In this document: piece after piece, positions 1-64,000 of the stretch | Layout of the letters: the number at the start of each line of letters is the position of its first letter | How positions within the stretch are numbered: position 1 is the first letter of the stretch | NCBI GenBank assembly: GCA_003134785.1 | Contig: PLCN01000009.1 | Location: forward strand, 1-64,000 | Direction: 5' to 3' | DNA length: 64,000 nt | Origin: Spartobacteria bacterium | Lineage (GTDB): Bacteria > Verrucomicrobiota > Verrucomicrobiia > Chthoniobacterales > UBA10450 | Program-made: the position numbers and the translations under genes | Notes under the pieces: generated by a model | Database searches by the model: none | What the model was told of the DNA's origin: nothing | The model's input: the letters and a program-made list of their open reading frames with translations, nothing else

Positions 1-1
1 C

Positions 2-1366
2 GCCGCCTACAACTCTCAGTTCACCGTTGCAGCGACGGCTAACTCGAGCCTCGCGGTTTCCTACAGCAGCTCCGGAGTTTGCACTAACACTGGCGCCACT
101 TACACCATGACCAGCGGCACCGGCACGTGCACGGTCAAGTACGATCAGGCCGGCGACGCCAACTATAATGCTGCCCCGCAGGTCACGGAATCGGTGACCG
201 CATCCAAGGCTGCTACTGGAACCGGCGTTGTATCCAACAACAACCCGTCGCAAGCTGGTCAACAAGTTACTTTCACCGCCACGGTGTCCTCCGGATCTGG
301 CACCCCGACCGGCACGGTCACATTCATGGATGGGGCCGCTTCCATCGGCACAGGCACGCTGAATGGCTCCGGCATTGCCACCTTCTCCACGTCCTCGTTG
401 GCGGCAGGAGGTCATTCCATCACGGCCGGCTATGGGGCGGATAACAATTTCGCGGGCAGCACATCGTCGACGCTCACCCAGACGGTATCAGCGCCGACCC
501 CCACGCCAACGCCTACGCCTACGCCCAGCCCGATACCGACACCGTCTCCCACGCCCACCTCCACACCTACACCCACGCCGAACACGGCCCAGGCATTGAA
601 CCTGTCCACGCGGTTGCGGGTGGCGACCGGCGACAATGTCATGATTGGCGGTTTCATCATTACCGGGAACGTTGCGAAGCCGGTCGTCGTGCGCGGCCTC
701 GGGCCGTCGCTCTCGGCCTTTGGAGTCAGCAATATTCTCGCCGACCCTATGCTGGAACTACGCGGCGCCAATGGATCGTTGATCGTGCAGAACGACAACT
801 GGAAGGACAGCCAGCGAAGCCAGATCGAAGGTACGGTTTTCCAGCCTTCGGATGATCGGGAATCCGTCATCCTCGCCACATTGCCGCCAGCGGCTTACAC
901 CGCCATTCTGAGTGGCAAAGGCCAGACCAGCGGCGTCGGCTTAGTCGAGGTATATGACAATGATCAGGCGACAGATTCACAACTAGCCAATATCAGCACC
1001 CGGGGCTTCGTCGGGAGCCAGGACAATGTGATGATCGGGGGCTTTACTCTGGGCGGAAATCCGAACAATACCCACGTCGCGATCCTCGGGATAGGACCGT
1101 CGCTGAGTCTGTTTGGTTTGAGCAATGTGCTCGCCGATCCGACTCTCGAAATGCACAACGCCAATGGCTCGATCATGATTTCGAACGATGACTGGCAAAG
1201 CGACCCAGTCGCCGCCGGATTGCTGACCGCGAATGGCCTGGCGCCAACGAATTCCCACGAGTCGGGGTTATTTGTGTCGCTGCCCGTGGGTCCGTTCACG
1301 GTCGTTCTTTCCGGAAAGAACGGGGCCACCGGTATCGGCGTGATCGAGATTTACAATTTGAAATAG
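2..1366 (+). CDS. Secreted Ig-like repeat protein, 3' part only
   Basis: The reading frame is open from the first bases of the window, so this is the C-terminal ~454 residues of a larger exported protein. The first ~70 residues look like an MBG-type beta domain (pattern QAGDANYNAAPQV). A Big_3-type Ig-like domain follows (TPTGTVTFMDGAASIGTGTL), then a Thr/Pro-rich linker of about 30 residues. The end is a duplicated module with two units of ~125 residues, each reading roughly N(L/I)[16 protein letters not shown]-LADPxLE-NDxW-ESxxxxLP-TGxGxxEVY. The module is shared with the proteins at 1911-12320 and 40465-43272. Ig-like domains suggest a cell-surface or matrix role; the module's function is unknown. 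The N-terminus and signal peptide lie outside the window. It ends in TAG. Confidence 0.85.
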   Translation, partial: AAYNSQFTVAATANSSLAVSYSSSGVCTNTGATYTMTSGTGTCTVKYDQAGDANYNAAPQVTESVTASKAATGTGVVSNNNPSQAGQQVTFTATVSSGSGTPTGTVTFMDGAASIGTGTLNGSGIATFSTSSLAAGGHSITAGYGADNNFAGSTSSTLTQTVSAPTPTPTPTPTPSPIPTPSPTPTSTPTPTPNTAQALNLSTRLRVATGDNVMIGGFIITGNVAKPVVVRGLGPSLSAFGVSNILADPMLELRGANGSLIVQNDNWKDSQRSQIEGTVFQPSDDRESVILATLPPAAYTAILSGKGQTSGVGLVEVYDNDQATDSQLANISTRGFVGSQDNVMIGGFTLGGNPNNTHVAILGIGPSLSLFGLSNVLADPTLEMHNANGSIMISNDDWQSDPVAAGLLTANGLAPTNSHESGLFVSLPVGPFTVVLSGKNGATGIGVIEIYNLK

Positions 1367-1492
1367 ACGGCGAGAAACGCGAAACTCGCTTGCCATGGCG
1401 TAGCCGTGCCGGGCAGATGCGGGAAGCTCGAAACAACTCCGACAACAGGTCGCGAGCACGCGAAAGCTTTCGGTGTTACCAAAGGTTCGAGT

Positions 1493-1573
1493 AACCGCGG
1501 ATTGCGCGGATGCCGCGGATAAGACATGGGAAAAACAATCCTCTTATCCGTGAGATCCGCGTAATCCCCGGTT
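1493..1573. repeat. Long inverted repeat, CCGCGGAT family, copy 1
   Basis: Arms 1493-1523 and 1543-1573 (31 bases each) pair with about six mismatches around a 19-base loop. The arms are built from degenerate 8-10 base units of the type (C)CGCGGAT. The same family recurs at 12332-12416 and 60239-60343. It follows the stop of the 2-1366 gene and could act as a transcript end. The 540-base gap to the next gene otherwise holds only the repeat at 1582-1615 and an unassigned leader. Confidence 0.8.
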
Positions 1574-1581
1574 CGTTCAGT

Positions 1582-1615
1582 CATTCCGCATTCCGCATTC
1601 CGCATTCGCCATTCG
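1582..1615. repeat. Short tandem ATTCCGC repeat
   Basis: Three to four head-to-tail copies of the heptamer ATTCCGC (the last degenerate), directly after the inverted repeat at 1493-1573. The same heptamer forms an arm of the inverted repeat at 36867-36935, so this looks like a single unpaired arm of that family. Confidence 0.6.
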
Positions 1616-1910
1616 CCCCCGCTGGCAAGCTCAGAATGAAAAGATTTCTCAGCCCTGCGAAAATAAATGTGGACACTTCTCCGTAGTTTCCGGTAAACCC
1701 AATTCCTGATTACGTCACCCGACGTTTCAACGCATCTTCGGCCAGGGATGATGGGCGGGGCCGAACCTTCGCTGGGAGGTCGCTTAACGCGATCTCAAGT
1801 TCGCGGGGAGCTCCGAGTCAGCCGCATAAGACGCGACTTTTGGTGCGTTAATGGTGGTTGGTTCAGGTTCCAAGCGGAACTGATGCGGGGAAATCAAACA
1901 AAAGAGCCGA

Positions 1911-4900
1911 ATGAAATTCAGAAGAGATTTTCGCGGAAGATCTCTCGTACTTTTTCTGGCCTCAGTCTTCTGCCTCGCCAGGGGCACTGTGCTCGCGCAG
2001 ACGTGCACGCCGCCGCCGCCAGGAATGGTCGGTTGGTGGCCGGGCGATAATAGCGCAATCGACATTCAGGGGGGCAACAATGGGACCCCGGAGAACGGCG
2101 TAACGTTTGTGCCGGGTAAAGTCGGACAGGCGTTCAGTCTTAACGGGACTGATCAAGACGTTTTGATTGGCAACCCACCGAGTCTTCAATTGCAGGACTT
2201 CACCATTGACGCGTGGGTGCAACGGGCGAGTGCCAGCGTCGTCTCGCTCAGTGAATCGGGTGGGCCAGGAGGATTGATCTTTTCCTATGGCACTGGGGGC
2301 TACGGCCTCGGCCTCTTGGATGATGGAAGCATCTTTTTGTCCAACATTGGATTTGACGGAGTGCAAACCAGCACCCTGAAGGTAGCGGACACAAACTTCC
2401 ATCATGTCGCGGTCACGAAATCAGGCACTGCAGTGACCTTCTTCCTCGACGGCGTAGCGGAGAGTTTTTCCTACACTACAACCTTTACTTTCACCACCAA
2501 TGCTTACATCGGACAGACGGGCACGAATACCTTCTATGGCCTTCTCGACGAAGTCGAAGTTTTCAATCGCGCGATTACGGCAACAGAGATTGCTAACATC
2601 TACAACGCCGGCAGCGCCGGCAAGTGCAGGTCCTGCACCCCGCCGCCAGCAAACATGGTCGGTTGGTGGCCGGGCGATGGAAATACGAATGACATTCAAA
2701 ACGGCAACAATGGCACACTGACTGGCGGAGTGAGCTTCACCTCCGCGGAGGTGAATCAGGGATTCACTTTCGATGGCACGGGCCAGGTGGCGATCCCGCC
2801 CAACGACAACCTCAACATTAATCCTTCCGGCTTCACGGCGGACTTCTGGTTCCAGGGTATTCAGAATCAGCCCTCGGAAGACGATCTTTTTGCCATTCTC
2901 GATAAATCGCATGGCACCTGCGGCGGGGCGAGTTGCGGCTGGGTTTTCCAGGGCCGTAACAGCGATCACAGCATCGCCTTCGTCGTTGGGGACGGAAGTG
3001 GAGCCTTCCCGGCCGTTAGCAATCTGCCGAGCGTGAACATTCTCGATGGAAGTTTCCATCATCTCGCCGGCACCTGGGATGGCAATGCCAACACGATCAG
3101 TTTCTACATTGACGGGATGCTGCAAGGCACAACGCCGCTCTCAACCCCGACAAACAACACCAGTGAGCTGAGCATTGGCTCGCGGGCCGGCGGGGGTCGT
3201 CCAATCATCGGCACCGTCGATGAAGTCGAAGTTTTCAACCGCGCGCTGGCTGATACCGAAATACAAGCTATCTACGCCGCAGGCTCCGCGGGCAAGTGCA
3301 AACCCGTGTGCACGGCGCCGCCGGCAGATATGGTTAGTTGGTGGCCGGGCGATGGAAACGGCCGCGACATCCAGTCTAACAACAATCTCTCGTTCGTGAA
3401 TGGCAAAGCGTTCGCGAATGGAAAGGTAGGACAGGCCTTTAGCTTTAACGGAAGCGGATTCGCCACCGCAGGCACGCCTGGCTCTCTCGCGATAACCGGC
3501 AATCAGGTCACCCTTGACGGCTGGATCAACCCTACTGCGACCGATGAGGCCATCTACTTCGGCAAGACCGCTAACGGAAACAACGACTATCTCCTGCTCT
3601 TGGATGGCGGGCAACTCTCGTCCTTCACCAAGACGAGCGGTGTTGAGACGATTATCAGGGGGTTCTCCGATTTCCCGACAGACGCGGTGCCATTTGTGCC
3701 ACCACTTGGCCAATGGACACATATCGCGCTCACCTACGACGGAGCAACGATCAAGGTCTATGCCAACGGGGCACTCGTCGGCTCGGGGACTCCTACAACG
3801 ACGGGCAATATCGACGGGGATCCATCGCCGTTCAATATCGGCGGTCGCGACGACGGTCTGGACTTCAACGGTTTGATCGACGAAGTGGAAGTCTTCAATC
3901 GCACGCTTTCCCAAGCGGAAATCACAGCGATCTACAACGCGGGCAGCGCGGGTAAGTGCAAACCTAACTTGCCACCGATAATTACGAGCTCCGCCAGCGC
4001 CACCTTTTCCATTGGCGCGCCCGGATCATTTACGGTTACGACCGATTTCGGTTATCCGGCCGGCGACACCATTACTCAATCTGGAGAGCCAGCGTGGGTT
4101 ACATTCACTGATAATGGAGATGGCACGGCGACTATTACGGGGACGCCGCCTGATGGTTCGGCGGGTCCAAACTCTTTCACGATCACTGCGAGCAACGGAG
4201 TTTCTCCCGATGCCACGCAGAACTTTACCCTCACGGTGGACGAAGCTCCTCACATCAGCAGTAGCAACACCGCGACCTTTAATGTCGGGCAGACCGGTAG
4301 CTTTAATGTCACAACCGATCACGGGATTCCGACGCCAGCTCTAAGTGAAGTAGGATCGCTGCCTACTGGAGTCACCTTCATCGATAATTCTGATGGCACA
4401 GCGACGATTTCGGGAACACCAGCGGCCGGAACCGCGGGCAGCTACTCGTTGTTCCTAACCGCCAGCAACGGGGTTCCACCGGATGATACGCAAAACTTTA
4501 CCTTGACCGTCACCGATGGACGACCACCGACTCAGACCCCGCCTTCCACCACTCTCGATTTTAACAATGCCCTCGATGCGAACCATGCCAGCGGAGATAA
4601 CCTTGTGTCCGCGTCTGATGATGAGGCCGACGGTGGGCTGGATAACACTTATGGATCTTTCGGCGCGGTTACACCTGATGTTTCGGTTGATTGGGGCGCT
4701 AACGATGCAAACCCTGGCAACAGCCTTTCCAATCACTGGCGGCTAGCCCAGTCGGCCCCCTTTCCCACTACCAGCGCCATCTACCAGGCGAACGACCCCG
4801 TCGTCGGACAAGGTCCTGGCACACAGTTCCGCACCACACCTATCACTCTCACCGCGAGTGGCGGCCGGGCCGCCCACTTCGATTCAGTTACCGTTGGCTA

Positions 4901-7900
4901 CATCACCGGCGTTGCAGGTCCAGACGTGGAGATCGATGTAGAGGTAATTGTCGATGGGACGACCTACACAACGACCGCGTTTCTGGCCAGCGGCGCGACA
5001 ACCACCATCGACCTTAGCGGCAGACCCGCGGGCAAGGTGGTTCAGTTGCAACTGTTCAATCCCAACGGCGAGGTAACTGAATTCCCGATCGACGACTTGA
5101 AGTTCTCGCAGTTCGAATGCACGCCGCCGCCCACAGGCATCGTCGCGTGGTATCCGGGTGACGGAAACGCGGACGACATTAGCGGCAACGGCAATAATGG
5201 CACGCTCCAGGGCGGCGCCACGTTTGGTTTGGGAAAAGTAGGCCAAGCTTTTAGTTTCAACGGCACTACTGCTTACGTGAGCGTGCCCGGCACGTTCGGC
5301 GGAGGTCCTGAAATGACAGTTGATGCGTGGGTAAGGACTGATGGAGTTGGAGTCACGACCGAAGACATTCAGGCGATTGTGTCTTCGACCAATTTGGAGT
5401 TTATCCACTTTCAACTGAGCAATACTTCCGGAATCCAGACCGGCTTCTTTACCGAGAATGGTTTCGTTCCCTTTACCGTTCCGGGTGAGTCGCCGATAGG
5501 TGTCTGGCGGCACATCGCAATGACGGCTAAATCGGGAGACTCGCGTCTCTATGTGGATGGAGTTCTGTTTAGTTCAAACGCCAGTACCTTTAACGCGATT
5601 ACTCCAACTTCCGATCTACGAATTGGCTCGGGCTATCAAGGAGCGAGATTCTTCGATGGGCTGATCGATGAAGTTGAAATCTTCAATCGCGCCCTCTCCG
5701 CCACGGAGGTGCAAGCCATCTATGATGCGAGCAGCGCGGGCAAGTGCAGGTCCTGCACTGCGCCGCCAGCGAATATGGTGGGTTGGTGGCCGGGTGATGG
5801 CAATGCCGTCGATATCCAGAGCGGCAACAACGGCACACTCCAAAACGGCGCGACCTTCGCGCCCGGCGAGGTCGCCCAAGCCTTTGGCTTTGATGGCGCG
5901 AGCGCGGTGGTAGAAGTGCCTAATAATGCCGCCTACGATTTCGGCAGCAGCGATTTCACGATCGACACTTGGGTAAACTTCAACGATCTCTCCGGCGCCC
6001 CTGCCTTTGTGGCGCATGACGAAGGCGGAGGGGTTACTAACAAATGGATATTCTGGCTCAATGCTCCGAATCTCCAGTTTCATATCAACGGACCGGGGGG
6101 CACGGCATTCATTGGCGTTCCCTGGTCGCCCACGACCGGTCAGTGGTATCACGTCGCGGTGACCAGAAGCGGCGGAGACACCTACAAATTCTACGTCAAC
6201 GGAAGTCAGATCGGCACTGACCAGGTCGATCCCAATGCGACAGTAGTTCCGGTAGCGAACGCGCCGCTTACGATAGGCAAAGCCGAAGGAATTCCGTCTC
6301 TTAACGGCTTGCTTGATGAGGTCGAAATCTTCAATCGCGCTCTGACTGACTCAGAAATCGCGGCGATCGCGGATGCCGCTAACGCGGGCAAGTGCAAGCC
6401 TATCGTCCAATTCAGCTCAGCGAATTATAGCGTGAGCGAAAGCGGCGGCAATGCCATTGCCACTGTTACTCGCACGGGCGACTCCGCGGGTAGCTCAACG
6501 GTTCATTATGCCACGAGCAACGGCACTGCTACTGCCGGCACCGACTACACTGCTACTTCAGGTACCCTTACGTTTGGTCCGGGAGTGATCAGCCAGGACA
6601 TCCAGGTGCCAATCTTTGATGATGGCCTCTACGAAAACGCCGAGACCTTTACCGTCACTTTGGATACGCCCTCGACGGGCACGTCTCTTGGAACGCAGGA
6701 CACAGCCACTGTTACAATCATCGAGAACGATCCGCCGCCGACGGTGCAATTCAGTGCGAGTAACTACAACGTGAATGAGGACGCCGGGACGGTAACCTTG
6801 ACCGTGACCAAGACTGGTTCCACCGCACTCAGTTGCACAGTGGACTACGCGACGAGCGATGGCACCGCGACCGCGCCGGCCGACTACACTGCGACCTCGG
6901 GCACCGTGACCTTGGCGGCCAATGAGACGAGCAAGACCTTCACCGTTCAGATCAACAACGATGGAATCTACGATGGCGACCAAACCTTTAACGTCACCTT
7001 AAGCAATCCGAGTAGTGCTACCCTTGGCTCGCCTTCCACTGCCACGGTGACCGTGATCGATAATAATGCGCTGCCGCTGGTGCAATTCAGCGCCACGAAC
7101 TACAACGTAAACGAAGGCGATGGCACCGTGACGGTGACGGTAACCAAGACCGGCAATACGGCCGTGCCTGCGGCGGTGAACTACGCGACCAGCGATGGCA
7201 CTGCAACCGCGCCTTCCGACTATACAACTACATCCGGCACTCTCACATTCGCACCGACCGAAACGTCGAAAACGTTTACCGTCCCGATTATTCAAGACAC
7301 AGTTTATGAAGGTAATGAGACCTTCACTGTGACGTTGAGCACGCCGGTCGGCGCCACCCTGGGGGCGCCTAATCCCGCGACGGTTACCATTATCGATGAT
7401 GATCCTCCGCCTGTAGTGCAGTTCAGCTCTGGCACCTACAGCGTGAGTGGAAGCGCAGGCAATGTGACGGTGACCGTGACCAAGACCGGATCTACCGCGG
7501 TCAATGCGGTGGTTCACTATGCTACGAGCAATGGGACTGCGACGGCGCCGGGAGATTACACGGCTACTTCAGGCGATCTGACCTTTGCTCCTAGCGACAC
7601 GAGCAAGAACATCACCATACCTATTGTCAACGACTCCGTGTATGACGGGAGCGAGAACTTCATTGTCACGTTGAGCGCGCCAGCGTCCGCGACGCTCGGA
7701 ACTCCGATTACTGCCACGGTAACCATTACCGATCCCAACTCGGCGCCATCCTTCTCGATTGACAATGTGTCGCACAACGAAGGTAACAGCGGAACGACCG
7801 CTTTTGTCTTCACCGTGACCAAGACGGGCACGACCGCGGTCAACGCGACGGTGGATTACGCGACGGTGGATGGGACGGCAACGGCGCCATCTGATTACAC

Positions 7901-10900
7901 GGCCATTCCGACTACCACGCTGACGTTCCTGCCTGGAGATACGACCAAGCAGATCACTGTGCTTGTGAACGGCGACACGACTTTTGAGGCAGACGAGACC
8001 TTTACCGTCCACCTCTCTGGCGCGACTAACGCGACGATCGGCACGGCCGACGGCACGGGCACGATCGTGAACGACGATGCGCCCCCTTCATTCTCGATCG
8101 ACAACGTGACGCATAACGAAGGTGATGTCGGCACAACCAACTTTGTCTTCACCGTCACGAAGACGGGCAGCACAGGGTTGAGTTCATCGGTCAACTTCAC
8201 CACTCTGGACGGCACGGCGACGATTGCGGACAACGATTATCAATCGAACACGGGCACGCTGACCTTCGGGCCAACTGATGCGACGATGCAGATCACCGTG
8301 CTGGTCAACGGCGATACCCAGGTCGAGGCAGACGAGACCTTTACCGTCCACCTCTCGGGCGCAACTAACGCCACGATCGGCACGGCCGACGGCACGGGCA
8401 CGATCGTGAATGACGATACGGATGTGACCGTCGCGGTGTCGCCACCGTCGGTATTAGAAGATGGCGGGCAAAACCTGGTCTATACCTTCACGCGCACCGG
8501 CATAACGAGCGGACCGATCACCGTCAACTTCTCGGTGGGCGGCACGGCGAGCTTCAGCAGTGACTACACGCAGAGTGGGGCGGCGTCGTTCAGTTCATCG
8601 AGCGGCAGTGTAACGTTCGGCGATGGGATCACCACGGCTACGGTGACAATCCAGCCCACGGCTGACACCATCTACGAGTCCGACGAGACCGTGATCCTGA
8701 CCGTTGGGTCTGGTAGCGGTTACAGTGCTGGGACGCCAGGAACAGCTACTGGCACCATTACGAATGACGATCCGGCACCGACCTTGAGTATCGGCGACAG
8801 GATTGCAGCAGAAGGTAGTAACCCCGGAAGCACTACTCCTTTCGTGTTCACCGTCACGATAACCGGCAATACCAATGTGCCTGTCACTGTCCAATTCGCG
8901 ACGGCGGACGGCACGACCAATCCGGCCACTGGCGGAGCGACCTGCGGCGGGAATGTTGATTACGTTACGAAGACGGGATCGCTTACCTTCCTTCCGAACG
9001 AAACGACCAAGACGATTACCATAGATGTCTGCCAGGATACGACCCCTGAGCCTAACGAGACTTTCTTCGTGGAGCTATCCAGTCCCACCGATGCCACCAT
9101 CTCGCGCGGGGAAGGCCGGGGCACGATCCAGAATGACGATGCGCCGCCACCATTGGTGCCGGTTAACACGACAGACGATCTCGATCCTACAGGCACCTGC
9201 ACCGTAACGCATTGCACTCTGCGCGAAGCCATCAATACCGCCAATCTGAGCACCAACGCTGTCTCGATTACATTCGAAATTCCGGCGGCGGATCCCGGTC
9301 TTAGACATTTCTATTACGCAGACGACCACACCGCCGGGCAAGTAACTGCAGCCAATGTGACAGAAACATCGGCCTCGGACGATACAACCATAGCAGACAT
9401 CGACCCTGACTGGCCACATAGCTGGTGGTCGATCCTTCCTACTTCCGCGCTGCCGGCCATCACCCAAACCGTCACCATCGACGGTTATTCGCAGACCGGC
9501 GCTACGGCTAATAGCACGCCTGCGGGTGACAATGCAGTCCTAAGAGTCGAACTAGATGGAGCCAGCGCGGGCGCGAGTGTGACGGGACTCACTGTTAGTT
9601 CAACCGGATCGACCGTGCGCGGTTTGGTAATCAATCGCTTCACCGGCGATGGTATGAACGTTTCCGGTGGCAATACCACGGTGACCGGGAACTTTCTTGG
9701 TTCGGACGTGAGCGGCACGCTCGACCTGGGTAATACCGGCAATGGCATATCCTGCTCCGGGTTCAGCGAATCGATCGGAGGTTCGACGGCGGCAGACATT
9801 AACCTCATCTCGGGTAATGACGGGGACGGCATTTCATTCACGGATAGCAATAGCGATCTTGTGCTGGGCAACCTGATCGGCACTGCGGCCCACGGCTTCG
9901 GTGCACTGGGTAATAGCGGAAATGGTATCACATTCTCGGGTGGCGGCTCGGTCTTCAATACCATCGGCGACACTCAGGCCGGCGACGGCAACACTATCGC
10001 GTTTAACGGCGGCGACGGTGTCCAGGTGGGCCCGACGGCTGGTTTCGCCAATACCATCCGCGGCAACTCCATCTACTCGAATGGCACCACGGCTTCGAAC
10101 CTCGGAATCGATCTTGGCCCGGACGGCGTAACACCTAATGACGCCAAGGACGCCGACAGTGGTCCGAACAATTTGCAGAACTTCCCGGTTATTACCCAGG
10201 CCTTGGTGACTGGCAGCACCAAGACGATCAAAGGAACTCTGAACTCCACACCGGGCACGACGTTCGACATCGACTTCTATGCGAACTCGACCTGCAGCAC
10301 TTCTGGAAACGGCGAAGGAAAGACTTATCTCGGCAGCCTTACCACCGACCAAACCGATGCGAACGGCGATGTCTCGTTTACCTTCCATCCGGATGTTACC
10401 CATGCGCCGGGAATGACAGTGGGCGCGGTCGTGACGGCGACAAGCACGGGCGCGGCCTCGACCTCGGAATTCTCGGCCTGCTTCACCGTGGCCGATGGTT
10501 CCTCGGGAGCAGGTGAAATTCAATTCACTTCACCGACCTACACAGTAAACGAGAACGATGGCACCGCCTCGATCACGGTTACGCGCGTGGGCGGAAGTAA
10601 CGGTGCGATCACAGCGAACTTCTCGACCAGTGACGGCACCGCGCAGGCGCCCGGCGATTACACCGCAGTTACGAATTTCCCCGTAACTTACACTGAAGGC
10701 GAGACCGGCACCAAGACAGTGACGGTGTCCATCGTCAATGATGCCATCTACGAAGGGAATGAAACGGTCAACCTGTCGTTAAGCGCCACGCAAATCACTT
10801 CGCCGGACCGGATCAACCCTATTCCGAATCAAGCGCAAGCCAATCAATCTGCTGTCCTAACCATTGTTGAAGACGATCCTGCCCCGACATTCACGATCGA

Positions 10901-12320
10901 TGATGTGAGCCACAATGAAGGCGACAGCGGCACTACTTCCTATGTCTTCACGATCACAAAGACCGGCAGCACGGCGCAAGATGCCAAAGTGGATTACGCG
11001 ACGGTCGATGGGACGGCGACCGCCCCGTCCGACTATACTGCGATCACGCCAACCACTCTTACGTTCCTTCCGGGCGATACGACGAAGCAGATCACCGTGC
11101 TGGTGAATGGCGACACGAATGTTGAGAACAACGAAACGTTCACGGTTCACCTTAGCAACGCGGTGAACGCGACCATCTCCGACGCCGACGGCACGGGCAC
11201 GATCCTGAACGATGACGTGCCAACACCGACTCCGACTCCTACGGCGACGCCCACACCTACAGTTACTCCGGCACCCACCCTCACCCCAACGCCCTCACCT
11301 ACAGTTACTCCGGCACCCACCCCCACCCCAACGCCCTCACCTACAGTTACTCCGGCACCCACCCCCACCCCAACGCCCTCACCTACAGTTACTCCAACAA
11401 CCACCCCCACCCCAACGCCCACACCTACAGTTACTCCGACAACCACACCCACCCCAACGCCCACACCTGCTGTTACTCCGACAACCACACCTACCCCGAC
11501 GCCTACTCCTACACCTACCGCTACACCGGCCCAGGCACTCAATATTTCGACCCGACTGCGGGTAGAAATTGGGGACAAGGTTATGATCGGCGGCTTCATC
11601 ATCACGGGTAGTACTTCCAAGGCGGTCGTGCTGCGCGGCATCGGCCCATCGCTCGTTGGTGCAGGTATTCCCAGCGCCACGGTCTTGAATGATCCTGTGC
11701 TGGAACTGCATGCAGCCGATGGCGCATTGATCACGTCGAACGACAACTGGAAGGACAGCCCGCAAAGGTCGCAAATCGAAGGCACCGTCTTCCAGCCCAC
11801 CGACGATCGCGAGGCCGTCATCGTGGCCACGCTCCAGGCCGGAAGCAATTATACCGCGATTCTGACCGGCAAGGACCAGACGACTGGAATAGGCCTGGTG
11901 GAAGTCTACGACAACAACCAGGCCGTAGACTCGCAACTGGCCAATATCAGCACGCGCGGATTTGTCCAAGGAGCGGATAACGTCATGATCGGCGGCTTCA
12001 TTTTGGGAGGCAACCCGGCCAACGCCACGATAGCGGTGCGAGGCATCGGACCTTCGCTGGCTGCTCTTGGCCTGAACAATGTGCTGGCTGATCCCACGCT
12101 CGAGTTGCGGAACGAGAACGGGGTGATCCTGGTCTCGAACGATGACTGGACGGACGATCCTGTGGCAGCCGGGCAATTAGCGGCCAACGGACTGGCGCTT
12201 TCGGATCCGAAAGAGTCGGGCATCTTCACTTCGCTGCCACCGGGACAGTTCACCGCGATCCTGGCCGGGAAGGACGGCGGCATCGGCATAGGATTGGTCG
12301 AAATCTATAACGTGAAGTAG
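1911..12320 (+). CDS. Giant secreted LamG / Calx-beta mosaic protein (3469 aa)
   Basis: Starts with a signal peptide (positive residues, then [14 protein letters not shown], probable cut near LAQ-T, residue ~30). Domains in order: three LamG-like concanavalin-fold domains (about 32-240, 242-465, 467-683), each opening with C-TxPPxxMVxWWPGD; two Ig/cadherin-like repeats (~685-865); a region of unknown fold (~870-1065); two more LamG domains (~1070-1280, 1282-1497); eight Calx-beta repeats (~1498-2410); a CTLREAIN-type right-handed beta-helix segment (~2415-2865); two further Calx-beta repeats (~2870-3100); a Thr/Pro stalk (~3104-3207); and the duplicated C-terminal module (~3209-3469). LamG domains usually bind glycans and Calx-beta repeats bind calcium, so a calcium-stiffened surface adhesin or polysaccharide binder is likely. 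Substrate and export route are unknown. It appears monocistronic. Confidence 0.9.
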
Positions 12321-12331
12321 TCGAAACCTTT

Positions 12332-12416
12332 TGACCACGGATGGCGCGGATATCATGGATAAGACAGAGGAAAGAACAATCCTCCTATCCGTGAAATCCG
12401 CGTAATCCGCGGTTCA
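12332..12416. repeat. Long inverted repeat, CCGCGGAT family, copy 2
   Basis: Arms about 12332-12363 and 12384-12416 pair imperfectly over ~32 bases. Sequence and layout match the copy at 1493-1573, including a purine-rich loop ending ACAATCCT. Both copies sit a short way downstream of a gene ending in the duplicated C-terminal module. Confidence 0.8.
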
Positions 12417-12539
12417 TTCTTCCTTTTCGATCATTTGGATTTCGAAATTGCAGCTCGAGCGCTGCTCTCGCCTCCAGCGCAAAGACGTTTTGCCTTTGAC
12501 ATTCGACCTCACACTGAGTCGAGTAGTGAACTTCAGCTT

Positions 12540-13025
12540 ATGAAAACATCTTATCTTATCGGTGCCGTCATTGTTAGCGGATTGCCCTTCGCCCCACTGA
12601 AGGCCGCGCCGGAAAAAAGTCCGGATTTCCCCGGGGTAGAAAAAGCCATGACGCCGGCGGACTATGAGGCGGCTGGATTACAAAAATTGGACCCGGCTGA
12701 GCGCGCGAAACTGGATGAGTTCATCCGGAGTTACGTCGCCACGAGCAACGAAAAGGTGGCGACGGAGGCGGTCGATAAAGCGGTGAAGGAAAACAAAGTA
12801 ACGGCGCCGCAAGTTATTCAGAGCAAGATCGTGGGTCCTTTCACGGGCTACACCGGGCGAACGGTCTTCACCCTGGAGAACGGCCAGCGCTGGGCCCAAT
12901 CGCAGCGCGACAGCGCTTATTTCTCAAAGATCGACTCACCGCCGGTGATCATCATCAAGTCCGGGTTTGGTTACCGCATGTATATCGCTGGCGGCGGTAA
13001 CATCCGCGTGTCGCTCGTCCGGTAA
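12540..13025 (+). CDS. Small exported protein of unknown function
   Basis: 161 residues from the ATG at 12540, chosen because it opens directly on a signal peptide (MKTSYLIGAVIVSGLPFAPL, cut near KA-APE). The 35 upstream in-frame residues have no signal character. The mature part is charged and helical to about residue 85, with a DPAERAKLDEF stretch. A compact beta-rich half follows, containing GPFTGYTGRTVFTLENGQRW and FGYRMYIAGG. The second half looks like a small barrel of the kind found in periplasmic proteins, but I do not recognise a named family. The next gene, 63 bases on, also encodes an exported protein. Confidence 0.7.
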   Translation: MKTSYLIGAVIVSGLPFAPLKAAPEKSPDFPGVEKAMTPADYEAAGLQKLDPAERAKLDEFIRSYVATSNEKVATEAVDKAVKENKVTAPQVIQSKIVGPFTGYTGRTVFTLENGQRWAQSQRDSAYFSKIDSPPVIIIKSGFGYRMYIAGGGNIRVSLVR

Positions 13026-13088
13026 TGCCCGGCTCCGGTTATCTTTAACCGTCTTCGCTTTCCCGATGCCTTACTATCAGGTCTTGTG

Positions 13089-13514
13089 ATGCGACACCTA
13101 ATAACTTCACTCGCTCTTCTTACTTGCAGTTCGATCGCGGTATCGAGTTACGCCCAGACGCCCACGGTTTGTCCGGCATTTTCCCACAGCGCCAACGCTC
13201 CGACGGAATTCGATTCCTTCATCGTTGTTCTGCTGGTGCGGCCTCCCAATGCGCCTGAGATTGCCAAGGAGCAACTCGATAAGTTACAAGAAGCGCACCT
13301 CGCGAACATCAAGCGTCTCGCGAAGGAAGGAAAAGTGCTCAAGGCCGGCCCGTTCGAAGATTACTCCGGCCGCAACGTGCGGGGTATGTTCATCCTCAAG
13401 ACCGATTCCGTCGATCAGGCTCGCGCATGGGTCGCAACAGATCCACTGGTAAAGGTTGGCCGGCTCGCTCCGGAATACCTCAAGTGGTATGTCGAAAAAG
13501 GCAGCCTGAAGTAG
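13089..13514 (+). CDS. Exported YCII-like domain protein
   Basis: 141 residues from ATG 13089 (a GTG lies one codon upstream). A signal peptide covers about residues 1-23 (LITSLALLTCSSIAVSSYAQ). The mature part has the ferredoxin-like layout of YciI-type proteins: FIVVLLVRPPNAPE, then an amphipathic helix (QLDKLQEAHLANIKRLAKEG), KAGPFEDYSGRNVRGMFIL, and SVDQARAWVATDPLVKVGRL. YCII domains are small dimeric alpha/beta folds related to muconolactone isomerase, usually cytoplasmic. A secreted version is less common, and no catalytic role can be assigned. Confidence 0.75.
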   Translation: MRHLITSLALLTCSSIAVSSYAQTPTVCPAFSHSANAPTEFDSFIVVLLVRPPNAPEIAKEQLDKLQEAHLANIKRLAKEGKVLKAGPFEDYSGRNVRGMFILKTDSVDQARAWVATDPLVKVGRLAPEYLKWYVEKGSLK

Positions 13515-13518
13515 CAGA

Positions 13519-13642
13519 ACAAGCCATCTCATAAATATTGGCGCTGTAGCCGCCCCGCTCTCTCGGAGCGACCTTGACGCCCTCAACACGGCGACAGAGC
13601 GCCGTGGCTACAGCTCGAGATCTCATTTATGAGATAGCTTGT
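13519..13642. repeat. Inverted repeat between convergent genes
   Basis: The left arm begins CAAGCCATCTCATAAAT and runs into GCTGTAGCC. The right arm reads back GGCTACAG ... ATTTATGAGATAGCTTG. About 34 bases pair imperfectly around a GC-rich centre with its own smaller CGGAGCG/GAGCG complementarity. It lies between the 3' ends of two convergent genes and may end transcription on both strands, though no T-tract is present. Confidence 0.65.
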
Positions 13643-13683
13643 AGGAGCGTTCAGGTCGCTCTTGCCGAGGACTGCCCCCCCAT

Positions 13684-14042
13684 TCATTGCAAATTGTAGA
13701 CTTCCACTACACCTATGCCAGTCGTATTGCCGACGCCTCGAAAGCTGCCATCCCGCCCCTGGGTCAAGGCCGCGAGCGGCTTAACGCCATCTTCCGGCTG
13801 CGGGAACGAATAAAGGGTGGTCAACGTTCCAGAGGGTGTAACCATGAAAATCGTGCCTGCAGAAGTCGCTCCGCCTGAAGTGGTGGTGCCATAAAAATTC
13901 CCATCTCCAGCGGCGACGAGCGGTGCTTGCGGCGAAAAACCGTCGTCGCCTCCTGTAAAGCGGTACAGTATGGACAGGTCGCCGGCCGTGGTGAGTTTGA
14001 AGATCGTTCCGTGGTCCTGGTCTCCGCCAAGAACGTCGTCCC
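13684..14042 (-). pseudogene. Out-of-frame 3' end of the Gloeo_Verruco-repeat gene
   Basis: Shifting one base near 14030-14045 restores the repeat pattern that the upstream frame loses. The new frame reads DHGTIFKLTTAGDLSILY, GGDDGFSPQAPL, GDGNFYGTTTSGG, SAGTIFMVTPSGTL, then TGIGVVEVYNLQ and a TGA at 13684-13686. One missing base, most likely a C of the CCGCC run on the plus strand, would make 13684-15923 a single gene. It is either a real frameshift or a sequence error. The last ~18 residues match the tail of the duplicated C-terminal module rather than a Gloeo_Verruco repeat. Confidence 0.75.
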
Positions 14043-15923
14043 ATAAAAAGCGCCGTCGCGGCCTTTCGTAAGCGCCGCATTAGGGGCGGCGCCGTCAGGG
14101 TTTCCCGCAAAACTATGGAGCGTTGTGACGCTACCTGAGGGCGACATTCTAAAAACAGTGCCGACGCCACTCACTCCGTTTAATTCCGCGGTGCCATAAA
14201 AATTTCCATCCGGGTCTTGGATAAGCGCGCCAGCGAGGACAGTGCCTTCCGCTGGAATGAAGCTGTGAAGGGGTACCAATGTTCCCGCTGAGGTGAGCTT
14301 GAATGCGACGCCTCCGTTTGCACCGTCCGCCCCACCGCGGGTTGTGACGCCATAGAGAGAACCATCGCTTCCTAGAACCAGCGGTGCTTGCGGCCCTGCA
14401 CCGTCCGGTTCGAGCGCAAAGGTGTGGACCAGGGTAAACGCTCCCGAGGGCGCGACCTTGAAGAGCGTGCCGTCGTCATTGGCGCCCCCGGAACTGGTGG
14501 TGCCGTAAAAATTGCCGTCGCTGCCTTCAGCCAATCCTGCTTTCGGCGCAATGCCGTCGGCGTCCCCAGTAAAATTATACAGTCTCGTGAAATCACCGGC
14601 GGAAGTGATCTTGAAAATTTCTCCCACGTCCGAAGTTCCTCCGAGGCAGGTCCCGTAGAAGGTGCCGTCAGACTTTTCGAGCAAAGCTCCGAGCGGCGCG
14701 GCGCCGAAGGGCGAGGGAGCAAAACGATAAACGGTCTGGAAATCCCCCGCCGGCGAAATTCTGAAAAGAGTGCCCTTTCCGCGAAAGGCAGCCACTTCGC
14801 CACCCAGCGCACCTTGCGATGTCGTCCCGTAAAAATTCCCATCCCCGCCCGCAATCAAAGCCCCCAGTGGAATTTGCCCATCGACGCCATCGGCCGTGAA
14901 ACTGTGCAGCGGAGTGAAGACTTTCGCCGACGTAATCTTAAAGACAATCCCGCCGCCACTCGCTCCGCCAAAAGAAGCCGTGCCGTAGAATTCGCCTGGC
15001 GCTCCTTCGATCGGCGCTCCTTCAGGCCCACCTCCATCGGTATTGGCGCCACCGCTAAAACTATGCAGCGTGGTGTAAACTCCTGCGGACGAAAGTTGAA
15101 ACACGGTTCCGTAATTGTTGGTGCCGCCTTTCGGAGTAGTGCCGTAGAAATTACTGTCGCTTCCCAGGATCAACGGTCCATCGGGAAAAGTTCCGCCGTC
15201 CGGATTCGTATCGTCGAAGCTGTAAAATGGTGACACCACTCCAGACGGCGTCATCTTAAAAACCACACCTCGAAAATTTGCGCCACCGTTCATGGCTGTG
15301 CCGTAGTAATTGCCATCCGCTCCTTTAACTAGCGCGGCGGTTGGATTGTACCCGTTGCTGAATTGCGCGAGCGTAAAACTGTATAAGATGTTTAGCGCGC
15401 CCTGCGAGGTCATCCTGAACACCGTCCCTCGATCATCGGGTCCACCAGCCGCGGTCGTGCCATAGAAATTTCCGTCGAAGCCCTGGAGTAGGTCACCTTG
15501 GGGACGACTGCCATCGCCATCGCCGCCGACGAATTTGTGAAGGGTCGTCAGGACACCGGCAGGAGTAATCCTAAAAATGGTGCCCAGACCGGTGTTTTGC
15601 GGCTGGCCGCCGAATTTCGTGGTCCCGTAAAAATTGCCATCGCTCGCCTGGATAAGAGCAGTCCCGGGAGTAAGCCCGTCCGTTCCGCCACTGAAACTGT
15701 AGAGCGTTGCTCCCTCTCCAGTGGGCGAGACCTTGTAAACAGTTCCATTATCACTGGTTCCTCCTTGAGCAGTAGTCCCATAGAAGTTCCCGTCCGTGCC
15801 GCGGACGAGGGAAGTCTGAGGTTTCACCGGACCCTTAGGAAACGAGTAAAGCCTGGTGAAAGTCACATCGCCCGGGATGGAGAATGGTACGGCCAGAAGC
15901 AGCAAAGCAGTCAGTCCGGTCAT
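13821..15923 (-). CDS. Gloeo_Verruco-repeat (TIGR03803-type) secreted protein, frameshifted
   Basis: 700 residues as read, from the ATG at 15921-15923, which gives a signal peptide at once (MTGLTALLLLAVPFSIPGDV). An in-frame ATG at 16079 would add 52 basic residues before it. The rest is tandem repeats of ~50 residues with the core DGNFYGTT-GG-GTVFK-G-LYSFxGG-DG. Eleven repeats are intact, and a twelfth starts as DGAFYGTTFL and is then broken. After residue ~625 the frame turns to nonsense (ETRTTERSSNSPRP), while the repeats continue in the neighbouring frame down to 13684. These repeats are known from Verrucomicrobia and cyanobacteria and are thought to form beta-propeller or similar solenoid folds. 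No biochemical function is established. Confidence 0.8.
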   Translation of the reverse strand: MTGLTALLLLAVPFSIPGDVTFTRLYSFPKGPVKPQTSLVRGTDGNFYGTTAQGGTSDNGTVYKVSPTGEGATLYSFSGGTDGLTPGTALIQASDGNFYGTTKFGGQPQNTGLGTIFRITPAGVLTTLHKFVGGDGDGSRPQGDLLQGFDGNFYGTTAAGGPDDRGTVFRMTSQGALNILYSFTLAQFSNGYNPTAALVKGADGNYYGTAMNGGANFRGVVFKMTPSGVVSPFYSFDDTNPDGGTFPDGPLILGSDSNFYGTTPKGGTNNYGTVFQLSSAGVYTTLHSFSGGANTDGGGPEGAPIEGAPGEFYGTASFGGASGGGIVFKITSAKVFTPLHSFTADGVDGQIPLGALIAGGDGNFYGTTSQGALGGEVAAFRGKGTLFRISPAGDFQTVYRFAPSPFGAAPLGALLEKSDGTFYGTCLGGTSDVGEIFKITSAGDFTRLYNFTGDADGIAPKAGLAEGSDGNFYGTTSSGGANDDGTLFKVAPSGAFTLVHTFALEPDGAGPQAPLVLGSDGSLYGVTTRGGADGANGGVAFKLTSAGTLVPLHSFIPAEGTVLAGALIQDPDGNFYGTAELNGVSGVGTVFRMSPSGSVTTLHSFAGNPDGAAPNAALTKGRDGAFYGTTFLAETRTTERSSNSPRPATCPYCTALQEATTVFRRKHRSSPLEMGIFMAPPLQAERLLQARFSWLHPLER

Positions 15924-16270
15924 ACGGACTTCAGTCGCAATTAGATTGCTTCGAGGATGAAGGGCACCGCCGGCGCGCATCCCTGAACGGTGGAGACAGA
16001 CCCACCTCATCCATCGCCGGACCGGAAGAAGTCGAAGTTCTCTACGCTTAAATTTGCCATCCCTGATAATCGTTTTCATCGTACACCTTTCACCTTGCGA
16101 ACGATTGCCATCGTTGGCGGTTTTGCTCTGCGGGAAGAGCGTGAGAGCTTTGCTGAGACGCCTGACGAACTTGACGCGAGCGCAAGTCTCTCAAGAGGCG
16201 GGAGGCTTGTAAAGCCTACTCCTCGCGCTAAAAAACGCTCAACTCCAACGTATGCGACCCCGCGCGAGTT

Positions 16271-16325
16271 TTATTGCAAGTTGTAAACTTAGACAGACCG
16301 ACGCCAGTGCCGCCCGCGCGCGGAC
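16271..16325 (-). pseudogene. Decayed tail of the duplicated C-terminal module
   Basis: Read leftward, the bases encode GGTGVGL and then, after a one- or two-base slip, VYNLQ and TAA at 16271-16273. This is the last part of the module tail (TGIGVVEVYNLQ) that ends the gene at 13684. No more of the module is recognisable upstream. The surrounding gap between 16080 and 16499 holds nothing else I can support. Confidence 0.45.
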
Positions 16326-16499
16326 CTTCTGAGTTGGTCTTGCCGCGCAGAAATGTAGCACATGCATCCTGCTTGTGAACTTCTGGGATCGCAAGCCTAG
16401 GGAAGGCGCGCCGCGCGCCACAATCGCTGCCGCATTCCTCCCTTGAAAGGGAAAGCGCGTCTCAGGCCTTCCGCACTACCAGCGCCTCACTAGAATCGA

Positions 16500-19400
16500 T
16501 TAGTGCGCGGCGGCGGGGGATGGAGGCTCGGCTCCGAGAGATTTCGTCGGCTGCTTTCCCCCGTCAGCTTCGTGGTGCATGTGGCCGCTTCGAAGAAACG
16601 GCACCTTATCAAGGAAGCGTTCCTGAAAGGATTCGAGCGCAAGATAAATCACGGGCGTGATGTAGAGCGTGATCAACTGGGAGATAATGAGACCGCCTAC
16701 AATGACGAGACCTAGCGGCCGCCGTGAGGAACCATCAGCTCCATAACCTAAGGCAAGGGGCACGGCGCCCATCAAAGCAGCGAGCGTGGTCATAATGATG
16801 GGGCGGAAGCGTTCGATGCTGGCTTCGTGAATGGCGGAACGCCGGTCATAACCTTCGTCCAACCGGTGCAGCGCGAAGTCAACAATCATGATGCCATTCT
16901 TTTTCACGATGCCCATGAGGAGGAAGAGCCCAATGACCGAGTAAAGCGACAAGGTGGAGTTGAAAATCCAGAGAGTGAGCAATCCGCCTACGACGGCGGG
17001 GAAGAGGGCGGAGAGCACGGTAATAGGATGAACATAGCTCTCGTAGAGAATGCCCAGGATGACATACATGACGAAGAGCGCGGCCAGAACTAAAAACGGC
17101 AGCGCCTGGAAGAGCTGCTGGAGGACAAGTCCTTCCCCTTGAAGCTCTCCTTTCACGGTAGGAGGAAGAGTTTCGGCGGCTGTCTTCTGGATAAAAGCAG
17201 TTACATCTCCCAACGCCACACCCGGCTTGGTATCGAAGCCGAAGGTCACGCTGGTGAATTGGTTCAAATGGTTAACGGACTGGAGACCTAGCGTTGTTTC
17301 CGATTTGGTTAGTGAGCGGATTGGGATCAGGGTCGTTCCAGCGTCAGACTTCACGTAGATACGCGAGAGATCCTCGGGCGTAGCCCGCTCACGGTCGTCT
17401 ACTTCCAGGATGACCTGATATTGGTCGTCCGCTTCCTTGATCAAGTAGACGTAGTTCTGGGAGTAGGCGGAGCGGAGGAGAGTTTGGAGTTTCGTAGTAG
17501 AAACCCCGAATACGCTGGCCCGGTCCCGATCAATGTTGATGTCAACATTCGGGGTGTTGCGAAAAAGATCGGAGCGCGGGGGAGCGACGAAGCCATCATA
17601 GGAGCGAAGCTTGGCACCGAAGGCATCGGCCGCGGCATAAACTTCATCGGGGTTAATGCCGCTCAAGACATAGGAGTAGCGCCCGAAGGAACTGCCGGCT
17701 GCGCCAATATTGATTTGGAGCACGGGGGACGGATTCAAAGTAGGGAAAATGCCTGGAATATTGCTCACAGCTTTGCGCACGTCAGCCGCTACTTCTTCGA
17801 TACCCTTGCGATCCTTGGCGTCTTTCAAGAACAAGACGGTGAAGACACCTGCGGTCTGTCCGGCCCGGCCCGCGATGGTAAAATACTTATCGACGGCTTT
17901 GTTCGCCTGCAAAACCGGGTCGATGATATCCTGGAGCTGGCGCTGCTGAAGGGGCGAGGCGCCTTCCTGGACAATAAAGAACCCGCGAATGACACCGCTA
18001 TCGCCCGTAGGAAGAAGCGTAAAGGGTAACGCGCTAAAAAAGTACCAGACGCCAACGATACAAGCGATCACGATAGGTCCCGCCAGCCAGCCATGATCGA
18101 GAAACCAATCAAGCGAGCGGCCATAGGAGCGAACAACTCGATCGAAGAAGCGGCCGATGACGCGCTCGGTCCAGGTCTTGGCATGGCCTGGTCCACGCTC
18201 AGCGAGCAGACGCGCGCACATCAAAGGAGTAAGGGTGAGCGAGACGAGACCGGAGGCGAAGATAGCCACGATGATTGTGACGGAGAACTCGCGGAAGATG
18301 CGTCCCAGCAGCCCGGGCATGAAAGCGAGCGGAATGAAGACCGCGGCGAGAGACAACGTCATCGAAAGGATCGTGAACGAGATTTCGCCGGCGCTATTCA
18401 GGGTAGCTTTGTAAATCGACTCTCCATGCTCGGCCCGGCGAACCACGTTCTCGAGGAAAACGATCGCGTCATCGACGAGAAAGCCGATGGCGAGAGTCAT
18501 AGCCATCAAAGTAAGATTATTAATCGAGTAGTTAAGGGCCCACATCGCCAGGAAGGTGATCAAGAGTGAGAGAGGCAACGCGACCACCGGAATGAGTGTG
18601 TCCGTGGCCCGGCCCAGGAACATAAAGATAACGATGATGACGAGAATGAAGGCGATCACCAAAGTCGTCTGCACGTCGGAAACCGAATGCACGATAGTCT
18701 GCGAGCGGTCGAAGGTCGGGATGAGCTGGATCGATCCTGGAAGTTCCAGCCGCAATTGGGGCACGAGGTCATTGACCGACTTGGCGACGGCCACCGCGTT
18801 AGCTCCAGCTTGACGGGAAACTGCGAGCACGATGGTGGAAGCCGGCGGATTATAGCCGCGCGCAAAAAAATGCCGCGACATCCGCTCATCCTGCACACCG
18901 TCGATTACGTCGGCGACGTCGCGAAGATAAACTGGAGAGTTATCCTTGGCCCGTGCGATGATGATGTTTCGATAACCTTCCGCGTCACTAATCTGACCGT
19001 TCGGACGCAGCACGAATGATTGCGTCTTCCCGTCGAACTGGCCCGCGCCTGAATAAGAGGTGCTGGCTTTGATCGCGTTAGAGACATCGTCCAAGGTCAA
19101 ATTGCGCGATGCCAATGCGCCCGGATTGGCCTTGATCCGAATCGCGCCTTTAACGCCGTAAACGTTCACCTGCGAAACGCCTGGCAGGATGTTGATGCGC
19201 TGCTGAACTTGAGTGGTCGCGTACTTATAGAGAGCGCCGTCGGTTAGTGTAGCGCTAGTCAGCGCCAGATAAGTGACGGCCTGGTCGTTCGGATTAGTTT
19301 TAATGAACGTGGGTGGACTGGGCAGGTCGCTCGGCAGTTGCCCGGAGGCGCGTTGAATGGCCGATTGCACGTCGGTCGCAGCGGCATCGACGCTTTTCGC

Positions 19401-19835
19401 CAGCTCGAACTGAAGCGTGATCGAGGTGTTTCCTTGCGTGCTAGAGCTAGTCGATAGGGTTAGCCCGGGGATTTGCGTGAACTGTTTCTCCAGTGGGGTG
19501 GCCACCGTGTTCGCCATGGTCTGGGGATTTGCGCCGGGATATGAAACCGAGACCGAGATGACCGGGTAATCCACCGCGGGGAGGTCGTTGACCGCGAGCT
19601 GCTGGTAAGTAAGGATGCCGAAGACGATGATCGCGGTCGTCAACAGCGTCGTCATCACGGGCCGCTTGATGAACGGCTCGGAAAGACCGGAAGAAAACTG
19701 GACGAGCTTGCCCGCCAGAGTTTTTCCACCCTCGGTCTTATGGCCGTGTGCGCCTTCCTCTTGATCCGGCGCAGTCATCCCGCGCTCTCCCTCGAGTTCG
19801 CCGGATTCATCGCCTTCGTCTTGTGGTCCGGCCAT
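16500..19835 (-). CDS. RND multidrug efflux permease (MdtB/MdtC/AcrB type)
   Basis: 1111 residues, slightly longer than AcrB-like pumps because of an acidic, His-containing N-terminal extension of ~45 residues before FIKRPVMTTLLTTAIIVFG (TM1). It shows the two-fold RND layout: TM1, a large periplasmic loop with PAVDYPVISVSVSYPGANP, TM2-6 including FLVDDAIVFLENVV with the proton-relay Asp pair at about residues 455-456, then TM7 and a second loop. TM8-12 include GIVKKNGIMIVDFALHR. The substrate set cannot be read from sequence. It is the last gene of the marR-adaptor-permease operon, starting 5 bases after the adaptor stop. No outer-membrane TolC-like partner is in the window. The MdtBC-like subgroup is the closest match by eye. 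Confidence 0.92.
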   Translation of the reverse strand: MAGPQDEGDESGELEGERGMTAPDQEEGAHGHKTEGGKTLAGKLVQFSSGLSEPFIKRPVMTTLLTTAIIVFGILTYQQLAVNDLPAVDYPVISVSVSYPGANPQTMANTVATPLEKQFTQIPGLTLSTSSSTQGNTSITLQFELAKSVDAAATDVQSAIQRASGQLPSDLPSPPTFIKTNPNDQAVTYLALTSATLTDGALYKYATTQVQQRINILPGVSQVNVYGVKGAIRIKANPGALASRNLTLDDVSNAIKASTSYSGAGQFDGKTQSFVLRPNGQISDAEGYRNIIIARAKDNSPVYLRDVADVIDGVQDERMSRHFFARGYNPPASTIVLAVSRQAGANAVAVAKSVNDLVPQLRLELPGSIQLIPTFDRSQTIVHSVSDVQTTLVIAFILVIIVIFMFLGRATDTLIPVVALPLSLLITFLAMWALNYSINNLTLMAMTLAIGFLVDDAIVFLENVVRRAEHGESIYKATLNSAGEISFTILSMTLSLAAVFIPLAFMPGLLGRIFREFSVTIIVAIFASGLVSLTLTPLMCARLLAERGPGHAKTWTERVIGRFFDRVVRSYGRSLDWFLDHGWLAGPIVIACIVGVWYFFSALPFTLLPTGDSGVIRGFFIVQEGASPLQQRQLQDIIDPVLQANKAVDKYFTIAGRAGQTAGVFTVLFLKDAKDRKGIEEVAADVRKAVSNIPGIFPTLNPSPVLQINIGAAGSSFGRYSYVLSGINPDEVYAAADAFGAKLRSYDGFVAPPRSDLFRNTPNVDINIDRDRASVFGVSTTKLQTLLRSAYSQNYVYLIKEADDQYQVILEVDDRERATPEDLSRIYVKSDAGTTLIPIRSLTKSETTLGLQSVNHLNQFTSVTFGFDTKPGVALGDVTAFIQKTAAETLPPTVKGELQGEGLVLQQLFQALPFLVLAALFVMYVILGILYESYVHPITVLSALFPAVVGGLLTLWIFNSTLSLYSVIGLFLLMGIVKKNGIMIVDFALHRLDEGYDRRSAIHEASIERFRPIIMTTLAALMGAVPLALGYGADGSSRRPLGLVIVGGLIISQLITLYITPVIYLALESFQERFLDKVPFLRSGHMHHEADGGKQPTKSLGAEPPSPAAAH

Positions 19836-19840
19836 GAAGA

Positions 19841-21073
19841 TTAATTGGAAGACTTACCGGCCGCCGATCCCCCGCTCTGCCCAGGCACCTGAGCTTGTTG
19901 AACGACAACCTTAGCGCCCGGTGATAGCTGCAACTGGCCACTTACCACAACGGTTTCCTCGTCGTTTACCCCTTCGGTGATCACAGTGAGATCTTCCTGG
20001 CGCTGTCCTGGCTTCACCTCGCGCAGCTCTAACGTCGAATCCGGTTTCACGACAAAAATGTAGGGACCGTTTTGGCCGATCTGCACCGCGCCACTTGGAA
20101 CAAGTTTGGCGTTCTTAAGGATGTCGAGAATCAAACGCACGTGAACAAATTGAGAAGGCCATAGCGCATGATCCTTGTTCGGAGTAATGCCGCGTGCCTT
20201 CACCGTTCCCGAGCCCGATTGAAGCGCGGTGTCGATGAACGATAGGTCTCCTTGACGCGGCGGATATTGGTCGTCCTCCGCGTCGGTCATCACCTTGACG
20301 TTCGGGCCACCGAGATATTTTCTAACTAAGGCAAGGTCGGGCTCCGCGATGGTGAAGTCGGTATAAATCGGATCAATCCCTTGAATCGTCAGGAGGATCA
20401 CTCCACCGCCGGCGCTCCCACCTCCGACGATGTTACCCACATCCACCTGTCGCAGGCCGGCCCGGCCATCAATGGGTGAACGAATGTTGCAATAATCAAC
20501 GTTGATCTGCGCCGCGGCCACCGCGCCTTCGGCGCTTTTTACTTTGGCTTCATCGTTGTTCACCGTGCCTTGGGCCGTGTCGAGGTCCTGTGGTGACGTA
20601 ACATTTTTCGATCGGAGATCCTGCTGACGCTTGAGCGTAATTTGATCCAGCACCATTTGCGATTTCGCTTGCGCGAGCTGCCCTTGGGCCTGCTCCAGGA
20701 GCGCCTGGTAAGGGCGTGAATCTATGGTGAAAAGCAAATCGCCCTTCTTCACGTCAGCGCCATCCTGGAAATTGCGCGCGGTGATCTGGCCACTGACTTG
20801 CGCCTGCACCTGCACCGTTTCAAACGCCGCACACGTTCCGATCTCGTCGAGATAAAGTGGAACATCCCGGCTCGTCACCTTCGCCGTGCTCACGACGCGC
20901 GGAGGAGGAGGCATCGACGGTTTCGGTCTGGTGACAATAGCTCGCACGACCAGCAGGAGCACGATAAGAAGCAGCGCCCCGCCAAACAGGTAGAGGCGCC
21001 GGCGACCAAACCGGTGTTCGAGTTTTCCAACGGTTTCGCGAGTAACGACGCTCGCTTTAGCCAGGGTAGTCAT
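19841..21073 (-). CDS. RND periplasmic adaptor (MdtA/AcrA-type membrane fusion protein)
   Basis: 410 residues. A cytoplasmic N-terminus of ~27 residues precedes one membrane anchor (LYLFGGALLLIVLLLVVRAI), so it is probably anchored by this helix rather than by lipid. The split lipoyl domain is clear (VQVQAQVSGQITARNFQDGADVKKGDLLFTID ... DYCNIRSPIDGRAG) around a coiled-coil hairpin at ~115-180 (LLEQAQGQLAQAKSQM). Beta-barrel and membrane-proximal domains follow, and the end is a Ser/Gly-rich tail. It should link the inner-membrane pump at 16500-19835 to an outer-membrane channel. Its start overlaps the marR stop by 4 bases (ATGA), so the two are translationally coupled. Confidence 0.92.
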   Translation of the reverse strand: MTTLAKASVVTRETVGKLEHRFGRRRLYLFGGALLLIVLLLVVRAIVTRPKPSMPPPPRVVSTAKVTSRDVPLYLDEIGTCAAFETVQVQAQVSGQITARNFQDGADVKKGDLLFTIDSRPYQALLEQAQGQLAQAKSQMVLDQITLKRQQDLRSKNVTSPQDLDTAQGTVNNDEAKVKSAEGAVAAAQINVDYCNIRSPIDGRAGLRQVDVGNIVGGGSAGGGVILLTIQGIDPIYTDFTIAEPDLALVRKYLGGPNVKVMTDAEDDQYPPRQGDLSFIDTALQSGSGTVKARGITPNKDHALWPSQFVHVRLILDILKNAKLVPSGAVQIGQNGPYIFVVKPDSTLELREVKPGQRQEDLTVITEGVNDEETVVVSGQLQLSPGAKVVVQQAQVPGQSGGSAAGKSSN

Positions 21074-21558
21074 GAAAGGCCGTTCCTCTTTGTCGAGCCT
21101 GCGTGCCTGCTGCGGTTTCCGTTCGCGGGTTCCTCGGCTTTCTTCCGGATCCGGGTGAGGACGCGGATGCAGGCCTCGAGGTCGCCCAGCGGCACATCTT
21201 CAATCAGTTCGTGACGCAATCCGTGCGCGGTGTTGAAAATTTTCTCGAGGACCGGCTTCGAGCCGCGTTGCAAATGGATTATCTTACAGCGCCGATCGTT
21301 GGGCGATTCGCGCCGTTCGATCCAGCCGTCGTCCTGCAGGCGATCGAGCAGGCCGGCTAGCGTCGGCTCTTCAATGCCCATCCGCTCGGCGATCTCCTTT
21401 TGGGTGAGTTTATTTCCACCATCCGAAAGGTGCATGAGCGTGCGCCATTTGCCCTGACTCAAGCCGAGCGGACGCAGACGCTGGTCGAGCTTGGTGCGCC
21501 AGGCACGAGCGGTGCCGAAAAGCAGAAGACCAAACTCGTTGATGTTGACAGAAGGCAT
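21070..21558 (-). CDS. MarR-family repressor of the efflux operon
   Basis: 162 residues with the MarR winged-helix layout: an N-terminal dimer helix, LGLSQGKWRTLMHLSDGGNKLTQKEIAERMGIEEPTLAGLLDRLQDDGWIERRESPNDRRCKIIHL, and C-terminal dimer helices. The recognition helix is around EEPTLAGLLDRL, and the wing holds the Asp-Arg-Arg usual in the family. The 22-bp palindrome at 21566-21587, eight bases before the start, is its likely operator. MarR proteins in front of RND pumps are normally derepressed by small phenolic or lipophilic ligands. The ligand here is unknown. Confidence 0.9.
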   Translation of the reverse strand: MPSVNINEFGLLLFGTARAWRTKLDQRLRPLGLSQGKWRTLMHLSDGGNKLTQKEIAERMGIEEPTLAGLLDRLQDDGWIERRESPNDRRCKIIHLQRGSKPVLEKIFNTAHGLRHELIEDVPLGDLEACIRVLTRIRKKAEEPANGNRSRHAGSTKRNGLS

Positions 21559-21565
21559 CCGGAAA

Positions 21566-21587
21566 ATTCGTTAGCGTGCTAACGAAT
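21566..21587. promoter_or_regulatory. Perfect 22-bp operator palindrome for MarR
   Basis: Ten-base arms ATTCGTTAGC and GCTAACGAAT flank a GT spacer with no mismatch. It ends 8 bases before the marR ATG. Two-fold sites of this size in this place are the usual autoregulatory operators of MarR proteins. Confidence 0.8.
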
Positions 21588-21640
21588 ACCGTCTCGGAGG
21601 ATTGTCAAATGACACCTAGCCTACCACCGCTCTGATGCGT

Positions 21641-23083
21641 TCATAAATTCCCGTCGCCAATCTTCAACAGAATCACCGTCCGTTTTCGGTAATCGGTCAC
21701 GGTGAAGATCGGTCGGGCGTGAAGGGGCGCCCAGTGTTCGGTCGCGATGACCTGCTGCTCCTTGCCGGGTTGAACAAGCAAAAATCGCGCATCGAGCGGC
21801 ACTTCATCGACGCGACTCACATAAACCAACCGAGACCTTATATAGAATAAGAAGGGCTGATAATCGGGATCGACGGCGAAAAGCGGCTCTGAGTCCGGGA
21901 CCAGCCCATCAATTTGCGCCGCGATCGGTTTCACCTTCGACCGCCGTTGCAAGTAAGGAACAACCGCGACGGCGTAAAGGCAGAGCGCGATGCCGGCCGC
22001 GATTGCCGTGATGATAACGAGCCGCAAGCGGCGCTCCGGCGAAAAAACTCCAAGCGAGCGCCACCAGCCATGCGCGCGGAGTTCGCTCGCGGACAATGTC
22101 ATCGCCATCAGCCATGAGGCTGGAACTAACGCCGGCAGCGAATACCGAGGGAGTCCTCCGGGGAGCAAGTTCACGACCAGGAAGGGAATTGCGCAGCCCC
22201 AAGTCAACGCGCGCACCAAATTTGTTTCACGCGATGTTGGGAACACCGCGCCTCGAATCAAGGGCAACAAAAGCGTCCACGGTAAAAAGTAAGCGAGTCC
22301 ACGCGGAATATTTAGCAGCCAGTTACCGAGCTTGAAATCGTCGCCGCCGAGACGGCCGGTCAATTGAACGGACCAGGTTTGAGCGAGGCGCGCTCCACGC
22401 ATTGCCTGCCAATACGGAACGGCCCACGCCGCGAAAATACCGAGCATGAGAAGAAGGCCGACGACATGAGCGGCAGGCCAAAGCTTCCGCAGTTCGCCCT
22501 CGCGATAGAGAACCGCCATCACGACCGCGTAAAAGAAGAAAAGATGGAGCGGCCCTTTCGCGAGCAACCCGAGTCCGAGAAAAATCCATGGCACCGTCCA
22601 CGTGAGCCACGCCGATCGCCGTTGCTGCCACCAGCTGAGCCAGCAAATCAGGGCCAGGCCGAAAAGCGAAACGTAGAGCGCTTCAATTTCAATGAGCCGG
22701 CCTTTCTCGATCATTCCGAAATTCGCCATCCAAATGAGAGCGGCGATGAGCGATCCATTCGCTCCGAGGCTCGCGCGCGCGACGGTGATGAACGCCAGCG
22801 CCACGGCGAGAACGCAGAGCACAGAGGGCAAACGCGCCGTCCATTCATTGCGCTGGCCGAATAGTTTGAAAGATGCGGCCACGAGCCAGTTCACCAGCGG
22901 CGGCTTTCGGAAATACGGTTCGCTGCCGACTTGCGGGATGAGGTAATTGCCCGTGTCGAGCATCGTCACCGCGGGAAAAATGCGGCGGCCTTCCTCTCCC
23001 TTGATCTCAAGCGAGCCGAGCCCGGGGAGGTAGATCGCGGCCCAGCATATCACGACGAGCAATAGATTAGCGGCGCGGGACAT
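21641..23083 (-). CDS. Membrane glycosyltransferase, GT39/ArnT-like
   Basis: 480 residues from ATG 23081-23083 (MSRAANLLLVVICWAAIYLPGLG). An in-frame ATG 11 codons upstream falls in a tandem heptamer repeat and would add a repeat-coded MDVGRWTF leader, so the inner start is preferred. The first periplasmic loop carries the family acidic motif region (LEIKGEEGRRIFPAVTMLDTGNYLIP) and YFRKPPLVNWL, typical of the PMT/ArnT superfamily that moves sugars from polyprenyl phosphate. About ten hydrophobic helices follow, then a soluble C-terminal part from ~residue 370. The acceptor (lipid A, protein or glycan) is unknown. It is read leftward, upstream of but apart from the efflux operon. Confidence 0.85.
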   Translation of the reverse strand: MSRAANLLLVVICWAAIYLPGLGSLEIKGEEGRRIFPAVTMLDTGNYLIPQVGSEPYFRKPPLVNWLVAASFKLFGQRNEWTARLPSVLCVLAVALAFITVARASLGANGSLIAALIWMANFGMIEKGRLIEIEALYVSLFGLALICWLSWWQQRRSAWLTWTVPWIFLGLGLLAKGPLHLFFFYAVVMAVLYREGELRKLWPAAHVVGLLLMLGIFAAWAVPYWQAMRGARLAQTWSVQLTGRLGGDDFKLGNWLLNIPRGLAYFLPWTLLLPLIRGAVFPTSRETNLVRALTWGCAIPFLVVNLLPGGLPRYSLPALVPASWLMAMTLSASELRAHGWWRSLGVFSPERRLRLVIITAIAAGIALCLYAVAVVPYLQRRSKVKPIAAQIDGLVPDSEPLFAVDPDYQPFLFYIRSRLVYVSRVDEVPLDARFLLVQPGKEQQVIATEHWAPLHARPIFTVTDYRKRTVILLKIGDGNL

Positions 23084-23093
23084 GGTCAGGCGG

Positions 23094-23128
23094 AACGTCC
23101 AACGTCCAACGTCCAACGTCCAACGTCG
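23094..23128. repeat. Tandem heptamer AACGTCC, five copies
   Basis: Four exact copies and one with a terminal mismatch, head to tail. It lies just upstream of the glycosyltransferase start, where the other strand encodes a spurious DVGRWT-type leader. No facing inverted arm is visible. Confidence 0.85.
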
Positions 23129-23269
23129 AATGGCCGGCGCGCGGAACCAAACGCGGGATTCGCGGCTTGACGAAAGGGCCTTGGAAAATTAAGGTAAGCG
23201 CCTAGTCCGCGCTGATTGGGGTGGGAGCTGGTGTCCCACTCTTTTTAGTCTGCGGGCTAGATGTTTTTT

Positions 23270-24523
23270 ATGAACGCCGAGTTTATTGCCATGCTGGATT
23301 ACCTGGAGCGCGAGCGCGGGATCAAACGCGAGATCCTGCTCGAAGCCGTCTCCAACGCGCTTCTTTCGGCATCGAAAAAAAGCGTGAGCGCCTCGCGCGA
23401 TCTTCGCATCGATATCAATCCGAAAACGGGTGAGATCCGCGCGCTGGCGAAGCTGCTCGTGGTTGAAGACGTCACGAACCCCGCGGACGAAATTTCACTT
23501 TCGAAGGCGCGCAAGCTCGACCTGAATGCCGCGGTCGGCGGTGAAGTCGAAGTGGAAGTGACGCCGAAGAATTTCGGACGCATCGCCGCGCAGACGGCGA
23601 AGCAGGCGATGATGCAGCGGATTCGTCAGGTCGAGAAGGAAATGATCTACGAAGAGTTTAAGGATCGCGCGGGCGAGATCGTCAGCGGCACGGTCCGACG
23701 ATTCGATCGCTCGGACGTGATTCTCGATCTCGGGAAATTCGAAGCGATCATGCCGCAACGTGAACGCGTAGTGGTCGAAGATTACAACGTCGGCGATCGG
23801 CTCCGCGCGTATGTCGTCGCGGTGGAGAATGGAATTCGCGGACCGGAGATCATTGTGTCGCGCAGCCACCCGAATTTTGTGCGTCGGCTTTTTGAGCTGG
23901 AAGTGAGCGAGATCAACGATGGCACCGTCGAGATTCGCGGCATCGCGCGCGAGGCCGGTTATCGGACGAAAATCGCGGTCACGAGCGCGAACGAAAAGGT
24001 CGACCCAGTCGGCGCTTGCGTCGGAATGCGCGGATCGCGCGTGAAGAACATCGTTCGCGAATTGAACAACGAGAAGGTCGACATCATCCGCTGGAGTTCG
24101 GACCCGAAAGAATTTGTGTTGGAAGCGCTCAAACCCGCGAAGGTCAAAAATCTAATTTTCGATACCGAAAAAAAGAGCGTCCAGATTTCAGTCGACGAAG
24201 ATCAGCTTTCGCTCGCGATTGGAAAGAAAGGCCAGAACGCGCGGTTAACGTCGCGTCTCACCGGCTGGGAGATCAATATCGATCGCGACACCTCCGCGAC
24301 GCACGCGGTCGAACAGAAAGTCGCGCAAGCCGCACAAGCCTTGTCCGGCGGGTTACCCATCACCGACGCGCAGGCGCTGCTCCTGGTTAAGGCGGGCTTT
24401 ACCAATCTGGAAGGATTGCGCGACGCGGCGGTCGAGGATCTGGTCGAGATTCTTTCCGTGGATGAAGCGAAAGCGCGAGAGATTCACGAGGCCGTTCATC
24501 AGGAGACCCCAGCCGCGCAATAA
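23270..24523 (+). CDS. nusA: Transcription termination/antitermination factor NusA
   Basis: 417 residues from the ATG at 23270 (MNAEFIAMLDYLERERGIKR), which matches the usual NusA N-terminus. An ATG three codons earlier at 23261 is an alternative. Domain order: N-terminal RNA-polymerase-binding domain (1-125), S1 (ISGTVRRFD-type segment VSGTVRRFDRSDVILDLG, ~130-200), KH1 (DPVGACVGMRGSRVKNIVREL) and KH2 (LSLAIGKKGQNARLTSRLTGW). A short helix-hairpin-helix tail at ~360-415 resembles one acidic repeat. It binds RNA polymerase and nascent RNA to control pausing and termination. It opens the nusA-infB-rbfA-nrnA-truB-ribF cluster. No rimP homologue precedes it, unlike in many bacteria. Confidence 0.95.
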   Translation: MNAEFIAMLDYLERERGIKREILLEAVSNALLSASKKSVSASRDLRIDINPKTGEIRALAKLLVVEDVTNPADEISLSKARKLDLNAAVGGEVEVEVTPKNFGRIAAQTAKQAMMQRIRQVEKEMIYEEFKDRAGEIVSGTVRRFDRSDVILDLGKFEAIMPQRERVVVEDYNVGDRLRAYVVAVENGIRGPEIIVSRSHPNFVRRLFELEVSEINDGTVEIRGIAREAGYRTKIAVTSANEKVDPVGACVGMRGSRVKNIVRELNNEKVDIIRWSSDPKEFVLEALKPAKVKNLIFDTEKKSVQISVDEDQLSLAIGKKGQNARLTSRLTGWEINIDRDTSATHAVEQKVAQAAQALSGGLPITDAQALLLVKAGFTNLEGLRDAAVEDLVEILSVDEAKAREIHEAVHQETPAAQ

Positions 24524-24567
24524 GATGGTCAGCGCCTAACCAGCCGGCATGACCGAAAATTTTAGAG

Positions 24568-26871
24568 ATGCCAACCAAAACGACGAGCAAGACCACAGCG
24601 CGCAAGCCAACGACCGTCCGCAAGCCGGTCAAGGCGACCGCTCCGTCTCGCGCCACGGCATCTGACTCGAAGCACAAAGAGGTAAAGAAAACCAAAGTTG
24701 AGACGCCGACGAAATCGGCGCGCGCCTCTTCGACTGCGGTTGCGGCCAAAACTCGCTCTCATGCCGAGTCGACCGCAAAGTCGCACGCTGCGCCGGCTAA
24801 ATCCGTTGAGGCACCGAAGCCGGCGCCAAAACCGGTGATGGAAACTGTTTCGCTGATTGACGAAAAGAAGCCGCGCCCGAAGCGCGCCGAATCCGACCCG
24901 GCGACCAAGCGTTCGTTTCTACCTCCCATCTCTCGAATTCGCGCGACGCCGGAACCGGTCGCGCCGGGGCCTGTTGAAATCGCACCGGCCCCGCCCGCAC
25001 AGGTCCAAGAGCCTGCTGCGGTCGCACCTCCAATCGAGGTTCCGGCGCCGGATGCGGTCGCGCCCGTGATGGAACCGGAAGGTGAGGCGCAAAAAATAAT
25101 TCACATCAAGCCGCCGATCGTCGTCAAGGATTTGGCGCAACAGCTCGGTCTGAAGAATTTCCAGCTCATCAAAGAGCTGATGACCGAGTTCAACATTTTC
25201 GCGAGCGGACCGACGCAGACGGTCGAGCCGGATATCGCGACAAAAATTTGCGAAAAGCACGGCTTCGTTTTCGAAATGGAGCGCCGCGAAAAAGGCGGCG
25301 GCGTGCACAAAGTCGAGCAGGTCGTCGTCGCGCCGCCTCCGCCGGTGATCGAGAAGGAAGAGGAACTCAAGACGCGCGGGCCGATCATCACGTTCATGGG
25401 TCACGTCGATCACGGCAAGACGTCGCTCATGGATGCGATCCGCAAGACGCGTGTCGCGGCGGGCGAAGCCGGTGGGATCACGCAGCACATCGGCGCCTAC
25501 ACCGTTGATTACAAAGGCTCTCGCATCACCTTTCTCGATACGCCCGGCCACGCCGCTTTCACCGCGATGCGGGCGCGCGGGGCGCATGTGACCGACATCG
25601 TCGTTCTCGTCGTGGCGGCCGATGACGGATTGATGCCGCAAACACTCGAAGCGATCAGCCACGCGAAAGCCGCGCCGCATGTGAAGATCATGGTCGCGAT
25701 TAATAAGATCGACTTGCCCGGCGCGAACATTGACCGCGTGAAGAAGCAACTGCAGGAAAGAGAATTGTCCCCGGAAGATTGGGGCGGCGAGACAATCGTG
25801 GTTCCAGTCTCGGCGACCAAAGGAATCGGCATCGATGAGCTGCTCGAGAATATGGCTGTGCTGGCCGAGGTGATGGAGTTGAAAGCATCGCCGACCGCCA
25901 CGCCGCGCGGCACCGTGATCGAAGCGCAAGTCGAACCTGGCCGCGGACCCACCGCGACCGTCATCGTGCAAATGGGTACGCTTCGCACCGGCGATCCGTT
26001 CATCTGCGGCGATTACGGCGGCAAAATCAAATCGTTAATGGACGATCGGGGCAAACCGATCAAGGAAGCGGGTCCTTCCACGCCGGTAAAGGTTCTCGGG
26101 TTCAGCGGCCTGCCGCACGCCGGCGATGAGTTTCTCGTAATGGAATCGGAGCGCTCCGCGAAGACTTTGAGCGAAGAACGCCTGCTGGAGCGGCGCGCGG
26201 ATAAGTTGAGCGTGCCGCAACGCGCGACGCTCGAAAGTCTGCTCGAAGCGGCCGACGGCATGAAACATTTGCGCATCGTGCTGAAATGCGACGCGCAAGG
26301 TTCGCTCGAAGCGCTGGTTGGTGCGCTCGGTCAAATCGAAAGCAAGAAGATCGACCTCGAGATTGTGCACGCGGGCGTCGGTCCGATTTCTGAATCCGAC
26401 ATCCTGCTCGCAAGCGCGTCGAATGCGGTGGTCGTCGGCTTCAACGTCAAGGTGGAGAGCATGGCCGTGAACATCGCGAAACGCGAAGGCGTCCAAGTCA
26501 AGCTCTACAGTATTATTTACGAACTGATCGATCAGATGAAGGAAGCGATGGCGGGTATGCTCGAACCGGAGCATCGCGAAACCGTCATCGGTCACGCGGA
26601 AGTGAAGCAGATTTTCAAGTTGAGCAGGGGCATAGTCGCGGGCTGTCTCGTGACCGATGGCCGCATCGCTCGCACCGCGCGCGCGCGGGTCTTGCGCAAG
26701 CGCCAACCCGTTTACGATGGCGGCTTATCCACGCTGCGGCGTTTTCAGGACGATGTAAAAGAGGTCCGTGTCGGCCTTGAGTGCGGAATCAAGCTGGGCG
26801 ATTTCAACGAATATCAAGTGGGCGACATCATCGAGTGCTATCAGCTCGAAGCGGTCGCGCAGAAGCTGTAG
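24568..26871 (+). CDS. infB: Translation initiation factor IF-2
   Basis: 767 residues. A low-complexity Lys/Ala/Pro/Glu N-terminus (~1-170) leads to the short IF2-N domain ([20 protein letters not shown]). The GTPase follows with G1 GHVDHGKT (from ~residue 278), G3 DTPGHAAF and G4 NKID. Domains II, III and the C-terminal initiator-tRNA-binding barrel (to [12 protein letters not shown]) complete it. It recruits fMet-tRNA to the 30S subunit. The 44-base gap after nusA is consistent with one transcript, and no ylxR or L7Ae-like gene lies between. The stop codon is part of the left arm of the inverted repeat at 26868-26924. Confidence 0.96.
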
Positions 26872-26924
26872 CGCGAGCTTCCAGCTTGCGAACCAATCGA
26901 GCGCAAGCTGGAAGCCCGCGCTAC
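26868..26924. repeat. Inverted repeat between infB and rbfA
   Basis: Arms 26868-26890 and 26902-26924 (23 bases, one mismatch) close an 11-base loop. The left arm contains the infB TAG, and the right arm ends 11 bases before the rbfA ATG. The AGCTTCCAGCTTGC-type core resembles the GCAGGCTGCCAGCCTGC elements at 32372 and 49515. In mRNA it would be a very stable hairpin inside the operon. Confidence 0.85.
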
Positions 26925-26935
26925 CCTTTTCTCCA

Positions 26936-27289
26936 ATGAAACATCGATTACTCCGCGTGAACGAACTCCTGAAACGCGAGTTGAGCACGATCCTCACGCG
27001 CGAGATGCACTTCGACGGCGTGCTCGTGACGCTGAACCAGGTGGACGTGACGCCTGATCTCAAGCATGCGCATGCCTACGTGAGCGTGCTCGGGGCGAAG
27101 GAAGGTCAGACTGCCGCGATGGCGAAGCTCGAGGAAAATCGGGTTGTTCTTCAGACGGCGCTGGCGAAGAGCGTGGTTTTGAAATACACGCCGCACCTCG
27201 TTTTTCATCTCGATGATTCGATCGAACGCGGCGCGCGCGTCTTCGAGATTCTGCAACAAATCGAGACGCCGGCCGAGAAAACGGAATGA
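26936..27289 (+). CDS. rbfA: 30S ribosome-binding factor RbfA
   Basis: 117 residues from the ATG at 26936 (MKHRLLRVNELLKREL). The KH-like RbfA fold is recognisable: RVNELLKRELSTILTREM, then VTLNQVDVTPDLKHAHAYVSV with the usual strand, then KYTPHLVFHLDDSIERGARVFEIL, the family's hallmark end. It binds the 30S subunit during 16S rRNA maturation. Length and order after infB are standard. Translation must cope with the hairpin at 26868-26924 immediately upstream. Confidence 0.93.
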   Translation: MKHRLLRVNELLKRELSTILTREMHFDGVLVTLNQVDVTPDLKHAHAYVSVLGAKEGQTAAMAKLEENRVVLQTALAKSVVLKYTPHLVFHLDDSIERGARVFEILQQIETPAEKTE

Positions 27290-27310
27290 GGCGATTCACC
27301 TGGATTTCTG

Positions 27311-27382
27311 TAGCCGCCGCCTTGTGGGCGGCGTGGGCACCGGCTGCGTCTTCTCCCCGCGCTTCGCATAGCGAAGCGGCTA
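27311..27382. repeat. Hairpin-rich element upstream of nrnA
   Basis: TAGCCGC and GCGGCTA form outer arms. Inside are GCCGCC/GGGCGGC and a perfect GCTTCGC-ATA-GCGAAGC hairpin at 27361-27377. The TAGCCGC core also occurs in the element at 13519-13642. It fills most of the 100-base rbfA-nrnA gap. Confidence 0.55.
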
Positions 27383-27389
27383 AAACGCC

Positions 27390-28370
27390 ATGACGAAAAG
27401 CACGTTCGCAGAAATTGGCGGTGTCCTGCGCGCGCATCAGCGGTTTGCTGTCCTGAGCCACGTGCGGCCGGATGGCGACGCGCTCGGCAGTCAGCTCGCG
27501 CTGGCGCTTTCGCTCCAGAAACTCGGCAAAGATGTAACGGTCTGGAACGAGGATGGTCTGCTCCAGAAATATAATTTTCTCCCGGGCGGCGAGCGGCTTA
27601 CCCAGCCTCCGCGCGAACCGCAGGATTTCGACGCTGCCGTCGCCCTCGACACCGCGACCCAGAACCGCCTCGGCACCGCGGGCGAATCCGTCAGGAGTGC
27701 AAAGACGTGGATCAACATCGACCATCATCCGAGCAATCCAGGTTACGGCGATCTGGTCTACATCGATCCGACTTCACCCGCCACCGGCCAGATTCTTTTC
27801 GAACTGATCCAGACCGAACAGTTGCCGATGGATCGCGCGATCGCTGAGAATCTCTTCGTCGCGATTTCTACCGACACCGGTTCTTTCCAGTATCCGAACA
27901 CGACCGCGCGGACTTTTGAGATCGGGGCCGAGTTGCTGCGGTGCGGCGTCGATGTTGGGCGTGTCAGCCAGCTTCTCTACGAAAATTACCCGCGCCGGCG
28001 CACCGAACTGCTGAGAGAGTTGCTCGGCACCATGCGTTTCGAGGCTGGAGGAAAAATCGCGAGCTTCAGTTTGAGCCTGAAAGTCGCCGCTGATCTCAAA
28101 GTAAAACCCGAAGACAACGAGGGCTTGATCGATCATCTGCGCGCGATCCACGGCGTGATCGTCGCCATCTTTTTCGAAGAACTGACCGACGGCAAAGTGC
28201 GCGTGAGCATGCGTTCCAAGAGTGAAGAAGTCGACGTCTCCGCGATCTGCCAGAAGTTTGGCGGTGGCGGACACAAGCTCGCCGCGGGCACCCGGGTGCG
28301 CGGAACGCTCGCGGAGGTAGAACAAAAAATCCTGAAAGCAATTTGCGATGTCATTGACTGCAACTCCTGA
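27390..28370 (+). CDS. nrnA: DHH-family nanoRNase / PAP phosphatase
   Basis: 326 residues. DHH domain motifs are present: HVRPDGDALGSQLAL (motif I), VALDTA (II), NIDHHPSN (DHH, ~residues 110-117) and STDTGSF (IV). The DHHA1 domain ends in FGGGGHKLAAG. NrnA-type enzymes cut 2-5 nucleotide RNAs and often dephosphorylate pAp, using Mn2+. The metal ligands appear intact. The position between rbfA and truB is the usual one in many bacteria. Its end overlaps truB by 23 bases. Confidence 0.9.
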   Translation: MTKSTFAEIGGVLRAHQRFAVLSHVRPDGDALGSQLALALSLQKLGKDVTVWNEDGLLQKYNFLPGGERLTQPPREPQDFDAAVALDTATQNRLGTAGESVRSAKTWINIDHHPSNPGYGDLVYIDPTSPATGQILFELIQTEQLPMDRAIAENLFVAISTDTGSFQYPNTTARTFEIGAELLRCGVDVGRVSQLLYENYPRRRTELLRELLGTMRFEAGGKIASFSLSLKVAADLKVKPEDNEGLIDHLRAIHGVIVAIFFEELTDGKVRVSMRSKSEEVDVSAICQKFGGGGHKLAAGTRVRGTLAEVEQKILKAICDVIDCNS

Positions 28371-29070
28371 CGGCGTCCTGCTCGTCGACAAAGCGACCGG
28401 AATGACCTCGCACGATGTGGTCGCGATCGTGCGGCGGCGGCTGCAAATGAAGAAGGTTGGTCACTGCGGCACGCTGGATCCGATCGCGACCGGATTGCTT
28501 TTGCTCACGCTCGGGCGCGGAACGAAAATTCAAGATCTTCTCATGAGCGAAGACAAGGAATATGCCGGCACGATGGTGCTGGGCGTGACAACCGATACTC
28601 AGGACCGCGCGGGTGTGACGCTGGAAGAGCGACCAGTCCCGCCCCTCGGTGACGCCAGTGTGCGCGCCGCCTTTGAAAAATACTCCGGCGATTTTTATCA
28701 GATGCCGCCAATGGTCTCAGCCATCAAGCAGGGCGGCGTTCCGCTCTACAAGCTCGCGCGCCAGGGGAAAACCGTCGAGCGCGAACCGCGTCTCGTTCAT
28801 GTTTATCGCTACTCGATCGATCGGATCGCGTCGCCTGAAATTGATTTCAGCGTGGTCTGCAGCAAAGGCTTTTATGTTCGCACTTACGCGCACGACATCG
28901 GCCAAACGCTCGGTTGCGGCGCGCATCTGAAAGATTTGCGCCGGGTGAAATCGGGGCGGTTCAGCGTGGAGGGTGCGATCACGGTGGAGGAATTGAAAGC
29001 GTTCGAACCGGTGGACATCCTCAGCCGGATTTTGACGCTACCCGAAGTATCGCGGATGCGCGGGGCCTAA
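28348..29070 (+). CDS. truB: tRNA pseudouridine-55 synthase TruB
   Basis: 240 residues, on the short side for TruB because the C-terminal PUA domain is lacking or reduced. The catalytic motif HCGTLDPIATGLL has Asp44. KEYAGTMVLGVTTDTQDRAG, YQMPPMVSAIKQGGVPLYKLAR and CSKGFYVRTYAHDIG are the other family blocks. It converts U55 of the tRNA T-loop to pseudouridine. The start overlaps nrnA, giving translational coupling. ribF follows after 10 bases. Confidence 0.94.
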   Translation: MSLTATPDGVLLVDKATGMTSHDVVAIVRRRLQMKKVGHCGTLDPIATGLLLLTLGRGTKIQDLLMSEDKEYAGTMVLGVTTDTQDRAGVTLEERPVPPLGDASVRAAFEKYSGDFYQMPPMVSAIKQGGVPLYKLARQGKTVEREPRLVHVYRYSIDRIASPEIDFSVVCSKGFYVRTYAHDIGQTLGCGAHLKDLRRVKSGRFSVEGAITVEELKAFEPVDILSRILTLPEVSRMRGA

Positions 29071-29080
29071 GCGAGCAGCG

Positions 29081-30016
29081 ATGCAGATCCTGCGATCGAT
29101 TTCGGAACTGAGCGATCTTTCCGGTCCGCTGTTTCTCGCCATCGGCGTGTTTGATGGTGTGCATCTCGGCCATCAGGCGGTCATTTCCACGTCGGCGCGG
29201 CACGCCAAAGAGGCGGGCGGCACACCGGTGGTAGTGACGTTCGACCCGCATCCCGCGAAAATATTGCGCCCGCAAGATGCGCCGCATTTGTTGACCGCGA
29301 CCCAGCATAAGATCGCGCTCATCCGCGATCTCGGAGTCGGGCATCTTCTTGTCCTGCATTTCGATCGGCCATTTGCGGCGACTGCGCCCGAAGAATTCGT
29401 GCGGCAATTGGTAACCAATTCGCGCCCGCTCCGCGAAATTTGCGTAGGACACGAATGGTCTTTCGGCAAAGGGCGCGCGGGCAATCTTGCCCTGTTGAAA
29501 ACACTCGGAGCGACATCCGATTTCAATGTCGTCGGCGTCCAGGCGGTTACGGTAAACGGCGAGGTCGTGAGCAGCACGGCGATAAGGCGCGCCGTCGCGG
29601 AGGGAGATCTGGTCAAAGCGACGCAGATGCTCGGGCGCGAATACACGATTCTCGGCACCGTAAAAGCGGGCGAAAAGCTCGGCCGGAAACTAGGATTCCC
29701 GACAGCGAACCTGAGCGCGCATAGCGAACAGTTTCCGCCCAACGGAGTTTACGTGACGGAGGCGCGACTCGCGGGCGCCTTGTATCGCGGGGTCGCGAAC
29801 CTTGGCTGCCGTCCGACCGTGAGCGCCGAAAAATCGGAGCGATTGCTCGAGCTCCACTTATTCGACTTGAACAAAGAGATCTATGGCGAGGAAGTTGAAG
29901 TTCGATTCCTGCGATATCTCAGAGCCGAACAACAGTTCGAGAATGTGGATGCGCTCGCCGCGCAGATCGCGCGCGACGTGAAGTCAGCGCGCGAATCGTT
30001 TTCCGTCACGCCCTGA
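29081..30016 (+). CDS. ribF: Bifunctional riboflavin kinase / FAD synthetase
   Basis: 311 residues. The N-terminal nucleotidyltransferase (FAD synthetase) has GVFDGVHLGHQAVI and VVVTFDPHPAKIL, plus VSSTAIRRAV near residue 165. The C-terminal flavokinase has LGRKLGFPTANL, PNGVYVTEA, GVANLGCRPTV and ELHLFDLNKEIYGEEVEVRFLRYLR. It makes FMN and then FAD from riboflavin and ATP. It closes the nusA cluster. No FMN riboswitch precedes it, as expected for a gene inside an operon. Confidence 0.95.
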   Translation: MQILRSISELSDLSGPLFLAIGVFDGVHLGHQAVISTSARHAKEAGGTPVVVTFDPHPAKILRPQDAPHLLTATQHKIALIRDLGVGHLLVLHFDRPFAATAPEEFVRQLVTNSRPLREICVGHEWSFGKGRAGNLALLKTLGATSDFNVVGVQAVTVNGEVVSSTAIRRAVAEGDLVKATQMLGREYTILGTVKAGEKLGRKLGFPTANLSAHSEQFPPNGVYVTEARLAGALYRGVANLGCRPTVSAEKSERLLELHLFDLNKEIYGEEVEVRFLRYLRAEQQFENVDALAAQIARDVKSARESFSVTP

Positions 30017-30155
30017 ACCGGTACTTCGCCGGACCGAGCTTCTTAACGCCTTTCGTTTTTCGGCTCGTGCCATTGAACCAAACGTAAAGATTCGCCGGCT
30101 TCACCCTGAGCTTGTCGGAAAATTTGCGAATCGCTTTCCCGGAGTCTCTGCAGAC
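30006..30155 (-). pseudogene. Possible small-gene remnant without a start codon
   Basis: Leftward, a 49-codon stretch bounded by stops reads DSGKAIRKFSDKLRVKPAN, LYVWFNGTSRKTKG and VKKLGPAKYRFRA. It is basic, with composition like a real protein end, but has no ATG/GTG/TTG start early enough, and it overlaps the last 11 bases of ribF. It may be the 3' remnant of a small basic protein. No function is claimed. Confidence 0.3.
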
Positions 30156-30172
30156 TCAGCGATTGCGATATC

Positions 30173-30511
30173 CTATCTAAGACGTCCGCCTGTTCTAGAC
30201 ATCACGGCGGCCAAACTGCCGGCCATGACCAAGACAGTGGCCGCAGCCGCACTAAGCCAGATCACCGGAAGCGGCAGAAGGGCGAAACGTGTGACCTCTT
30301 CGGCGATGAACCATCCGCCGCCGGAGAGCAGGTAGGCAATGATTGACGCCACCACGGTGACCCCGAGGAGAATGGCCGCGCGCAGCGTGTGACGCACTCG
30401 ACGAGCCGGCAATTTCTGCACGACGCCGGCCGTAAAGCCGCCATCGTCAACGTAGGCCGCTTCGTCGCGCAGACGCGCATCGAGCCAGTCTTCCTGAAGA
30501 TTTTCGTTCAT
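30173..30511 (-). CDS. Small membrane protein, probable anti-sigma partner
   Basis: 112 residues. The soluble N-terminus (MNENLQEDWLDARLRDEAAYVDDGGF, ~1-40) is followed by two hydrophobic helices (AAILLGVTVVASIIAYLL and LLPLPVIWLSAAAATVLVMAG). The start overlaps the ECF sigma gene stop by 4 bases. A coupled membrane protein with a short acidic N-terminal part after an ECF sigma gene is the usual layout of an anti-sigma factor. The sequence lacks a clear zinc-binding HxxxCxxC motif, so this rests on context. Confidence 0.7.
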   Translation of the reverse strand: MNENLQEDWLDARLRDEAAYVDDGGFTAGVVQKLPARRVRHTLRAAILLGVTVVASIIAYLLSGGGWFIAEEVTRFALLPLPVIWLSAAAATVLVMAGSLAAVMSRTGGRLR

Positions 30512-31050
30512 GTCTTAGTTAGGTCCCACGCGGCGAGCGAGCGTTTCAATTTCTCACGGCCTCTCAATACATTCGTTTTCACAGTACCGAGCGGGATCTC
30601 GAGAACGCGCGCGGCCTCATCATGCGATAATCCATTTTGGCAGCAAAGCAAAATCGCAGTTCGCTCGTGGAGCGGAAGCAATTGGAGGGCGTGCGCAAGA
30701 TCGTGGCGCAAAGCCGGGTCGGTCGTATGAGGATCATGCTCGGCTTCCAGTTGAGCTTCATCGATGCCAACCAGCTCTTTTCTTTTGCGGGCTTCCTCGC
30801 GGAAACAATTATAGGCAATCCGGTAGAGCCAGGTCGAAAAGCGCGCCTCCCCGCGAAAGCTCCGAAGATTTTTGTACGCGCGGAGGAAGGTCTCCTGCGC
30901 GAGATCGTCCGCGAGCGAGACATCGGCGCGGACGAGTTGGCGGAGCAGGCCTCGCACGCTCGACTGATGATTCCGCACCAACTCCGCAAAGGCGTGGTGG
31001 TCGTCATCGAGAAGAACGCGGGCGACGAGATCTGCATCGGTTAGCGCCAC
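30508..31050 (-). CDS. ECF-type RNA polymerase sigma factor
   Basis: 180 residues with region 2 (FAELVRNHQSSVRGLLRQLV, DDLAQETFLRAYKNLRSFRG, FSTWLYRIAYNCFREEARKR) and region 4 (LQLLPLHERTAILLCCQNGLSHDEAARVLEIPLGTVKTNVLRGREKLKRSL). It should direct RNA polymerase to a stress or envelope regulon. It is translated with the downstream putative anti-sigma protein. The upstream DUF6249-like gene ends only 9 bases before it, so the three form one operon. Confidence 0.93.
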   Translation of the reverse strand: MALTDADLVARVLLDDDHHAFAELVRNHQSSVRGLLRQLVRADVSLADDLAQETFLRAYKNLRSFRGEARFSTWLYRIAYNCFREEARKRKELVGIDEAQLEAEHDPHTTDPALRHDLAHALQLLPLHERTAILLCCQNGLSHDEAARVLEIPLGTVKTNVLRGREKLKRSLAAWDLTKT

Positions 31051-31059
31051 GCGGCCATG

Positions 31060-31704
31060 TTAGGGCAACGGCGGAGTTTTGTCTTTATTGGCCTCCAACT
31101 TCCAAACGAGCAAATAACCAAGGCCGATCACGAAGGGGATCACGCCCAAACTCCACGAGCCGCCTTCCCAATCGTTCACCGCTCCGAAGAAAATCATCAA
31201 ACCAAATCCAACCATGACGAGGACGACGCCGCGGCGCAGATCGGACCGCGCCCGGATCACTGGAGGCGCCGCGAAGAGAGCAGCCGGAACTGGCTCGCCC
31301 TTTTCGACCATGGAGCGGACGGTGCGATGCAAGGACCGCGATTTCAGGTAGCTGAAGAACATGATCGCGGCGACCACCAGCACCGGCGCGCCGAAGAGCG
31401 TCGTGAAGATGATGGCGATAATCGGGATGGCTATGATTGACCCCAAATCATTGTCGTCGCTGTCACTGTCATGGTGGCGAGTGATATGAGTGGGGCCACG
31501 ACTGCTGTCGATGGTGATTCCGAACTTGCGCTTTAATTTCCGGGCCACTTCGCTCTCGATCGATTCCTCGCGGTCGGGCGTGGCAGAGACTACGGCGGTC
31601 GGGGCAAGCGTCGGCGATGGCGACATGGTCGGCGTCGGACTTTGGCCGAGCACACTCAGAGTGAGCGCAATCGAACAGAGGGAAATAAGAATCGTTGTTT
31701 TCAT
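31060..31704 (-). CDS. DUF6249-like membrane protein of the sigma operon
   Basis: 214 residues from the ATG at 31702-31704, which gives a signal peptide directly (MKTTILISLCSIALTLSVLG). Thirty upstream in-frame residues are not needed. A Thr/Pro/Ser-rich stretch and a charged segment with HHDSDSDDND lead to four predicted membrane helices, with the cytoplasmic stretch RSLHRTVRSMVEKGEPVPAAL between. By memory this matches the layout of DUF6249 proteins, which often sit beside ECF sigma genes. They may belong to the sensing complex, which is inference. Confidence 0.7.
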   Translation of the reverse strand: MKTTILISLCSIALTLSVLGQSPTPTMSPSPTLAPTAVVSATPDREESIESEVARKLKRKFGITIDSSRGPTHITRHHDSDSDDNDLGSIIAIPIIAIIFTTLFGAPVLVVAAIMFFSYLKSRSLHRTVRSMVEKGEPVPAALFAAPPVIRARSDLRRGVVLVMVGFGLMIFFGAVNDWEGGSWSLGVIPFVIGLGYLLVWKLEANKDKTPPLP

Positions 31705-31826
31705 AGGTATCCTTTTGCAGTGAGATGCGGTGGGAACGCCCTTTGGATTCAAAAAAATCCCGCGACCAACAATTGTGCGTATGCTTTGGGACATCGCGTC
31801 CGTAAAGAGTCAATCGCCGATAGCGA

Positions 31827-32069
31827 TTAGTGAAAGTGGCGTTTCGCAAATGCCCTACCCGACCCAGACTTGAGATATTTCTCGAATGCCGCTGCGGTCG
31901 TTGGCTTTGAAAAAGCGAAGTATGCGACGAGTTGCCAGGGAATGAACTTGGCCGTATGCGGCGAATGGCCGCGATTGTGGTCGAGAAGACGTTTTTTCAG
32001 ATCGGTTGTGCACTCGATATACTGCTCCTTTGAGTGAGATTCGGATCTTAGGAGGTAAACGTAATGCAT
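31827..32069 (-). CDS. GIY-YIG-domain nuclease-like protein
   Basis: 80 residues, the standard length of stand-alone UPF0213-type GIY-YIG proteins. Blocks: HYVYLLRS (GIY strand), EQYIECTTDLKKRLLDHNRG with the conserved Arg, and AAFEKYLKSGSGRAFAKRH with the conserved Glu. The usual YIG of the second strand reads YIE, a glycine-to-glutamate change at a normally invariant site that could reduce activity. The biological role of these small proteins is poorly defined. Confidence 0.85.
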   Translation of the reverse strand: MHYVYLLRSESHSKEQYIECTTDLKKRLLDHNRGHSPHTAKFIPWQLVAYFAFSKPTTAAAFEKYLKSGSGRAFAKRHFH

Positions 32070-32136
32070 GGCATCTGTCGCTGGTAACGGATGATATCTA
32101 GCTGGCTTGCCAGCCGTAGCTTGGGTCGCCGCAGGG

Positions 32137-32203
32137 GTCCGCCTTCGCCAAGGCTACGGCGGACGCTCCATCCTTCGCGTGGCGCTACGCTTCAAGCGAA
32201 GGA

Positions 32204-32209
<6 letters not shown>
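32137..32209. repeat. Paired hairpins at the 3' end of tRNA-Gly
   Basis: GTCCGCC/GGCGGAC (32137-32143, 32158-32164) forms one hairpin. GCTCCATCCTTCGC (32165-32178) pairs perfectly with GCGAAGGATGGAGC (32196-32209). The second arm contains the encoded CCA end of the tRNA, so in the precursor this hairpin competes with the mature 3' terminus. Confidence 0.7.
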
Positions 32210-32278
<69 letters not shown>

Positions 32279-32371
32279 ATTCTGCTTGCCCGCCGTAGCT
32301 TTACGCGAAGGCAGGGAGCGGGTAGGAATAATGTCCACTGCCTCCGCGCACGCAAGGTTTTTGTCTTTGTG

Positions 32372-32537
32372 TTTGGGGAGCGCAGGCTGCCAGCCTGCAG
32401 TTCGCGGCAGCTTGCCGCGAACACTGCCATGACTTCGAAATAAATCGGATCGCCCGATTTTCCCCCGGCGAGGTCACAAGAAAACCCATCCGGCAAGATG
32501 CCGGATGGAGCAGGCTGGCAGCCTACGCTCCCCAAAA
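32372..32537. repeat. Cloverleaf-like inverted repeat, GCAGGCTGCC family, copy 1
   Basis: Outer arms (left from 32372, right 32511-32537) pair over ~26 bases around the motif GGGGAGCG(C/T)AGGCTGCC. Two inner hairpins lie between: the perfect palindrome at 32401-32421 and a near-perfect one at 32488-32508 (CATCCGGC/GCCGGATG). The same plan recurs at 49515-49651. It lies between tRNA-Gly and the esterase gene. Confidence 0.8.
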
Positions 32538-32569
32538 CCAGACGCCGCCTCTCCCCGTTACGGGTTCTT

Positions 32570-33178
32570 TTACCAACTCTTCGCAGCCTCGATGTCCCCA
32601 AGGCTGAGCGCATGTCCGGCGGGTTCGAAGCGCAACGTCACATCTGCACCTGCCGTACGTAACATCGCGGCGAGCCGCTCGGCATTTTCTACTGGCACAA
32701 TAGGATCGTGTTCGCCGGATGAAATCAAAACACGCACGTGAGCCAGATTTGGCAAAGCCGACGGTACGAGCGGGACCATTGCACGAAACAAAACCGCGCC
32801 CGCAAAGACTTCGGGCCGAAGGAGCAGAATTGACGCGGCGATGTTTGCGCCATTGGAATAACCGACGGCGGTCACGCGGTTCGGATCGAATTCATATCGC
32901 GCAGCGGCGGCGCTAACGAAATCGGCCAGTTCGTGCGCGCGCCGGATCACATCTTCTTCATCGAAGACGCCTTCAGCGAGGCGCCGAAAAAATCGCGGCA
33001 TGCCGTTCTCGAGAACGTTGCCGCGCGGACTGAGCAACGCCGCGGTTGGATCCAGATCGCGGCCGAGCGGGATCATGTCGTTTTCATCGCCGCCGGTTCC
33101 ATGGAGGAGCAGAAGCGCGCGCGGCGCTGGACTTTCCTGAGCTGGAACAAAACGATGAGTGAAGTTGAGGTCGGTCAT
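32570..33178 (-). CDS. Alpha/beta hydrolase, carboxylesterase/phospholipase type
   Basis: 202 residues from the ATG at 33176-33178 (MTDLNFTHRF). The frame stays open for 165 more codons upstream, but that part runs across an inverted repeat and antisense to prmA, so it is rejected. Motifs: LLLHGTGGDEND (oxyanion strand turn), VGYSNGANIA (nucleophile Ser), SSGEHDPIVPVENAERL (acid Asp) and PAGHALS (His). The set matches the YpfH/carboxylesterase-2 group acting on small esters, and lacks a signal peptide. The substrate is unknown. Confidence 0.88.
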   Translation of the reverse strand: MTDLNFTHRFVPAQESPAPRALLLLHGTGGDENDMIPLGRDLDPTAALLSPRGNVLENGMPRFFRRLAEGVFDEEDVIRRAHELADFVSAAAARYEFDPNRVTAVGYSNGANIAASILLLRPEVFAGAVLFRAMVPLVPSALPNLAHVRVLISSGEHDPIVPVENAERLAAMLRTAGADVTLRFEPAGHALSLGDIEAAKSW

Positions 33179-33187
33179 GGTTGATCG

Positions 33188-33261
33188 AGGAGGGGCGCTT
33201 TCCAAACGGCCCGCGCGGCAAAACGACCGTGGACCTGGACGGTTTGGAAAGCGCCCCTCCT
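33188..33261. repeat. Perfect 20-bp inverted repeat between divergent genes
   Basis: AGGAGGGGCGCTTTCCAAAC at 33188-33207 is matched without error by its reverse complement at 33242-33261, over a 34-base loop. It sits between the divergent starts of the esterase and prmA genes, so it may affect the promoters or leaders of both. Confidence 0.85.
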
Positions 33262-33304
33262 TGAGGCTTTCCGTTACGCGACAGGCTATACTGGAACAAT
33301 CTTG

Positions 33305-34165
33305 ATGTATATCTGGCGAAAGCGCGCGAGAGAGAGTTGGGGGTGTGGCCGGAGCGAGAGCATAGCGCTGCGTTTTGGCGGATCGCTGGCAGTCATCGAA
33401 CGGCCGGGAACGGAGCGCGTCACGCTCGAAATCTGTTGCGAGACAAAACGTGCGGCGCGCGATCTCGTCCGTGAATTCGGTGGTGGCATCGAGCAATTGC
33501 GGCGAAACTGGCTTCAGGATTTTGCGAGACGAACCCGAGCCAAGCCGCTGCGTATCGGTTCGCGCCTCGTGATTTTGAGGGCGCCCGAGAAAAAAAGTGC
33601 GAAGCCATCGCGAGCGAAGGCGGCGCGGACCATGGTCATTCCCGCCGAAGCGGCTTTCGGCACGGGCGAGCACGCGACAACCGCACTCTGCTTGCGTCTA
33701 CTCGAAAGCATCACGCGCCGGTTCCCGCCGGGTTGGACGATGCTCGATGCTGGCGCCGGCAGCGGAATTCTCGCGATCGCCGGCAGTTATTTCGGGGCCA
33801 GTCGTGTGATGGCCATCGATAACGATACCCTCGCCTGCGCCACCGCAAAGCGGAATGCGCGTGCGAACGGCGTGCACAACATCGAGTTTTCAACCGGCGA
33901 CATCATGAAGCAGGAGCACGCCGAAAAGTTCGACATCATTAGTGCAAATCTTTTCAGTGAGATTTTGATCGAAGCCTTACCGATCTGGTCCCGGCATCTC
34001 GCTCCGGACGCGCACTTGATCCTTTCAGGAATCTTACGGAGCCAGGAATCAGCGGTCGTTCGCGCGCTGCGGCGTCACGGCTTTACCCCTTCGGAAATCC
34101 GGCGCCGCGGGAAATGGATCGCAGTGCTTGCTCGCTCTAGGGCAAAAATAAATTCGCCGGCTTGA
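33305..34165 (+). CDS. prmA: Ribosomal protein L11 methyltransferase-like, PrmA
   Basis: 286 residues from ATG 33305 (a TTG lies one codon upstream). The N-terminal substrate-recognition domain (~1-105) is basic and diverged. The Rossmann SAM-binding domain has MVIPAEAAFGTGEHATT, DAGAGSGILAIA (motif I), AIDNDTLACATAKRNARANG (motif II), and SANLFSEILIEALP, the NLxxxxLxxxxP block of PrmA. The FGTGEHATT block is diagnostic for PrmA. It methylates L11 at several amines. The 3' end is 9 bases from the convergent small zinc-ribbon gene. Confidence 0.88.
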   Translation: MYIWRKRARESWGCGRSESIALRFGGSLAVIERPGTERVTLEICCETKRAARDLVREFGGGIEQLRRNWLQDFARRTRAKPLRIGSRLVILRAPEKKSAKPSRAKAARTMVIPAEAAFGTGEHATTALCLRLLESITRRFPPGWTMLDAGAGSGILAIAGSYFGASRVMAIDNDTLACATAKRNARANGVHNIEFSTGDIMKQEHAEKFDIISANLFSEILIEALPIWSRHLAPDAHLILSGILRSQESAVVRALRRHGFTPSEIRRRGKWIAVLARSRAKINSPA

Positions 34166-34174
34166 TCAGCCTTC

Positions 34175-34399
34175 TTATCGAGGAAGGCCGGGCGAAGTGT
34201 AATTGACGGCATTGCAGTAGGAGCAGGTAAACCACTCCCAGGAGTCACCGCAATAATTTGTCTGTCCGCAGCTGTAACACACATAGGCCCCCAGCTTGCC
34301 TCGAGCCTCTACTTCGCTCTCTGCTTGATCCTTTCGAATCCCGGCTCCGCCCTCCTGCTCGGGCTTCTTACCGATTCTTGGTTGCTCCATGGCTGTCAT
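34175..34399 (-). CDS. Small zinc-ribbon protein
   Basis: 74 residues from the ATG at 34397-34399 (MTAMEQPRIGKK); a second ATG three codons on is equally possible. The N-terminal half is charged and disordered (GKKPEQEGGAGIRKDQAESE). The C-terminal half is a ribbon with paired knuckles, YVCYSCGQTNYC and WFTCSYCNAVNY, so CxxC-(n)-CxxC likely holds one zinc. No partner or function is suggested by context. An upstream in-frame extension of 24 residues has no coding character. Confidence 0.6.
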   Translation of the reverse strand: MTAMEQPRIGKKPEQEGGAGIRKDQAESEVEARGKLGAYVCYSCGQTNYCGDSWEWFTCSYCNAVNYTSPGLPR

Positions 34400-34580
34400 T
34401 ACGGCGGATGCCGTGGAAAATGCAACGAAATTGGAGAGAGCTGGCGTGCTCCAACGCCAGCGAAAAAACAAAAAGGCAGTTGACGCCGGGAACGGGTAAA
34501 AGCTAGGTTCCCCGACCCTGAGCGGTTCCGATTTTCCTGCACCAACGCGGTTGATCTATTAGGCCGCTTGGACAAATCGC

Positions 34581-35657
34581 ATGCCCGCTGAAGAGCTTTC
34601 CTACGTCATTGTTACGCCGTATTCCATGCGCAAGTCGCGCACGGGCGGAATCATTGCCCGATTGATTTCGCGCACTGGGCTGGACCTCGTCACCTCACGA
34701 ATGTTCGCGCCGAGCGAAGAGCTGACGAAACGTTACGCGGCCACGATTGTGACCGAGACCGATCCGCGTCATCGGGCGACGCAAGAGCTGATCCGCGATT
34801 ACGTCCTCAAGAATTTCACCGGCAAAGTGAATGGACAGCGAGCACGGGCACTCATTCTTGTTTTTCGCGGCCCGGATGCAGTGGAAAAAATCCATTACAC
34901 CATCGGCCACATCGTGCACGAGCGGACCAGCGGCGAAACGATCCGCGACACGTTCGGCGATTACATCACGGACGACTCCGGCAAAGTCATTTACTTCGAA
35001 CCCGCCGCGCTGGCCGCGTTCGACCCAAAAGCGGTGGAACGCGATCTAAAACTCTGGGCCGAATTTTCCGACAGCGACGGCGGCATCCTCGACCACGCGA
35101 TCGAGTTTCCGAAGGAGGCGAAAGTCGAGAAATCGCTCGTGCTGATCAAGCCGGACAATTTCAAGTTTCCGAATCAGCGGCCTGGGGGCGTGATCGAAGT
35201 TTTTTCGCGCACCGGTCTCTACATCGTCGGGTTCAAGGTGCACTGCATGAGCGTCGCGCAGGCGGAGGAGTTTTACGGACCAGTCCTGGCCGTCCTAGAA
35301 GAAAAACTCGGCGCAGCGAAGGGACGCGACGCCTGGGAAAGCATCGTCGAGTTCATGGCGGGCACGAAGCCGAGTGATTCTCCGCCGGAGAAACGCGACG
35401 CGCCGGGAAGCGAGAAGTGCATTGCCATCGTCTATCAAGGCGACGACGCGGTGCGAAAAATTCGCGACGTCCTGGGCCCGACCGACCCTGCCAAGGCGCC
35501 GCCCGGCTCGATCCGGAAAGAATTCGGCCAGACTATCATGATCAACGCCGCGCACGCCTCCGATTCCGCCGAGAACGCGAAACGGGAAATGGCGATCGTG
35601 CAGGTGGACGAGAATAACTTCAAACCTTTGATTGAAAGTTTCTACGCGCGCTCATAG
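34581..35657 (+). CDS. Tandem nucleoside-diphosphate-kinase-fold protein
   Basis: 358 residues with two NDK-like domains. Domain 1 (~5-155) has SYVIVTPYSMRKSRTGGIIARLISRTGLDL and FRGPDAVEKIHYTIG, but the catalytic-His block reads KVIYFEPA, so it is probably inactive. Domain 2 (~180-355) has SLVLIKPDNFKFPNQRPGGVIEVF, YQGDDAVRKIRDVLGPTDP and MINAAHASDSAENAKREM. Its His325 aligns with the phosphorylated His of NDK (NIIHGSDS). Classical NDK is one ~140-residue domain that moves the gamma phosphate between NTPs. I see no classical ndk in the window, so this may be the cell's NDK or a regulator. It precedes the aminotransferase by 44 bases. Confidence 0.75.
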   Translation: MPAEELSYVIVTPYSMRKSRTGGIIARLISRTGLDLVTSRMFAPSEELTKRYAATIVTETDPRHRATQELIRDYVLKNFTGKVNGQRARALILVFRGPDAVEKIHYTIGHIVHERTSGETIRDTFGDYITDDSGKVIYFEPAALAAFDPKAVERDLKLWAEFSDSDGGILDHAIEFPKEAKVEKSLVLIKPDNFKFPNQRPGGVIEVFSRTGLYIVGFKVHCMSVAQAEEFYGPVLAVLEEKLGAAKGRDAWESIVEFMAGTKPSDSPPEKRDAPGSEKCIAIVYQGDDAVRKIRDVLGPTDPAKAPPGSIRKEFGQTIMINAAHASDSAENAKREMAIVQVDENNFKPLIESFYARS

Positions 35658-35701
35658 CTTGCGCTCCCATTTTGCAAACACTCAACCTCACCCCGTCAGC
35701 C

Positions 35702-36865
35702 ATGGAAATCTCCGCGCGCGCAGCCCAATTAACCCCCTCTCTCACTCTCTCCATCGACAGCAAAGCCAAAGCGATGAAGGCCGAAGGAATCGATGTGTGC
35801 GGCTTCGGCGCGGGCGAGCCCGATTTTGATACGCCGGAACACATCAAGGCAGCGGCCATCGCCGCGCTGGAAAGCGGCTTCACCAAATACACCCCGAGCG
35901 CGGGCCTGCCGGAATTACGCCAGGCGATCGCGGAGAAATTGGAAGCCGACAATCAAATAAAATATCGGCCGAGCCAGATCGTGGTCAGTTGCGGCGCGAA
36001 GCATTCCTGCTACAACGCCATCCTCGCCACCTGCCAGACGGGTGACGAAGTGCTGATCCCCTCCCCGTATTGGGTCAGCTATCCCGACATGGTTCGGCTC
36101 GCCGGCGCGGAGCCGATCATCGTGCCGACGACCGAGCGAAACGGCTGGAAGATGCGCGCGTCGGATTTCGAAAACGCGATGACGCCGCGGACCAAGATGT
36201 TGATCCTGAACAGCCCAGGCAACCCGACCGGTGCCGTTTACACCCGCGAGGAATTGGAAGGCATCGTCGAGGTTGCCGCGGAAGAGGACATCTACATTCT
36301 CTCCGATGAAATTTACGAAAAGCTGGTTTACGACGACGTGAAGCACGTCAGCATCGCCTCGCTTTCGCAGGAAGCTTACGATCTCACGATCACCGTCAAC
36401 GGATTTAGCAAAGCCTACGCGATGACCGGCTGGCGCCTGGGTTACATGGCGGCGTCCGAAGCCGTCGCAAAAGCGGTGGACAACATTCAGAGCCACAGCA
36501 CTTCGCATCCCTGCTCGTTCGCGCAGAAGGGTGCAGTCGCGGCGCTCAAAGGCGATCAGCAGCCGCTCGCGGATATGCGCGATGAGTTCAACATGCGCCG
36601 CAACTACATGTATGACCGGATCACAAAGATCCCGAACATCACCGCGGTGAAACCCCTGGGCGCGTTTTACGTTTTGGTGAACATCAGCCAGCTCGGCCTC
36701 AGCTCGCAAAACTTCGCCGATCGTTTGCTGAGCAAGGCGAACGTGGCGGTGATTCCAGGCATCGCCTTCGGTGACGATCGCACCGTGCGCCTCAGCTACG
36801 CGACCAGCATCGACATCATCAAAAAGGGTCTCGATCGGTTTCAGGATTTCTGCCGGACACTGTAG
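35702..36865 (+). CDS. Class I/II pyridoxal-phosphate aminotransferase (aspartate type)
   Basis: 387 residues from ATG 35702 (MEISARAAQLTPS); an upstream in-frame TTG at 35672 is unlikely. Fold type I aminotransferase of the Igamma/Ib aspartate group: GFGAGEPDFDTPEHI, YTPSAGLPELRQAIA, SPYWVSYPDMV, LNSPGNPTGAVY, LSDEIYEKLVYD and the PLP-lysine block NGFSKAYAMTGWRLGY (Lys237). FGDDRTVRLSYA carries the carboxylate-binding Arg. It likely moves amino groups between aspartate or related substrates and 2-oxoglutarate. A prephenate aminotransferase role cannot be excluded. It is probably cotranscribed with the NDK-like gene. Confidence 0.92.
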   Translation: MEISARAAQLTPSLTLSIDSKAKAMKAEGIDVCGFGAGEPDFDTPEHIKAAAIAALESGFTKYTPSAGLPELRQAIAEKLEADNQIKYRPSQIVVSCGAKHSCYNAILATCQTGDEVLIPSPYWVSYPDMVRLAGAEPIIVPTTERNGWKMRASDFENAMTPRTKMLILNSPGNPTGAVYTREELEGIVEVAAEEDIYILSDEIYEKLVYDDVKHVSIASLSQEAYDLTITVNGFSKAYAMTGWRLGYMAASEAVAKAVDNIQSHSTSHPCSFAQKGAVAALKGDQQPLADMRDEFNMRRNYMYDRITKIPNITAVKPLGAFYVLVNISQLGLSSQNFADRLLSKANVAVIPGIAFGDDRTVRLSYATSIDIIKKGLDRFQDFCRTL

Positions 36866-36866
36866 C

Positions 36867-36935
36867 GAATTCGGAATTCGGATTGCGGAATGAGTCGGTA
36901 ACCGGATTCTATTCCGCAATCCGCATTCCGAAATC
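36867..36935. repeat. Inverted repeat, ATTCCGC family
   Basis: Arms 36867-36891 and 36911-36935 (25 bases, ~3 mismatches), built from ATTCCGC-like heptamers. It begins directly after the aminotransferase stop (36865) and ends 10 bases before the GH57 ATG. It provides a false in-frame N-terminal extension for the GH57 gene. Confidence 0.8.
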
Positions 36936-36945
36936 CGCATTCTCG

Positions 36946-38568
36946 ATGTCTTCCGGTTCTCTCGCTCTCGTTCTTCACGCGCATCTGCCGTTCGTGCGGC
37001 ATCCGGAGCACGAAGAGTTTCTCGAGGAGGAATGGCTCTTCGAAGCCATCACCGAAACATATCTACCGCTGATCGCTGTGATGCAGCGGCTGGTCCGCGA
37101 AGAAGTGCCGTTCCAGCTCACGATGACGGTCACGCCGACATTGTGCGCTGTGTTGCAGGATCAATTACTGCGGGATCGCTACGTCCGTTATCTCGACCGC
37201 TCGATCGATCTCGCTGCGCGCGAAATGGAGCGCAATCGCGACGATGAACCGCTCCGGCGGCTGTCGGAATTTTATCACACGAACTTTTCCGATTGCCGGT
37301 TTCGGTTTCTAGCATGTGGAGGCGATCTCCTCGGCGAGTTTCGGGAATTGCGGGACGAAGGATGTCTCGAAATCATGGCCACGGCAGCCACACATGGTTT
37401 GCTCCCGCTGCTGCAACGAACGCCAGAAGCAGTGCGCGCGCAGATTTTGATTGGGTGCGATGTGTATCGGGCCACCTTCGGCGCTGATCCGGCGGGATTC
37501 TGGCTGCCGGAATGCGCCTACGCGCCGGGCTTGGAAACGATCATGCAAGAAGCGAACTTGCGCTGGTTCATCGTCGATGCGCATGGCCTCATGTTCGGCG
37601 AGCCGCGGCCGCGACGCGGAATCTACGCTCCTTGCTACACGGCTGCCGGGCCGGCGGCCTTTGCGCGGGATCGCGATTCGAGCCGGCAGGTTTGGAGCGC
37701 GACGGAAGGTTATCCGGGCGATCCGGCCTACCGTGAATTTTATCGCGATATAGGGTTCGATCTTCCGCTCGAATATCTCCGGCCCGGATCGGCAACTGGC
37801 TCCGCTCGCAAGTTTACCGGTCTGAAATATCACCGCATCACCGGCCGCGATTGCGAGAAGGAAATCTACGATCCGGCCTGGGCCGAGAACGCCGCGGATG
37901 CGCACGCGGCTCATTTCCTCGAGGTAAGACGGCAGCAGATGAACGAACTCCGCGCGTTGGATTTCGATCCGATTGTCGTCGCGCCTTTCGATGCGGAACT
38001 ATTCGGACATTGGTGGTTCGAAGGGCCGCGCTTCCTGGAGTCGTTCATTCGCAAAGCGGCTTACGAAGACCAGGATCTTCGGCTCACGAGCAAAGACGCG
38101 TACGGCCAGCAGAATTTTCAACTCACCACGCCGACGGCATTTCTTACTAATCATCCGACACAACAAACCGTAGCGCCTGCAGCCTCGAGCTGGGGCGAGA
38201 ATGGATACCTCGGAGTCTGGCTCGACCAGAGTAATTCCTGGATTTATCCGCATCTCCATTCGGCCGCGCGCCGCATGACGGAGGTAGCGCGGGCCTACGC
38301 TTCCAATGAGAGCGCGCTGACGGATCGCGTTCTCAAACAACTCGCGCGCGAATTATTGCTCGCGCAATCGAGCGATTGGGCGTTCCTGATGAAGACGGGC
38401 ACGGCGAAACATTACGCGACGAAACGGGTGACCGATCACCTGCTCCGGTTCAATCGCCTCCACGATGAGTTCACTAGCGGAAATCTTGACGAAGGATTTC
38501 TCTCCAACTGCGAATGGCGCGATAATCTTTTCCCCGACGTGAATTGGCGCTATTACCTATCATGCTAA
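36946..38568 (+). CDS. GH57 1,4-alpha-glucan branching enzyme
   Basis: 540 residues from ATG 36946 (MSSGSLALVLHAHLPFVRHP), chosen because the 21 codons upstream are repeat-derived. GH57 motifs in order: HAHLPF (motif 1), WLPECAYAPG with the nucleophile Glu189 (motif 3), and FDAELFGHWWFEGP with the acid Asp349 (motif 4). The C-terminal region with HSAARRMTEVARAY and QLARELLLAQSSDWAF fits the DUF1957-type branching enzymes, which form alpha-1,6 branches in glycogen. No other glycogen gene is adjacent. The end overlaps the next gene by 7 bases. Confidence 0.9.
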   Translation: MSSGSLALVLHAHLPFVRHPEHEEFLEEEWLFEAITETYLPLIAVMQRLVREEVPFQLTMTVTPTLCAVLQDQLLRDRYVRYLDRSIDLAAREMERNRDDEPLRRLSEFYHTNFSDCRFRFLACGGDLLGEFRELRDEGCLEIMATAATHGLLPLLQRTPEAVRAQILIGCDVYRATFGADPAGFWLPECAYAPGLETIMQEANLRWFIVDAHGLMFGEPRPRRGIYAPCYTAAGPAAFARDRDSSRQVWSATEGYPGDPAYREFYRDIGFDLPLEYLRPGSATGSARKFTGLKYHRITGRDCEKEIYDPAWAENAADAHAAHFLEVRRQQMNELRALDFDPIVVAPFDAELFGHWWFEGPRFLESFIRKAAYEDQDLRLTSKDAYGQQNFQLTTPTAFLTNHPTQQTVAPAASSWGENGYLGVWLDQSNSWIYPHLHSAARRMTEVARAYASNESALTDRVLKQLARELLLAQSSDWAFLMKTGTAKHYATKRVTDHLLRFNRLHDEFTSGNLDEGFLSNCEWRDNLFPDVNWRYYLSC

Positions 38569-39809
38569 GCAGAGCGTGCCTCCATCTCGTTTCCGCCTTG
38601 CTGCTGAGTTTCGCGATCACGACGGGCGCGCAGGAATCACCCACGCCGCCCGCGAAACCTTCTCCAACCGAGCGAAGCGTGCGCATCAGCTTTCTGCCGC
38701 CGCCCCTCGACGGAACGATCAGCCTCGGGATTTACGATGCGAAAGGGAAACTCGTCCGTGTCCTGCACCGTGAGGCCGACATAAATGAATTCGACATCGG
38801 GACTGACGCGCTCTCGACCACATGGGATGGGAAAGATGACGCCGGCGAAAATGTTCCGGCCGGAAAATACAGCGCGCACGGGTTCGTGGTCGGCGATCTT
38901 GGAATCGAAGGCGTGGGATTTTTCTTCAACGACTGGATCACCGCCGATGATTCTCCGCGCATTTCCAAAATCCGGTCCGTGGGAATGCGAGATTCCGATT
39001 TGCTGTTGGGCGTGGAATTGATAAACCGCGACACCGGTCACGCGCTCTACGATCTGGCTCACAAAACGATAAAACTGAGTGACAGCGACGCGTTGGAATC
39101 CCCTCCATTCCGCACTCCTGCTGAACTTGTCGCGGGTAACGTCGATCCAGTGACGACAGTTCCCGGTCGAAACGGCACGCGCTGGATAATTGATCGCACG
39201 GCCAAGGGCGCGGCTACCACTGAGCTGAAGCAATTTTCTGCCTCGGGCGAATTTCTCCGACGGCTGACGGTTCCCACGAATGAGCCGCAACCGATGGCCG
39301 TGGCCGCGTCGATGACCGAGGACAAGATCTACTTGCTCGAAGAAAACAGTGCGGCCCAACGCGTGCGCGGCCTCAGCCTTCTCGCGACAAAAGCCGAAGC
39401 CGGCCAGCCATCCGTTTCAGATTGGAAAGTGGATTTCGAGAAATCGATTGTCGCCCACAAAGATTTCTCACTGGTGGACGGGAAGCCGGTGGCGTCGCCG
39501 CCTGCGAGCGCGAACGCGCCCGAGAAAGTGAAGATCAAGTTGCAGCCTAATCCGCTGGTCAATGACGAGAGGGTGACCGTGGAACTCGCGATCGGCTTCG
39601 ATGAAGACGGAAGCTTTTTGAAAGCGAGCGATGGGCTGCCGCTTTGCAGCGTGAGCGAAACGCCGGGACTGGTCCGCGGTCTCCTGGCTGCGCATGGCTC
39701 GAACGCACTCGATGTTTTTCAGGATGACGGCGCGGTGGTCGAACAATTCCGAGTGACCGGCGTGGATCAAATGATGACCTTTGATTGCGGCGGTTTTGAA
39801 TTGAAATGA
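38562..39809 (+). CDS. Exported protein with FlgD-type Ig-like domain
   Basis: 415 residues from ATG 38562, which overlaps the GH57 stop. A signal peptide covers ~1-23 (CLHLVSALLLSFAITTGAQ). A FlgD_ig-like domain at ~40-120 ends with TTWDGKDDAGENVPAGKYSAHGFV. The remaining ~290 residues look like a repetitive beta domain, perhaps a partial propeller (GRNGTRWIIDRTAKGAATTELKQFSASGEFLRRL), but I do not recognise a family. Coupling to the branching enzyme suggests shared expression. A surface or periplasmic location is expected. Confidence 0.75.
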   Translation: MLSRACLHLVSALLLSFAITTGAQESPTPPAKPSPTERSVRISFLPPPLDGTISLGIYDAKGKLVRVLHREADINEFDIGTDALSTTWDGKDDAGENVPAGKYSAHGFVVGDLGIEGVGFFFNDWITADDSPRISKIRSVGMRDSDLLLGVELINRDTGHALYDLAHKTIKLSDSDALESPPFRTPAELVAGNVDPVTTVPGRNGTRWIIDRTAKGAATTELKQFSASGEFLRRLTVPTNEPQPMAVAASMTEDKIYLLEENSAAQRVRGLSLLATKAEAGQPSVSDWKVDFEKSIVAHKDFSLVDGKPVASPPASANAPEKVKIKLQPNPLVNDERVTVELAIGFDEDGSFLKASDGLPLCSVSETPGLVRGLLAAHGSNALDVFQDDGAVVEQFRVTGVDQMMTFDCGGFELK

Positions 39810-39835
39810 AACGCCCTCTTCGTTGAGATTTGCCG

Positions 39836-40393
39836 ATGCCGCGCGACATCGTTTACTTCGACCTTGAGACTCAACGCACGGCGAACGACGCCGGCGGCTG
39901 GATGCGTAAAGGCGACATGCGCATGTCGGTCGGCGTGATCTTCAGCACCGCCGCCGGCCGCTACGAAGTCTTCAGCGAAGCGCAGGTGAACCGGCTGATC
40001 GAGCGATTGCGCCGCGCGGATCTCGTCATCGGTTTCAATGTATTGAATTTCGATTATCAGGTTTTGATGGGCTACACCATTCTCGATCTCATCGCGGAAT
40101 TGCAGACGGCCGATTTGATGGTCGACATGGAGAAGAAGTTGGGCCACCGGCTTGGGCTCGACGCGATTGCGCACGCGACGCTCGGCATTCAGAAAACCGC
40201 GGCCGGGCTCGACGCGATCAAATGGTGGCGCGAGGGGCGCCTGATGGAAATCGCGGAATACTGCTGCTTCGATGTGAAAGTGACGCGGCTCGTGCATGAG
40301 CACGGTTGCCGGCACAAGGAGCTATTCTTTCACGATCGCTTCGCGCAGCGGCAGCGCGTCGAGATCGACTGGGCGCACCTGGATTCGCAGTAA
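39836..40393 (+). CDS. RNase H-fold 3'-5' exonuclease-like protein
   Basis: 185 residues from ATG 39836. DEDD-type blocks: VYFDLETQ (ExoI, Asp-x-Glu), DLVIGFNVLNFDYQVL (ExoII Asp), and EYCCFDVKVTRLVHEHG (ExoIII Asp, His nearby). It resembles the YprB/RNase_H_2 domain found alone or beside helicases. Whether it cuts DNA or RNA cannot be told. It follows the exported protein by 26 bases in the same direction. Confidence 0.78.
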   Translation: MPRDIVYFDLETQRTANDAGGWMRKGDMRMSVGVIFSTAAGRYEVFSEAQVNRLIERLRRADLVIGFNVLNFDYQVLMGYTILDLIAELQTADLMVDMEKKLGHRLGLDAIAHATLGIQKTAAGLDAIKWWREGRLMEIAEYCCFDVKVTRLVHEHGCRHKELFFHDRFAQRQRVEIDWAHLDSQ

Positions 40394-40403
40394 CGGCGCC
40401 CTA

Positions 40404-40457
40404 GTAGCGCCGGTCGGGGGGACTGGATGCGATCCGGCGGTCATAGACCGCCGCTAC
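40404..40457. repeat. Inverted repeat between convergent genes
   Basis: GTAGCGCCGGTC (40404-40415) and GACCGCCGCTAC (40446-40457) pair with one mismatch around a GC-rich loop. It occupies the 71-base gap between two convergent genes and may end both transcripts, but no T-tract follows. Confidence 0.65.
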
Positions 40458-40464
40458 AGTTGGC

Positions 40465-43272
40465 TCACTGCAGTATTTGATAGACCTCGACGAGCGCGAC
40501 ACCGGTCGAATTTCCGCTGCCGCGGACGACAGCGGTATAAGTACCCGGCGGAAGGGACTGCAAGATGGCCGGCTCTCGATCATCGCTCGGCGCGATGCCG
40601 GTCGCGATGATGTCCGCCTCCTGATTTGAGCGCCAACTATCGTTGGTGGCGAGAGTCGTGCCGGAAGAGTTATGCAATTCCAGAAATGGATCCTGCAAGG
40701 CGTTAGGCACGCCCGCTGCCGTCAATCCCGGACCGATCGACCGAACCAAAACGCGCTGGGAGGTCGAGCCGCCGAGAATAAAACCCGCGATCATCACGTT
40801 GTCCGCCGTCTCGACAAAACCGCGCGTGGAAATGTTAGCGGGATTTGCCGGAGCGTTCTGGTCGAGATCGTAAAGTTCCACCAAACCAACCCCCGTCGCT
40901 CCACCGACTCCGCTCAAGATCGCCGTGTAATTCCCCGGCTGGAGAGTCGCAACAATAGCCGACTCCTTCGGGTCGCTCGGCGGTATCGTGCTGTCGATGA
41001 TCTGCTGTTTCTGAGCGCTGTCCATCCAATCGTCATTCGTGGCTAATGCAGCACCGGTGCTGCTATCGAATAACGTGAGCGTCGGATCGCTCAACCGTCC
41101 CGGGACCGGCTGGCCGCCACTTGCGAGCGACGGTCCAATCCCACGCAGCATCACCTTTTTGGGAGTGCTGCCCGTCAGAATAAATCCGCCGATGAGGACG
41201 TTGTCGCCAACCTGCACTCGCAACCGGGTCGAAAGATTCACGAGCGCGGGCGCGGCCGGCGCCGCAATCAGTTTCAATACTTGCCCACCGCTACCCGAAG
41301 GACCGATGTTCGCGTCCGCGAGGACATATATTTCACCGTCCGCGCCCTGCCCAAATCCTTTGATGAATAATCCGAGCGGCCGCTCAACGTTGCCAATCCG
41401 CAGCTCCCGGATGATCCCCGCGCTCGGGCCATCGAGATAAAACAACCGGCCGGTCGGCGCGCCGCCTGCGCCTTCCTGCGCGATGGTGGAGAGATCGCCG
41501 AAGACGTATTTGCCGGCGAGCGAGGGGACTGCGCTGCCGTGGTAAACAAAGCCGCCCAGCACCGCTTGGCCGTCAGCATGGCTGTATTCAGCGATCGGAT
41601 TGATAAGCGAAGGATCGGGGTAGAAGTCGGGCGAGACCGTCCCGTCAGCCGGATTGAAGAGAAAGGTCCCTTCCTTCTTGTTCCAACCATAATTCTTGCC
41701 CGCCTCGACGATGTCTACTTCTTCGATGTTGTTCTGGCCGACATCGCCCACGATGAATTTATCACTGGCGGCGTCGAAACTGAAACGGAAGGGATTGCGC
41801 AATCCATAAGCGTAAATTTCCGCTACTCTGTTCGCGGGTTGAAGGGTGGCGACGAAAGGATTGGAAACAGGCACGCGGTACTTGCCATTTGCACTGGCTG
41901 CGTCCGCGCTGCCAGAAGTAAGCGCTGGATCGAGGGGATCAATGCGCAAAATTTTCCCGAGCACGGTGGTGAGATCCTGACCATTTCCCGTAGCCGGGTT
42001 GTGGCCGGGGCCGACATCGTTCGCGGCCCCACCGTCGCCGCACGAGATGTAGAGATACTGATCGCTCGGTCGGAACGCGAGCTTGCCGCCATCGTGATTG
42101 AACTCGGGGTGATCGATCCGGATGATTTCGCGGCGCGTAGCCGGATCAACCAAATCCGGGTTGGCGTCCGAAACTTTCCATTCCGCCAGGACGCTCTGGT
42201 TATCGAAGGGCGATGCGTTCGGCACGGTAAAGTCGGCGGTGCCGGCGACCGGTTCGCTCGTGTAGGTGTAGAGCTTATGGAATCCGGGGCTGCTCGAATC
42301 GGTAAAGCCCGGATGGAAGGCGAGGCCAAGTAATCCCCGTTCGTCGTAGTTCGGCATGATCGTGACGAGACGGCTCGAAACATCGAGAAACGGCGTCGCC
42401 GAAAGCTGACCATTCTTCACGATCAAGATCTGGCCGGTCTGCATCACGATGAAAAGCCGGTCGGTCCCATTGTTCGCCGACATGAGATCGTTGGGCGCGC
42501 CACTTAAGCCTGTGGCGATCGGTTGTAACTCGACGCGAATCGGCCCCTTGCCGATGCGCGGAAGCAACGGTGTAGGTGATGGCGTCGGCGTTGGTGTCGA
42601 TGTCGGGCCTGCGAGTGAGGCGGAAGCTCCGGAATTGTTCGTGACCGTGGCGGCGCCGACGGTCACCGTGTAATCTGCCGCATTATTTGTGCTGGGAGCG
42701 GAGGCCGGGCCACTGAAGCGAAGCGCGGAAGTTGAAGTCGAAGGCAACGCCCCGGCGAACGGTGGGCCGAAGTTGCCGTCCGCGTCGTTGTCGAACGTGC
42801 CCATGTTTGGTCCGGTGTAGCTCGTGCCGCCCCAGCTCACCGACCAGAGAATACCGCCGTGTTCATAAGCCAGCCGGCCGGCAGCCAGATAGCTCGCAGG
42901 CATTGCGGTCATCGTAAAATCGGATGCGATCGGCGAAGTCTCATGACTCGCGAAACTCGCGGTCGTAATCAAAATCCGAGTGCCGGCCGCATCGTTGCTC
43001 ACATTGGAAGGGAATGTGAGGAGAGTGATTGGATTATTCCCCGAGGCGTCGAAGGCAACGAGCGTTCCAGTAGAAACAAAATTTTCCCCCGTGGCACGCA
43101 TCCGCAACTGCACAGCTTGCGCGGTGGTGTCGCCGTTGACGCCGCCGATTACCTGCTCGATTTGGTTCAGGTGAAACGAGGCGTGGAGCGGAACCGCGCA
43201 AGCGAATGAAACTAGCGCAGCAAGGATCCGCAGTCGACGCGTGCGCGCATTAGAAGACCGGCGTATTTTCAT
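40465..43272 (-). CDS. Secreted PQQ-type sugar dehydrogenase with duplicated C-terminal module
   Basis: 935 residues from ATG 43270-43272 (MKIRRSSNARTRRLRILAAL, signal peptide cut near LHA-SFH). Three parts are visible. Residues ~33-235 are an unnamed beta domain beginning SFHLNQIEQVIGGVNGD. A short Thr/Pro linker follows. Residues ~250-675 are a six-bladed glucose/sorbosone-dehydrogenase propeller (RGLLGLAFHPGF, EFNHDGGKLAFRP, YISCGDGGAANDVG, GKILRIDPLDP, YGLRNPFRFSF, GDVGQNNIEEVDI). Residues ~680-935 are the duplicated module also found at 2-1366 and 1911-12320. Propellers of this family oxidise aldoses with PQQ and calcium in the periplasm or outside the cell. The sugar is unknown, and PQQ synthesis genes are not nearby. 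Confidence 0.88.
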   Translation of the reverse strand: MKIRRSSNARTRRLRILAALVSFACAVPLHASFHLNQIEQVIGGVNGDTTAQAVQLRMRATGENFVSTGTLVAFDASGNNPITLLTFPSNVSNDAAGTRILITTASFASHETSPIASDFTMTAMPASYLAAGRLAYEHGGILWSVSWGGTSYTGPNMGTFDNDADGNFGPPFAGALPSTSTSALRFSGPASAPSTNNAADYTVTVGAATVTNNSGASASLAGPTSTPTPTPSPTPLLPRIGKGPIRVELQPIATGLSGAPNDLMSANNGTDRLFIVMQTGQILIVKNGQLSATPFLDVSSRLVTIMPNYDERGLLGLAFHPGFTDSSSPGFHKLYTYTSEPVAGTADFTVPNASPFDNQSVLAEWKVSDANPDLVDPATRREIIRIDHPEFNHDGGKLAFRPSDQYLYISCGDGGAANDVGPGHNPATGNGQDLTTVLGKILRIDPLDPALTSGSADAASANGKYRVPVSNPFVATLQPANRVAEIYAYGLRNPFRFSFDAASDKFIVGDVGQNNIEEVDIVEAGKNYGWNKKEGTFLFNPADGTVSPDFYPDPSLINPIAEYSHADGQAVLGGFVYHGSAVPSLAGKYVFGDLSTIAQEGAGGAPTGRLFYLDGPSAGIIRELRIGNVERPLGLFIKGFGQGADGEIYVLADANIGPSGSGGQVLKLIAAPAAPALVNLSTRLRVQVGDNVLIGGFILTGSTPKKVMLRGIGPSLASGGQPVPGRLSDPTLTLFDSSTGAALATNDDWMDSAQKQQIIDSTIPPSDPKESAIVATLQPGNYTAILSGVGGATGVGLVELYDLDQNAPANPANISTRGFVETADNVMIAGFILGGSTSQRVLVRSIGPGLTAAGVPNALQDPFLELHNSSGTTLATNDSWRSNQEADIIATGIAPSDDREPAILQSLPPGTYTAVVRGSGNSTGVALVEVYQILQ

Positions 43273-43543
43273 AGCGTAAACCTCAATGAATCTGCATACA
43301 TCTCGGCGCGCTTGGGGGCGAGCCCGAACCCACGAGTTGATGTTACAAATCGCCAATTAGGTGGCGAGATATGAAAGGTAACGGAGTTGTTACTTTCTCT
43401 GCCGTCGGGTTTAGTCAACCGGTCTGGAGATCGCTCCGCCGCGTTAACAAAATCGCTGGGCCTGGGCGCCTCGGGTTTGCCGCGCGAAACCTCTTGAAAC
43501 GCTTCCTAGTCACCCCGCGCAATCTTTGTTAGTTAAGCCCGTC

Positions 43544-44863
43544 ATGTCATCCGAGCCGCAGCAAACTCTCGCCCGCAGCGCAAGCGTCAGCGGCACGTCG
43601 TTGCATACCGGCGAAAAGGTCACGCTGAAATTGCAGCCGGCGCCGGTCGACTTCGGCATCAAGTTCAAACGCAAGGATCTTCAGGACGAACCAACGATCG
43701 ACGCGAACATCGCAAATCTGAAGACGGTCGAGCGCGCGACCACGATCGGTGAAGGCTCGCTCCGCGTGCACACGGTCGAGCATATCCTCTCATCGCTCTC
43801 TGCGATGGGCGTCGATAACGCGATCATCGAGATGGACGCGAACGAACCGCCGATCGGCGATGGCAGCGCGCGGCCTTACGTCGAGCTGATCAAGAAGGCC
43901 GGCATTGTTCCGCAGGAAACGCCGCGGCGATTCTTCGATGTCCGCGAGCCGATTCACGTCGAGACGAAAAACGGCTCGCTGCTGGTATTATTGCCCGATC
44001 CGATATTTCGAATCTCCTGCACGCAGGTCGGGCCGGGCGGCCAGTTCACCCAATTCCTTTCGACGGAAATTACGCCGGCGATTTACGAGCGCGAGATCGC
44101 ACCCGCCCGAACGTTTGTTTTTTACGAAGACGTTCAGGCTTTGATGGAAAAAAATTTAATCAAAGGCGGGAGCTTGGAGAACGCGATCGTCGTGCGGGGT
44201 GAAGCGGTCCTGAGCAAGGAGCCGTTGCGGTTTCCCGACGAATTCGTGCGCCACAAAATCATCGATATCATCGGCGACCTCGCGCTTTTCGGGCAGCGCA
44301 TTCGCGGCCACGTCGTGGCGGTCAAACCCGGCCACAGCGCCAACGCAGAATTGGCGCGGGCACTCGCGCGCGAGGCAACGCGCACCACGCCGCTTCTGCA
44401 ACCGCACCCTTTCCCCGCGGGCGAGGGCGGCCTCGACATTAACCAGGTGATGGAGCTGCTGCCGCATCGTTACCCATTCCTGATGGTGGACCGGATCCTC
44501 ACGTTCGAGGGAGAAACGAAATGCATTGGCGTGAAATCGGTCACCATCAACGAGCCTTTTTTTGCCGGCCATTTTCCCGGGCATCCAGTCATGCCCGGGG
44601 TGTTGCAAGTGGAAGCGATGGCCCAGGTCGCGAGCATCCTGATGTTGAAACTGACGAAGAGCGGCAGCGGACGGCTCGGTTATTTTGTGAGTGCCGACGA
44701 AGTGAAATTCAGGAAGCCGGTCTTTCCTGGCGACACGCTCTTCATTTCCGCAGAGTTGACCAAGACCCGCGGAAAGCAGCTCGCGAGATTGAAGTGCAGT
44801 TGCGCGGTCAACAACGCCGTCGTCTCGGAATGCGAGTTGATGTTGAGGCTCATGGATCAATGA
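43544..44863 (+). CDS. lpxC/fabZ: Fused LpxC deacetylase / FabZ dehydratase
   Basis: 439 residues from ATG 43544. The LpxC part (~1-290) has [37 protein letters not shown] with a zinc His, [15 protein letters not shown], and [15 protein letters not shown] with the second His and Asp zinc ligands. The FabZ part (~300-439) has [15 protein letters not shown] with the catalytic His, and [22 protein letters not shown] with the catalytic Glu. It commits UDP-acyl-GlcNAc to lipid A and dehydrates 3-hydroxyacyl-ACP. The fusion is known in Bacteroidetes and some other phyla. The end overlaps lpxA by 4 bases (ATGA). Confidence 0.95.
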
Positions 44864-45639
44864 GCGAGGCACAGATTCACCCGACCGCAATCGTAGACCC
44901 GCAAGCGACGATCGGAGTCGGCACCAGCGTTGGACCCTATTGCGTCGTGGCGGCAGGCGTCGTGCTCGGCCGCGATTGCTGGCTGCAACATCACGTCACG
45001 CTCTGCGGCCCGATGATTGCCGGGGCACGGAATAAATTTTACGCCTACTGCTCGATCGGCCAGCAGACTCAGGATTTGAAGTATCAAAGCGAACCGACTT
45101 TCCTGGAGATCGGCGACGAAAATACGTTTCGCGAATTCGTTACCGTGAATCGCAGCACGACCAGCGCGGGCAAGACGCGCATTGGCAGTTGCGGAAATTT
45201 CCTCGCCTACAGCCACATCGGGCATGATTGCGACGTCGGTGACGCGGTCGTGTTTTCCAATAACGGAACGCTGGCCGGTCACGTCAAGATGGGCGACCAC
45301 GCGGTCATGGGCGGGCTGACCGCGGTCCATCAATTCTGCCGGATTGGGCGGTATGCGATCACGGGCGGCTGCTCGAAAATCGTGCAGGACATTCCGCCGT
45401 TCATGATCGCGGACGGGAATCCGGCGAAAGTGCGCGGCATTAATCTCGTCGGCTTGGAACGCAGCGGCTTTCCGGCGGAAAGCGTGAAGTGGATCAAAGA
45501 GGCGTTCCGCATCATTTACCGTTCGAAGTACAACACGCATCAGGCGATCGAAGCGATCCGGCAGGAACTGCCCTTGAGCCCCGAGATCACTCAGATCGTG
45601 GAGTTCATCGAACAGAGCGAGCGGGGTATCATTCGTTAG
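44860..45639 (+). CDS. lpxA: UDP-N-acetylglucosamine acyltransferase LpxA
   Basis: 259 residues from the ATG that overlaps the lpxC/fabZ stop. The frame is open further upstream, but only antiphase to fabZ. Left-handed beta-helix hexapeptides run from HPTAIVDPQATIGVGTSVGP to ~190. TFREFVTVNRST, YSHIGHDCDVGDAVVFSNN (the conserved His is the general base), and VMGGLTAVHQFCRIGRYAITGG are typical of LpxA. The C-terminal helices hold the acyl-carrier contact. It performs the first acylation in lipid A synthesis, confirming a lipopolysaccharide-type outer membrane. Confidence 0.96.
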   Translation: MSEAQIHPTAIVDPQATIGVGTSVGPYCVVAAGVVLGRDCWLQHHVTLCGPMIAGARNKFYAYCSIGQQTQDLKYQSEPTFLEIGDENTFREFVTVNRSTTSAGKTRIGSCGNFLAYSHIGHDCDVGDAVVFSNNGTLAGHVKMGDHAVMGGLTAVHQFCRIGRYAITGGCSKIVQDIPPFMIADGNPAKVRGINLVGLERSGFPAESVKWIKEAFRIIYRSKYNTHQAIEAIRQELPLSPEITQIVEFIEQSERGIIR

Positions 45640-45652
45640 GCCGAGACGCGTC

Positions 45653-45804
45653 GTCATCCCGAGCCGCGCAGACGGCGAGGGACCTCGCATCCGCTCAACC
45701 GCTTCCGCGATACATCGGGCGTGCACGTCAGTTATGTCCGGTTTTCTCCGGTGCCGCAATTTGCATGGGTGAGGTCCTTCGCCGTCTGCGCGGCTCAGGA
45801 TGAC
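45653..45804. repeat. Inverted repeat, GTCATCCCGAGCC family, copy 1
   Basis: A 34-base arm (45653-45686, starting GTCATCCCGAGCC) faces its reverse complement at 45771-45804 with two mismatches over an 84-base interior. The same 34-base arm occurs at 52980-53158 with a different interior. It lies between lpxA and the decayed TIGR03790-like gene. Confidence 0.88.
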
Positions 45805-45820
45805 AGGCATGTGTGCGCGC

Positions 45821-46902
45821 TTATTCACTACGGTCGCGCGCATTGCCCGGAGTAACCGCGGAGGTTGCCGCGCGCGCATCTGCTTCGAGCTTCTTCAACA
45901 ATGGTGCCGCCGGGGCATCAGCGGAGGTCCGCAGAACACTTCGAATGAGTTCCACCACCCAGTTGGCATTTTCATTTCGCAGAGTGCTGGCGCTAAAGGA
46001 GTGGATGTGAACCGCCACGGCTCCCGGGACGAATCGGAATTCCAGCTGGGTAAACGGACCGGCCACGGCGTCCGCGTACCATCCAAAATAAAGCGCGCAA
46101 TCTGACATCGGATATCCATCCGGAAAAGTCGCGGGCTGGTCATCGTAGATCACCGGAACCCCCGCGCGGTGGAGCTGATCCGCGATTTCGGCGAGCCATT
46201 GATCGCCAACAACAAAGCCCCGGTGGTATTATGTGCGCCATCGACATAGGCGCGGCCCCAGAGGCCGATTTTTTCTGTCTCGATTGCGCCGATGATCATC
46301 CGCCGAACCGTCGCCGCTGTTGGCGCGTCGAGACGGCAAACGAGCATCAGGGGTGCGTCCTTAAATTCAGTGATCGCGAGATAGCTTTTGAAATACGGAT
46401 TAATGAGTGCGCCGGAAATTTTTGGGGTGAAGAACGCAAGGGTGGAAAGCTCAGAATCCACCGACGCTTCGTTGCGATTCGCGACCGGGCCGGGACCCGG
46501 TTGATCTCCCGGGTAATCGGCCGCGGCTCGAATCTTTAGCGGCATTCCCTTGATCAACGCCACAAACCGAATTGAATTGGCCACGACTGGGCTCTGGTCG
46601 TTAGGCAAGTCGCGCAGCCTCCACTATTTTCGCTCCTTGAAAACATCACGAAGCGGCTGCGCGATCGTGGTGTCGTATTCTTCGCGGCTAATTTCTTCCT
46701 CTTTGGAGCAGCTCAGTGCCACCAGATGATCAGGCGCGATGCCCCGTTTCTAGGTGTAAAACTTAGCCAGCTCAACCGATTCCGGAAGCGCCCCGTTATA
46801 GACGACAATCGTCGCGGGGAGCAGCGTCTCCGCCGAAAGCAGGTTGCTGCCGGCCAGAACAAACCAAACGATCGCCGCGATTCCCAGAGGACGGTGCGCC
46901 AG
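45821..46902 (-). pseudogene. Decayed TIGR03790-like secreted protein gene
   Basis: Reading leftward from ~46902, a signal-like stretch LGIAAIVWFVLAGSNLL leads into TIVVYNGALPESVELAKFY. An in-frame TAG (46750-46752) falls where CAG is expected before KRGIAPDHLV. A second TAG (46624-46626) precedes WRLRDLPNDQ. The sequence SIRFVALIKGMPLKI, SVDSELSTLAFF and RLDAPTAATVRRMI continues to ~46225, where a frameshift occurs. The next frame carries GDQWLAEIADQLHRAGVPVI, YDDQPATFPDGYP, ALYFGWYA and FSASTLR before ending abnormally at 45821. The family name is from memory. With two stops, a frameshift and no start, it cannot make the full protein. Confidence 0.82.
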
Positions 46903-46940
46903 CCTTGGGGCGCGCAGGCTGGCAGCGTCCGCTCCCCAAG
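46903..46940. repeat. Short inverted repeat of the GCAGGCTGCC family
   Basis: CTTGGGGCG...CAGGCTG faces CAGCGTCCGCTCCCCAAG. It is a compact version of the elements at 32372 and 49515. It abuts the first recognisable codons of the decayed gene at 45821-46902, exactly where its start codon should be. Confidence 0.65.
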
Positions 46941-46979
46941 CCGATCAACGGCTACCTCAACCCAATTTTGGGAGATCAT

Positions 46980-47798
46980 TCACAACGACAATTTCAAACC
47001 GTCGTAAGCGATCCCCACACCGGCCGGCAGTTCGGTTTCGCTCGATTGCGGCAGCTCGTGACAAATGTGGGTGAACAATGTCTGCGCCGGTTTCACTTTC
47101 GCCGACACTTCCAGCGCCTGACTCACGCTCAGATGGGTAGGATGCGGCCTACGCCGGAGTGCGTCGATGATCAGAACTCTTACCCCCCCGATCTCGCGCA
47201 TGATTTCGTCCGGCACTGCGCTGCAATCGCTCAAATAAGCGACTAGTTTTTCGCCTTCGCGTGAAAACAGGTATCCGTTCACCATCGATTTCCCGTGCGG
47301 AACCGGCAACGGCGTTAGCGTAGTTTTTCCCAGCTGAAACGGACCGTCGACGATGTGAGGCACAGGCACCAGGTATCCGGGCGAGCGATTGAGCCCGTTG
47401 AAAGCGAATTCATAAACGCGCGCCAGATCACGCATCGTTTCCGGGGAGGCGTAGACCGGGATCGATCCCAAGTCGTACGAATAGCGCCGGAGATCGTCGA
47501 ACCCCATGATGTGGTCGGTGTGAGAGTGAGTGAAGACCACCGCATCGAGGCGCCGGATATTTTCGCGCAAAGCCTGCGTGCGAAAATCCGTTCCGGTATC
47601 GACCACCCAGGCGCACTCTGGCGTTTCGACGTAGATCGAGGAACGCAGCCGCTGATCGCGCGGATCGGCGGAATGGCAGACCTCGCAATCACAACCGATC
47701 GTCGGCACGCCCTGCGAAGTGCCAGTGCCGAGGAAGGTGAGGGAAAGTTGAGAGTTGCTAGTTGAGAGTTGAGAGTTTGAAACTTGCAAGCGCGGCAC
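46980..47798 (-). CDS. MBL-fold metallo-hydrolase (PhnP-like)
   Basis: 272 residues as read from a GTG at 47796-47798. The true domain begins at LTFLGTGTSQGVPTIGCDC, about residue 20. Everything before it (QVSNSQLSTSNSQLS) is encoded by the left arm of the inverted repeat at 47745-47835, and no ATG lies between. Metal ligands: FTHSHTDHIMGFDDLRRY (HxHxDH), YLSDCSAVPDE, and a late FTHICHELP. The C-C pair in GCDCEVCHSADP resembles the extra zinc site of PhnP. PhnP-type enzymes cleave cyclic phosphodiesters; the substrate here is unknown. It is divergent from recN. Confidence 0.85.
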   Translation of the reverse strand: MPRLQVSNSQLSTSNSQLSLTFLGTGTSQGVPTIGCDCEVCHSADPRDQRLRSSIYVETPECAWVVDTGTDFRTQALRENIRRLDAVVFTHSHTDHIMGFDDLRRYSYDLGSIPVYASPETMRDLARVYEFAFNGLNRSPGYLVPVPHIVDGPFQLGKTTLTPLPVPHGKSMVNGYLFSREGEKLVAYLSDCSAVPDEIMREIGGVRVLIIDALRRRPHPTHLSVSQALEVSAKVKPAQTLFTHICHELPQSSETELPAGVGIAYDGLKLSL

Positions 47799-47835
47799 CT
47801 TCCGCTCTCAACTCTTAACCCTCAACTCTCAACTT
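47745..47835. repeat. Inverted repeat, CTCTCAA family, overlapping a coding start
   Basis: Arms 47745-47777 and 47804-47835 consist of heptamer-like CTCTCAA / TTGAGAG units and pair with ~80% identity over ~32 bases. The left arm is read through as the N-terminus of the MBL hydrolase. The right arm ends 4 bases before the recN GTG start. Confidence 0.82.
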
Positions 47836-47839
47836 CCCC

Positions 47840-49495
47840 GTGCTTACCCTGTTGCGAATCAAGAATCTCGCGCTGGTCGAGGATCTCGAATGGCAGCTCG
47901 CACCGGGATTCACCGCGATCACCGGCGAGACCGGCGCGGGGAAATCGATCATCATCGGGGCGCTGCAATTGTTGCTCGGTGAGCGGACCGACAAATCCTT
48001 GATTCGCACCGGCGCGGATGCCTGCACGGTCGAGGCTGTTTTCGAAGGCCCCGAACTGGAACAACTCAATTCGCTGCTAAGCGATTCGGGCATCGACGCC
48101 TCGGATGGAGAGCTGATTCTTAAGCGCAGCTTCTCGACCACGGGAACGAACCGCCAGTTCATCAATGGATCGCCGACCACATTGAATGTGCTGAAAAATC
48201 TTGGCGACGAACTGGTCGACCTGCATGGACCGCACGATCATCAGTCGCTCCTTTCGCCGGATCGCCAGCTCGCCTTACTCGACAGTTACGCGCACGCGGA
48301 TGAGACGCTGCGTGCATTCGGAGAACACCATCGCAAGCTGCAAACGTTACGGGCCGAACACGGGGCGTTGAGTACGGCGGAATCGGCGCGCGAGCAGGAA
48401 ATCGATTTGTTGCGCCACCAAATCACTGAGATCACGAGCGCGAATTTGTCCGCCATGGAGGAGGAAGAGATTGCGTTGCGCTACAAACTCGCGGCCAACA
48501 GCAAGCGTTTGCTGGAACTGGCCGGCTCGATCGCGCGGCGGCTTTCCGAAGCCGACGATTCCATCCTCCCGCAACTCGCCGAAACCCAACGTCTGCTCCG
48601 CGAGCTGGAAAAAATCGACCCATCGAAGGCGATGCTGGCGGAAGCGCACGCGGCGAGTGTCGTCGAACTTTCTGAAATCTCACGTTCGCTTGGACAATAC
48701 GCCGAAGAGCTTGATCTCGATCCGGTGCAGCTTGCCGCCTTGGAAGATCGCGTGTCGCTCTTCGAAACCTTGAAGCGAAAATATGGCGGCTCGATCGCGG
48801 AAGTGATTTCCTTCGGCGACCGAGCCGCAGAGCGGATGCGCAAGATCGAAGGGCGCGACGCGGAACTCGAGCGGCTGGACAAGGAAATCGAGAGCGCACG
48901 CGCCGAAGTCGAACGGATCGGACATGCCTTGCATAAGCTGCGCAGCAAAGCGGCGCCAAAGCTGGCCGAGAATATTCGCGCGAATCTGCGCGACCTTGGT
49001 TTTCGACAATCGGAATTCGAGACGAAACTCACCGCGCTCGATGAAGCGTGCGCGACCGGGTTTGATGCCGTCGAGTTGCTCTTTTCTCCGAACCCGGGCG
49101 AGCCGTTGAAACCGCTGCGAACGATCGCCTCGAGCGGCGAGATTTCACGATTGATGCTCGCGATCAAATCTTCGCTCGCCGCGCAGGATGCGATCCCGCT
49201 CCTGGTCTTCGATGAGATCGATGCAAATGTCGGCGGCGAAATCGCCAATGCCGTTGGCGCGAAGATGCAGAAACTCGCAGCCGATCATCAGGTTCTTTGC
49301 ATTACGCATCTGCCGCAAGTGGCCGCGGCGGCAGCGACGCAGTTCGTTGTGACGAAGGAAGTGATCGCGGGTCGAACGCATTCGCGGCTCAGCGAAGTTG
49401 CCGGCAAAGCGCGGCGCGAAGAAATAGCAAGGATGCTCGGAGGCAAAAGTGAATCCGCCCTTCAGCACGCCGCAACGCTCTTGAAGCAACGCTAA
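47840..49495 (+). CDS. recN: DNA repair protein RecN
   Basis: 551 residues from a GTG start (MLTLLRIKNLALVEDLEWQL), the standard RecN N-terminus. Walker A is ITGETGAGKSIIIGALQLLLG (~residues 30-38). A long coiled coil spans ~155-370. The C-terminal head has SSGEISRLMLAIKSSLA (ABC signature) and PLLVFDEIDANVGGEIANAVG (Walker B), then CITHLPQVAAAA. It is an SMC-like ATPase that acts at DNA double-strand breaks. The start lies 4 bases after an inverted repeat, so no ordinary Shine-Dalgarno is evident. Confidence 0.95.
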   Translation: MLTLLRIKNLALVEDLEWQLAPGFTAITGETGAGKSIIIGALQLLLGERTDKSLIRTGADACTVEAVFEGPELEQLNSLLSDSGIDASDGELILKRSFSTTGTNRQFINGSPTTLNVLKNLGDELVDLHGPHDHQSLLSPDRQLALLDSYAHADETLRAFGEHHRKLQTLRAEHGALSTAESAREQEIDLLRHQITEITSANLSAMEEEEIALRYKLAANSKRLLELAGSIARRLSEADDSILPQLAETQRLLRELEKIDPSKAMLAEAHAASVVELSEISRSLGQYAEELDLDPVQLAALEDRVSLFETLKRKYGGSIAEVISFGDRAAERMRKIEGRDAELERLDKEIESARAEVERIGHALHKLRSKAAPKLAENIRANLRDLGFRQSEFETKLTALDEACATGFDAVELLFSPNPGEPLKPLRTIASSGEISRLMLAIKSSLAAQDAIPLLVFDEIDANVGGEIANAVGAKMQKLAADHQVLCITHLPQVAAAAATQFVVTKEVIAGRTHSRLSEVAGKARREEIARMLGGKSESALQHAATLLKQR

Positions 49496-49514
49496 ATTCG
49501 CGCGCGCGAAATCC

Positions 49515-49651
49515 AATCTGGGGAGCGCAGGCTGCCAGCCTGCAGTTGCCGGCGACACCTTGACGACGCCACTTCGCATTCAGCGCCACGGGTCGCGCGA
49601 TGCATCTCGGCAAGCTGCCGAGATGGGCAGGCTGGCAGCTTGCGCTCCCCA
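49515..49651. repeat. Cloverleaf-like inverted repeat, GCAGGCTGCC family, copy 2
   Basis: Outer arms 49515-49542 and 49624-49651 match at ~26 of 28 positions and include TCTGGGGAGCGCA. An inner near-perfect palindrome at 49601-49623 has CATCTCGGC/GCCGAGATG arms, the same plan as at 32372-32537. It separates recN from the next gene. Confidence 0.85.
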
Positions 49652-49706
49652 GAAAAAGACTCGGACAAATCGCTTTTCGGACACGCGAGGGCTGCTATAA
49701 AAAATT

Positions 49707-51047
49707 GTGCTGAATTACATCTGGCTCGCGCTCGTGGTGCTGGCGGTCGGGATCGGTGGATGGAACGATCGGCTGAACGAAGTGACCGCTGGTGCGTTCG
49801 ACGGCGCGAAGACGGCGGTCACGATTGCGCTGGGGTTGATCGGCGTGATGGCGCTTTGGCTCGGCGTGATGCGACTGGCGGAACGCGCCGGCCTCGTCCA
49901 ACGCATCGCGCGCGGTTTGCGTCCGATCATGCGGCGCCTTTTTCCCGACGTGCCGCCGGAACATCCCGCGATGGGTTCGATGCTGATGAACATGGCGGCC
50001 AACATGCTCGGGCTCGGGAATGCCGCGACGCCCCTCGGATTGCGCGCGATGCGCGATCTCGAGTCGCTCAATCCGCGCCCCGGCGTGGCCTCCAATGCGA
50101 TGTGCACTTTTCTCGCGATCAACACCGCTTCGGTCCAATTGATCCCGGCGACCGCGATCGCGCTCCTTGCGGCCGCGGGATCCAAGCGGCCGACGGCGAT
50201 CGTCGGGACCGCGCTGCTCGCGACGTTATGCGCGGCCACAGTTGCGATTACCGCCGCGAAGATCCTGGAAAAACTCCCGTTCTTTCGACTGCGCGATACG
50301 GCGCCTGGAAGGGACGACGCACTCGTCGCGGAACCGACAGCCGCGAGTGCCGACATTTTTCAAACCGAAGACCTGCCGCCAAAGACGAAGCCAGCCGCCT
50401 GGGCTTCCGCGCTTCTGATCGTGCTCGCGCTTTTTTTCCTCGCGCTTTTCGTGCGGATGGTTTTTCCCGCGGTCTTCAATGTTCCGGCGGACCCGAACAC
50501 CGCGACTCAGAGCGCATTCGTACGCTGCGTAAACGCGCTCTCCATTCTTGCGATCCCATTTCTGCTCAGCTTTTTCCCGGTCTACGCCGCCACCCGCGGG
50601 GTGAAGGTTTACGAGGAATTTGTCGAGGGCGCGAAGGAAGGGTTCGGAGTGATCCTGAAAATCATTCCGTTTCTGGTAGCGATGCTGGTGGCGATCGGCA
50701 TGTTCAAAGGCGCGGGTGGAATCGATCTGCTTACGCGCGTGCTGACTCCAGTGCTGACGCCGCTTCATTTCCCCACAGATCTGCTTCCGCTGGCGCTCAT
50801 GCGGCCGCTGAGCGGAAGCGCGACGCTCGCCATCCTGACCGACATTATCCACCGGCTCGGCCCGGATAATATCGTCAGTTTGATGGCCGCGACGATTTAC
50901 GGCAGCACCGAAACGACGTTTTACGTAGCGGCAGTTTACTTCGGATCGGTGAGTGTGAAACAGACCCGGCACGCGATTCCCGCTGGTTTGTTGGGTGACC
51001 TCGCCGGTGTTATTGCGTCGGTTATCGTCTGCCGAACGGTGTTTTAG
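49707..51047 (+). CDS. SpmA-SpmB fusion, nucleoside-recognition membrane protein
   Basis: 446 residues from GTG 49707. The N-terminal half (~1-190) matches SpmA: KTAVTIALGLIGVMALWLGVMRLAE, HPAMGSMLMNMAANMLGLGNAATPLGLRAM, and FLAINTASVQLIPATAIAL. After a linker (~200-230), the C-terminal half matches SpmB: YEEFVEGAKEGFGVILKIIPFLVAMLVAIGMF, LPLALMRPLSGSATLAIL, and MAATIYGSTETTFYVAAVYFG. Each half carries a Gate-type nucleoside-recognition domain. In Bacillus these are separate spore maturation proteins. Fused forms occur in non-sporulating Gram-negatives, with unknown substrate. About ten membrane helices. Confidence 0.88.
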   Translation: MLNYIWLALVVLAVGIGGWNDRLNEVTAGAFDGAKTAVTIALGLIGVMALWLGVMRLAERAGLVQRIARGLRPIMRRLFPDVPPEHPAMGSMLMNMAANMLGLGNAATPLGLRAMRDLESLNPRPGVASNAMCTFLAINTASVQLIPATAIALLAAAGSKRPTAIVGTALLATLCAATVAITAAKILEKLPFFRLRDTAPGRDDALVAEPTAASADIFQTEDLPPKTKPAAWASALLIVLALFFLALFVRMVFPAVFNVPADPNTATQSAFVRCVNALSILAIPFLLSFFPVYAATRGVKVYEEFVEGAKEGFGVILKIIPFLVAMLVAIGMFKGAGGIDLLTRVLTPVLTPLHFPTDLLPLALMRPLSGSATLAILTDIIHRLGPDNIVSLMAATIYGSTETTFYVAAVYFGSVSVKQTRHAIPAGLLGDLAGVIASVIVCRTVF

Positions 51048-51061
51048 CGCTGCCGTCATCT

Positions 51062-51130
51062 ATCCTGCTCTTGCTCATGATCCTACTCATGATCTTTCCA
51101 GCCGATCAGGATCACGAGCAGGAGAAGGAG
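51062..51130. repeat. Imperfect inverted repeat, CTGCTC(G/A)TGATC units
   Basis: The left side has repeated CTGCTCTTGCTCATGATCC and CTCATGATC units. The right side has GATCAGGATCACGAGCAGGAG. Pairing includes indels, so boundaries are approximate. It lies directly after the SpmA-SpmB fusion gene. Confidence 0.55.
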
Positions 51131-51212
51131 AGGGGCTGACAGCGAGGCCCCGCACGCTGACTAATTTTTACCTCGCCAGTAGCCCAACCGATTTCCTATC
51201 GTCCGCCTTCAC

Positions 51213-52394
51213 ATGATTCAACGCGACTATCTCATCATCGGAAGCGGCATTGGCGGCGGCAGCGCCTGCGAAAGCATCCGGAAATACGACAAGAGAGGGA
51301 GCGTCACTCTGGTGGGCGCGGAGACCTATCATCCTTACAAGCGTTGGATGCTTTCAAAGAGCTTTTTGCGCGACAAAATTCCGCCCCTGAAAAAACTGCC
51401 TTGCCAGGATCCGAAATGGTACGACTCGCACAAAATTGAAGCTCGGCTCGCGGCCATGGTCACGCAGGTCAATATCGACCGGCGGCTCGCGGTTCTTGGC
51501 AATGGCGAGACGATCGAGTTCAACAAAGCCTGCCTCGCGATGGGGAGCCGCCCGGTGCGGCCACCGGTCGCGGGTGTCGGCTTGGGCAATGTCATTTATC
51601 TCCGGACGATTCGCGATGCGCTGGCGTTGCGCGAAATGGCGTCGCTGGAGAAAGCGATCGTGGTGGTGGGCGGCGGATTGCTGGCGTGCGAAGCCGCGGC
51701 CAGTCTGCGGCAGCTGAAATTCAAAGTCAGCATGATGCATCGCGATGCTTACCTGCTGAATCGGTATCTCGATCCCGAAACCGGCGCGTGGGTTACCGCG
51801 TATTTCGAAAAGCACGGGATCACGTTGCTGCTGGGAGAAAGTCTGAATGGCTTTGAAGGCAAAACCGTCCTGCGAAATATCCAGACGAAAAGTGGCAACC
51901 GCATCGCCGCCGGCGTGGCCGTGGTCGCATGCGGCGCCGAGCCGAACCTCGAGCTGGTGCGGAACACGCCGCTCTCCGGACCCCACGGATCGCCGGTGAG
52001 TGAATACCTCGAGACGGAAGAAAAAGGAATTTATGCGATCGGCGACCTGGCCTTTTATCCGGACCGCATCATGGGCGGGGTGCGCCGCCAGACGCATTGG
52101 GAAAATGCGCGCGAACAAGGGCTCGTGGCGGGTGCGAACATGACCGGGAAGAAGCGAATACGTTATGAACAGATCCCCTATTTCTGGACGGAAATGTTCG
52201 ATCTGAAGATGGATTTCGTGGGTGATTTCAGTTTGCAGCCGACGCGGGTGAGTTTGAAGGGCTCGTACGCGAAAAAGAAATTCGTGGTGCGGTACTATCA
52301 GGGTGACAAGTTGCGCGCTCTTCTGCTTTGCCACGCCGCGCCGCGCGAAGTGGAGGCAGCGAAAACGGAGTTGCGAACCGCGCTCGGGAAATAG
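51213..52394 (+). CDS. FAD/NAD(P)-dependent oxidoreductase (ferredoxin/rubredoxin-reductase-like)
   Basis: 393 residues. The N-terminal FAD site is YLIIGSGIGGGSACESI. A second Rossmann motif for NAD(P)H is IVVVGGGLLACEAAASLRQL (~150-170). The flavin-contact block is GIYAIGDLAFYP. PYFWTEMFDLKMDFVGDF is the signature of the AIF/monodehydroascorbate-reductase/ferredoxin-reductase group. It probably passes electrons from NAD(P)H to a small redox protein that is not in this window. No fused Rieske or rubredoxin domain is present. The gene stands alone, convergent with the small gene at 52469-52948. Confidence 0.9.
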   Translation: MIQRDYLIIGSGIGGGSACESIRKYDKRGSVTLVGAETYHPYKRWMLSKSFLRDKIPPLKKLPCQDPKWYDSHKIEARLAAMVTQVNIDRRLAVLGNGETIEFNKACLAMGSRPVRPPVAGVGLGNVIYLRTIRDALALREMASLEKAIVVVGGGLLACEAAASLRQLKFKVSMMHRDAYLLNRYLDPETGAWVTAYFEKHGITLLLGESLNGFEGKTVLRNIQTKSGNRIAAGVAVVACGAEPNLELVRNTPLSGPHGSPVSEYLETEEKGIYAIGDLAFYPDRIMGGVRRQTHWENAREQGLVAGANMTGKKRIRYEQIPYFWTEMFDLKMDFVGDFSLQPTRVSLKGSYAKKKFVVRYYQGDKLRALLLCHAAPREVEAAKTELRTALGK

Positions 52395-52468
52395 CGCTGC
52401 AGCCGCTTCGCTATTGCGACGCGCAGAAAATTATCGCGCGATCTCCCGCGCCGGCCGCAGGGAGGCGG

Positions 52469-52948
52469 CTACGGGCCCGATATTTCCAGCGCCGGATTCC
52501 GGGCGCAAACCAGCTTCCAGTCCCACGGCTTGCTCGATTGGAGCCGCCACTCGAACTCGAATGGCGCGGAAAGAGAATTCACTCTCTCCTGGATCAATAC
52601 GGCGAATTCGCCTGCTCCGTTGACGGTAATTTTCGCTGTCCAGAACCCTTTCGAATCTTCGACGCGGACTTGCGGATCGCCTGCTTCAATCCGCGCGTTT
52701 GGGATAACGCGGAAAACTTCGCGCATCCGTTCGAGAAGTAACGCGCGATCATCTCCCCAACGATCCTGATAATCCCGTCCGATAAATTGAGCGACGGCTG
52801 TCCAATCCTTCTTTTCGATTTGCGAGAGAAGATGCGCGCTATGGAGCCGGATCTGCCGCTCCGGCCGCCAGAGAGCAACAAGGCAAAGCCCGAATACGAC
52901 AGCGACGAGAATGCCGCCGTAAACGCCATTCCGAAAACTTGGTGGCAT
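52469..52948 (-). CDS. Membrane-anchored protein of unknown function
   Basis: 159 residues from ATG 52946-52948 (MPPSFRNGVYGGILVAVVFG). A long in-frame upstream extension crosses the inverted repeat at 52980-53158 and is rejected. One membrane helix at ~8-28 is followed by a soluble part resembling SnoaL/NTF2-like folds (HLLSQIEKKDWTAVAQFIGRDYQDRWGDDRALLLERMREVFR, then beta strands to WDWKLVCARNP). The fold call is by eye only. The 74 bases to the convergent oxidoreductase gene hold a weak GCCGC-rich inverted repeat. Confidence 0.68.
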   Translation of the reverse strand: MPPSFRNGVYGGILVAVVFGLCLVALWRPERQIRLHSAHLLSQIEKKDWTAVAQFIGRDYQDRWGDDRALLLERMREVFRVIPNARIEAGDPQVRVEDSKGFWTAKITVNGAGEFAVLIQERVNSLSAPFEFEWRLQSSKPWDWKLVCARNPALEISGP

Positions 52949-52979
52949 GCTAAACAATAAACGACCGAGTTTAGAGGAT

Positions 52980-53158
52980 GTCATCCCGAGCCGCGCAGAC
53001 GGCGAGGGACCTCGCGGTCGTAGTGGCCACATTCTAGTCAGGAGGAACGCAGGAGGAACGTCGAACGAAGTGCTTGGGAATGCGTGGCACGATCCTGGTT
53101 TGATGGCGGCTACCGCGCGACTTTGAGGTCCCTCGCCGTCTGCGCGGCTCGGGATGAC
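52980..53158. repeat. Inverted repeat, GTCATCCCGAGCC family, copy 2
   Basis: Arms 52980-53013 and 53125-53158 are perfect 34-base reverse complements, with a 111-base interior unrelated to that of the copy at 45653-45804. The arms are more conserved than anything around them. It lies between divergent genes. Confidence 0.92.
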
Positions 53159-53268
53159 GGGCAGGGACTCCCCGGCCACAGATCGTTAGGTCATCTGGCT
53201 GAACGCGCGTTCGGCGATCCTCAGGCCAACGCATGCTTTCACCAAAACTTCTGTGATAGATTCCGTGG

Positions 53269-53751
53269 ATGCTTTATCGCCCGGCGGTCGCAGCCATTCT
53301 ACAGGATCGGACCGGATGCATTCTCATCTGCGAACGCGCGGACGCTTCCGGAGCGTGGCAATTTCCGCAGGGCGGAATCGAAGCCGGCGAAACGCCAGTG
53401 GCGGCGCTGACTCGCGAAGTTTTCGAAGAAATTTCGCTCCCGCGAAACGCCTACAGCATCGTTGGCATGCGGGGACCGTACCGATACTGCTTCCCGGCCG
53501 GCCTAACGAAAAAGGGATTTCGCGGGCAGTCCCATCATTATTTCCTCCTCCGTTTGCGAGCGGCAAAGAGCGCTCTGAACGTCGCCCGCCCCGATGCCGA
53601 ATTCCGCTCCGCGCGGTGGATTCGACCGCAGGAATTCAACCTCGCCTGGCTCCCGCCGATGAAACGAAAAGCGTATCGCCGTGTTCTCCGAGATTTCTTC
53701 GGCGTGATTCCGTTTGACGCCCGCCCGGTGAGAAGGCATGAAGCGTGCTGA
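53269..53751 (+). CDS. rppH: RNA pyrophosphohydrolase (RppH-like Nudix)
   Basis: 160 residues. The opening YRPAVAAILQDRTGCILICERADASGAWQFPQGGIEAGE is typical of RppH/ApaH-like Nudix enzymes. The Nudix box GGIEAGETPVAALTREVFEEIS has the REVFEE metal ligands; its last glycine position is Ser. HYFLLRL and FRSARWIRPQEF follow. RppH removes pyrophosphate from mRNA 5' ends to start decay, and members also cleave dinucleoside polyphosphates. A short leader follows the inverted repeat upstream. Confidence 0.88.
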   Translation: MLYRPAVAAILQDRTGCILICERADASGAWQFPQGGIEAGETPVAALTREVFEEISLPRNAYSIVGMRGPYRYCFPAGLTKKGFRGQSHHYFLLRLRAAKSALNVARPDAEFRSARWIRPQEFNLAWLPPMKRKAYRRVLRDFFGVIPFDARPVRRHEAC

Positions 53752-53770
53752 CTTTAATCTGCTTTCCTGT

Positions 53771-53860
53771 ATGCTGACTCTTGGTTCATTCGCGATCACT
53801 ATTTTTATCGTATTGGGTTGTGTTTTTTGGGCTTGTTTAAACGACCGCGACCAAACCTGA
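53771..53860 (+). CDS. Possible 29-residue single-helix membrane peptide
   Basis: ATG 53771 to TGA 53860. It has a very hydrophobic core (SFAITIFIVLGCVFWACL) followed by polar NDRDQT, the form of small membrane subunits. It lies alone in the 125-base gap between rppH and the receiver gene. No clear ribosome-binding site is visible, so it may be chance. Confidence 0.3.
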   Translation: MLTLGSFAITIFIVLGCVFWACLNDRDQT

Positions 53861-53876
53861 AAGCAGCGCCAGTCCT

Positions 53877-54680
53877 ATGCTCGATCAAGACGATTTAAAG
53901 TGGATCGCCACTACTTCGACCGAGCTGAACACGACGCTGCAACAGATCTCGCGTTATGCGGATCTGGCTCGCCAGCACAAGGGCGAATTCAATTACATCG
54001 AAATGCTCGAGGAACGCGTCGAGCTTGCTTCGAAGGCCGCGCAAGCTCTCTTCGACCGGGTAACGTCGAGGATCCTCGAAGGCACCGCACCAAAGGCGAA
54101 AGGCGGCCCCGATCCATCGCGGCCGCCCGAATTCACAGTGGTTCCGCCGCCCTCCGAATCGTTCGAGAAGGTAATAGAGAAACCGCCCGAGACATCGCCA
54201 GTGCGCGCAAAACCTGCCGCCCCGGAAACTACAACACAGCCTCCAACAACCGCGGCGATTCCCGCGGACATCAAAGTCTTGAACCAAAAGGGAAACCGCG
54301 AGTTGATCCTACTGGTGGATGATGAAGCCGAAATTGCGGAGCTTGCTTCCGCGATGCTGACGGAAGAAGGCTACAAAGTCATCATTGCGCGCGACGGCTT
54401 CGAAGCGCTCAGGATCTATCAGCAAATCAGCAAGCAAATCGGCCTGGTCATCCTCGATTTTTTCCTTCCGGTCATGGACGGAGACGCCGTCTTCGACGAA
54501 TTGCGCGCGCTCAATCCGAATGTGGCCGTGGTCCTCAGCAGCGGCTTCGCCGAACAGAGCAAGCTCGGCCTGATGCTGGCGCAAGGTTTGCGCGGGTTTA
54601 TCCCCAAGCCATACACCCGCGAAAAGCTGCTGGAACAAGTTCGCTCCACCCTGGACTCGGCGCGGGATTCGAGCCGCTAA
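53877..54680 (+). CDS. Response-regulator protein with N-terminal helical domain
   Basis: 267 residues. The N-terminal ~75 residues (DDLKWIATTSTELNTTLQQISRYADLARQ, then EMLEERVELASKAAQALF) look like a histidine-kinase-like dimer helix pair without the ATPase part. A Pro-rich linker (~80-135) follows. The receiver domain (~142-260) has LLVDDEAEIAELA (acid pocket), VILDFFLPVMDG with the phospho-acceptor Asp194, and IPKPYTREKL with Lys244. It has no DNA-binding output. Its place 97 bases before two PilT-like genes suggests control of pilus retraction, which is inference. Confidence 0.8.
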   Translation: MLDQDDLKWIATTSTELNTTLQQISRYADLARQHKGEFNYIEMLEERVELASKAAQALFDRVTSRILEGTAPKAKGGPDPSRPPEFTVVPPPSESFEKVIEKPPETSPVRAKPAAPETTTQPPTTAAIPADIKVLNQKGNRELILLVDDEAEIAELASAMLTEEGYKVIIARDGFEALRIYQQISKQIGLVILDFFLPVMDGDAVFDELRALNPNVAVVLSSGFAEQSKLGLMLAQGLRGFIPKPYTREKLLEQVRSTLDSARDSSR

Positions 54681-54777
54681 CCGCGCCCTTCAGTCGCAGC
54701 GAGAAATTCGCGCGGGGACTTCCCGCGGTGAATCCCGAGCGGGTGGCATCGATTTAGCTTTATCAAGGGTCGCTCGC

Positions 54778-55860
54778 ATGGCCCGCATTGACTCATTTTT
54801 CAAGCTCATGGGAGAGCAGAAGGCTTCCGACCTTCATCTCGCCACGAATAATCCGCCGATGCTGCGGATCAACGGTGAATTGGTCCGCGTCGATTACCCG
54901 CCGCTCCAGAATGACGAGTTGAAAGCGATGGTTTACGAGATCGCGCCCGAAGGAAAAATCAAAACCTTCGAAGAAACATCCGACATCGATTTTGGCTATG
55001 AGGTGCCGGGCATGGCGCGTTATCGTGCGAATTTTTTCCAGCAAAAATACGGCATCTCCGCCGTTTTTCGGCTGATCCCTTCGACCGTTCTGACCGTGGA
55101 CGACCTCAATCTTCCGCCGGTCCTGAAAAAATTTCCTCTTTTGAAAAAGGGTCTCGTTCTGGTCACCGGACCGACTGGTTCGGGCAAATCGACCACTCTG
55201 GCGGCGATGATGGATTACGCGAACATGCAGCGCCACGACCACATCATTACCGTGGAAGATCCGATCGAATTCGTGCATCGCAGCCAAAACTGTCTGGTGC
55301 AGCACCGCGAAGTAGGAGTGCATACTCGCTCGTTTGCATCCGCTCTCCGCGGCGCTCTTCGCGAAGATCCGGACATCCTTCTCGTGGGTGAAATGCGCGA
55401 TCACGAGACGATCGAACTCGCCCTGACCGCGGCCGCGACTGGACACTTGGTTTTCGGAACACTCCATACCTCGAGCGCCGCGAAGGCGGTCGATCGTATC
55501 ATCGACGTTTTCCCGACCAATCAGCAGAACCAAATCCGGGCCACCCTCGCCGAATCGCTCAAGGGCGTGATCGCCCAGAATCTGTTCAAGCGGATCGACA
55601 AGCCGGGACGCGTGGCCGCGCTCGAAATTCTTGTGGTCGACATGGCGATCGCTAACCTCGTTCGCGAAGGCAAGACACACCAGATCCCGGGCATGATTCA
55701 GGTCGGCAAGAAAAAGGGCAATCAGCCGCTGGACGACGCGATCATGGATCATTTGCGGCACACACGGATTTCGCCGGAAGAAGCTTATGACAAGGCGATG
55801 GATAAAAAGAAATTCCGCCCCTTCCTGAAAGAACCACCGGCTGACGGCGCCGATGAATAG
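54778..55860 (+). CDS. pilT: Type IV pilus retraction ATPase PilT
   Basis: 360 residues. The N-terminal PAS-like domain (ASDLHLATNNPPMLRINGELV) precedes a RecA-like ATPase with Walker A GPTGSGKSTT (~132-140), DPIEFVHRSQNCLVQHREVG (Asp box), REDPDILLVGEMRDHETI (Walker B) and TLHTSSAAKAVDRIIDVFP (His box). The AIANLVREGKTHQIPGMIQ block corresponds to PilT's conserved AIRNLIREGKTHQI retraction motif. It forms hexamers at the pilus base that depolymerise pilin. A second PilT-like gene starts 12 bases downstream. Confidence 0.93.
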   Translation: MARIDSFFKLMGEQKASDLHLATNNPPMLRINGELVRVDYPPLQNDELKAMVYEIAPEGKIKTFEETSDIDFGYEVPGMARYRANFFQQKYGISAVFRLIPSTVLTVDDLNLPPVLKKFPLLKKGLVLVTGPTGSGKSTTLAAMMDYANMQRHDHIITVEDPIEFVHRSQNCLVQHREVGVHTRSFASALRGALREDPDILLVGEMRDHETIELALTAAATGHLVFGTLHTSSAAKAVDRIIDVFPTNQQNQIRATLAESLKGVIAQNLFKRIDKPGRVAALEILVVDMAIANLVREGKTHQIPGMIQVGKKKGNQPLDDAIMDHLRHTRISPEEAYDKAMDKKKFRPFLKEPPADGADE

Positions 55861-55872
55861 TCCCTTTACGCG

Positions 55873-57039
55873 ATGAGAATTCCCGATCTCGACAGAATTC
55901 TGTCCGCGATGTTGAAGACCTACGACGGCATCTCCGACCTCAATTTTTCCGTGGGCCATCCGATGCAGGTCGAGGATTACGGCGAACTGAAGCCGGTCTT
56001 CGTGGATCCGCCGATCGACGCGTTGACGCCGTATCAGACGGAGCAAATTGCGCTCACTTTGATGCAGGGGAATCGGCGCCTCATTTACGATTATCTGACC
56101 GGCGGCTCATGCGATTGCAGCTATTCGCTCAATGACGAAGCGCGTTTCCGAGTAAATATTTTCCGGCAACAGGGGCATTTCTCGATCGTGCTGCGAAAGC
56201 TGCAAGGCGAAATTCCGACGGTCGAGAGTTTGGAGCTGCCTCCGATTTTCGAAGAGATCGCGAAGGAGAAAACCGGCCTCGTCCTGGTAACCGGTGCAAC
56301 CGGTAGCGGCAAGACCACGACGCTGGCCGCGCTGCTCAATGAAATCAATGCGAACCAGCCGGTCCACATCGTGACACTGGAAGATCCGATTGAATTTGTG
56401 CATCCGACGCTCAAGGCCACGTTCAATCAACGGGAACTCGGCCACGATTTTAACAATTACCCGAATGGATTGCGCGCCGCGCTTCGCCAGGCGCCGAAAG
56501 TCATTTTGGTCGGCGAAATGCGGGATCGCGCGACGGTGGAAGTGGCGCTGATGGCGGCGGAAACCGGACACCTCGTTCTGAGCACGCTGCACACGGTCGA
56601 CGCCGGCCAGGCCATCAATCGTATCCTCGGACTTTTTTCCCTCGGCGAAGAACAGCAATTGCGCATTCGGCTCGCCGATACTTTGCGCTACATCATCAGC
56701 CAGCGGCTCGCGCCGAAGGTCAATGGCGGACGGCAGTTGCTCACCGAAATTCTCGGCAACAATCTGCGCACGCGAGAAACCATCGCGATCGGCGAAGGCG
56801 AGCACCGCAGCTTCTACGAAATCATCGAAGCCAGCTCGCCCTTCGGCTGGATGACTTTCGACCAGTCGATCTTAAACGCCTACGAAAACGATCTCATCAC
56901 CGAAGAGACGGCGAAATTGTTCGCCTCGCGCAAGGGCAAGGTGAGCCGCGGCATCGACATTATTCAAAAAACTCGCGGCGTCGATAACGACCTCGACTCG
57001 GGCTTGCGCCTCGACGTTGCGGCAAATGCTTTCCGGTAG
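55873..57039 (+). CDS. Second PilT/PilU-like retraction ATPase
   Basis: 388 residues with the same layout: an N-terminal domain (GISDLNFSVGHPMQVEDYGELKPV), Walker A GATGSGKTTT, LEDPIEFVHPTLKATFNQRELG, APKVILVGEMRDRATV and TLHTVDAGQAINRILGLF. The C-terminal region diverges from PilT: the AIRNLIRE-type retraction motif is absent, being replaced near NLRTRETIAIGEGEHRSFYEII. It is best seen as a PilU-like or accessory motor working with the upstream PilT. The next gene starts 3 bases after its stop. Confidence 0.88.
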   Translation: MRIPDLDRILSAMLKTYDGISDLNFSVGHPMQVEDYGELKPVFVDPPIDALTPYQTEQIALTLMQGNRRLIYDYLTGGSCDCSYSLNDEARFRVNIFRQQGHFSIVLRKLQGEIPTVESLELPPIFEEIAKEKTGLVLVTGATGSGKTTTLAALLNEINANQPVHIVTLEDPIEFVHPTLKATFNQRELGHDFNNYPNGLRAALRQAPKVILVGEMRDRATVEVALMAAETGHLVLSTLHTVDAGQAINRILGLFSLGEEQQLRIRLADTLRYIISQRLAPKVNGGRQLLTEILGNNLRTRETIAIGEGEHRSFYEIIEASSPFGWMTFDQSILNAYENDLITEETAKLFASRKGKVSRGIDIIQKTRGVDNDLDSGLRLDVAANAFR

Positions 57040-57042
57040 ATC

Positions 57043-57507
57043 ATGGAAACCCAGGATTCATCGTTTTTCGATCTCGGCGATAACACGGCGCTGGTCTGCG
57101 TCGATCACCAGCAATATCAGAAGATGGTCGTGCCGCAGTTGATCGACATGACTTACAAAGTGCACCTCGGATTATTCGAGGAAGACGTTGTCTTGAAACT
57201 CAAGACTTACAGCTACAACGTCGTGGTCGTGTACGAGAACTTCAAAGGCTCGTCGCCGCAGAACAACCCCATCCTGCGCGAGATGATCAAGCGGCCCGGC
57301 GCGGAACGGCGCGAACATTTCGTGGTGCTGCTGAGCCATCGCTTCGCGACGAATGACGCGATGAGCGCGTTCGTGCAGAGCGTGGATCAGATCGTGAATA
57401 TCGCCGATCTGGCGAATTTCAAGCCGGTGCTCCGGCGCGGCGTGGTGCAATATCGCGAGCTTTACAGTTCGTTTAACGAAACACTCAAAGCGGTCCAGGC
57501 GATTTAG
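57043..57507 (+). CDS. Uncharacterised protein of the pilT operon, possible degenerate receiver
   Basis: 154 residues, starting 3 bases after the PilT-like gene. Alternating strands and helices (TALVCVDHQQYQKM, YKVHLGLFEEDVVLKLKTY, YNVVVVYENF, REHFVVLLSH) resemble a CheY-like fold. The phospho-acceptor position reads Tyr-Glu and the acid pocket reads Val-Asp-His, so it could not be phosphorylated in the normal way. This is a structural guess. I recognise no named family. Coupling to pilT makes a role in pilus motor control plausible. Confidence 0.62.
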   Translation: METQDSSFFDLGDNTALVCVDHQQYQKMVVPQLIDMTYKVHLGLFEEDVVLKLKTYSYNVVVVYENFKGSSPQNNPILREMIKRPGAERREHFVVLLSHRFATNDAMSAFVQSVDQIVNIADLANFKPVLRRGVVQYRELYSSFNETLKAVQAI

Positions 57508-57603
57508 TTTGCCTTGGGAATTCGGGTGTCGCCGGGCGGCGTCATGTCGGACGAACGTCCAGTTGCGGCGATTCAGCCGCACACGATACTATGGGCTCAT
57601 CGT

Positions 57604-58125
57604 ATGAAGTTGAGTAACTGGATTTGTTTTCGCTGGGACCTGACCAAGCTTCCGCAATTTGAGGCCGCATTGCCGGAACACTACGAGATAGGGCCGGCGA
57701 CTGCGGAAGACGAAGCGGAGTTGCGCAAAATAATTTCGAGCTCGTTTGTACTCGACCCAGCGTGGAATCCCGCGACGCAGGAAGTAATGGAAGCGATCGA
57801 ACCGTGGCTGGAGAAAGCGTTCACTTCGCCTTCCACCACCTGCCTCGCGCTGCGGCATGGCCTGCGCATTATCGGCGCCGCGGTCGTATTGCACGAACCG
57901 GAGGCGGAAGTCCATCTTGCGCCGGGGCCCTGTATCTCGACCGAATATCGCAATCGCGGTTTCGGGACGCGGCTGCTCGAACAGTCGCTGGCGAAGTTGC
58001 GCGATGCCGGACTGAAAGAGGCGATTGGGATCGCGAAAGAAAACGCGCCCGTGACGAAGTTCCTCTACACGAAATTCAACGGCACTCCTTCGCCCTACGA
58101 TCCCAAGCCGCTGGTGACGGCTTGA
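57604..58125 (+). CDS. GNAT-family N-acetyltransferase
   Basis: 173 residues from ATG 57604 (MKLSNWICFRWDLTKLPQF); an in-frame ATG 20 codons upstream is possible. The GNAT domain has strand IGAAVVLHEP, the acetyl-CoA loop STEYRNRGFGTRLLE (R-x-x-G-x-G type), and the C-terminal pattern KEAIGIAKENAPVTKFLYTKF. The acceptor is unknown. It is convergent with the cupin gene, whose end lies 2 bases away. Confidence 0.8.
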   Translation: MKLSNWICFRWDLTKLPQFEAALPEHYEIGPATAEDEAELRKIISSSFVLDPAWNPATQEVMEAIEPWLEKAFTSPSTTCLALRHGLRIIGAAVVLHEPEAEVHLAPGPCISTEYRNRGFGTRLLEQSLAKLRDAGLKEAIGIAKENAPVTKFLYTKFNGTPSPYDPKPLVTA

Positions 58126-58127
58126 GA

Positions 58128-58454
58128 TTATCCTTTCGTGCTGGCCGGATATTCCGGCGGCGAGTAAACGTTAAAGGTCACCGCCGGTTTACGCGCGCTG
58201 TTCTTGAACCGGTGCAGTGTTCCCGCTGAAATCACGAGCACATCGCCTTTCTTGAGGCGGACCTTTTCCTCCCCTACTCGGCCGGTCAGTTTGCCTTTCA
58301 GCACGAGTAAAATCTGGTCGCTCTTCTTGTGAACTTCCGCTTTCTTGCCGGTTGACGCGCCAGGCGCGAGAGTCATCATCGCGATCTGCGCCCGTTTGCT
58401 CGTTTGCAGAACCTCGAACCATTTCTTCGCTTCGCCAATGTTCCTTAAATCCAT
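58128..58454 (-). CDS. Small cupin-domain protein
   Basis: 108 residues, a single cupin barrel: MMTLAPGASTGKKAEVHKKSDQILLVLKGKLTG covers motif 1, with only one clear His, and GDVLVISAGTLHRFKN covers motif 2. Metal ligands are incomplete compared with classical cupins (the first HxH is HKKSDQ), so it may be a binding rather than catalytic version. It is close to proteins often called cupin_2. No functional context. Confidence 0.8.
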   Translation of the reverse strand: MDLRNIGEAKKWFEVLQTSKRAQIAMMTLAPGASTGKKAEVHKKSDQILLVLKGKLTGRVGEEKVRLKKGDVLVISAGTLHRFKNSARKPAVTFNVYSPPEYPASTKG

Positions 58455-58520
58455 TCGCTACTTTTCGGCGGGCAATCCTCTGCCGCAACTTCGCTCACTT
58501 CTACTGCAAGACTCCTGGCC

Positions 58521-59282
58521 GTGAAGATCGTCTTTCGTGTTTTTGTTGTTTGGATTGCGGCCCTTCTTTCCGTTAACGCCCTCGCCCCGGCGAAGGAATC
58601 TGCTTCCGCACCAGGCGTGCAACAGACGCGCACGCTTCAACGCGATGTCCCTCACAAAGTCCAGATTCAATACCTTCTGTTCTTGCCCAGCGGCTACGAA
58701 AAAAGCACTGAGCGATGGCCGCTTATTCTTTACCTCCACGGAGGGTCGTTGCGCGGCGACGACATCGCTCAGATGAAAAAACACGGACTCGCCGAGAAGG
58801 TTGAAGCCGATCCCAAGTTCCCATTCATCGTGGTCTCACCTCAATGCCACAATGGAGAAATCTGGACGGACGTCGATGCGCTCGGCGCGGTCCTCGACGA
58901 AGTGATACGGATCCACCGGGTTGATCCGGACCGCGTCTATGTGACCGGCCACAGCATGGGCGGTCGTGGAGCACTCTACGCCGCTTACAAAATGGCGGAC
59001 CGCTTCGCCGCGGTAGTTTCACTCGCTCCCGTCGCCCCGATCACAGCTTGGGCGGAAAAGCTGGCCGCCATTCCGCTCTGGCTCTTTCACGGACCGAACG
59101 ACCAATTCACGCCGCTCAAAGAGGTCGAGGAATTGATTCACGCGACAGAATTGGCCGGGGGCCATCCGCAATTCACGGTCCTGCCTGGACGCGATCATTA
59201 CATTCTCGACGTCTACGACCGGCCGGATCTTTATGAATGGCTCGCTCAACAGAAAAAGAAGCACGCCTCACCCAGCAATTAA
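58521..59282 (+). CDS. Exported alpha/beta-hydrolase esterase (LpqC/PHB-depolymerase-like)
   Basis: 253 residues from a GTG. A signal peptide covers ~1-25 (FRVFVVWIAALLSVNALA). Motifs: PLILYLHGGSLRGDD (oxyanion), DPDRVYVTGHSMGGRGAL (nucleophile Ser), PLWLFHGPNDQFTPLKEVEEL (Asp), and PGRDHYILDVYDRPDLYEWL (His). This is the pattern of poly(3-hydroxybutyrate) depolymerase/feruloyl-esterase-like enzymes acting outside the cytoplasm. The substrate is not determined. Confidence 0.87.
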   Translation: MKIVFRVFVVWIAALLSVNALAPAKESASAPGVQQTRTLQRDVPHKVQIQYLLFLPSGYEKSTERWPLILYLHGGSLRGDDIAQMKKHGLAEKVEADPKFPFIVVSPQCHNGEIWTDVDALGAVLDEVIRIHRVDPDRVYVTGHSMGGRGALYAAYKMADRFAAVVSLAPVAPITAWAEKLAAIPLWLFHGPNDQFTPLKEVEELIHATELAGGHPQFTVLPGRDHYILDVYDRPDLYEWLAQQKKKHASPSN

Positions 59283-59293
59283 TGTTATCCCGA

Positions 59294-59326
59294 AAATCCG
59301 TGTTTCATCCGTGTTAATCTGTGGCT
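59294..59326. repeat. Single arm of the CCGCGGAT repeat family
   Basis: AATCCGTGTTTCATCCGTG followed by TTAATCTGTGGC resembles the right arms of the elements at 1493 and 60239. No facing left arm is present. It fills the short gap before the RidA-like gene. Confidence 0.5.
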
Positions 59327-59340
59327 AAGAAAATCCGCAA

Positions 59341-59766
59341 ATGAGCAAGTCTTTCGAAAGTTCCCGCGCACCTGAACCAGTCGGCGCATTTCCGCATGCG
59401 AAGCGCGTCGGCGATCTTCTCTTTCTCTCGGGCATTGGACCGCGCGTGCGCGGCAGCAAAGAAATTCCCGGCGTCACGTTCGATGCGGCGGGCCACATCG
59501 CCAGCTACGACATCGAGAAGCAATGCCGCGCGGTCTTCGAAAACGTCCGGCTCGTGCTGGAAGATGCCGGCGCGAACTGGAATGACATTGTCGATGTTAC
59601 AGTCTTCCTCACCAACATGAAGAAGGATTTTCCCATCTACAATCGCCTCTACGCCGAACATTTTGCCGGACCGGAACAGCCGAACCCGACACGGACAACC
59701 ATTGAAATTACCGCGCTGCCGACGCCAATCGCGATCGAACTCAAAGTGATCGCAGCGGTCGCCTAA
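59341..59766 (+). CDS. RidA-family deaminase (2-aminomuconate-deaminase-like)
   Basis: 141 residues, one RidA/YjgF fold: FPHAKRVGDLLFLSGIGPRV, the middle helix QCRAVFENVRLVLEDAGANW, DIVDVTVFLTNMKKDF and PNPTRTTIEITALPTPIAIEL with the substrate-binding Arg. RidA proteins hydrolyse enamine/imine intermediates. The longer loop GSKEIPGVTFDAAGHIASYDI and the kynureninase gene downstream favour the 2-aminomuconate deaminase branch of tryptophan breakdown. That step is inferred from neighbours. Confidence 0.83.
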   Translation: MSKSFESSRAPEPVGAFPHAKRVGDLLFLSGIGPRVRGSKEIPGVTFDAAGHIASYDIEKQCRAVFENVRLVLEDAGANWNDIVDVTVFLTNMKKDFPIYNRLYAEHFAGPEQPNPTRTTIEITALPTPIAIELKVIAAVA

Positions 59767-59774
59767 CGAACAGT

Positions 59775-60251
59775 GTGAGGGCGGCCCCATTTCGCATCAT
59801 TGCCGCGGATCACACCGGGATCACCGTTTCGAATCTCGAGCGCTCCCTCGCATTTTGGCGCGATGTTCTGGGCTTCGAGCTTTCGCACCACGCGCATCAC
59901 ACTGGCGAACTGGCCAGTGAAGCGACCGGAGTGCCCGGCGCTGAAATCTCGATCGCCGTTCTAAAAGGTTATGGTCATAAGATTGAGTTGCTCGAATATC
60001 TGGCTCCCGCCGATCGAAAACAGGTCGAGGTGAGACCGTGCGACGTCGGATCGGTCCACGTCGCGTTCACCGTTGATGATCTCGACGCAGTAGTGAGTGC
60101 GATCGCGGCGTCCGGCTGGAAAGCGGTTGGCAAACCGCAAACGCTCAAGTCGGGGCCGAACGCCGGCAAGCGCGTCGTCTACGTTCGCGATCCCGATGGA
60201 ACAAGGATCGAATTCATGCAGCCGCCAAGCCTGACAATTAACCGCGGATAA
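59775..60251 (+). CDS. VOC-family (glyoxalase/dioxygenase fold) protein
   Basis: 158 residues from a GTG. A single VOC unit with two beta-alpha-beta halves: RIIAADHTGITVSNLERSLAFWRDVLGF with the first metal His, KIELLEY with Glu, GSVHVAFTVDDLDAVV with the second His, and RDPDGTRIEFMQP with the final Glu. All four metal ligands are present, so it is probably an active metalloenzyme. The residues INRG and the stop codon come from the left arm of the inverted repeat at 60239-60343. Placement between the RidA and kynureninase genes suggests the same catabolic route. Confidence 0.82.
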   Translation: MRAAPFRIIAADHTGITVSNLERSLAFWRDVLGFELSHHAHHTGELASEATGVPGAEISIAVLKGYGHKIELLEYLAPADRKQVEVRPCDVGSVHVAFTVDDLDAVVSAIAASGWKAVGKPQTLKSGPNAGKRVVYVRDPDGTRIEFMQPPSLTINRG

Positions 60252-60343
60252 CGCGGATGCCACGGATGGAGAAGAGGGGGATCCGCTTTTTCGGGTTTCC
60301 ATTTCTTTTCTTTGAATCCGCGAAATCTGCGTAATCTGCGGTC
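60239..60343. repeat. Long inverted repeat, CCGCGGAT family, copy 3
   Basis: The left arm (60239-60269, TAACCGCGGATAACGCGGAT...) pairs with the right arm (60316-60343). It overlaps the VOC gene's last 13 bases, including its stop, and ends 2 bases before the kynureninase ATG. Its loop is longer than in copies 1 and 2. Confidence 0.8.
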
Positions 60344-60345
60344 TG

Positions 60346-61620
60346 ATGGATTTTTCTGCTGAGGAGCAATTCGCGCATCAACTCGACGGCGAGGATTCGC
60401 TGCGCCATCTCCGCGAGAAATTCCATCTCCCACTCGCCAAAGACGGCAAGCCCCTGATTTACCTGGCCGGAAATTCACTGGGACTGATGCCGAAAGCGGC
60501 GAGAACAATCGTCGAACAGGAGCTGGACGATTGGGCGAAGCTCGCGGTCGATGCGCACCTGAAGGCAGCGACACCTTGGTATACGTATCACGAGACCTTG
60601 CGCGAGCCGGCCGCGCGACTCGTCGGCGCGCAGCCAAACGAAGTCATCTGCATGAACAGCCTCACGGTGAATCTTCACTTGATGATGGCTTCGTTCTATC
60701 GGCCTACGAAAGCGCGTTTCAAGATCCTGATGGAAGAGCCAGCCTTCCCTTCGGACACCTATGCGATCAAAACGCAAATCGCGCATCACGGATTCGATCC
60801 GAAGGAGGCGCTCGTTCTCGCGCGCCCGCGCGAAGGGGGGTTCACCGTTCGACCCGATGACATCGAGGCGGTGCTGGAAAAGCATGGCAATCAAATCGCG
60901 CTTGTTCTCTTTGCCGGCGTAAACTTCTTCACCGGTCAGTTGTTCGACGTCCAGAAAATCGCGGCGGCAGCGCAAAAGCGAGGTTGCCTTGCCGGCATCG
61001 ATCTAGCGCACGCGATCGGCAACGTGCCGCTGGCCTTGCACGATTGGAGCGTCGATTTCGCCGTCTGGTGCTCCTACAAATATCTCAACGCAGGTCCCGG
61101 CGCAGTCGCGGGAGCGTTCGTGCACGAACGGCATGCGACCAACCGCGAGATTCCGCGCCTGGCGGGTTGGTTCGGAAACGATCCCGCCACCAGGTTCCGT
61201 CTGCATCTTGAGCCGGAGTTCATCCCAGTTCCGTCCGCCGACGGGTGGCAGATCAGCAATCCGCCAATCTTTTCGATGGCACCGTTGCGTGCGTCGTTAT
61301 CGATCTTCGATGAGGCCGGCGGAATGGAAGCGCTTCGCGCGAAATCGATCAAGCTGACTGGCTACCTTCAATTCCTGCTCGAAGGTCCGGCGGCCGGACA
61401 GCGTTATACGGTAATCACCCCCCGCGATCCGAAGGAGCGGGGCTGTCAATTGTCGATCCTGGTCCACGAACATCCCAAAGAGCTATTCGGCAAACTGGAA
61501 GCGGCCGGCGTCAAATGCGATTTCCGCGAACCGAACGTGATCCGCGCCGCTCCGACGCCGCTCTACAACACCTTCCACGAAGTCTGGCGATTCGCGAAGA
61601 TTCTGGCCGAGCATCAATGA
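60346..61620 (+). CDS. kynU: Kynureninase
   Basis: 424 residues. Fold type I PLP enzyme of the kynureninase family: IYLAGNSLGLMPKAA, NEVICMNSLTVNLHLMMASF, EEPAFPSDTYAIKTQI, VLFAGVNFFTGQLFD, CLAGIDLAHAIGNVPLALHDW, and DFAVWCSYKYLNAGPGAVAG with the PLP-binding Lys245. RLAGWFGND and FSMAPLRASLSIFDEAGG are also family blocks. It cleaves kynurenine or 3-hydroxykynurenine to anthranilate or 3-hydroxyanthranilate plus alanine. Tryptophan 2,3-dioxygenase and kynurenine formamidase genes are not in the window. The ATG follows directly on an inverted repeat. Confidence 0.94.
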   Translation: MDFSAEEQFAHQLDGEDSLRHLREKFHLPLAKDGKPLIYLAGNSLGLMPKAARTIVEQELDDWAKLAVDAHLKAATPWYTYHETLREPAARLVGAQPNEVICMNSLTVNLHLMMASFYRPTKARFKILMEEPAFPSDTYAIKTQIAHHGFDPKEALVLARPREGGFTVRPDDIEAVLEKHGNQIALVLFAGVNFFTGQLFDVQKIAAAAQKRGCLAGIDLAHAIGNVPLALHDWSVDFAVWCSYKYLNAGPGAVAGAFVHERHATNREIPRLAGWFGNDPATRFRLHLEPEFIPVPSADGWQISNPPIFSMAPLRASLSIFDEAGGMEALRAKSIKLTGYLQFLLEGPAAGQRYTVITPRDPKERGCQLSILVHEHPKELFGKLEAAGVKCDFREPNVIRAAPTPLYNTFHEVWRFAKILAEHQ

Positions 61621-61624
61621 GGTG

Positions 61625-62041
61625 CTAGCTCAGTAACTCCTTCACACACTTGATCAGGCCGTTAATGGGGAAAGGTTTTACCAGGAACTTTACCTCCTGC
61701 TCGATGAAGAATGTCCTGATGTGAGGATCAGTAGCGAAGCCGGTGATGAAAATGAAACAATCCGACAGCGCCGGGCGCAGTTCCCTGGCCTGGAGATAAA
61801 ACTCGTCCCCACGCAGGCGCGGCATCTTCAGATCGCAGACCACTGCATCATACTGGTGCGCTTTCACCTTGAGCAGGGCTTCCTCACCATCAAAGGCAAC
61901 GTCGACGAGAAAATTCTCGTCCGCCAGAATCCACTGTAAGGCTGAGGCAAGTTGTTTATCGTCATCCACCAGCAGAATGGCTTTTAATTCAAACGTGTTA
62001 ACGCCGGGATTAACTTCATCTGGCTGCCGTTCAAATTTCAT
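61625..62041 (-). CDS. Single-domain response regulator
   Basis: 138 residues from ATG 62039-62041 (MKFERQPDEVNPG). An in-frame ATG 29 codons upstream lacks coding character. Receiver motifs: ILLVDDDKQLASAL (acid pocket), AVVCDLKMPRLRGDE with the phospho-acceptor Asp, FITGFATD (Thr) and FLVKPFPINGLIK (Lys). No output domain. It opens with a ~20-residue flexible tail. No cognate kinase is adjacent. It is convergent with kynU and separated from the next leftward gene by ~130 bases. Confidence 0.86.
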   Translation of the reverse strand: MKFERQPDEVNPGVNTFELKAILLVDDDKQLASALQWILADENFLVDVAFDGEEALLKVKAHQYDAVVCDLKMPRLRGDEFYLQARELRPALSDCFIFITGFATDPHIRTFFIEQEVKFLVKPFPINGLIKCVKELLS

Positions 62042-62173
62042 CGTGGAAGCACTTTCCTTAGCAGCCGCGGTGCCAACGGATTGTCCGCGCGGGCGGATGC
62101 CATCCACAGGACGCCTAGACCCAATCACAAACCCCTCTCACCCGCTCGATTCGTAGCCAGCGGCCTGGGACGA

Positions 62174-62911
62174 TTACAGGGACTTTATTTTGGCTCGCAG
62201 TCCGCGGACATACTCCAGTTCTCGCGCTGCCTTCGTGTCCTTCGGGTTAGCGGCCAGGCATTGCTGATACTTCTTCTCGGCCTCGTCCAGCTGCCCCAGC
62301 TCAACCAGGACATATCCTAAACCTCGGCGCGCCTGGCCCAATTCGGCAGCTTTGACGTCATCCGGACCTAACGATGCCTGGCCCTCTGCGGTTTCAAAGG
62401 CTTCTTTAGCTTTCGGCCAGTTCTTTTCGATCTGATAGACGCTGCCGAGTTCACAAAGGTATTTGCAATTCCACGGCGAAAGCTCGATCGCGAGCATGAT
62501 TGTCGATTTAGATTCGGCGATTCGACCGAGATCATGCAACGCGAAAGCCTTGATGAAATAGGCCTCCGCCCAACTCGAGGATAGAACGATCGCTTTTCCT
62601 TCGCGAGATGTGTCTTGGTCGCTCCCGGCCGCAGCCTTGAGCAAATAACCCAGACTCTCGGCGGAGGTTCGAGCACAATAGATTTTTTCCTTCCGGCTCC
62701 CATAGTAGGCCTTAAAACTCACGATGACCTTTTCGCATTTCTCGAGCGCCGGCTGTGGCTTTTTTCCGTCGATAAGCGTGCTCGCCTCGGCGAGGAGATC
62801 CCGCATTTGAGAGTCCTTCTCGGGATCAGATGGTGGCGCGGCCTTTTGATTAAGGATCGTGCTAACGAACAGAAACAGAACTCCAAAAGCAATTCGTATT
62901 CTTGGGATCAT
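62174..62911 (-). CDS. Exported TPR-repeat protein
   Basis: 245 residues from ATG 62909-62911 (MIPRIRIAFGVLFLFVSTIL, signal peptide or anchor). The mature part carries tetratricopeptide-like helices: AYFIKAFALHDLGRIAESKSTIMLAIELSP, YLCELGSVYQIEKNWPKAKEAFETAEG and LGYVLVELGQLDEAEKKYQQCLAANPKDTKAARELEYV. TPRs scaffold protein contacts; partners are unknown. The CPBP gene upstream ends 10 bases before its start, so the two are likely cotranscribed. Confidence 0.85.
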   Translation of the reverse strand: MIPRIRIAFGVLFLFVSTILNQKAAPPSDPEKDSQMRDLLAEASTLIDGKKPQPALEKCEKVIVSFKAYYGSRKEKIYCARTSAESLGYLLKAAAGSDQDTSREGKAIVLSSSWAEAYFIKAFALHDLGRIAESKSTIMLAIELSPWNCKYLCELGSVYQIEKNWPKAKEAFETAEGQASLGPDDVKAAELGQARRGLGYVLVELGQLDEAEKKYQQCLAANPKDTKAARELEYVRGLRAKIKSL

Positions 62912-62921
62912 AAAGCGCCAA

Positions 62922-63578
62922 TCATGACTCCCATCCGAAGAACACCGCAGTAACTCCGACAGTGTCGATAAGTCCATGAGCTAGAATGCACGTCCATAGA
63001 TTTCGACCGGATAACATGTAGGCCGCTCCCAGAACCAGTCCGGCTACGCCGGAATCCAGGATACCGGCTGGACCTTTGTAATAGTGCCCGTAACCAAACA
63101 GAATCGCGACGACAACGATTCCAATCCAATAGGTTGCCGCTGTTCTCCCGCCTACTTCGGCCGCGCGGGTCAGCAGATAGCCTCGATAGCCAATCTCTTC
63201 ACCAAACGCGGCAAAGGTCCACACCAGAAGTAACGCAACCAAAGCAGCTTTGGTATTGCCTGTTATCGCTTCCGCTCCGGCGGGAACGACTATCGGAGGC
63301 CAGAAATGCCCGGCGAGCGGCTCGACGACCAGATCGCCGAGGAGGATCCTCAAGGCAGCAGCCGCCAACGCGATCAGAACGACGCGCGCCCAGGATACCG
63401 GCCGCTTGAATCCCATAGCCGACCATCCGCCGTTGCGCCACCGAATCGACACTAGCCCAAGCACAAACAGAATCGGCACTTCATTCGGGACGACGTGAAA
63501 GACGTTGTGCCCGACAACAATGAAAGCGCCTAACAGCAATTCGAAAGCGCTCAGAACTCGCGAAGTCGAATCGGTCAT
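62922..63578 (-). CDS. CPBP-family intramembrane metalloprotease
   Basis: 218 residues from ATG 63576-63578 (MTDSTSRVLSAFELLLG). Multi-pass membrane protein with the CPBP/Rce1 motifs: AFGEEIGYRGYLL (EExxxR), ILFGYGHYYKGPAG (FxxxH) and CILAHGLIDTVG (HxxxD/N type). The glutamates and histidines needed for zinc-type chemistry are present. Bacterial members act in bacteriocin immunity or membrane protein processing; the target here is unknown. It lies 7 bases downstream of the partial gene at the window end. Confidence 0.88.
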   Translation of the reverse strand: MTDSTSRVLSAFELLLGAFIVVGHNVFHVVPNEVPILFVLGLVSIRWRNGGWSAMGFKRPVSWARVVLIALAAAALRILLGDLVVEPLAGHFWPPIVVPAGAEAITGNTKAALVALLLVWTFAAFGEEIGYRGYLLTRAAEVGGRTAATYWIGIVVVAILFGYGHYYKGPAGILDSGVAGLVLGAAYMLSGRNLWTCILAHGLIDTVGVTAVFFGWES

Positions 63579-63585
63579 GCCTTTT

Positions 63586-63999
63586 CTATTTCGCTGGATC
63601 GTCCGGAGAGACCTGTCCAAGAAGATTTCCGACGGTTAGGCGTTGGGCGGGCGGCTCCAGACTGGCGACGAATTGCTGGAAACGATCGGAAAACAGATTG
63701 TGCCGGAGCTTCCAATAATAGATCAGACCGGGCGAAGCAAGATAGTGCACGTAAAGATTGCGCCAACCGCGCCAGACCTGCTCCTCCATTAGCCCGTATA
63801 GGTAATGGAAATGGATCGTCTCCATCGCCTTGAGAAACTGGAACGCCACGTGAAAAAAGCGCGCCTTCTCTTCCGGGGTCAACGTCTCAAGATCCTCGAC
63901 ACCTTTGCCCCAGAGCCGCCCCACTTCGGGATTCTCCGCGAATGGCCGGGTCACCTCACGCAACGCCGTAGTCGCGGCGTCCTGCGCGGCCAGTTTGGC
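63586..63999 (-). CDS. Uncharacterised helical protein, 5' end missing
   Basis: At least 137 residues. The frame stays open to the window edge with no ATG, so the start lies outside. The sequence is helical and aromatic-rich: RPFAENPEVGRLWGKGVEDLETLTPEEKARFFHVAFQFL, then HFHYLYGLMEEQVWRGWRNLYVHYLASPGLIYYW. I recognise the general type (short soluble proteins with a W-rich helix pair) but no named function. It is the first of a leftward run with the CPBP and TPR genes. Confidence 0.7.
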   Translation of the reverse strand, partial: AKLAAQDAATTALREVTRPFAENPEVGRLWGKGVEDLETLTPEEKARFFHVAFQFLKAMETIHFHYLYGLMEEQVWRGWRNLYVHYLASPGLIYYWKLRHNLFSDRFQQFVASLEPPAQRLTVGNLLGQVSPDDPAK

Positions 64000-64000
64000 G

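Follow-up and report, generated by a model that had tools for sequence, protein, structure and literature searches.

Results

The window, i.e., the whole stretch of 64,000 nucleotides from a Spartobacteria bacterium analysed here, encodes three exported proteins with homologous C-terminal modules (Table 1). An ORF check bore out the ends at 1366 and 12320 on the plus strand and at 40465 on the minus strand that a sequence-only reading had given. Alignment showed that in all three proteins the C-terminus consists of two units of ~125 residues with the motif described there, in the following called the doublet. The last ~250 residues are indeed homologous but not "the same", as had been stated, with a pairwise identity of about 50–70% between modules. 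Chance likeness is excluded because one module retrieves the rest of those in the genome at E values down to 1e-120. The N-terminal parts are unrelated, as proposed; profile search assigned Big_3_5 to protein 1, Laminin_G_3 and Calx-beta to protein 2 and GSDH (PQQ glucose/sorbosone dehydrogenase) to protein 3. A Thr/Pro stalk directly precedes the doublet in proteins 1 and 2, also in agreement with the earlier reading, whereas protein 3 has a short Ala/Pro linker without such a stalk. The N-termini of proteins 2 and 3 look signal-like; that of protein 1 is missing, since the window starts at base 1 of its contig (C12). Elsewhere, the window holds an ordinary AcrB-type RND efflux pump with a HlyD-type adaptor (16500–21073, minus strand).

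Table 1. Doublet-carrying proteins of the window and their parts
Feature	Position	Strand	Remarks
Exported protein 1	2..1366	+	Big_3_5 Ig-like (about 230-490), Thr/Pro stalk, C-terminal doublet
Protein 1, Thr/Pro-rich stalk	491..592	+	
Protein 1, doublet unit a	593..961	+	boundary approximate
Protein 1, doublet unit b	983..1363	+	single-unit model pLDDT 95.2
Exported protein 2	1911..12320	+	3469 aa; signal-like N-terminus, LamG, Calx-beta, CSLREA, stalk, doublet
Protein 2, Thr/Pro-rich stalk	11217..11534	+	
Protein 2, doublet unit a	11535..11912	+	
Protein 2, doublet unit b	11937..12317	+	
Exported protein 3	40465..43356	-	GSDH-type PQQ dehydrogenase domain (about 41308-42462), then doublet
Protein 3, likely start ATG	43272	-	signal peptide next
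Protein 3, doublet unit a	40864..41247	-	
Protein 3, doublet unit b	40468..40842	-	NF038127 match 45.5 bits, residues 837-950

A single-module query gave 176 matches in the own 4.4 Mb genome of the organism, a soil member of the Chthoniobacterales. With an iterated HMM, 240 units in 128 ORFs were found in stretches of this genome. After collapsing identical tails we counted 107 two-unit proteins, one four-unit protein and 18 single or fragmentary cases, and since these counts were taken from stretches of the genome, they are lower bounds (at least 107 doublet proteins). When the own genome and its relatives were pooled, exactly two units were present in 201 of 217 complete module ORFs; of these 201, 193 stopped no more than 6 residues from the profile end. 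A second, independent set of proteins from relatives agreed, with two units in 121 of 125. Between the last beta-strand and the stop codon lie 1–4 aa. The module had been expected mainly at the C-termini of signal-peptide proteins in Verrucomicrobia, and in the profile search of genomes, the matches lay mainly in Verrucomicrobiota and, with rare exceptions, at the very C-terminus of exported proteins.

About 4% of the doublets are not C-terminal. Intact doublets follow right behind the signal peptide in a DUF1800-like (L096) and a lipase-like protein (L146), and another lies mid-protein (L074). An apparent ORF of 292 aa (L046) comprises a signal-like start and a doublet and nothing else. In one protein (L044:3024-6023), unit b contains a ~150-residue insertion ahead of its last strand, which still forms the protein end. 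Two further ORFs (L076:1101-2864 and L121:1326-3158) have one unit after the signal peptide and then a collagen-like GxT repeat; downstream of it, a sulfatase-modifying-factor-like domain was recognized by eye in L076. At L077–L079 (own genome, C2:1-60000), more than 12 module genes are densely arrayed on one strand, several of which encode Thr/Pro stalks as well as choice-of-anchor Q domains.

Signal-peptide-like starts were seen in 174 of 198 module proteins (88%) versus 156 of 326 other ORFs of the same loci (48%; odds ratio 7.9), as judged by a crude home-made heuristic and against neighbours that are themselves often exported. The cargo includes Kelch, DUF5122/delta-60, NHL, SBBP, GSDH, subtilase and Ig-like types as well as NCBI "choice-of-anchor" families, a name that we take to mean domains occurring with alternative C-terminal anchors. 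Domain counts were choice_anch_Q 11/79, GloVer 3/79 and Peptidase_S8 2/79; beta-propeller and Ig/Calx-type proteins prevail, and polymer hydrolases are not the main class. Among the module-rich genera that were examined, a choice_anch_Q protein without a terminal doublet is a rarity: we saw one in the own genome, with relatives of it in G013, and one each in G027 and G029.

At about a dozen loci, a gene for an ECF-type sigma factor adjoins the module gene, usually in divergent orientation; the gaps are often below 600 bases, and in many cases a Ser/Thr kinase gene comes after the sigma factor gene. Loci with the sigma factor gene, with or without the kinase gene, include L058, L062, L063, L045, L074, L149, L151, L167 and L138. 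This recurring arrangement of sigma factor, kinase and module genes might serve to regulate the exported proteins.

AF2 models of the doublet (pLDDT 92.6) and of a single unit (95.2) are confident beta-sandwiches. The single-unit model resembled the Tk-SP C-terminal domain (VIA Z 10.7, 96 aligned, rmsd 3.0), ColG (Z 9.6, 91 aligned, rmsd 2.4), a Bacillus collagenase PPC domain (Z 9.0, 93 aligned, rmsd 2.6) and ColH (Z 8.9). Other beta-sandwiches, i.e., GOLD, a calpain domain, PliG and the clostridial enterotoxin C-terminal domain, reached Z 8–9. As modelled, the module fold is hence a PPC-like beta-sandwich, an assignment of fold class and not of function, given the near-equal scores of unrelated proteins. 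A whole-doublet Foldseek match to PRD1 P3 was dismissed as mere double-barrel resemblance with low TM.

On the sequence level, the NCBIfam model NF038127 (DVUA0089 family, FDP_fam) matched 48 of 68 copies at E <= 0.01 (best 2.5e-16); at its curated cut-off of 29 bits, protein 3 of the window scored above (45.5) and proteins 1 and 2 were without match. Pfam PPC (PF04151) gave weak matches in 4 of 68 copies (best E 6.4e-4); no module reached its gathering cut-off of 25.9 bits, and the three window proteins did not match it. Comparing the module profile by hhalign with seven weak PPC sequences, a small and underpowered set, was negative with a probability of 3.8. Searching PDB sequences with the single-unit profile returned nothing significant; hits to Kelch designs in a separate PDB sequence search were set aside as apparent low-complexity overlap. 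The earlier statement that the module has no named function holds insofar as none was found, but a function-unknown NCBIfam model already covers many copies.

Modules of up to 96% identity were found on unrelated N-terminal parts. DNA similarity between such pairs (78–96%) sets in where the module or its stalk begins; in most pairs it stops at or shortly past the stop codon. For example, L053 and L054 share 95.7% DNA identity from 6 bases upstream of the module to ~50 bases past the stop, and the sequences immediately before this stretch are not similar. In L045/L055, similarity continues for ~150 bases beyond the stop. The module and its DNA boundaries thus constitute a 3' cassette that is shuffled between genes. 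In a tree of 448 units, 92% sorted into a-units and b-units, and between-protein identities were higher for a-a (0.56) and b-b (0.55) than for a-b pairs (0.52), which indicates an old doublet whose units have mostly spread together. The C-terminal bias may in part be a product of this movement, because a 3' end is where a copy is most easily added.

The module was abundant in 8 of 8 genomes of the genus, and other genera of the same family had from 0 to >100 matches. Our taxonomic sampling covered Verrucomicrobiota and Acidobacteriota. Of 289 genomes sampled from the phylum Verrucomicrobiota, 14 carried it, belonging to three families (f1, f4, f16), and the closest relatives in a contig scan were soil Spartobacteria/Chthoniobacterales MAGs. 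Two of 297 Acidobacteriota genomes had the module. One is probably a mis-binned MAG, considering its small contigs and a sampling project shared with Spartobacteria; the other (G381, 6 Mb) encodes one doublet protein (C1:5803542-5804276, L226), likely acquired laterally. Plasmid and phage collections contained no module match.

Discussion

Like PPC domains, the collagen-binding domains of ColG and ColH and the Tk-SP domain, the module is a predicted beta-sandwich at the C-terminus of exported proteins, and tandem PPC pairs are known from ColG (s3a-s3b) and FibA. In contrast, the PPC model spans 70 positions and the module unit ~125 aa, and the module motifs (N-STR, GPSL, DPTLEL, NDNW) differ from those of PPC. 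Sequence matches to NF038127 are common, whereas here we find near-obligate doublets that tail very many cargos. Judging from sequence and models, the doublet appears to be a new, massively expanded PPC/DVUA0089-type form limited to a few Verrucomicrobiota families. Full-text searching of the open-access literature found no paper that describes it.

We see about an even chance that the doublet is a non-covalent tail retaining its cargo at the cell surface or in the matrix. The cargo would leave the cytoplasm via its Sec-type signal peptide and presumably cross the outer membrane, and the folded doublet would remain outside, holding the cargo, sometimes on a Thr/Pro stalk. The two units might function as a pair that binds non-covalently to a partner common to all cargo, for example, a surface polysaccharide. 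New cargo would acquire the tail by copying of the 3' cassette onto another gene. In Myxococcus, the extracellular matrix contains FibA, which has two C-terminal PPC domains; the fragment of FibA that contains PPC is Protein C of the spore cuticula (PMC3236237). DVUA0089, the namesake of the NCBIfam model, belongs to an exopolysaccharide/biofilm regulon (PMC4641369). By analogy, both precedents support a matrix association without proving it. Retention by the doublet cannot be essential to the family, as complete same-family relatives lack the module and copy numbers are patchy.

The near-invariant terminal position, the exact number of two units and the many unrelated exported cargos with their choice-of-anchor domains could also speak for a C-terminal sorting signal that addresses a dedicated outer-membrane secretion or attachment machine, as would the last strand that ends the L044 protein despite the large insertion in unit b. 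Sorting had been suggested from the terminal position, and known sorting domains of the type IX CTD or PEP-CTERM kind had been named for comparison. Type IX CTDs are conserved C-terminal beta domains on unrelated exported cargo, too, but they are single short domains and not doublets, and the doublet here has rare non-C-terminal copies. These intact copies behind the signal peptide or mid-protein weaken the suggestion and disfavour an obligate C-terminal secretion signal. The own genome (G000) had no match to the type IX CTD profile (PF18962; a Bacteroides control matched weakly), and the module instead has a PPC/collagen-binding fold. SprA (PF14349) was undetected in all 39 genomes searched, with the control genomes likewise blank. 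A GspD-type secretin matched nearly over its full length, under the cut-off, in the own genome, and matches, none above the curated cut-off, occurred in 39 of 39 relatives with and without the module, so that the secretin does not discriminate. No conserved cleavage motif, processing site or linker was seen before the doublet, nor a conserved companion gene near the loci except the ECF sigma factor and kinase genes. We rate a sorting signal acting like a type IX CTD as unlikely. Equally doubtful would be the view that Chthoniobacterales and their relatives have an undescribed surface-display or secretion system whose own outer-membrane receptor recognizes the tail on >100 cargos per genome. 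PEP-CTERM, also a common tail of many exported proteins, fills the same "choice of anchor" slot. Its profile (PF07589) was unmatched in the own genome, although an exosortase gene is present, and the module proteins showed no PEP motif, transmembrane helix or basic tail. A replacement of PEP-CTERM by the module was rejected as a trend alone (Spearman -0.31, p 0.10, relatedness uncorrected).

The PPC-like fold might further be read as a stabilizing, propeptide-like domain that aids folding or export of the cargo and is later proteolysed off. This is distinctly improbable, as proteases are rare among the cargo (Peptidase_S8), no conserved linker or processing site was seen and the apparent L046 ORF consists of signal-like start and doublet alone. 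Least probable to us is a CBM-like module for environmental polymers instead of the own cell: the fold is common to collagen-binding domains, but the cargo is chiefly of beta-propeller and Ig/Calx type, and the motif set is uniform across >100 paralogues in one genome, which rather suggests one common partner.

Soil Chthoniobacterales are mostly uncultivated, and a tail on >100 exported proteins offers a handle on their surface. The tail marks otherwise anonymous proteins as a single exported class and exemplifies domain shuffling through 3'-cassette copying at an unusual scale. It also raises an experimental question, namely, what the binding partner of such paired PPC-like domains might be.

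Follow-up and report, generated by a model that had tools for sequence, protein, structure and literature searches.

What kind of sequence is the palindromic element at 49520-49650, and what has carried it to where it now lies? The DNA analysed here, which we call the window, is a stretch of 64,000 nucleotides (C12:1-64000) from the 4.39-Mb draft genome, in 25 contigs, of a Spartobacteria bacterium (G000), and it contains two short copies of the element and one solitary end (Table 1). The copy at 49520-49650 is 131 bp long and starts 24 nt past the stop of ORF 47840..49495; the one at 32375-32533 likewise follows closely on the 3′ side of a gene, with 37 nt between it and a stop. The outer arms that the first-pass annotation had seen at both places are indeed common to them and 24 nt long (49520-49543 with 49627-49650; 32375-32398 with 32510-32533), and the flanks of the inner palindromes differ yet stay complementary, as it had stated (TTCGC/GCGAA and CATCC/GGATG at 32375-32533; CATCT/AGATG at 49520-49650). 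Its count of two full copies holds for 32375-32533 and has to be withdrawn for 49520-49650, because the left inner hairpin of the latter has decayed (GTTGCCGGCGACACC...). Of the two reduced forms that it had proposed, one is a genuine lone end, at 46914-46937, and the other, at 26868-26924, is an inverted pair of a different REP family with a GTAG head. ORF 24568..26871 ends on the TAG of this GTAG-headed pair (26869-26871), an overlap with a gene's end that the available text of PMC3733652 describes for GTAG REPs.

Table 1. Coordinates of the repeat family in the window.
Feature	Position	Strand	Remarks
Left terminal inverted arm	49520..49543	+	GGGGAGC head, then imperfect palindrome GCAGGCTGCCAGCCTGC; REP-like
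Right inner hairpin CATCTCGGCAAGCTGCCGAGATG	49603..49625	+	Stem variable, core constant; left inner hairpin of the same copy degenerate
Right terminal inverted arm of copy 49520-49650	49627..49650	-	
Complete short copy, 159 bp	32375..32533	+	Between tRNA-Gly (32204-32278, -) and 3′ end of ORF 33673..32570 (-)
Left inner hairpin GTTCGCGGCAGCTTGCCGCGAAC of complete copy 32375-32533	32400..32422	+	
Right inner hairpin CCATCCGGCAAGATGCCGGATGG of complete copy 32375-32533	32486..32508	+	
Lone degenerate end (single arm), same family as 49520-49650	46914..46937	-	

With up to one mismatch allowed, the motif GGCTGCCAGCC is found at 11 places in the window, where 1.28 would be expected; none of 100 shuffles reached that number. 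Predicted folds of the single DNA strand are strong, with z of -8.75 for 49520-49650 and -13.55 for 32375-32533; the cloverleaf shape proposed in the first pass is one such possible fold, and each arm could also fold alone. An Rfam RNA family was rejected as the identity of the element, as the scan of the window at the gathering score returned tRNA only (tRNA-Gly) and no other RNA family. The window also holds a second dispersed inverted-repeat element in two copies (45652-45805 and 52979-53159; arms GTCATCCCGAGCCGCGCAGACGGCGAGGGACCTC, 34-41 nt) and, at 11181-11532, 42-base tandem repeats within the 3469-aa ORF 1911..12320.

Across the genome we delimited 54 full copies of the family, 53 of 100-159 bp and one of 621 bp, and these are not recent identical duplications. 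Their ends are formed by the 24-nt inverted arm GGGGAGCGCAGGCTGCCAGCCTGC and its reverse complement, and GGCTGCCAGCCTGC, at up to one mismatch, is matched 204 times in the genome against 4 times for a reversed-pattern control. The head of the arm reads GGGGAGCG, its first four bases being G in 98-100% of 108 ends; it is not a GTAG head, and the family is thus not a GTAG-type REP. A related arm type with the head GGGTAGCG occurs in other genomes. Outside the GGGG, the flank tends to TTCT (T in 68% at -3, C in 62% at -2 and T in 79% at -1 of the 108 ends), which may belong to the element or to its target. The 54 copies have the layout of a REPIN or BIME, that is, two inverted REPs per copy, dispersed and mostly extragenic. 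In 44 of the 54, every frame is interrupted within the element or the 60 codons to either side of it; the remaining ten are the copy in recG and nine in which some frame is open, though not necessarily that of a gene. The short copies show no conservation of frame, and the idea that they act in frame was given up for this reason.

Inside the arm, intact ends carry a second hairpin with a constant core (CGGCA...TGCCG) and an outer stem of five to six bases that varies. In 32 of the 54 copies, which we picked as largely intact, so that the percentage flatters the family, 98.1% of 1472 cells are paired and double-sided changes number 144 against 45.7 (sd 5.1) after shuffling; sliding the partners by 1-3 columns brings pairing down to 28-50%. 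The changes in these copies fall mostly in the outer five stem positions, and the core is constant. A broader set consists of the 89 ends with a recognisable core among 114 ends from 57 places, some of them wrong arm pairings; here, pairing at positions 1-5 of the outer stem reaches 95.7%, compared with 52.6% when shuffled (maximum 61.1% in 1000), and over the 41 distinct stems it is 90.7% against 48.5%, with the proviso that related copies share ancestry and their stem changes are not independent events. Covariation is strong in the chosen copies and in the end units alike, and it supports the selection for the fold that the first-pass annotation had suggested, as likely only, since mutational correction of palindromes could covary stems too.

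The 621-bp copy (C9:145793-146413) is bounded by the same ends as the short copies and encloses a Y1_Tnp domain, that of a REP-associated tyrosine transposase (RAYT). Its frame is continuous with RecG on both sides and without a stop, giving an ORF of 845 aa in which the Pfam order is RecG wedge, DEAD, Y1_Tnp, Helicase_C and RecG domain 3. The RAYT is flanked by 45-nt arms that are 89% complementary, with inner hairpins of the same layout as in the short copies, and it carries the motifs PDHLH (HUH) and FQYITRNP (tyrosine region). A linked RAYT, which the first pass had proposed looking for, is present, with the arms of the family and in frame in recG. A second RecG was sought in this genome and none was found; weaker matches lie in frames of 1066 and 775 aa, which, judged by their length, are probably Mfd and another helicase. 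Among eight Y1_Tnp matches in the genome, two more are in frame in conserved genes, in metH between the homocysteine and pterin domains and in Sua5 between its two domains; MetH, like RecG, is single copy here, and both carry the insert. Four scores against NCBIfam NF047646 fall just below its cut-off of 80 (72.8, 79.8, 79.8 and 78.1 bits). The genome contains further RAYT or IS200-like genes (L031, L032, L034 and L036), each between inverted repeats of another type, so that several transposase-repeat pairs seem to coexist in it.

These likenesses suggest, with a probability that we put at about 80%, that the window element is a non-autonomous mobile repeat of the REPIN/BIME kind and that the Y1 HUH RAYT in frame in recG is its autonomous partner. 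In the mechanism that we propose, the RAYT would cut single-stranded arms folded as hairpins and would move the short copies in trans. It would be made only as part of the host protein, with the host supplying promoter and start codon, and any stop or frameshift in its frame would be removed by the purifying selection that acts on the host gene; by riding in a needed gene, at loops that tolerate it, the transposase could thereby last.

Comparison within the genus is consistent with mobility; the genomes used in this work are mostly draft assemblies. At the site of copy 49520, the element is present in G000, G007 and G004, with its inner hairpins swapped in the last; the site is empty, with a spacer of about 20 nt, in G001, G005 and G006, and it is occupied by unrelated palindromic elements of other REP types in G002 and G003. 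The site of copy 32375, comparable in two genomes, is empty in G007 and holds another, GTAG-type element in G003. The flanks of the empty sites are too diverged to place the exact insertion junction or a target duplication. These differences fit repeated insertion, as for a mobile element, and loss or inversion may explain part of them.

The abundance of the repeat appears to follow this RAYT in the genus. We counted the 24-mer arm in each genome on both strands with up to three mismatches, a procedure for which the reversed-pattern control gave 0 in 44 of 44 genomes. The three members with this RAYT type in recG (G000, G004 and G007) have 116, 80 and 73 arms, against 20 (G001), 4, 1, 0 and 3 in the five without it; only 1 of 56 arrangements is as extreme as this split. 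The recG of those five holds RAYTs of other types (G006 and G001), nothing (G002 and G005) or a short in-frame remnant (G003). Outside the genus, G010 has 33 arms though the exact arm of another type sits at its recG. For G001 and G010, other or past RAYTs must be assumed, and dispersed copies could descend from old activity. The arm patterns of two other RAYT types cross-match at two mismatches and for this reason were not used as specificity tests.

Residence within a housekeeping gene is widespread among relatives of this RAYT. A profile of its clade, run against genome contigs in searches centred on this phylum, gave 137 relatives, of which 80 were kept; their titles name Verrucomicrobiota or Kiritimatiellota groups, except for one titled only 'bacterium', and the closest relatives carry Spartobacteria and Chthoniobacterales titles. 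None of the 80 loci has an internal stop in the RAYT (24 are cut by a contig edge). By blastp, with host references that were themselves members of this set or of an earlier in-frame set, the RAYT's open frame also encodes a housekeeping protein in 75 of the 80: RecG in 32, AlaS in 26, MetH in 11, ThrS in 4, and PriA and CarB in one each. The other five are free-standing, with no host match and frames of 211-271 aa. Pfam searches of 15 host proteins place Y1_Tnp inside RecG, MetH, Sua5, ThrS, PriA, CarB, AlaS, ValS and ClpB; the exceptions are L120, where nothing but a weak match to DUF4391 accompanies the RAYT, and L177, whose RAYT is itself unmatched by PF01797. One metH looks broken or split, as its frame ends 21 codons past the matched RAYT domain (L182). 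Among 288 genomes drawn evenly from the phylum, 70 give a RAYT match at E <= 1e-15; 46 of the 112 matches, including all 8 below E 1e-50, lie in open frames of at least 500 aa, with hosts identified for some of these 46. The HUH motif P[DN]HxH is found in 73 of the 80 RAYTs; five of the other seven keep HxH with another neighbour, and in two of the 80 the first His is replaced by Tyr. The putative catalytic tyrosine region, F-x-Y-[IVL], is found in 74. One alignment took 58 of the 80 domains.

Two further arrangements were seen in these searches. A longer RAYT clade occupies CarB, in frame and at nearly the same point each time (L118, L119, L122, L123, L126, L127 and L133), and among the matches listed such CarB RAYTs come from at least seven genomes, six belonging to the same family as this organism and the seventh (G045) to a different family of the order. 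In L132 (metH) and L190 (alaS), a single host gene appears to carry two RAYTs, both in frame.

At most loci, translation runs through the left arm in a single frame (GSA...), with 11 of 80 off this pattern and one unparsed. Scanning the 30 codons before the matched domain and its first 10 codons in the 75 in-frame RAYTs, we found no ATG, GTG or TTG in 25, only GTG or TTG in 40, and ATG in 10; in the five free-standing RAYTs, an in-frame ATG was seen by eye just outside the left arm. From this pattern the RAYT element seems to borrow its start. An AlphaFold2 model of the RecG-RAYT protein L138 (897 aa; 26 sequences) is of only moderate quality (mean pLDDT 69.6, pTM 0.52). In it, the RAYT forms a block (residues ~402-546, pLDDT mostly 80-89) between linkers (355-401 and 547-573) that have pLDDT below 50 and are predicted to be disordered; most of the linker sequence comes from the palindromic ends. 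The complete model has RecG 1gm5 as its best match in the PDB. Modelled alone, the RAYT reaches a mean pLDDT of 89, and its top fold match is 4er8 (E 2.2e-6, TM 0.64 by query), a REP-associated transposase, TnpA(REP), bound to a REP hairpin; the same entry was the only match in a PDB sequence search with the RAYT.

Within recG, RAYT dN/dS has a median of 0.10 and a maximum of 0.34 (20 non-independent pairs, dS 0.05-1.5). The transposases turn over faster than the host gene: the same loop is occupied by highly dissimilar RAYTs in recG hosts that differ by a dS of only 0.15-0.36 (L144 versus L207 and L165), and between L144 and L207, dN is 0.02-0.03 for the host and 0.55 for the RAYT. On a RAYT tree of 82 rows, host labels need 13 changes against 41.5 when shuffled (recG 8, alaS 6, metH 3), which indicates that RAYTs mostly keep one host gene and sometimes switch. 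Exact-site homing into recG was rejected because insertion points differ within the recG loop. A single ancient insertion into recG was likewise rejected, because close hosts differ in their RAYT and the tree needs the eight recG changes, three of them forced by well-supported branches. With less assurance than for the pairing of repeat and transposase, we consider it probable that a RAYT lineage lacking its own start exists mainly as an internal domain of RecG, AlaS, MetH, ThrS and other housekeeping proteins, protected and expressed by its host and moving short copies in trans, and that the same loops are repeatedly recolonised by different RAYTs in close relatives, in the manner of inteins, though with no splicing.

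Other accounts of the short copies have been weighed against this evidence. They might be RNA or transcription elements, terminators or mRNA stabilisers, kept for that role, with mobility in the past; the strong strand folds of both window copies and their position just 3′ of genes, as known for REPs (PMC3733652, available text), speak for such a role. It would sit poorly with a presence that varies among close relatives, with the swapping of inner hairpins between G004 and G007 at one site where G002 and G003 have other REP types, and with a window devoid of any Rfam family save tRNA, and we regard it as distinctly improbable. Nor need covarying stems reflect selection for recognition: template-switch correction of imperfect palindromes is a known process, and it is mainly the outer five stem positions that change while the core is constant. 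Mutation of this kind leaves unexplained why the core is constant, why two hairpins are laid out at both ends and why the RAYT element has the same layout; that it accounts for the covariation is unlikely, if less so than a retained RNA role.

For the transposase, the rival that we take most seriously, though doubtful, is that in-frame RAYTs have no special lifestyle and are mere survivors of random insertion, out-of-frame events having died. The varied insertion points in the recG loop fit tolerance of this sort better than homing to an exact site. Yet random insertion predicts autonomous copies to be common between genes, as the short copies are, and only 5 of 80 stand free; moreover, the 25 of 75 in-frame RAYTs without a nearby start codon, and the 40 more with only GTG or TTG, are not what it leads one to expect. 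That the RAYT has been domesticated as a new, host-helping domain of RecG, MetH or AlaS would agree with purifying selection on it and with RAYTs elsewhere having been called domesticated (PMC8049555, available text). This we judge very unlikely, given that recG is empty in close relatives, that little-diverged recG hosts hold very different RAYTs in the same loop (L144 versus L207 and L165) and that the host enzymes are unrelated to each other.

How does the system compare with known ones? RAYTs with REPINs were reportedly treated by Bertels and Rainey in 2011 (PMC3116915); they are also the subject of Nunvar 2010 (PMC2817692). As in the part of the latter available to us, a Y1 HUH transposase lies here between two inverted palindromic repeats that are also dispersed as inverted pairs, and the palindromes covary. 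Known RAYTs are separate genes, called single-copy and vertically inherited in the available text of PMC8049555, whereas those described here are embedded in the reading frame of housekeeping genes and are subject to turnover, and each end includes a second, variable hairpin. The TIRtron/TIRYT elements (Di Nocera 2013, PMC3733652) share long terminal inverted repeats, some doubly palindromic, a motif starting with GGGG and the repetition of some in the genome; their motif is GGGGWSAS, in contrast to GGGGAGCG here, and the available text describes no in-frame host gene. Intragenic REPs and Rickettsia palindromic elements are, according to the same source, palindromic repeats read in the frame of conserved genes, among them genes for DNA repair, and O. 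terrae, of the Verrucomicrobia, is among the richest. Those inserts are short, many encoding 20-30 aa, whereas here a whole transposase element of ~200 aa lies within the gene and most of the short copies are extragenic. Inteins and IStrons are likewise mobile elements inside needed genes that spare the host; unlike them, the insert here is apparently tolerated and not removed. Pfam scans of 15 host proteins at E <= 0.001 gave no intein splicing (Hint) domain, and no intron family, as an IStron group I intron would give, reached the Rfam gathering score in six loci.

Earlier publications already describe RAYTs between inverted REPs (PMC2817692) and REPs located within genes (PMC3733652), as far as the available text of each goes. 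A literature search whose coverage excluded most subscription papers found no report of RAYTs or transposases in frame inside host genes. To judge from the sequences, the repeat belongs to the REPIN/TIR kind, and our main result, which appears to be new, is a lineage of RAYTs that reside in frame within housekeeping genes. For annotators, a transposase domain in a Verrucomicrobiota housekeeping protein can be neither a misassembly nor a pseudogene; one RAYT survey set aside proteins that were longer than expected, taking them for gene fusions or errors of annotation (PMC6006769, available text). For the biology of these elements, the finding bears on the open question of how RAYTs and their repeats persist for so long in bacteria. 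A transposase within the only RecG, AlaS or MetH of the cell would be hard to lose by a stop or a frameshift and would need neither a promoter nor a start of its own, so that in-frame residence may be one concrete way for a selfish element to last.
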